Positions 1 through 22,044 of a stretch of 22,044 nucleotides of DNA are shown in pieces. A model generated the notes under the pieces. The model was not told where the DNA came from and made no database searches. It saw only the letters and a program-made list of their open reading frames with translations. Both the position numbers and the translations under genes were made by a program. The first letter of the stretch is position 1. Every line of letters begins with the position of its first letter. This stretch comes from Candidatus Bipolaricaulis sp. (GTDB lineage: Bacteria > Bipolaricaulota > Bipolaricaulia > Bipolaricaulales > Bipolaricaulaceae): assembly GCA_020062805.1 (NCBI GenBank), contig JAGUVP010000103.1:1-22044 (forward strand), read 5' to 3'.

Positions 1-1303
1 GGATGTTCTCGCGCACCGTCCCGTGGAACAGGAACACCTCCTGGAGGACGATGCTGATCTGGCGGCGCAAGCTGTCCAGGGTGAGATCGCGCAGGTCGTG
101 CCCGTCGAGCGTGATCGCGCCCGCGGTCACGTCGTAGAACCGGGGAATGAGCATGGACAGGGTCGTCTTTCCCACGCCGGTCGGGCCGACGAGGGCGGCG
201 ACGGAGCCGGGGGGGATGTCGAGGTGGATGTCTTCGAGCACCATGTCCCCCACGCTGTAGCGGAAGCTCACACCTTCGAACCGGATTGCCCCCGTCACCC
301 GGCCCGGAAGCTCGATTGCGCCAGGCCGCTCGACCACATCCGGCGCCTGCTCCAAGAGCTCGCCGATCCGCTCTGCCCCCGCCATGGCCTGCTGGATGCT
401 CTCCCACACGTCACTCAACGCCCGTACCGGCTGGTAGAGGAGCTCCAGGTACAGGAAGTACGCGACGAGATCGGCGATGGGCAGAGCCTTATCCAGCACC
501 AACCTTCCGCCGAAGTAGATGAGGAGGATCGTTCCCATCGAGGCGGCGAACTCGACCGAAGGGCGAAACACGGCCATCAGCCGCAGGGCGCGCAAGAGAG
601 AGTCGCGGTAGCGGACGATGCGGCTCCAGATACGGCCCGCCTCGGTGTCTTCCCGCGTGAACGCCTGGATTTCGCGGATGCCGGAGAGGTTGTCGTTCAG
701 GGCTGCGTTGAGCTCCCCAAGTTCCACCTGACGCTGCCGGAACGCAGGCCGCACATAGCGGGCGAACCCACGCATCGCCAACACGATGAACGGGATGGGG
801 ATCATCGAGAGGAGGGCGAGCTGCCAGCTCATGCGAACGAGCACCGCCGTGACGCCAGCGAGCATCAGCACGTTGACGAGTACATCGGGGATGGCGTGGG
901 CGACGAGGTGTTCGAGGAGGTCGGAGTCGTTGACCGTGCGCGACATGAGCTGCCCCGTCTGCTTGTCTTCGTAGAAGCGCAGCGACAGCCGCTGCAGGTG
1001 GCGGTAGACGTCGTGCCGGACGTCGGCCACGACGTGCCACCCGGCGACGTGGGCGGCGTACGAGCGGACGAATTGCATCACCGACCGCAGCGCGTACACC
1101 GCGAGGGCAAGCAATGCCAGCCGGGCTATCAAGCGGAGCGCGTCTGGGCCAGCCTCAGGGTCGGTGACCGTGGCGACCATCGTGCGGATGAGCCACGGGG
1201 CGACGAGCTGGATGCCCACGAGGGCCAACATGCTGATCACCGTCAGCGCGATGGCGAGCTTGTACCGCTTGGCGTAGCGAAAGATCGATTTCAGGGATCG
1301 CAC
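1..1303 (-). CDS. ABC exporter, fused permease-ATPase (MsbA/ABCB-like), truncated by the window edge
   Basis: The protein is a half-transporter that would export a lipid, drug or peptide across the inner membrane; its substrate cannot be told. 434 residues are visible. The N-terminal part is a hydrophobic exporter-type membrane domain with the intracellular-loop motif RFYEDKQTGQLMSR. An ATPase domain follows, with Walker A GPTGVGKTT near residue 372 and a Q-loop reading VLQEVFLF. The window ends before the LSGGQ signature and Walker B, so completeness cannot be judged. The start is GTG at 1303, preceded by GAAGGAG four bases upstream; no ATG start fits the N-terminus. The gene diverges from the hydrolase at 1512. 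The family call is firm, the substrate unknown. Confidence 0.93.
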   Translation of the reverse strand, partial: MRSLKSIFRYAKRYKLAIALTVISMLALVGIQLVAPWLIRTMVATVTDPEAGPDALRLIARLALLALAVYALRSVMQFVRSYAAHVAGWHVVADVRHDVYRHLQRLSLRFYEDKQTGQLMSRTVNDSDLLEHLVAHAIPDVLVNVLMLAGVTAVLVRMSWQLALLSMIPIPFIVLAMRGFARYVRPAFRQRQVELGELNAALNDNLSGIREIQAFTREDTEAGRIWSRIVRYRDSLLRALRLMAVFRPSVEFAASMGTILLIYFGGRLVLDKALPIADLVAYFLYLELLYQPVRALSDVWESIQQAMAGAERIGELLEQAPDVVERPGAIELPGRVTGAIRFEGVSFRYSVGDMVLEDIHLDIPPGSVAALVGPTGVGKTTLSMLIPRFYDVTAGAITLDGHDLRDLTLDSLRRQISIVLQEVFLFHGTVRENI

Positions 1304-1332
1304 AGCGCTCCTTCGGCCCGCGAGGGCGGGGG

Positions 1333-1338
1333 ATTGTA
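1333..1338 (-). promoter_or_regulatory. Possible -10 box for the ABC exporter
   Basis: On the minus strand TACAAT (5 of 6 matches to the -10 consensus) lies about 30 bases upstream of the GTG start. I see no good -35 hexamer at 16-18 bases, so this is tentative. Confidence 0.28.
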
Positions 1339-1511
1339 GCGCAGCGCGGCCTGTCCCTCTCGTCTCACGGGCCCGGTAGATGGCCAGCCGCGCAGAAGCG
1401 CAGAAAAGGAGACGGAGGACGGGAGATGCGCTAAGCTCCATTGCAGAGCAGATAGGGACATTCGTGGGCCAGGGTACGACCGCCTCGTTAGGGGCGACCT
1501 AGGAGGTTGAG

Positions 1512-2192
1512 ATGGAACTAAGGAGGTTCGAGACCGATACGGTCGGGGCATCGGAAGGCGATCTCCAGATCACGGCCCTTGGCCACGGGTCGCTCCTGTT
1601 CACGTTCCGCGAGAGATGGATCTACGTGGACCCGTTCAGCCGCGTCGCCGACTACACGCTGCTGCCCAAGGCAGACCTGGTCCTGATCACCCACGACCAC
1701 CGCGATCACCTCGATCCGGATGCCCTGGGACACATCCGAACCTATGCGACGCAGATCGTCTGCCCTGAGCGTTGCGGGGAGAAGGTCCCGGGCGGGATCC
1801 TCATGCGCAACGGAGAACGTCGCGTCGTCCACGGCCTGACGATCGAGGCGATCTTGGCGTACAACATCGTCCACACGAGGGAGAGCGGCGAGCCGTTCCA
1901 CCCCCGCGGTCATGGCAATGGCTACATAGTCGCCTTCGGAGACCTTCGCGTGCTTGTGGCGGGCGATACCGAGAACACGCCGGAGCTGAAAGCCCTTCGG
2001 GATATCGATGTGGCGTTCCTGCCGATGAACCTCCCCTACACGATGACCCCGGAGATGGTGGCCGAGGTCGCCGTCGCGATGAGGCCGCGCATCCTCTACC
2101 CCTACCACTACGGGACCAGTGATACGTCCCGTCTGGTGGAGTTGCTCAAGGATCACCCCGAGATCGAGGTGCGGATCCGGAGGTTGGCCTGA
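1512..2192 (+). CDS. Metallo-beta-lactamase-fold hydrolase (UPF0173/UlaG-like)
   Basis: A 226-residue single-domain protein with the metal-binding motif HDHRDH (residues 61-66, H-x-H-x-D-H), a bridging aspartate in GDTENTPE (D152) and a late histidine in PYHYG (H199). This set is typical of the compact metal-dependent hydrolases related to UPF0173 and UlaG, which act on phosphoesters or lactones. The actual substrate cannot be read from sequence. There is no signal peptide, so it is probably cytoplasmic. The ATG follows a strong site, TAGGAGGTTGAG, which fixes the start. It has its own intergenic region shared with the divergent exporter. Confidence 0.9.
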   Translation: MELRRFETDTVGASEGDLQITALGHGSLLFTFRERWIYVDPFSRVADYTLLPKADLVLITHDHRDHLDPDALGHIRTYATQIVCPERCGEKVPGGILMRNGERRVVHGLTIEAILAYNIVHTRESGEPFHPRGHGNGYIVAFGDLRVLVAGDTENTPELKALRDIDVAFLPMNLPYTMTPEMVAEVAVAMRPRILYPYHYGTSDTSRLVELLKDHPEIEVRIRRLA

Positions 2193-2263
2193 CCAGCCTG
2201 AAGCACGAGAGTGCTGCACGGGCGAGCGTAGCCCGCATCACGTACTCCGCGATGCCCTCTCGC

Positions 2264-2269
2264 TACAAT
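2264..2269 (+). promoter_or_regulatory. Possible -10 box before the secreted Cys/Pro-rich gene
   Basis: TACAAT sits 20 bases before the ATG at 2290. No convincing -35 box is present at the usual distance, so the promoter may be weak or need an activator. Confidence 0.3.
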
Positions 2270-2289
2270 GGCACCGAGGTGATGACCGC

Positions 2290-2889
2290 ATGAAACGGGT
2301 GGCTCTGTTGGTGCTTGCAGGTCTTGTGCTGGGCGGGGGGCTGGTGTGGGGGCAGTGGGTTCAGTCCTGTCCTTCGCCTTCGTGGTGTCCCCCTCCGCCT
2401 TGTTGTCCTCCTCCACCGCCTGAGCCCTCGTGCTATGAGGGGTTCTGGGCTGGGGAGCCGATTGTTGTCGAGGTAGTTGTCCCCACGGGCCGCGGTTGTT
2501 GCTGCCCGATTACGCTGAAGATCACGGGTTGGTCGGTGGAGGCGTTGGGTGGAGGGGTTGTGCACGAGCACACCTATCCCACGCCGGCGAGCGCAACCAC
2601 CTTGATCTTGTGGCACCAGAAGACGTCCGATGGCATTCAGGTCTCGCCTGGTTTCTACCTCATCACGGTTAGGACGTCGGATGGAAAGGCTCTTCGATCC
2701 TACGTTAGGATTGCGGACAGGTCGTACTGCCGCTCTTCTCTGTGCACACGACCTGCCAGGCCGTGTGGTGTTCCCATTTGCGATCCTCACCTCAAGCTCT
2801 CTGCGCTACCTGTCATCGGGCCGTGCTGCGACCCCTGCTGCGACCCGTGTTGTCTCCAACCGTACTACATCATCGGCGGAGGACGGTAG
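2290..2889 (+). CDS. Secreted Cys/Pro-rich protein with a FlgD-like Ig domain
   Basis: A 199-residue protein that starts with a signal peptide (MKRVALLVLAGLVLGG, cleavage probably near residues 20-22). A low-complexity Pro/Cys segment follows (about 27-48, with CPPPPCC and CCPPPPP). A beta domain at about 55-142 ends in W-x-x-K-T-S-D-G then S-P-G-F-Y-x-I-x-V-R-T-S-D-G, the pattern of FlgD-like Ig modules and of secretion-linked C-terminal domains. The tail carries the repeat CCDPCCDPCC (179-188) and ends PYYIIGGGR. The function is unknown; the paired cysteines suggest disulfide cross-linking or metal binding at the cell surface. The ATG at 2290 is chosen over an upstream in-frame start because GAGGTGAT lies 5-8 bases before it and the signal peptide begins there. 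A terminator follows. Confidence 0.8.
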   Translation: MKRVALLVLAGLVLGGGLVWGQWVQSCPSPSWCPPPPCCPPPPPEPSCYEGFWAGEPIVVEVVVPTGRGCCCPITLKITGWSVEALGGGVVHEHTYPTPASATTLILWHQKTSDGIQVSPGFYLITVRTSDGKALRSYVRIADRSYCRSSLCTRPARPCGVPICDPHLKLSALPVIGPCCDPCCDPCCLQPYYIIGGGR

Positions 2890-2922
2890 GCAGCGGGATC
2901 TGGCTTGCTTCGATCGTGCATC

Positions 2923-2957
2923 GGCCCCCGGATCGGGAACGCCCCGATCCGGGGCCC
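2923..2957 (+). terminator. Hairpin terminator after the Cys/Pro-rich gene
   Basis: A long GC-rich inverted repeat: left arm GGCCCCCGGATCGGG, 4-nt loop, right arm beginning CCCCGATCCGGGGCC, with a one-base bulge. It lies 34 bases after the stop codon. The following run is pyrimidine-rich (TTCTCT) rather than a pure T tract. Confidence 0.65.
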
Positions 2958-3058
2958 TTCTCTGCCTAGCACGGCATCGTTGGAGGAGCGCAGTTCCATC
3001 GGGGAAGTCAGGGCGGGAGAGGGGTTCAGCGGAGTACCCCGCCTCGCGAAGGTCGGCT

Positions 3059-4096
3059 CTATCCTCTCATCTGAGCGATGTGGCCACTCCCCGCGTCGAA
3101 GGAGACGTTCGCGAGTGCGCCGTTGATCAACGTGAGCTGCGGCGGTCTGTGTCCGATGTCCACATCGTAGAGGACTGGGTACGGAACATCGGCGAGGACT
3201 GCCCGCAACGCCTCCTCGTAGGTGAGGCTATCGGCGCCCGAGGGCACTGGGCCATTGCTACGGCCGAACATGAGCCCGGAGAGCCCGTCGAACCACCCGT
3301 TCAGCCGAAGCCCCCACAGCGCACGGACCAGGGCTGCAGGACCCATCTCGGCGTTCTCCAAGTAGAGGATTGCCCTATCCCCTCCAGATTCGCGGACGAA
3401 GCGGGGGACATCGCCGTAGGGTGAGCCCGCCAGGTGCAGGATCGTGTCCAGGCAGCCTCCGATCAGCCGACCGGAGAACTCGACCGGCGCCGTTGCCCCG
3501 TCCAGCCGCTTCCACGCAGTGGGTTCAGTGAGGTTGAGTGAAGCGTCAGGATTGACCCTGAAGTCGTTCCACTCGATCTGATGGTGCGTCGAGGCATGCT
3601 GCACAACCGGGGTGGACGGGCCCAAGCTCAGAATCTTCAGTGTCGAAGTGGTCAGCGGATCGGTCTGGCTCGGTGCGAGATCCATCAGGTTGGGCCCGTG
3701 GGCCGTTGCCCAGCCGGAGATCAGGGTCAGCGGGAGTTGAAGTGTGCTGAGGTCCGAATACCCCAGCAGCCACTTCGGTGGAAGGGAGCGCAGCCTCTCG
3801 AAGTCGACGAAGGTGAGCAGTTCGATCGCGAGCTCGCCACCCCACGGGGGCAGGATTGCCGCAACCTGGGGGTCCGTGAGGAAGCGCATCAGCTCATGGG
3901 CACGTTGGTCCCGCGGTGCGCTCACGTTCTTGCGCTCTCCGCGGAGGCATTCCCCTTCTACGACCCGGTACCCGTGCGCACGGAGATTCCTAAGGACGAG
4001 CTCCAGTCTGGGAGTTTCGGCAGCAGCCACGCCGGAGGATGGGGCCGTGACCGCGATGAGATCACCTGGTTCAAGGGGCTTCGGAAACCGGATCAT
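3059..4096 (-). CDS. LD-carboxypeptidase, peptidase family S66 (LdcA/MccF-like)
   Basis: A 345-residue serine peptidase. LdcA members trim the terminal D-alanine from muropeptide tetrapeptides during cell-wall recycling, and MccF members cleave peptide-nucleotide antibiotics. All three catalytic residues are visible in family context: nucleophile Ser114 in LLGYSDLST, Glu247 in YLENAEMGP and His316 in DIGHRPPQLTLINGA. The oxyanion region PPWGGE precedes the nucleophile. Length matches the family. No signal peptide is seen, so it is cytoplasmic. The start ATG has no Shine-Dalgarno sequence but sits 8 bases after a good -10 box, which suggests a leaderless mRNA. Whether it is LdcA-like or MccF-like cannot be settled; spacing around the Glu and His looks closer to MccF. 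Confidence 0.92.
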   Translation of the reverse strand: MIRFPKPLEPGDLIAVTAPSSGVAAAETPRLELVLRNLRAHGYRVVEGECLRGERKNVSAPRDQRAHELMRFLTDPQVAAILPPWGGELAIELLTFVDFERLRSLPPKWLLGYSDLSTLQLPLTLISGWATAHGPNLMDLAPSQTDPLTTSTLKILSLGPSTPVVQHASTHHQIEWNDFRVNPDASLNLTEPTAWKRLDGATAPVEFSGRLIGGCLDTILHLAGSPYGDVPRFVRESGGDRAILYLENAEMGPAALVRALWGLRLNGWFDGLSGLMFGRSNGPVPSGADSLTYEEALRAVLADVPYPVLYDVDIGHRPPQLTLINGALANVSFDAGSGHIAQMRG

Positions 4097-4104
4097 CGAG
4101 GATC

Positions 4105-4133
4105 ATGCTAGAGATGTCCGACAGCTTGGTCAA
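4105..4133 (-). promoter_or_regulatory. Sigma-70-type promoter of the LD-carboxypeptidase gene
   Basis: On the minus strand TTGACC (4133-4128), a 17-base spacer and TAGCAT (4110-4105) form a well-spaced promoter. Transcription would begin at or next to the ATG at 4096, leaving no room for a ribosome binding site. Confidence 0.6.
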
Positions 4134-4383
4134 CTCAGAGGCGCTCCGCTCGACCATGGCCGAGCAAGCGGATCTCCCCGGGCCAGAAGCAAGGAGCACA
4201 CGCTGCACGCGATCAACGCCACCGTTGTGGGCTCTGGCCGCGTGGGGGCTGCAGGACGCCTGATTCCAACAAACAGGGCTGGTCCAGGAGGTTGCCGCTG
4301 TGCCAGGGGGATGTGTATCCTCCGGTTCTGTGGCTGCCTGAGGCGATCAGGAAGACGAACTCCCCGCCCGTAGGAGGCTTGAG

Positions 4384-4488
4384 ATGGCGAAGTCGCTGGA
4401 TACGAGGAAGGACAAGAAGAAACCGCCGCAGAAGACGCTGAAGGAGAAACGCGCTGCGAAGAAGGAGAAGCGGGAGGGCAAGGTCTGA
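4384..4488 (+). CDS. Lys-rich 34-residue microprotein
   Basis: A short open frame starting MAKSLDTRKDKKKPPQKTL and ending in REGKV, almost wholly Lys, Arg and Glu after residue 6. The start is backed by an excellent site, TAGGAGG seven bases upstream, stronger than that of many long genes here. I recall similar tiny basic proteins (K-S-x-D-x-K-K near the N-terminus, then T-x-K-E-K-R) annotated as hypothetical in many bacteria; none has a known function to my knowledge. It is likely disordered or a single charged helix and could bind nucleic acid or ribosomes, but that is inference. The GNAT gene follows 184 bases later on the same strand. Confidence 0.72.
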   Translation: MAKSLDTRKDKKKPPQKTLKEKRAAKKEKREGKV

Positions 4489-4672
4489 TCTCGGCAAGTG
4501 GACCGCCCCCGCTGAGTTGCGGTTCGGAGCGTGCAGCGGGAGTGCCTCGGCAACGCGTGGATCTGTAGCTGGACAGCACGCGAGCGGGTGGCTCGGGTGG
4601 ACGCGGGTGAGTTCTACTGATTGGGGAGGCAGATCGACTACAGGAAGGAGGCCTGCGCACATCAGGCAACCG

Positions 4673-5200
4673 ATGAGCAGACCGCCAAACGATTATGGGG
4701 AAGATCAACTGAGAATCCGTTTGGCTCGGACCAGCGATCGTTCCGATCTTGTTCGGCTGATAGAGGAGTTCCGTGCAACGCTGGCCCAGCTGCGGGGTAG
4801 ACCGTGTCCAGCAGGCTCTGAGGCGGCGAGCCAGGAGTTGGCCGAGTACCTTCAGAAAGGCTTCCCCATCTACGTGGCCGAGAGCATGGGTGGGACCATG
4901 ACGGGGTACCTCGTCTGTCGGGCAGATGGGGGTGTTGTCTGGGCGGAGTCCCTCTACGTGATGCCCGAGTGGCGGCGGCAGGGAGTGGGCTCGCGGCTGT
5001 ACGCTTGCGCCGAGAAGCTGGGTCAGGATCTGGGTGGCGACACGGTGTACAACTGGGTGGATCCGGACAATGACGCGATCATCAGCTTCCTGGCGGCGCG
5101 GGGCTACACCGTGCTGAACCTCATCGAGCTGCGCCGTAGCCGCTCTGGCGAACAAGCTCGGCACAGCATCAACGTCGGACCTTACAGATTTGCCCGCTAG
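4673..5200 (+). CDS. GNAT-family N-acetyltransferase
   Basis: A 175-residue acetyl-CoA-dependent acyltransferase. The fold begins at IRLARTSDRSDLVRLIEEF (about 15-33). Motif A reads ESLYVMPEWRRQGVGSRL with the pyrophosphate-binding R-x-x-G-x-G type loop at residues 101-106. A motif-B-like end follows (NDAIISFLAARGY, 133-145). The substrate could be an amino group on a small molecule or protein. The start is uncertain. ATG 4673 fits the domain, but the nearest strong ribosome site (AAGGAGG, 4644-4650) is over 20 bases upstream, and the only codon at ideal spacing there is a non-standard ATC. The upstream open frame shows no conserved-looking sequence. Confidence 0.88.
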   Translation: MSRPPNDYGEDQLRIRLARTSDRSDLVRLIEEFRATLAQLRGRPCPAGSEAASQELAEYLQKGFPIYVAESMGGTMTGYLVCRADGGVVWAESLYVMPEWRRQGVGSRLYACAEKLGQDLGGDTVYNWVDPDNDAIISFLAARGYTVLNLIELRRSRSGEQARHSINVGPYRFAR

Positions 5201-5571
5201 CAGCCCGTGCGTGGCTAGCCCGCGGGCCGGCGGCCATGCGGACAAGGTCGGATCCCCATAGCTAGAAAGGATCCACAGCTGAGAGCTGAGCACGCGGAGA
5301 TGGCAAGGGATTCCCGGAACGACCGCCCAACCGGACATTGGCCTAGATGCAGCACGAGAACAAGGTTTCTCTGCGCTCTCGGCGGTGAGCAGGCTTGCCG
5401 ATCGGGGTTATGCCCTGCACAGCGGGGATCCGTGCGCCGACACGCTTGCGCGCGGCCGTGCAAGTGGAAGACCCGTGTGTGCAGCAGGTCCGCGGCGCAG
5501 GAGTCTTCCGCCACAGGCGCTGCGGCTCCGAAGAATGGCCCGGGTGCGTCTCCGAGGAACTGGGGCTGGTT
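5201..5571. other. 371-base gene-free stretch between the GNAT gene and the RIO pseudogene
   Basis: No frame here has a start with a ribosome site and a protein-like translation. A 10-base palindrome GCCCGCGGGC lies near 5217-5226, shortly after the GNAT stop, and could act as a weak terminator. On the minus strand short protein-like patches occur in different frames (for example RVGARIPAVQGITPIGKP), which hints at decayed coding sequence but is not enough to name a gene. Confidence 0.4.
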
Positions 5572-6346
5572 CTAGGCCACGGTCCGCGCACCTCTCCGGT
5601 ACCTCGCCCAGAGGTCGAGCGTCAGATCCGTCGCCGAGGCGTTCAACCCGTACCGGCCGAAGAACCTGACCAAGTTCTCGATGTCCCTGCGGAGGACGTG
5701 CACCGCTTCGTTGTTCCACCGTGCATTCACCATCTGCGGCAGGTCCCCGTGAACGCGGTCCTTAGCCAAGAACAGCGCCACGTTGCGCATCGCCTGGTCG
5801 AACAGCCCTTGCGCTTCTCGGGGTGAGAGCTGTGCCCCGACCAATATCGGCGCCCGCGCGATGCAGCAGATTGAGGTTCGCGTACTCCTGAGCGACCCAG
5901 TCTTCGAAGATGAAGCGCCGGCCAAAGCGACCCTTTGCCTTGATCGCGCGCTCGAGGCGGGGATCCGGTTTGTTGTACATCCGGAGCTGCCCGTCTGCGT
6001 ACTGCCAGCCCACCGTTGCCTTTTTTCGGCTCTTCACCCTGTGCACCACATCCGTGATGTAGCCCGCATCGGCAAACGTCCCCAGCGGATCAGGAAACAT
6101 GCCAATACTCTCCTCGACAACGCCGCCGAAGTCCGCATCATCCCACTTCTTCTTGGCAGCTCTCCTGCCAATGGCTTCCTCTCTCGGGTCTACACCGAGG
6201 CCGGATCCCGACTCTCGGGACGGTTGCCCCCTGGGAACGCAGAAGAGCGTCGATCGAGTCCTGAGTGAGCTGAAAGGTGTCGCGGAGAAGCCCGAGAGCG
6301 CTCGGCAGGAGGCGGCAAAGCCCGAATCCTCGAACGCATAGCTCAT
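5572..6346 (-). pseudogene. Decayed RIO1-like serine/threonine kinase
   Basis: The remnant begins at ATG 6346 behind AAGGAG (10-base spacing) and encodes MSYAFEDSGF. From about 6311 to 6216 a different frame is the protein-like one (LLRDTFQLTQDSIDALLRS). The first frame then resumes with KKKWDDADFGGVV, a RIO-like lead GYITDVVHRVKSRKKATV and EYANLNLLHRAGAD. Near 5840-5860 the frame breaks again, and the third frame continues APILVGAQLSPREAQGLFDQ to RVHGDL. There the catalytic loop jumps straight to PQMVNARWN, so the Asn and the metal-binding Asp normally between HGDL and FPQ are missing. The end ENLVRFFGRYG matches the RIO C-terminus. Two frame breaks plus two internal deletions make an active kinase impossible. 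Family assignment rests on my memory of RIO motifs. Confidence 0.8.
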
Positions 6347-6552
6347 GGTCTTCGCAGCTCCTTCTAGGGCGTGGTGATCAGAGGCCGTCTGAGGATGGCC
6401 GCAGTGATCAGGCGTCGCGAACTCCCTGCAAGCGTGGATGGTGATCGCATCCTCCGGTCTTGGGCACATCGCCCGTGCTGGGGAGAGCCCCCGCATGCGG
6501 GCCCCCTGTGTGCCGAGAGGGACGAACGAGGCCCAGGATGGCGACCTTCCGG

Positions 6553-6567
6553 TAGGATCCCAGGGTG
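6553..6567 (+). promoter_or_regulatory. Possible leaderless start: -10 box directly before GTG
   Basis: TAGGAT (6553-6558) ends six bases before the GTG start codon of the phosphotransferase gene. There is no Shine-Dalgarno sequence between them. No clear -35 box is visible. A perfect 12-base palindrome, CCCGCATGCGGG, lies 63 bases upstream at 6490-6501 and could be an operator or part of a terminator. Confidence 0.35.
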
Positions 6568-7635
6568 GGGATCAAGCATCTGAGGCGAGACGAGGCAGTC
6601 GAGATCTGCGAACGCCTGGTCCTGGGCAGGGCTGCGCGGTTGTTTGGGTCATCCAGAGAGCAGTTGGGCAGGTTCAACGACTACGAGGGGTGCGCCAACC
6701 TCGCGTACCACTATCACCGCGAGGGCGAGGGGCGCGTCCTGCGGATATCGTACCGGCCCGATCGACCGCCGGAAGCCGTTCAGGCTGAGCTGCACTTCGT
6801 CGAGTACTTGGCCCAGGGCGGCGTACGCGTTTCGCGCCCGGTGCGCTCCGTGCGCGGGAACCTGGTTGAGGTGATCTCCGCAGGCGATGTGCCGTTCCTT
6901 GCGGTGTCGTTCGTCAGGGGTAAGGGGACGCGCATGCCCGATAACGGGTACCGCTATCGACAGGGGGCATCGATCGAGGAATACTTCGAGAACTGGGGGC
7001 GGGTGCTTGGGCAGTTGCACCGGCTGACGAAGACCCACCGACCGCCGAGCGACTCGGTTCGACGGCCGCAGTGGCACGCATTCCCCGAGTACACTGGGTT
7101 CCCGTTCGGTGAGCGCCTCCCGCGGGTGGCAGCGAAGTACGACCAGCTCATCGCCGAGCTGCACGCGCTGCCCAAGAATGTCCACTCGTATGGCCTGATC
7201 CACAACGACTTCAACGATGGCAACTTCACCGTGGACTACGAGACCGGCGACATCACGGTGTTCGACTTCGACGACTGCTGCTACTTCTGGTTCGTCTACG
7301 ACCTAGCCTGCGCCTGGGAGGGCGGTGTCGGGTGGGCCATGTTCCGTCCGTTGAGCGAGCGGCGGGGCTTCATGGACCGGTACATGGCACACATGATGCG
7401 AGGGTACAACCACGAGAACACCCTGAGCGACGAGTGGCTGGCCCGCCTGCCCCTGTTCCTGCGCTTGATCCAGATGCAGGAGCTCATGCACTTCGCGCAG
7501 TACCTGGACGCGCCGAACGAGGAGACTCAGGCTGGGCTGAGGTACAAGATCTACTGCGTTGAGAACGACATCCCCTACCTCGGGTTCTTCGACAAGGTCT
7601 ACTCGCCAGACATGCCCTTTGCCCTTGCGGGATAG
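6565..7635 (+). CDS. Aminoglycoside-phosphotransferase-fold kinase (COG2334, SrkA/RdoA or homoserine-kinase-II type)
   Basis: A 356-residue cytoplasmic kinase of the APH/choline-kinase fold. The catalytic loop reads HNDFNDGN (213-220), with Asp215 as catalytic base and Asn220 as a metal ligand. The second metal motif is TVFDFDDC (231-238), followed by WFVYDLA. The paired DFDDC and WF-x-Y/N-D pattern is typical of COG2334 phosphotransferases. The substrate may be a small alcohol, an amino acid or a protein; it cannot be read here. The start is GTG 6565, giving MGIKHLRRDEAVEI; no ribosome site precedes it. It is intact, in contrast to the broken RIO kinase immediately upstream on the other strand. 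Confidence 0.88.
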   Translation: MGIKHLRRDEAVEICERLVLGRAARLFGSSREQLGRFNDYEGCANLAYHYHREGEGRVLRISYRPDRPPEAVQAELHFVEYLAQGGVRVSRPVRSVRGNLVEVISAGDVPFLAVSFVRGKGTRMPDNGYRYRQGASIEEYFENWGRVLGQLHRLTKTHRPPSDSVRRPQWHAFPEYTGFPFGERLPRVAAKYDQLIAELHALPKNVHSYGLIHNDFNDGNFTVDYETGDITVFDFDDCCYFWFVYDLACAWEGGVGWAMFRPLSERRGFMDRYMAHMMRGYNHENTLSDEWLARLPLFLRLIQMQELMHFAQYLDAPNEETQAGLRYKIYCVENDIPYLGFFDKVYSPDMPFALAG

Positions 7636-7708
7636 TGGCGATCCTCTGGGGGCTACTCCAGAACAGCGCAGCCTCAAGAGGGTCATGGCATGGACCTGTG
7701 CGTCACGT

Positions 7709-7772
7709 CCGGGGCTAGCTACCCCTAGAGGACTGCTCGCCAACTCGGCACGGGCTGGTCGGTCCGGAAGAG
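7709..7772 (+). repeat. Dispersed repeat, copy 1 (short, diverged)
   Basis: It shares TCYGGGGC then GCTACCCCTAGAGGACT with copy 3 and continues with ACTCGGCA-GGGCTG like copy 2, then fades. Read in the frame of the other copies it gives LPLEDCSPTRHGLVGPEE, preceded by a stop codon, so it is non-coding or a fossil. It lies in the 244-base gap between the phosphotransferase and the serine hydrolase, in the same orientation as copies 2 and 3. Confidence 0.65.
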
Positions 7773-7839
7773 CGGACATGCGCTGCTGCCAGGTGAGGGT
7801 GATGGCTACGAGGGTGCCCGCCCGGATTCCACGCGGCGA

Positions 7840-7845
7840 TATGAT
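7840..7845 (+). promoter_or_regulatory. Possible -10 box for the serine hydrolase gene
   Basis: TATGAT (5 of 6 matches) lies 35 bases before ATG 7880. No recognisable -35 hexamer is present. A strong ribosome site, GGGAGGT, sits just before the ATG. Confidence 0.35.
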
Positions 7846-7879
7846 CGTGGCTCAGAGTCGGCACGGTGGGAGGTAGCCC

Positions 7880-9604
7880 ATGCTTCATCGCGGCAGGGTG
7901 GACAGAACCATCCAAGAGCTGGGACAGGAGTTGCCCAGCCGGCTGCGCCGGGAGGGAATCCCCGGGGTTGCCATCGCCATCGTCGATGCCAACGGCACGC
8001 TGTGGGAAGCGGGGTTCGGCCTAACGGATCTCCAGCACAGATTGCCGGTGACACCGGACACCCTGTTCAGCCTCCAGTCCTGTTCCAAGACCTTCACGGC
8101 TACGGCCCTCCTTCTGGCGGTCCAGGAGGGACTGCTCGACCTGGATCGCCCCATTGCCGAGTACCTGCCGGGCTACCACCTCCAGAGCCGCTTCGAGGCC
8201 TCCCCCGAGCGCAGCATCACCCTCCGCCATCTGCTCGCACACAAGGCCGGCCTCACGCACGAAGCGCCGCTGGGGAACAACTACACCGCCGCATCTGATG
8301 CGGTCAGCTTTGAAGCCCACATCGAGAGCATCCGCCAGACCTGGCTGCGCTACCCGGTGGGTCAGCGGTTCGCCTACTCCAACCTGGGGATCGACCTGGC
8401 CGGCTACATCCTGCAGGACGTCTCCGGGCTGCCCTTTGCCGAATACGTCCGCCAGAAGCTGTTCATCCCGCTTGGCATGACGCGCAGCACGTTCGACTTC
8501 GACACCCTCCAATCGATGCCGGATCGCGCTCGCGGGCACGATGCGTTCGTCGAGGCGGCGGGTGTCCCGTTGCCGGAGCGCGTGCCGATGATCCCCGCGG
8601 GTGGCCTGTATGCGAGCGCCAGCGACGTAGCCCGCTTCGTCCGCCTTCACCTTGGCCGAGGGCAGGTCGACGGCAAGCGCGTCATGGACGAGCGGATCCT
8701 GCGGGAGATGGTCACGATCCCGTTCCCCGGCGAAGGTCAGTTCGAGGGCTACAGCCTGGGTATCGCCGTCAACCGCTTCCGCGGGGCCCTCCTGCACCAC
8801 CACAGCGGCGGCGGCTTTGGCTTCCTCAGCAACATGCAGTGGTATCCAGAGCTTGGGGTGGGGATCGTCTTCCTGACGAACAGCAGCCATCACGTCGTGC
8901 AGTGGGATCTCCCGCACGGCATCCTCGACCGCATTCTGGGACCGGCTCCAGAGCGCCAGGAGGATGTGCTGCCCGAATCGACCGACGGCACTGATGCGTC
9001 AGCGCGCCGGGCGTTTGTCGGGCAGTACGTCGGCCGGCTGCCGGATAGCTGGCGCGTCCGCCGGAACGGCGAGCATCTCGAGATGCGCCGCGGGGGCAGC
9101 AAGGACACGCGCCGCATGCACTTCTACCGCTTCAACCAGGCATACACGCAGACCCCGCTACGCACCAGCCACTGGAGCTTCGAGCTCGATGTCCAGGGCC
9201 GCCCTGTACACCTGGAGCACATGGATAGCGGGACCGCGTACGACTACAACGCCGGGCCGGCCGACCCGCCAGGTGCGAAGAAAGCCGAGTGGCGCGCCTA
9301 TGTCGGGACGTATCTGACGCTCGGCCTGGGCGGGATCCCCAACCTGATGCGGATCCAACGCCGCCACGGCTACCTCCACCTGACGCTGGGACACCCCGCC
9401 CAACGCATTGCCCTGCGCCTGGACGAATACCGGCCGGGTTTGTTCTTCACCTCTACGGGTGAAGCGGTCGATTTCACCGGCGAGCAACCCTCGTTCGGCG
9501 GCGTGCCCGTGCGGCGCATTGGCTTGGGCGATGAGGTGCGCCAGTGGTCTGTGCTATTGCGCGGCCAGATCCGCGTATGGCGCAGAAGGGGGCGTGATCG
9601 CTGA
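7880..9604 (+). CDS. Serine hydrolase, class C beta-lactamase/penicillin-binding-protein fold
   Basis: A 574-residue protein of the beta-lactamase-related family (AmpC, D-aminopeptidase, esterase). All three active-site motifs are present: S-x-x-K as SCSK (Ser67, Lys70), Y-x-N as YSN (166-168) and the third-strand motif HSG (308-310) in HHHSGGGFGF. The hydrolase domain ends near residue 355. Two beta-rich segments follow (about 375-450 and 455-560; the second begins EWRAYVGTYLTLGLGG), like the lipocalin-type C-terminal modules often attached to this family. No signal peptide is evident, which is unusual for a cell-wall enzyme and favours a cytoplasmic esterase or peptidase role. The start follows GGGAGGTAGCCC. 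The gene is bracketed by direct copies of a dispersed repeat. Confidence 0.92.
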   Translation: MLHRGRVDRTIQELGQELPSRLRREGIPGVAIAIVDANGTLWEAGFGLTDLQHRLPVTPDTLFSLQSCSKTFTATALLLAVQEGLLDLDRPIAEYLPGYHLQSRFEASPERSITLRHLLAHKAGLTHEAPLGNNYTAASDAVSFEAHIESIRQTWLRYPVGQRFAYSNLGIDLAGYILQDVSGLPFAEYVRQKLFIPLGMTRSTFDFDTLQSMPDRARGHDAFVEAAGVPLPERVPMIPAGGLYASASDVARFVRLHLGRGQVDGKRVMDERILREMVTIPFPGEGQFEGYSLGIAVNRFRGALLHHHSGGGFGFLSNMQWYPELGVGIVFLTNSSHHVVQWDLPHGILDRILGPAPERQEDVLPESTDGTDASARRAFVGQYVGRLPDSWRVRRNGEHLEMRRGGSKDTRRMHFYRFNQAYTQTPLRTSHWSFELDVQGRPVHLEHMDSGTAYDYNAGPADPPGAKKAEWRAYVGTYLTLGLGGIPNLMRIQRRHGYLHLTLGHPAQRIALRLDEYRPGLFFTSTGEAVDFTGEQPSFGGVPVRRIGLGDEVRQWSVLLRGQIRVWRRRGRDR

Positions 9605-9677
9605 TCGGTGTGCAGGGTGTTCCCTCTGACAGCGATGTTGGCACGTGAAGGACAAGAGCCGACGACACCACGGAGCG

Positions 9678-9778
9678 GAGGCTCTGCTACCCCTGGAGGA
9701 CTACTTTCAAACTCGGCATGGGCTGATCCTGGCCGAAGAACTAACGAGTGCGGTCGTGCAGGACAGTGTTTGAGGTCC
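9678..9778 (+). repeat. Dispersed repeat, copy 2
   Basis: About 87% identical to copy 3 over some 90 bases. The shared frame reads LPLEDYFQTRHGLIL and ends at TGA 9771-9773, the same codon position as in copy 3. The codon aligned with the copy 3 ATG is CTG here, so this copy lacks an obvious start. About half of the differences from copy 3 are silent third-base changes. Weaker similarity seems to run on past the stop to about 9810. It lies 74 bases after the serine hydrolase gene. Confidence 0.75.
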
Positions 9779-9913
9779 ATCGATGGTCGCAATGTAGACA
9801 GGGAGGCAGCTCGCATCCCTTCGTTGTGTCAGCCAAGATTGGACTTCGCCTCATCCGTGGACCAGATTCTCTGGGAGCACATCATCGAAGACGGGGGCAC
9901 CCGCAAGATGCCC

Positions 9914-9943
9914 TTGACATGACAGGGTGTCAGTGGCTATGTT
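9914..9943 (+). promoter_or_regulatory. Strong sigma-70-type promoter with a palindrome in its spacer
   Basis: A perfect -35 TTGACA (9914-9919), an 18-base spacer and -10 TATGTT (9938-9943) lie before the secreted beta-repeat gene. The spacer begins with the perfect inverted repeat TGACA-GGG-TGTCA (9920-9932), placed where a bound repressor would block RNA polymerase. The predicted transcript begins near 9950, leaving a leader of about 80 bases. Confidence 0.68.
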
Positions 9944-10029
9944 AGGCTGACGAGGTTGGAGCGGTGACGAGTTCCCATGCTCGCTCCAGCCGACCTAGAC
10001 TCTTGTTGCAGGCGAGGAGGAGGATCGGT

Positions 10030-11367
10030 ATGGCAAGGAAGCTCGGAGTAGGCGTTGTTCTCTCTTTGATGGCCCTTATGGTTCTTGGCCTGTCGGCAGT
10101 CGGATCTACCCGGTTCCAGGCGATCGCCGGCGACTACCAGATCGATATCACCCGGCTTGGGATGCCATTGGTGTTCTACTTGCGGATCGGTGCCGACGGC
10201 ACCTTCATGCTCTCCCCCAACACCAGGTTCGATCCCAGCGAGAGCCGCGGCACGGGAGTGCTCGCCGAGAGCAGGGGTGTCTACATGATGATCTACAAGG
10301 AGCACACTCCCGACAATCCCAAGACTGCGACCTTTGTGCTGGACGGCCCGAACCTGGTGTTCCAGTCCCGCCTGCCGTACGGCCAGAGCAACATCCTGAA
10401 CACCGCGGAAGACCCGGATAATCCAGAGATCGTCTATACCCTGACTGCGGACACCCTGGCCTTGTCCGAGTACTACGGTACCTACGTTGGTTCCCATTCC
10501 ACTCAGGCCATGGGCGCAACGGTTGACTACCTGTACACCCTCCAACTCAAAGCAGGGCTGCGCTATGCCTTCTCCAGCGAGTTCACGATGGGCGGGACTG
10601 CCTATACCTACAGCGAAACCGGAAGTTGGAGTGTGTCTGGAGAACAGCTCATCCTGAATCCCGCCGACGAGCCGCCGGTGCAGGGGACCCTCACTGCCGA
10701 TGGTCGCATCACGATCGGCATCCGCCCTTCGGCGATGGCCGCGGCCAGGACGGAGAGGCTTCTCCGCATCGCGACCCACGCCCATGTAGCCGGCACGTAT
10801 TCCTCTGAGAAGTCCACCGCGATGTACACCGCCAAGGCGACCATGGTTCTGGATATGTTCGGTGGCTATCGCTACACGGTGGACGTTGGCCAGCCTCAAC
10901 CCTATGAGGAGTCCGGATCCTACGATGTAGCCGGTTCTGCAATCACCTTCACACCGGAAGGTGGAACTCCCTACAGCGCGACACTGGAGAACCTGGTACT
11001 GACCGGGAGCTTCCGGGTGATTGGCGCCATGCCGGCGACCCAGATGGTCATGTACGGTCGGGCTGTCCAGGGAAACTTCGCCGGCTCGGCAACGCATGAG
11101 GGAGTCGAATACAAGACTCTTCTGACACTCAACCCGAACGGCACCTACAAGCTACTGATCTCCGATGATGCTGGGCAGACGGTCATCGACAGCACGGGAA
11201 CCTTCCAGATGCGGCGCGCCATGACCCTCAATGTGGTGCTGGCAGGGATGGACCCGGCTCCGACCTGTTCCGTCAGCGAATCGGGACTGAACTTCAGCAT
11301 CGTCCTCCCAGGCATGACTGCTACGACCGGTATGGGCGGTCTAGGCTTCAGTCTGAAGCGGCAGTGA
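10030..11367 (+). CDS. Secreted protein built of lipocalin-like beta repeats
   Basis: A 445-residue exported protein. The signal peptide starts MARKLGVGVVLSLMALMVLG. The mature part appears to be about four diverged units of roughly 100 residues. Each opens with a G-x-Y type strand (AGDYQID, YYGTYVG, VAGTYSS, VQGNFAG), passes a central G-x-Y-x-Y or G-T-Y-K strand, and in the middle units reaches a turn such as ETGSWSVSGEQLILNP or ESGSYDVAGSAITFTP. This resembles small beta-barrel or lipocalin-like modules of unknown ligand. ATG 10030 is preferred to the upstream in-frame GTG 9964 because GAGGAGGAGG lies six bases before it and the signal peptide starts there. The dpp-type operon follows after a hairpin, so a link to ligand or peptide capture is possible but unproven. 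Confidence 0.75.
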   Translation: MARKLGVGVVLSLMALMVLGLSAVGSTRFQAIAGDYQIDITRLGMPLVFYLRIGADGTFMLSPNTRFDPSESRGTGVLAESRGVYMMIYKEHTPDNPKTATFVLDGPNLVFQSRLPYGQSNILNTAEDPDNPEIVYTLTADTLALSEYYGTYVGSHSTQAMGATVDYLYTLQLKAGLRYAFSSEFTMGGTAYTYSETGSWSVSGEQLILNPADEPPVQGTLTADGRITIGIRPSAMAAARTERLLRIATHAHVAGTYSSEKSTAMYTAKATMVLDMFGGYRYTVDVGQPQPYEESGSYDVAGSAITFTPEGGTPYSATLENLVLTGSFRVIGAMPATQMVMYGRAVQGNFAGSATHEGVEYKTLLTLNPNGTYKLLISDDAGQTVIDSTGTFQMRRAMTLNVVLAGMDPAPTCSVSESGLNFSIVLPGMTATTGMGGLGFSLKRQ

Positions 11368-11398
11368 GGCCGTAGACTGTCACGATGGCTAGCTTAAC

Positions 11399-11440
11399 CC
11401 CGCCAGGCCCAGCATGGCCTGGGCCTGGCGGGTCTTGCTT
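11399..11440 (+). terminator. Strong hairpin between the secreted gene and the peptide importer operon
   Basis: A perfect 13-bp stem, CCCGCCAGGCCCA paired with TGGGCCTGGCGGG (11399-11411 and 11420-11432), with an 8-base loop, followed by TCTTGCTT. It lies 32 bases after the stop codon and 41 bases before the next start. The T tract is imperfect, so it may only partly stop transcription. Confidence 0.72.
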
Positions 11441-11480
11441 ACTACAGATGCCCAATGCTCAGCGCTACAGGGAGGAGGGG

Positions 11481-13448
11481 ATGTCCACGAAGCGGCGGTT
11501 CCTGCCGGCCTGCCTCGCGCTGATTGCCGGTGCAGCTTTGCTTCTGACAGGCTGCCAGAAGAGCGAGTATCCCCGACGGACCGATGAGACGAACACCCTG
11601 TATGTGGGCGTGGTCGAATCGTCGTTCCCTACCGCGTTCATGCCCTGGCTCTCTCGGGAAGGCATCGCGCCCACGATCGCCAGCATGCTCTACAGCACGC
11701 TGTTTACGTACGATGACGATACTGGCGGGTTCCTGCCCAACCTCGCCCGGCAGTGGTACTACGTGGACGTCCAGGGTCGGCCCATCGTGACGGATTCGGG
11801 GAGCGTTGACTACGAGCGCCTGGAAGGACACGGTCTGAAGACCCTCCGCAACCCACAGACGGGTCAGATCGAGCGGTATCTCACCGTTCGGATCGAGCTC
11901 GACCCGCGCGCCCGGTGGAGCGATGGGCAGCCGGTGACCGCCGACGACGTGTACTACACCCTGGACATCGCCCGGAACAACTACCTGTCGAACCATGCCG
12001 GCGCTCTGGCCTGGACCGCCGATCTCCTTCACCTGTACTCCAATTCCGGCCAGCTCCAGCTACAGGGGATCTTCACCTATAACCACGGGGCTGTTGAACA
12101 GGGGTATCCCATTGGCGACACGGATCGGGACCAGGTGATCTACTTCCATGTCCGCAGCGTTCTGGGTGCCGTAACCAGCCTGTTCACAACGGTCCTGATC
12201 CTGCCCAGGCACCTCTGGGAGCCGGTCGTCAGCCGGGAGAACCAGCTGAACAGCCGGAACCCCGATGCGCGGATGCAGTACCTGTACCAGAACCCCATGG
12301 GGAACGGTCCGTACGTGCTCGACCCGACGGCATCAGGACCGTCGCAACTCGTCCTGCGGCGCAACGAGCTCTACCACCTGACCCGCGACGATGGCCCCCC
12401 CCTCTATACCGTGGAGACGATCCGCCTGATTCTGTACCAGGAACTCAACGTAGCCATCTACGCGGTCATGCAGGGCCATATCGATATGCTCAGCGCTGCC
12501 CTGAGCCCCAACTACGTCCGCCTGTTCGAAGATCGGGATGACTTGTTCCTGTCGGTTGCCGAGGGCACATTCACCCAGACCCTGGTGTTCAACGTCAACC
12601 CGGTGGCGGGTGAGCGGACTCCCATGCGCAGCCTGCTGGCCAACCGAGACCTGCGTCAGGCCATTGCGCTGGCCATCGACAGTGAGATGCTCATTCGTTT
12701 GGTGGCCAATGGCGCGGCCACACGGGTGAGCGCCGGTCTGATCCGGGCGACCTTGACCGACTTCTACAATCCCAACGCGGATATCCTCAAGGGGGACTAC
12801 GCGGCGCGGCTGGAGCGAGCGAACCAGCTACTGGACCAGATCCTGCCCGAGAAAGACCAGCACGGCTACCGTCTGCTCAACGGCGAACGGGTATCCTTCG
12901 GCGTTCTGGGCCATCCTGGCGAGATCGAGCTGATTGCGTTTCTGGAGGTCCAGCTTCAGAAGATCGGTATCGAGATCCGCTATCAGGCCAAGGGCAGCTC
13001 CCCGGAGACCACCTACCTGTGGACGAGCCGCTTCGACATGACCATTCACGGGGTGATCTTCTCGTTAGCGAATGTGGACATCATGTTCAACGCCCACTTT
13101 GTGGCCCTGGGACGCACCTCCAACTACGGACGGTTGATCTACTCCGTTCTGGCGAAGGGCATCGAGGAGATGCGATCCACCCTGAACCTGCACCGCAAGT
13201 ACCAGCTTCTGTACGAGCTGCAGCCCGTGATCGCGGAAGTGTTCTACAAGGTGCCTCTGTACAGCCCGCAGGTCATCTCGATTGCCCGTACGGACCGGTA
13301 CACGGGCTACGAGGTGGTTCCTGGAGCTACGGTCTTCAACTCCACCAATCTGCAACAGATCCGGCGCGTAGATTCCGTGGGCGGCGCGGCGTCATCCGAA
13401 CCGGCTGGGGAGAGCTTGTCGCAGCGCATCGGGGGTGAGGCGATGTGA
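11481..13448 (+). CDS. Peptide ABC importer substrate-binding lipoprotein (family 5, DppA/OppA-like)
   Basis: A 655-residue periplasmic or surface-tethered binding protein that delivers peptides (possibly nickel or oligosaccharides in other family members) to the permease encoded next. A lipoprotein signal ends in LLTGC with Cys25 as the lipidated residue. Family 5 hallmarks follow: RWSDGQPVTADDVYYTLD, then LRQAIALAIDSEML in the second lobe. At 655 residues it is longer than the usual 500-600. ATG 11481 is chosen over an in-frame ATG at 11385 because GGAGGAGGGG precedes it directly and the signal peptide starts there; the earlier start would place the terminator hairpin inside the coding region. 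It overlaps the permease gene by four bases. Confidence 0.93.
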   Translation: MSTKRRFLPACLALIAGAALLLTGCQKSEYPRRTDETNTLYVGVVESSFPTAFMPWLSREGIAPTIASMLYSTLFTYDDDTGGFLPNLARQWYYVDVQGRPIVTDSGSVDYERLEGHGLKTLRNPQTGQIERYLTVRIELDPRARWSDGQPVTADDVYYTLDIARNNYLSNHAGALAWTADLLHLYSNSGQLQLQGIFTYNHGAVEQGYPIGDTDRDQVIYFHVRSVLGAVTSLFTTVLILPRHLWEPVVSRENQLNSRNPDARMQYLYQNPMGNGPYVLDPTASGPSQLVLRRNELYHLTRDDGPPLYTVETIRLILYQELNVAIYAVMQGHIDMLSAALSPNYVRLFEDRDDLFLSVAEGTFTQTLVFNVNPVAGERTPMRSLLANRDLRQAIALAIDSEMLIRLVANGAATRVSAGLIRATLTDFYNPNADILKGDYAARLERANQLLDQILPEKDQHGYRLLNGERVSFGVLGHPGEIELIAFLEVQLQKIGIEIRYQAKGSSPETTYLWTSRFDMTIHGVIFSLANVDIMFNAHFVALGRTSNYGRLIYSVLAKGIEEMRSTLNLHRKYQLLYELQPVIAEVFYKVPLYSPQVISIARTDRYTGYEVVPGATVFNSTNLQQIRRVDSVGGAASSEPAGESLSQRIGGEAM

Positions 13449-14443
13449 AGAGAAGCTATGTCATCAAAAGGATTCTGTACGCGGTGTTCATCTTCTTCGT
13501 CGTGCTGACGCTCAACTTCTTCATCCCCCGCATCGGCGTGCACGATCCCGCGGAGCGTTACTACCCGCCGCAGGGTGGGATGTCCACCATCGAGTACGAG
13601 ATCATCAAGCAGTTCACCCGTGAGCAGTACGGTTTCGATGTGTCGACTTTCCAGCAGTACGTCCGCTACCTGCGGGGGCTGCTGCGCTTGGACCTGGGCA
13701 CCTCGCTTCGCTCCGGATCCCCCAAAGTGACGGCGCTGATCGCCCAGCGGTTGCCGTGGACCCTGGTGCTGTCGGTGAGCACGCTCGTCATCAGCTTGGT
13801 CACCGGCCTGCTGTTCGGCACGATGGCTGCCTGGAAGCGCGGTCGGTGGCAGGATACGCTGCTGCTGAATGCGTCAACCATCAGTGTGGCGCTGCCCAGC
13901 TTCTTCATCGCTTTGATGCTGTCCTTCTACCTCGGGTTCAGACTGGAGCTGTTTCCGGCGTACACGAACCCCAACATGGTTGCCCAGTTTGACTGGAGCT
14001 GGGACGCCATCCGGATGGTGTTCACCAACGCCGCCCTGCCCATCATGAGCATGTCGCTGGGCGGGATCATCGGCTACTCCCAGATCACCCGGAACAGCGT
14101 GATCGCTGTGACCAACGAGGACTACGTCGTCACGGCCCGAGCCAAGGGACTGCCTCAGGCCACGGTCTTGTACAAGCACGTTCTGCGGAACGCTCTGCTC
14201 CCGTTGGCGACCTCGATCGGCATGAACATCGGCGGCTTGATCGGCGGGGCCATCATCATCGAGCAGGTGTTCAACTGGCAGGGCATGGGTACCCTGTTTC
14301 TGGAAGCGAACAGCACCAAGGACTACCCGTTGATGATGGGTATCATGTTGTTCCTTTCAGCGTTTGCGATTCTGGCCAACTTGGTGACCGAGCTGCTCTA
14401 CGTGATTCTGGATCCGCGCGTAACAGTTGGAGACAAACGATGA
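13445..14443 (+). CDS. dppB: Peptide ABC importer permease, DppB-like
   Basis: A 332-residue inner-membrane permease, close to the usual DppB length. The first helix (ILYAVFIFFVVLTLNFFIP) is followed by a large periplasmic region and then the conserved five-helix core. The cytoplasmic EAA loop, which docks with the ATPase, is clear (EDYVVTARAKGLPQ, then YKHVLRNALLPL). The start is GTG 13445, overlapping the preceding stop codon as GTGA, so the two genes are translationally coupled. It should pair with the DppC-like protein to form the channel. Whether the cargo is di- or oligopeptide is not resolved, so the symbol is by family only. Confidence 0.93.
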   Translation: MKRSYVIKRILYAVFIFFVVLTLNFFIPRIGVHDPAERYYPPQGGMSTIEYEIIKQFTREQYGFDVSTFQQYVRYLRGLLRLDLGTSLRSGSPKVTALIAQRLPWTLVLSVSTLVISLVTGLLFGTMAAWKRGRWQDTLLLNASTISVALPSFFIALMLSFYLGFRLELFPAYTNPNMVAQFDWSWDAIRMVFTNAALPIMSMSLGGIIGYSQITRNSVIAVTNEDYVVTARAKGLPQATVLYKHVLRNALLPLATSIGMNIGGLIGGAIIIEQVFNWQGMGTLFLEANSTKDYPLMMGIMLFLSAFAILANLVTELLYVILDPRVTVGDKR

Positions 14444-15471
14444 GTCGGCCCAACGTGCTCCTCCAAGTTGCGCAGAGGGGCGGTTCGCTCGTGAGCCTCG
14501 TTAGGAAGCTGTGGCAGCATCCCCAAGGCAGGTTGGGGCTGATCCTGGCTGGCTGCTTGGTACTCGTGGCGATCCTCGCCCCGATTCTGGCTCCGTACGA
14601 TCCCTACGATGTCACCCAGCGGGCTGCCAAGGGGCTGCACCCAAGTTGGCAGCATCCCCTGGGGACCACCACCACCACCGGGCAGGACATATTCAGCATG
14701 CTCATCTACGGCTCACGGGTCTCCTTGATGATCGGCATCGGCACCGGGGTGGCCCTCGCTTTCCTGGGTGCCGTGATGGGTGTCATGGCCGGGTACCTGG
14801 GTGGCTTCGTCGATAACCTCATCATGCGGGTTGTCGACATCATGCTGGTCATACCGACGCTGCCGCTCATCATCGTTCTGACCAGCCTGTTGGGCAGGAG
14901 TTACTTCGTGATCGTTCTGGTGTTCGTGATCTTCGGGTGGACCGGACTGGCGAGGGTCATACGCTCCCTGGTGTTGGTGCTCAAGAACAGCAACTACGTG
15001 AAGGCCGCTGAACTGGCCGGCGCCAGCAGGTGGTACATCATGACCAAGCACATCCTCCCGGGAACCTCTCACCTCATCATCATGAACACCGCCTTGACCA
15101 GCGCCGGCATCATGGTTGCGGAGGCGGGGCTGAGCTTCTTGGGCTTGGGTGATCCCACGGCGATCAGTTGGGGAAAGATGTTGGCTGAAGCTCAAGGCGG
15201 CGGAGCACTGCTATTTGGGGCGTGGTGGTGGATCATCGCCCCCGGGATCGGCATCTTCCTCTCCGTGTTCTCGTTCATGCGGATCGGCATCGTCATGGAA
15301 GAGATCTTCAACCCCAGGATGAAGGCATCGAGCAGCATCTACAAGCTCTTCAAGCACCTGAACAACACCTACCTGGACGAGGTGTTCCGGTCCATGGAAG
15401 AGGAGGAGAGCGTAGTCCGGGAACCTCCCGATCGGTCCGATGCCCCCACCCCGGAAGGGTGCCATGGCTGA
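14440..15471 (+). CDS. dppC: Peptide ABC importer permease, DppC-like, with an extended C-terminus
   Basis: A 343-residue second permease subunit. The N-terminal helix (GLILAGCLVLVAILAPILAP) leads to the typical APYDPY and HPLGT-TTTGQDIF segments, and the EAA loop is present (YVKAAELAGASRW, then KHILPG). DppC proteins usually run to about 300 residues. The extra 45-50 here form a C-terminal tail after the last helix (from about NPRMKAS), rich in Glu and Asp, including FRSMEEEESVV. The tail would be cytoplasmic beside the ATPases. The gene overlaps its neighbours (ATGA with the upstream stop; eight bases with the ATPase start). Confidence 0.93.
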   Translation: MSRPNVLLQVAQRGGSLVSLVRKLWQHPQGRLGLILAGCLVLVAILAPILAPYDPYDVTQRAAKGLHPSWQHPLGTTTTTGQDIFSMLIYGSRVSLMIGIGTGVALAFLGAVMGVMAGYLGGFVDNLIMRVVDIMLVIPTLPLIIVLTSLLGRSYFVIVLVFVIFGWTGLARVIRSLVLVLKNSNYVKAAELAGASRWYIMTKHILPGTSHLIIMNTALTSAGIMVAEAGLSFLGLGDPTAISWGKMLAEAQGGGALLFGAWWWIIAPGIGIFLSVFSFMRIGIVMEEIFNPRMKASSSIYKLFKHLNNTYLDEVFRSMEEEESVVREPPDRSDAPTPEGCHG

Positions 15472-16456
15472 TACGGTGCTTGGAGTCAGGAATCTGAAGG
15501 TGGCCTTCCCGTGCCCGGGTGGGGTCATCCGGGCGGTGGAGGGCATCGACCTGGACATCCACCGGGGCGAGTGCGCCGCTCTGGTGGGGGAGTCCGGTTG
15601 CGGCAAGAGCGTCAGCGCCCAGGCGATCATGAAGCTGCTCAACACCCCCCCCGCGGTCTGCCGAGTAGACAAGCTTTGGCTCGATGATCTGGACCTGACC
15701 CATCTCCCAGACAGACAGATGGAGCGGATCCGCGGGAAGCACATGGCCATGATCTTCCAGGACGCCATGACCGCGCTGAACCCGGTGTTGACCGTGGGCA
15801 AGCAGATTGACGAGATCTACCTCCGTCACAGCCGGCTGTCCCGACGAGAAGCCCGGCAGCGCACCATCGAGGCACTTGAGCTGGTGGAGGTCCCCGAAGC
15901 TCGGTCCCGGGCCAACAGCTATCCCCATCAGCTATCGGGAGGGATGCGCCAGCGGGTGCTCATTGCCTTGGCATTCGCCTGCGTGCCCAAACTGATCATC
16001 GCCGATGAGCCGACCACCGCCCTCGACGTCACCATCCAAGCCCAGGTGTTGGACGTGCTGAAGAACATGCAGCTTGTCCATCGGGTGTCGGCCCTGCTGA
16101 TCACCCACGATCTGAGTGTGGTGGCCAACATGGCGGATACGGTATACGTCATGTACGCCGGCAAGATCGTGGAGCGGGCTGCGATGCAGGAGCTCTTCCT
16201 GGAGCCGCTGCACCCGTACACCCACGGCCTGCTGGCTTCCGTCCCCCGGATCTCCGACGAGAGGCAGCCGTTTGTCCAGATCCCGGACGCCGTGCCCCAT
16301 CCAATGCGCAAACCGGCGGGCTGCTACTTCCATCCCCGCTGTCCCCGTTCGAACGACCCATGCCGGCAGCGCATGCCCCGCCTGGAAGGTCCGGACGATG
16401 GGCGGGCAGTCCGCTGTTGGCATCCTTTGCGTCAACCGCATGAGGTGCGATCATGA
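15464..16456 (+). CDS. dppD: Peptide ABC importer ATPase, DppD-like
   Basis: A 330-residue ATPase that drives uptake with the DppF-like partner. Walker A is GESGCGKS (42-49), the Q-loop is MIFQDAMTALNP, the signature is LSGGMRQR (157-164) and Walker B is LIIADEP with Glu182; the H-loop is LLITHDL. The C-terminal oligopeptide-transporter region has the Cys pattern GCYFHPRCP, then PCRQ and CWHP, which in this family can bind an iron-sulfur cluster. ATG 15464 fits family alignment and has GGAAGGG upstream; an in-frame ATG at 15440 would add eight residues and has no ribosome site. Confidence 0.94.
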   Translation: MADTVLGVRNLKVAFPCPGGVIRAVEGIDLDIHRGECAALVGESGCGKSVSAQAIMKLLNTPPAVCRVDKLWLDDLDLTHLPDRQMERIRGKHMAMIFQDAMTALNPVLTVGKQIDEIYLRHSRLSRREARQRTIEALELVEVPEARSRANSYPHQLSGGMRQRVLIALAFACVPKLIIADEPTTALDVTIQAQVLDVLKNMQLVHRVSALLITHDLSVVANMADTVYVMYAGKIVERAAMQELFLEPLHPYTHGLLASVPRISDERQPFVQIPDAVPHPMRKPAGCYFHPRCPRSNDPCRQRMPRLEGPDDGRAVRCWHPLRQPHEVRS

Positions 16457-17502
16457 CCCGGAACAGCCCCGATCCCCAACCCTTGCTGGAGATGGAGAAC
16501 GTCTCGGTCGATTTCCCGGTCAAAGGACCCTACCCGTTCAGCAAGAAGCGCTGGATCCAGGCGGTGACCGATGTCAGCCTGGAGGTATCGGAGGGCGAGA
16601 CCTTCGGCATCGTCGGTGAGTCGGGTTGCGGGAAGACCACCCTCGCCAATGCCATGATCGGCATGGTGCGACCGACCGCAGGAACCGTGCGCTTCCAAGG
16701 AGTGGACCTCTACGCGCTGAAGCCCAAGGCGTTCAAGGAGGCTCGGCGCGAGATGCAGATGATCTTCCAGGATCCCTTCTCTTCACTGAATCCAAGGTTC
16801 TCCGTCTACGAGATCATCAGAGAACCCCTGTATATCAGAGGACAGGCCAGCGAGACGGTCATGAAGGGGAAGGTGCGGGAACTCCTGAAGCTGGTCGGAT
16901 TGGATGAGGATGACATGTACCGGTACCCTTCGGACTTCTCCGGCGGGCAGCGTCAGCGAATCGGGATCGCCCGTTCGATCATCCTCAACCCGAGGTTCCT
17001 TGTGTGTGATGAACCTGTCAGTGCGTTGGATGTGTCGGTGCATGCGCAGATTCTGAACCTGCTGATGGACATCCAGAAGAGCCGGCACCTCACCTACGTC
17101 TTCGTCTCGCACAACCTAGCGGTAGTCAAGAACATCTGCCAGAACATGGTGGTGATGTACCTGGGGACGATCATGGAGTCGGGTTCATCGGATGCCATCT
17201 TCGCCAATCCTCTCCATCCCTATACGAAGGCTCTGCTATCGGCGGTCCTGGACATCGATGTGACGAAGCCACGCGATCGGATCCTGCTCGAGGGCGACAC
17301 TCCCAGCCCGATCGACCCGCCCGCGGGGTGCAGGTTCTGGCAGCGGTGTCCGTCCGCGATGAAGGGCTGTCGGATCGTTCCCGCGGAGTTGGTGGAAGTC
17401 GAGCCTGACCATCAGGTTGTGTGCCATCTGATCTCCGGTCTCTCTGCTCAGCAGGTGGCGGACGGCCTTCACGAGCCTGTATCCCCGAAGTCCGGCGGGT
17501 GA
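16453..17502 (+). CDS. dppF: Peptide ABC importer ATPase, DppF-like
   Basis: A 349-residue second ATPase. Walker A is GESGCGKT (55-62), the Q-loop is MIFQDPFSSLNP, the signature is FSGGQRQR (162-169) and Walker B is FLVCDEP (182-188), with H-loop FVSHNL. As in its partner, a C-terminal Cys cluster is present (GCRFWQRCP, GCRI, VCHL). The start codon overlaps the upstream stop as ATGA, so it is coupled to the DppD-like gene. The complete A-B-C-D-F gene order on one strand makes this a self-sufficient peptide importer. Confidence 0.94.
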   Translation: MTRNSPDPQPLLEMENVSVDFPVKGPYPFSKKRWIQAVTDVSLEVSEGETFGIVGESGCGKTTLANAMIGMVRPTAGTVRFQGVDLYALKPKAFKEARREMQMIFQDPFSSLNPRFSVYEIIREPLYIRGQASETVMKGKVRELLKLVGLDEDDMYRYPSDFSGGQRQRIGIARSIILNPRFLVCDEPVSALDVSVHAQILNLLMDIQKSRHLTYVFVSHNLAVVKNICQNMVVMYLGTIMESGSSDAIFANPLHPYTKALLSAVLDIDVTKPRDRILLEGDTPSPIDPPAGCRFWQRCPSAMKGCRIVPAELVEVEPDHQVVCHLISGLSAQQVADGLHEPVSPKSGG

Positions 17503-17512
17503 GAGATCGCGC

Positions 17513-17896
17513 ATGACCGGGAAGGCGAGCGCTCTGGCCTTCGGCGCAGCGCAGCTCCTGATGTTCGGTTCCATCAGTCTCCTGCAGATCGCACCAGTCC
17601 AGTTCTTCGTGCCGCTTCTGCTGACGATGCATGCGGGTATCCTGCTGTTCATCAAACTGAAGCGAGGCCTATCAGCCAACCAGCCAGAACTCACCCGGGT
17701 CACGCGCGGCACGTATGTCCTGATGGCGATGTACCTGCCGATCCTCATCTACAAGCTATTGGACAAGCTGGGCTTGCTCCACGTTCATTATCCCGTTCTC
17801 TACAGCGCGACTCTCGCGCTGGCCGTCCTCGCAGTGCTACTGATCGTCCACAGCCTCCGTGTAGTCGGCTGTGCTTCAGCAGGTAGGTACGGCTAG
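17513..17896 (+). CDS. Small four-helix membrane protein at the end of the importer operon
   Basis: A 127-residue hydrophobic protein of unknown family. Four membrane segments are apparent at roughly residues 7-25, 28-48, 66-84 and 96-116, with a positively charged loop (KLKRG, about 48-52) between the second and third that should face the cytoplasm. It starts 10 bases after the DppF-like stop codon and so is probably co-transcribed, although its ribosome site is poor (GAGAGATC). No catalytic motif is visible. It could be an accessory to the importer or merely a passenger. Confidence 0.68.
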   Translation: MTGKASALAFGAAQLLMFGSISLLQIAPVQFFVPLLLTMHAGILLFIKLKRGLSANQPELTRVTRGTYVLMAMYLPILIYKLLDKLGLLHVHYPVLYSATLALAVLAVLLIVHSLRVVGCASAGRYG

Positions 17897-18030
17897 GTGC
17901 GTGATCTGATCTCCAGGGAAGAACTCCGACTGGCCTGCCGCCGTGGGGAGTGCGGGTACAGACCGCCTTACACCGCAGACCCGAACACCCACAGCGGCCC
18001 GCCCGAGGGAGCGCGGTAAGCCCGGTCACG

Positions 18031-18048
18031 CTGAGGACTGCGCCTCAG
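18031..18048 (-). terminator. Short hairpin at the 3' end of the minus-strand gene
   Basis: A perfect 6-bp inverted repeat, CTGAGG and CCTCAG around a 6-base loop, overlapping the stop codon of the gene ending at 18045. It has no T tract, so termination is only a guess. Confidence 0.3.
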
Positions 18049-18698
18049 AAGGGGTACTGCATCGGCGTTCCAAATCCCTCTCTGGACGCGCAGTTGTCCC
18101 AGATCTCCCGGATGGTGAACACGTAGGCAGGATACTTGAGCCAGCGGTTCATGTCGGGCCGGTGGTATACATCGTGTTGGGCGTTGATGAACTGCTGGTA
18201 CAGCTCACGCCTGCCTGATGCTGCCTCGTCGAAGATCTCGATGGTCCCCCGCAGCTCATAGGAGATCACCGGAGGTTGGTAGTAGATGAGGGTCGCCTCC
18301 GGATTTACGCGGTAGTTGTCCCAGGTGTGCTTCTTGGCCATCTCCAGGCTGCCCAATCGGGTGAAGTCGATGTGGTCGTACACGTCGGGGCTGTAGAGGT
18401 GTTTAACCAGGAGGGCCAGACCACGCTTGCTGTATGCCTGGTCATCCCCGTCGTAGCTCTTGATGTGCTGCATGTAGGCTTCCAGCGTTTCCTCCAGGTA
18501 CTCGGGCTTGGGTAGGAATCCGACCCCCTTGATACTGCCATTGAGGCCGCCAGGGCCGTTGGAGATGAAGGCTGGATTGTGAGAGCAGAAGCCGAGGAAG
18601 ACCTTCTCCTTAGCCATCTCCTCGCCCTCGTGGAGCTTGATCACGGTCTGCGCCCTGGATCGGAACGCCCAGTTGAAGAACGCTTCGGCTGACTTCAT
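18045..18698 (-). CDS. Possible FMN-binding split-barrel (pyridoxamine-phosphate-oxidase-like) protein
   Basis: A 217-residue soluble protein. The middle section runs WDNYRVNPEATLIYYQPP and then YELRGTIEIFDE, which resembles the barrel of pyridoxamine-phosphate-oxidase-like flavoproteins (N-x-R-x-N-P then strands ending in R-G-T-x-E). The N-terminus FFNWAFRSRAQTVI and an early FLGFCSHNPAFISNGPGG fit less well, so the assignment is moderate. Such proteins bind FMN, haem or deazaflavin, and the reaction cannot be told. ATG 18698 is preferred to an upstream in-frame ATG because GAGGGAG precedes it by six bases and a promoter lies at the right distance; the earlier start would place that promoter within the coding region. 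Confidence 0.68.
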   Translation of the reverse strand: MKSAEAFFNWAFRSRAQTVIKLHEGEEMAKEKVFLGFCSHNPAFISNGPGGLNGSIKGVGFLPKPEYLEETLEAYMQHIKSYDGDDQAYSKRGLALLVKHLYSPDVYDHIDFTRLGSLEMAKKHTWDNYRVNPEATLIYYQPPVISYELRGTIEIFDEAASGRRELYQQFINAQHDVYHRPDMNRWLKYPAYVFTIREIWDNCASREGFGTPMQYPF

Positions 18699-18729
18699 CG
18701 ACAACTCCCTCGATGCGGCGTTTGGAGCG

Positions 18730-18758
18730 ATCATAGCTCGCCCGCACGGGCTGTTCAA
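18730..18758 (-). promoter_or_regulatory. Sigma-70-type promoter with a palindromic spacer
   Basis: On the minus strand TTGAAC (18758-18753), a 17-base spacer and TATGAT (18735-18730) precede the gene starting at 18698, giving a leader of about 25 bases that holds the GAGGGAG ribosome site. The spacer contains the perfect inverted repeat GCCCG-TG-CGGGC, which may be an operator. Confidence 0.6.
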
Positions 18759-19105
18759 CGACACACGGTGCCTCAACCGAATCCCTGAAGACGAGTGGGG
18801 CGCTGCCTCAAGTCGTTCATCCACTCGACCGTGGTGGCAGGCGACGAGTCAGTGATCAGTGTTCTCCCCATCGCGCCTGCCAGGGAAGGACATCACCGAC
18901 ACGATCTCAGCAGAACAGGCAGACCTGGTGCGCCAAGCACCATCGTATCGAGAATTGGACCGCCCCGGGTTCACTGGAGGTTTCTTCAGCTGAGCCCGGC
19001 CACGAGGAGGCCAGCAGCTGACCGGGGGGAACTGTGTCAGGTGTCCTGAAGGTAGTTTGAATCCTCTGAGACCTGTCTCCTGAAGCGCAGATGGGAAGGA
19101 TATTC

Positions 19106-19206
19106 TGGGGCATGCTACCCCTAGAGGACTACTTTCAAACCCGGCATGGCCTGATCCTGCCTGAAGAACTGGCGAGTGCGGTCGAGCAGGACAGGGTCTG
19201 AGGGCT
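19106..19206 (+). repeat. Dispersed repeat, copy 3 (most intact)
   Basis: This copy is about 87% identical to copy 2 over some 90 bases and shares its start flank with copy 1. It alone has an ATG at the head of the shared open frame. Weaker similarity to copy 2 appears to continue past the stop codon to about 19225. No inverted ends or target duplications were recognised. Confidence 0.75.
19112..19201 (+). CDS. Possible 29-residue microprotein inside repeat copy 3
   Basis: The frame begins MLPLEDYFQTRHGLIL, continues with an acidic helix-like part (PEELASAVEQ) and ends at TGA 19199. There is no good ribosome site, but TATTCT at 19101-19106 ends five bases before the ATG, as in the other suspected leaderless starts. 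In copy 2 the same frame stays open and stops at the same codon, with several silent changes, so it was once under coding constraint. It may be a true small gene or the fossil end of a larger one. No family recognised. Confidence 0.3.
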   Translation: MLPLEDYFQTRHGLILPEELASAVEQDRV

Positions 19207-19590
19207 TTCGGAGGCCGTAGTGACGACAGGAAAGACGCTTCGGGCGACGGCCTTGGGCTTCCACGGACGATCTGCGACGTGCGGGCCTTCCACGAGGTGG
19301 AGCCGCCTTGCCCCTCCTGGTTCAGCGTCTCCGCTCAGATCACGATGATCGGCGGCTTCGCCATTCTGATCGCACTCGTTCGCTGATCCGGTCGGAGTCA
19401 GCCATCCGCGTGCGCGAGGGACGGCTCCGTAGCAGCATCGATGGCTACTCCTCTGCGCGGAACCGGGAGGTTCATCACCCGGACTGTCATTCGGATCAGG
19501 AGTGGCGTCACCAGCTGGTCTGGGAGCGGTGCAACCTCGTGCGGGGTCTCCCCGGAAGTGAGGTAGACAGGCCCAAGGGGCCAGCAGAGC

Positions 19591-19623
19591 GTTCACGATT
19601 CCTTCACATTTCGGCGGTAGACT
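19591..19623 (+). promoter_or_regulatory. Response-regulator-type direct repeats and -10 box before the regulator gene
   Basis: Two abutting 11-base repeats, GTTCACGATTC (19591-19601) and CTTCACATTTC (19602-19612), agree at 8 of 11 positions. They are followed by 5 bases and a -10 box TAGACT (19618-19623). Paired 11-base repeats overlapping the -35 region are the classic target of PhoB/OmpR-family activators. The -10 ends nine bases before the ATG, and no ribosome site exists, so the transcript is probably leaderless. The regulator encoded next is the obvious candidate to bind here. Confidence 0.65.
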
Positions 19624-19632
19624 CGGGTCCCC

Positions 19633-20331
19633 ATGCGCCGCAGCGTGCTCATCGTGGACGACGACCCCAAGCTCGTGGAGTTGCTCCGCCTCTACTTGGA
19701 GCGAGACGGCTACCGCGTGCGCACCGCCGGCACGGGGCGCGAGGCTCTCGACTCGCTGGCCGACGGCCAGCCCGACCTGCTCGTCTTGGACCTCATGCTC
19801 CCAGAGGTGAGTGGTCTTGATGTATGTCGGGCTGTTCGCGAGCGGTCGGACCTGCCCATCATCATGCTCACCGCCAAGACCATGGAGGCGGATCGGATCG
19901 CTGGGTTCAACTGCGGCGCGGATGACTACGTCACGAAGCCGTTCAGCCCTGGCGAGCTGTTAGCGAGGATCCGCGCGGTCCTCCGTCGTGCGGGCAACGA
20001 CGACGGCCCCCCCTCGCTGTCGTTCGGTGATCTGGAGATCGATTTCCTCCGCCACGAGGTGCGCGTGAAGGGCACCACAGCGGGGCTGACCGCGACCGAG
20101 TTCAGGCTGCTGGGGGTCATGGCACGCGAGCCCGGCCGGGTGTTCACGCGCCGGCACCTCATCCACGCCGTCATGGGCTATGACTTCGAGGGGTTTGAAC
20201 GCACGATCGACGCGCACGTGAAGAACATCCGGCGCAAAGTCGGACGGCGTCCGACAGGCCAATCCGTCGTGAAGACCGTGCACGGCGTGGGGTACTCGTT
20301 TGATCCGGAGGGAAAAGAGCGTGTTCAGTAG
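19633..20331 (+). CDS. OmpR/PhoB-family response regulator
   Basis: A 232-residue two-domain DNA-binding regulator. The receiver domain has the acidic pair Asp10-Asp11, phosphoacceptor Asp53 in VLDLMLP, Thr80 in IIMLTAK and Lys102 in VTKPFSP. The C-terminal winged helix includes LTATEFRLLGVMAREPGRVF and the recognition region RTIDAHVKNIRRKVG, ending in VHGVGYSF. Length is typical. It lies 11 bases into overlap with the sensor kinase gene and so forms an operon with it. Phosphorylation by that kinase should switch it on at promoters with 11-base direct repeats, including its own. The stimulus is not evident. Confidence 0.95.
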   Translation: MRRSVLIVDDDPKLVELLRLYLERDGYRVRTAGTGREALDSLADGQPDLLVLDLMLPEVSGLDVCRAVRERSDLPIIMLTAKTMEADRIAGFNCGADDYVTKPFSPGELLARIRAVLRRAGNDDGPPSLSFGDLEIDFLRHEVRVKGTTAGLTATEFRLLGVMAREPGRVFTRRHLIHAVMGYDFEGFERTIDAHVKNIRRKVGRRPTGQSVVKTVHGVGYSFDPEGKERVQ

Positions 20332-21667
20332 CCTCCGCGCGCGCCTTGTCCTCGCGTTCATGGCCATCGTGCTGCTGGCCATCGGGACGGTGGTGGGGGT
20401 CACGCTCTACACGAACACGCAGGTCCGAGGTTTCGTCTCCGACGGGCACTCGGCCCGTCAGATGCGGATGGTGCGGTCCCTCGCCACGTACTACGAGATG
20501 AACCGGACGTGGTCCGGGGTTGCGGCCTGGGTGGAGCAGATGGGAGACCTGTTCGAGGAGAGGGTCTCTCTCGTAGATGCGGAAGGCATCCTGGTCGCCG
20601 GTTACCGAGGGGCAGGGATGGGACGGATGCAAACCTCCCGCGACGGCACCCCGTGCCCGATCACGGTCGATGGTGAGGTGGTGGGGACGCTCCATGTGTG
20701 GAGGGAGTCCAGGGCAGTGGACGCAGAAGAGGCCTTCCTGGTCGGCCTGGGTCGGTCCGCCGTGTGGGCAGGAGCGGTGGCGGCGGTGTCCGGAGTGGGG
20801 ATTGCCCTGTGGCTCACCCGCCGGACCCTGAGGCCTGTGAGAGAGCTGACCTTGGCAACCCGTCGGATGCAAGCTGGCGAGCTGGACCAGCGCGTCACGG
20901 TCTCGTCCAGGGACGAGATCGGCGAACTGGGGACGGCGTTCAACGCGATGGCCGCAGCCCTCACGCACCAGGAGGACCTCCGCCGACAGATGGTCAGCGA
21001 CGTCGCCCACGAGCTGCGCTCGCCGCTGGCGAATGCGCGGGGCTACCTGGAAGCGATCCGGGACGGCGTCCTGGATGCGTCGGCCGAGTCGCTGGACACC
21101 CTTCACGAAGAGGTGATGCTGCTCGCACGCCTGGTGGATGACCTTCAAGACCTCGCGCTTGCTGAGGCGGGCGCTCTGCCGTTGGCCCCCGAGCCCGTTT
21201 CTGTTGAGAGCTTGATGGACCGGGCGCTGGCTGCGGTCGCGCCCGCTGCAAGCCGCTCCGGGGTCACGCTTGAGCGCGACGTGGCAGCGGATCTCCCCGA
21301 TGTCCAGGTCGACCGTCAGCGCGTACTGCAGGTTCTCGGCAACCTCCTCGGGAACGCTCTCCGACACACCCCCCGAGACGGCACGATCACCCTTGGTGCC
21401 AAGTCGGTGAGTTCGTGGGTTGAGTTCCGCGTCCAGGACACGGGATCTGGCATCCCCGGCGACCAGCTTGAGCGGGTGTTCGAGCGCTTCCACCGCGTCG
21501 ACTCGGCCCGATCTCGGGCCACGGGCGGGGCCGGCCTCGGGCTCACCGTTGCTCGGAGGCTCGTGGAGTCCCACGGTGGACGCATCTGGGCAGAGAACGC
21601 ACTCGAGGGGGGTGCCATCCTACGGTTCACCCTTCCGGCGGCGACGTCGGAATCCGATACCCCGTAG
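20321..21667 (+). CDS. Sensor histidine kinase with HAMP domain
   Basis: A 448-residue membrane kinase, partner of the upstream regulator. Helix 1 lies at about 8-30, a sensor region outside the membrane at about 31-143, helix 2 at about 144-165 and a HAMP linker at 166-220. The H-box is SDVAHELRSPL with phosphorylated His230. The ATPase part has N-box NLLGNALRHTP (341-351), G1 DTGSGIP (373-379), F-box FERFHRVD and G2 GGAGLGLTV (402-410). The start is taken as GTG 20321 because GGAGGG lies eight bases before it; a TTG at 20300 would add seven residues with no ribosome site. The sensor region of about 110 residues shows no recognised domain. Confidence 0.94.
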   Translation: MFSSLRARLVLAFMAIVLLAIGTVVGVTLYTNTQVRGFVSDGHSARQMRMVRSLATYYEMNRTWSGVAAWVEQMGDLFEERVSLVDAEGILVAGYRGAGMGRMQTSRDGTPCPITVDGEVVGTLHVWRESRAVDAEEAFLVGLGRSAVWAGAVAAVSGVGIALWLTRRTLRPVRELTLATRRMQAGELDQRVTVSSRDEIGELGTAFNAMAAALTHQEDLRRQMVSDVAHELRSPLANARGYLEAIRDGVLDASAESLDTLHEEVMLLARLVDDLQDLALAEAGALPLAPEPVSVESLMDRALAAVAPAASRSGVTLERDVAADLPDVQVDRQRVLQVLGNLLGNALRHTPRDGTITLGAKSVSSWVEFRVQDTGSGIPGDQLERVFERFHRVDSARSRATGGAGLGLTVARRLVESHGGRIWAENALEGGAILRFTLPAATSESDTP

Positions 21668-21747
21668 CAGCGCTCAGCAGAGATCCAGCCGGAGCACAAG
21701 AGCTGGGAGGGGATCGCCCTGCCCTGCCTCAACTCAGAACGCAGGAT

Positions 21748-21779
21748 CCGCACGCTGCCGGGCGCGTATCGCCGTGCGG
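21748..21779 (+). terminator. Hairpin downstream of the sensor kinase gene
   Basis: A perfect 7-bp inverted repeat, CCGCACG and CGTGCGG around an 18-base loop that could fold further. It is 81 bases after the kinase stop codon and just before the next promoter. No T tract follows, so a terminator role is tentative. Confidence 0.3.
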
Positions 21780-21785
21780 GGAGCG

Positions 21786-21818
21786 CTTCATACCAGATTC
21801 ACACCGGTCGGCTACGTT
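21786..21818 (+). promoter_or_regulatory. Matching direct repeats and -10 box before the Cys-rich peptide gene
   Basis: Abutting 11-base repeats CTTCATACCAG (21786-21796) and ATTCACACCGG (21797-21807) agree at 8 of 11 positions. As at the regulator gene, exactly 5 bases (TCGGC) separate them from a -10 box, TACGTT (21813-21818). The start site would fall near 21825, giving a leader of about 38 bases that contains AAGGAGGT. Confidence 0.62.
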
Positions 21819-21862
21819 CTCGTCAGCCTCAAGCCGACGGCGAGAGGCGAAGGAGGTGTTCG

Positions 21863-22044
21863 ATGAAGAAGTGGATGAGCATTGCGGTTGTCATGGCGCT
21901 GATTGGCCTGGTGGCCTTCGGCGCTCTTGCGGCGCACGGTCGCATGGCCAACATGAACCGCGAGGCCCGGGGCGAGTGCACCGGGGAGTGCACGGGCCAG
22001 TGCGAGCCCATGGAGCTCAAGCAGATGCAGCAGCTTCGACTGCA
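21863..22044 (+). CDS. Small secreted Cys-rich protein, cut by the window edge
   Basis: The first 60 codons of a gene that runs off the window. The ATG follows a very strong ribosome site, AAGGAGGTGTTCG. A signal peptide (MKKWMSIAVVMALIGLVAFG, then ALAAH) is followed by RMANMNREARGE, the spaced-cysteine motif CTGECTGQC (residues about 43-51) and PMELKQMQQLRL. Three cysteines at four-residue spacing suggest metal binding or disulfides outside the cytoplasm. No family is recognised. Its promoter matches that of the two-component system upstream, so it is probably a target of that system. Confidence 0.78.
   Translation, partial: MKKWMSIAVVMALIGLVAFGALAAHGRMANMNREARGECTGECTGQCEPMELKQMQQLRL

Follow-up and report, generated by a model that had tools for sequence, protein, structure and literature searches.

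The stretch of DNA analyzed here (the window) is a whole contig of 22,044 nucleotides from a 1.7-Mb draft genome of a Candidatus Bipolaricaulis species that is 73% complete. At its right end, all on the forward strand, lie a two-component system and the first part of a gene that encodes a small, exported, Cys-rich protein. The first gene (19633-20331) encodes a response regulator of 232 amino acids whose Pfam domains Response_reg (PF00072, 112.5 bits) and Trans_reg_C (PF00486, 78.2 bits) both score above cut-off and place it in the OmpR/PhoB family. The second (20321-21667) shares its first 11 bases with the end of the regulator gene and encodes a membrane sensor histidine kinase of 448 amino acids with HAMP, HisKA and HATPase_c domains; its database copy, P0002, has the same length. 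The Cys-rich gene (21863-22044) is cut by the contig end, with 60 codons present. Against curated NCBIfam models the regulator scored highest with MtrA (229.3 bits, cut-off 300) and PhoB (TIGR02154, 228.5 bits, cut-off 296.2) and the kinase with BaeS (261.6 bits, cut-off 500), all below cut-off. For a structure model of the kinase (mean pLDDT 78.5, pTM 0.52), the 50 Foldseek matches listed were mostly histidine-kinase catalytic cores and gave no sensor identity or ligand. The genome holds a single other regulator at E ≤ 1e-30, on contig C88, with 49% identity. A TolC-like gene, named by eye from its translation, is divergent from the paralogous two-component system at two loci (L002 and L302, on G000:C88 and G002:C114). 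Further upstream in the window, positions 11385-17502 hold an oligopeptide-type ABC transporter operon, in which the solute-binding protein (SBP_bac_5) was recognized by Pfam and two permeases and two ATPases were named by eye.

The regulator gene and the Cys-rich gene are preceded by promoters of the same build. Operator 1 (19591-19612, forward strand), before the regulator gene, consists of two abutting 11-base direct repeats, gTTCACgattc (19591-19601) and cTTCACatttc (19602-19612), followed by the spacer ggcgg and the -10 box TAGACT (19618-19623). Operator 2 (21786-21807, forward strand), before the Cys-rich gene, consists of cTTCATaccag (21786-21796) and aTTCACaccgg (21797-21807), followed by the spacer tcggc and the -10 box TACGTT (21813-21818); both -10 boxes were assigned from the sequence by pattern match. 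The sequence-only reading had described, at both promoters, two abutting 11-base repeats with a TTCA(C/T) core, 5 bases and a TAnnnT box, with the second TTCAC 15 bases before the -10 box, and direct reading bore out each particular. Both sites (19592-19623 and 21787-21818) fit TTCAY-N6-TTCAY-N10-TAnnnT, which occurred twice in the window compared with 0 times in 100 dinucleotide shuffles. The exact pattern was found twice in the whole draft genome, both times at these promoters. We did not find a good -35 hexamer at either promoter: the best match to TTGACA was 3/6 with spacers of 15-19 bases, and the 4/6 match at a 20-base spacer coincided with the first repeat itself. The bare repeat lacking a -10 box (TTCAY-N6-TTCAY) was far less specific than the pattern with the -10 box (7 sites in the genome versus 2 in controls) and was left out of the regulon.

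The regulator ATG lies 9 bases past its -10 box (19618-19633), so that the mRNA probably has no leader or almost none; the distance is 8-9 bases in G027 and G010, two of the relatives described below. Several further ORFs downstream of sites begin 6-10 bases after the -10 box. The leader of the Cys-rich gene, by contrast, is 44 bases long and contains a ribosome-binding site.

We compared the two promoters with the phoA promoter of E. coli, which reads TGTCAT-AAAG-TTGTCAC-GGCCGAGACT-TATAGT, that is, TCAT-N7-TCAC-N10-TATAGT. Repeat spacing and distance to the -10 box are the same at phoA and in the window, base for base (TCAY-N7-TCAC-N10-TAnnnT). Regulators of the PhoB kind, which share the fold family of the regulator described here, stand in for the -35 element by contacting sigma. 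PMC3978041 describes the site bound by PhoB as a pair of 11-bp direct repeats; the sequence-only reading had likewise connected OmpR/PhoB regulators with 11-base direct repeats. Since this description and the phoA spacing both fit, the promoter architecture, in which a pair of 11-base direct repeats is set 10 bases from the -10 box and a proper -35 element is absent, is by its sequence of the classical Pho-box kind. The core, however, is TGTCAY in E. coli and TTCAY here, and the outputs here are envelope-like rather than phosphate genes.

The same pattern, which was derived from the window itself, was used to search 100 Bipolaricaulota genomes. It occurred at 100 sites in 48 genomes, compared with 3 for the reversed-pattern control; such repeat pairs are thus not scattered at random genome-wide, and the proposed circuit withstood this comparison. 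With a repeat period of 10 we found 15 sites in the 100 genomes (own control, 5), 7 of which were one recurrent TTCACCTCCTTTCAC element, and with a period of 12 we found 7 (own control, 9). The period-10 element, TTCACCTCCTTTCAC-N10-TATACT, recurs in seven genomes (G085-G088, G048, G090 and G091) and resembles a reversed ribosome-binding site.

To relate the sites to the two-component system, we divided the 40 genomes of the window's family by presence of a kinase ortholog, because G001 and G004 have Cys paralogs and no TTCAY site. Sites were present in 5/5 genomes with the ortholog versus 4/35 without it (p 1.9e-4). One further genome, G002, has neither regulator nor kinase assembled, and two of its contigs stop exactly at this promoter and start codon; counting it as a carrier gave 6/6 versus 3/34 (p 2.2e-5). 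Of the 19 sites in the family, 16 are in the six carrier genomes, G002 included. In 16/16 of these carrier-genome sites, some of which come from close relatives, the second TTCAY is followed by A, a position that the search left unfixed. The two G002 contigs (G002:C74 and G002:C121; L105 and L086) have different upstream DNA and end alike in the regulator promoter and start codon, which suggests either that the system is present in two copies or that the assembly broke at a repeat.

Conservation of the operators was followed through the kinase, which we searched for in 60 genomes, that of the window included. Four other genomes stood apart with full-length matches at E ≤ 1.1e-113 (G010, 87% identity; G021, 51%; G014, 48%; G027, 47%), the next best match having 39% identity at 6e-96. 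In G010 both operators are kept, and a third lies before the next exported-protein gene. In G014 the operator is kept before the Cys gene, the regulator promoter being off the contig; a regulator fragment on contig C201 of this genome belongs to another paralog and lacks an exact site. In both G021 and G027 the regulator is still preceded by the operator. A further copy precedes a Cys-family gene on a separate contig in G021, and in G027 one precedes a Cys gene divergent from the regulator. The regulator promoter therefore carries the site in all four genomes in which it can be read (the window, G010, G021 and G027), plus the two G002 contig ends. Between the window and G010, 28/32 positions were conserved in one operator box versus 167/205 in its flanks, and 29/32 versus 131/166 at the other; because the boxes are only slightly better conserved than the flanks in this pair, the argument from conservation is built on the distant genomes. 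As G010 and G002 are close relatives, the independent cases in the family are limited to G014, G021 and G027 (8 sites). Wherever the DNA upstream of the regulator and of the Cys gene is on a contig in these distant relatives, the operator is kept, also when the Cys gene is divergent or at another place; the operator thus travels with the gene. The repeats were therefore conserved along with the genes in G010, G014, G021 and G027, as the proposed circuit predicts.

Three paralogous regulators (L293, L294 and L295, of G002:C109, G001:C13 and G004:C40) have an upstream TTCAC/TCCAC-N6-TGCAC repeat with an 11-base period, at a distance to any obvious -10 box that differs from that of the TTCAY sites. 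Perhaps these regulators are autoregulated through a diverged site.

The Cys-rich protein belongs to a small family. A search of 5.8 billion proteins with the query cut by the contig end returned one relative, P0001, of 86 amino acids, which matched 0 Pfam families at E ≤ 0.05, CpxP/Spy models included. Full-length relatives have 78-89 amino acids, and the full-length members had no Pfam or NCBIfam match. In an alignment of six, a signal peptide is followed by a cluster of cysteines, two of them invariant, and by the conserved tail GxGPHGxxGGRQxR. With a profile search we found 12 Cys-family genes in 8 of the 100 genomes, forming three groups by sequence. Two of the 12 are cut upstream by contig ends (G000:C169 and G002:C58). 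Out of the 10 with upstream DNA, 8 are preceded by the exact operator geometry: 5 have the TTCAY operator (window, G010:C61, G014, G021 and G027), and 3 have TCCAC in identical geometry (G010:C54, G000:C211 and G004). The TCCAC pattern occurs at 13 sites in the phylum, the three Cys-gene sites included, with 0 in controls. The Cys gene of G001 has the TCCAC pattern with one mismatch, and that of G002:C120 a degenerate form.

Some neighboring observations concern other genes and families. In three genomes of another family (G097:C52, G098:C17 and G099:C42), TCCAC-N6-TCCAC-N10-TAGACT sites are nearly identical. On G010:C61 (locus L037:6753-8483), the third operator, after the Cys gene, precedes an exported protein without a Pfam match (L037:6851-7513), which is followed by a NapH-like membrane polyferredoxin (L037:7530-8483). 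On G080:C114 (L241), an operator is followed by a protein that by eye is like this exported protein of G010.

We fetched all 100 sites of the phylum, of which the window has two, and for each one chose the longest ORF downstream. Nine of the 100 had no downstream ORF of at least 60 amino acids, and some sites lay inside long ORFs; the 90 proteins scanned are the remaining 91 minus one in the wrong frame (L104), with the ORFs of four Cys genes replaced by the correct frame. Proteins of the HtrA/DegP type (Trypsin_2 plus PDZ) made up 10 of the 90 and response regulators 7. Other sites precede a BamA-like Omp85 protein (G078), a SurA-like protein (G047), PepSY proteins (G042 and G088), an MMPL transporter (G070) and, in G014, an outer-membrane efflux protein of the TolC kind (Pfam OEP, 91.1 bits). 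Proteins that looked Spy-like by eye were dropped, those of G048:C126 and G088:C14 because no Pfam match exceeded the cut-off and that of G021:C32 because its DUF2680 match fell below it. In G042 one site lies before a regulator gene, the kinase frame comes next, and a second site, 2137 bases on, precedes an exported PepSY protein; this is the two-promoter layout of the window (2195 bases) with a different output.

Phylum-wide, the genes behind the sites are biased toward the envelope. Hydrophobic N-termini were predicted in 41/76 ORFs after sites versus 208/1741 at random anchors in the same loci, a rough control because the anchors are not promoters; the ORFs were automatic, with run-through frames left out (hence 76) and wrong-frame ones included. 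The downstream genes seen in the window's family encode regulators, Cys-family proteins, the outer-membrane efflux protein and further exported proteins. No HtrA gene was seen among them; all 10 HtrA sites are in other families, where they may be read by paralogous regulators, which speaks against a single regulon. The phylum-wide set looks like envelope control, and the circuit of the window looks real and is one corner of this wider set, with the Cys protein as one output among others.

Several known systems resemble this one in part. According to PMC6737893, the Cpx targets of E. coli include CpxP, Spy, DegP and PpiA, and cpxP is divergent from cpxRA. As in CpxRA-CpxP, a two-component system here has a small exported protein encoded beside it, the Cys gene and the regulator of G027 are arranged divergently, like cpxP and cpxRA, and HtrA/DegP, a Cpx target in that text, is among the phylum-wide downstream genes. 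The sequences, however, scored below the curated Cpx cut-offs (CpxR 182.6 bits versus a cut-off of 341; CpxA 132.6 versus 486), and the Cys protein matched no CpxP/Spy Pfam model. Unlike the CpxR box, which consists of GTAAA repeats, the operator has a TTCAY core. A likeness to BaeSR lies in the kinase's best NCBIfam match, in BaeR being among the best matches of the regulator (208 bits), and in the efflux protein of G014, but both scores lay far below the curated cut-offs (500 for BaeS, 380 for BaeR). By sequence the closest solved relatives of the regulator are the actinobacterial MtrA (2gwr) and RegX3 (2oqr), and Streptomyces PhoP binds 11-base GTTCACC repeats. These systems differ in the missed MtrA cut-off, the phylum and the outputs.

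We considered three other explanations. The first, which we judge unlikely, takes the operators as real but read by another OmpR-type regulator, the two-component system of the window being merely adjacent. Paralogous regulators do exist, and some genomes and families have sites although the search found no close kinase ortholog in them. Against this, within the family the sites go with this system, and the site lies at the regulator's own promoter in every readable genome and at the two G002 contig ends. The C88 paralog is the only other candidate in the genome at the E-value used, and since G001 and G004 have regulators at 48-50% identity and no TTCAY site, such paralogs seem unlikely as the usual readers of the TTCAY operator.

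We think it still less probable that the sites mark the phosphate (Pho) regulon of the phylum, in which the regulator would be a true PhoB and its outputs, the Cys protein among them, would answer phosphate starvation. The operator spacing of phoA and the place of PhoB among the best regulator matches agree with such a regulon. The PhoB score, however, falls short of its cut-off and slightly below that of MtrA, the kinase is nearer to BaeS than to PhoR (175.1 bits, cut-off 334.2), and neither a phosphate transporter nor a phosphatase family was among the 25 listed of the 68 Pfam families in the 90 downstream proteins. Chance repeats in two ordinary promoters have next to no probability. It is true that the window has only two copies and that a pattern drawn from two examples is post hoc, but the shuffles, the 100 sites versus 3 controls and the sharp 11-base period speak against chance, which we rejected on the conservation of the operator in the distant relatives G014, G021 and G027.

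The explanation we favor, with a probability of roughly 0.78, is that an OmpR/PhoB-family two-component system activates its own operon, the Cys-protein gene and a few other envelope genes through TTCAY repeats. An envelope signal would activate the kinase, and the phosphorylated regulator would bind the two 11-base repeats as a head-to-tail dimer. Placed 10 bases from the -10 box, the repeats would replace the -35 element, as at the E. coli Pho promoters, and RNA polymerase would be recruited. Activation of its own operon would give positive feedback and raise the level of the regulator, which would also activate the neighboring gene for the Cys-rich protein and, elsewhere, those for a few other exported or envelope proteins. 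The Cys protein might then buffer the stress or damp the kinase; most likely it would modulate feedback or be an effector that reacts with metals or thiols. By analogy, this layout, in which one type of operator serves both the regulator-kinase operon and the small exported protein next to it, may work like cpxRA-cpxP. The sequence-only reading had proposed a self-amplifying circuit with the Cys-rich protein as its output; the operator common to both genes and kept in distant relatives supports this proposal in part, self-amplification and an envelope signal being probable further steps, and the Cys protein is placed here as one output among others.

We hold only tentatively a broader proposal that extends this explanation to the phylum. 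Bipolaricaulota may have an envelope stress response built on a phylum-wide, Pho-box-shaped operator that is read by an autoregulated family of OmpR-type regulators. One family would have acquired a new class of tiny exported Cys-rich proteins, with three paralog groups, in one of which the TTCAC operator drifted to TCCAC. These proteins would react with metals or thiols as effectors, or modulate the kinase by feedback.

Both the kind of system and the kind of promoter are already known. In the available text of the open-licence literature, which is narrower than print at large, we found no description of the regulon or the Cys family; papers there that name Bipolaricaulota with two-component systems, response regulators or regulons are sparse and, by title, are community or metagenome surveys. 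The evidence from sequence points to a response to envelope stress that is so far undescribed, although the kind of switch it uses is well known. The sharp operator is a first handle, from sequence alone, on the envelope regulon of the phylum, and it ties an otherwise unrecognized Cys-rich protein family to a regulator. If our explanation is true, a promoter geometry known best for its part in phosphate control, that of the Pho box, is used to control the envelope in a distant phylum.
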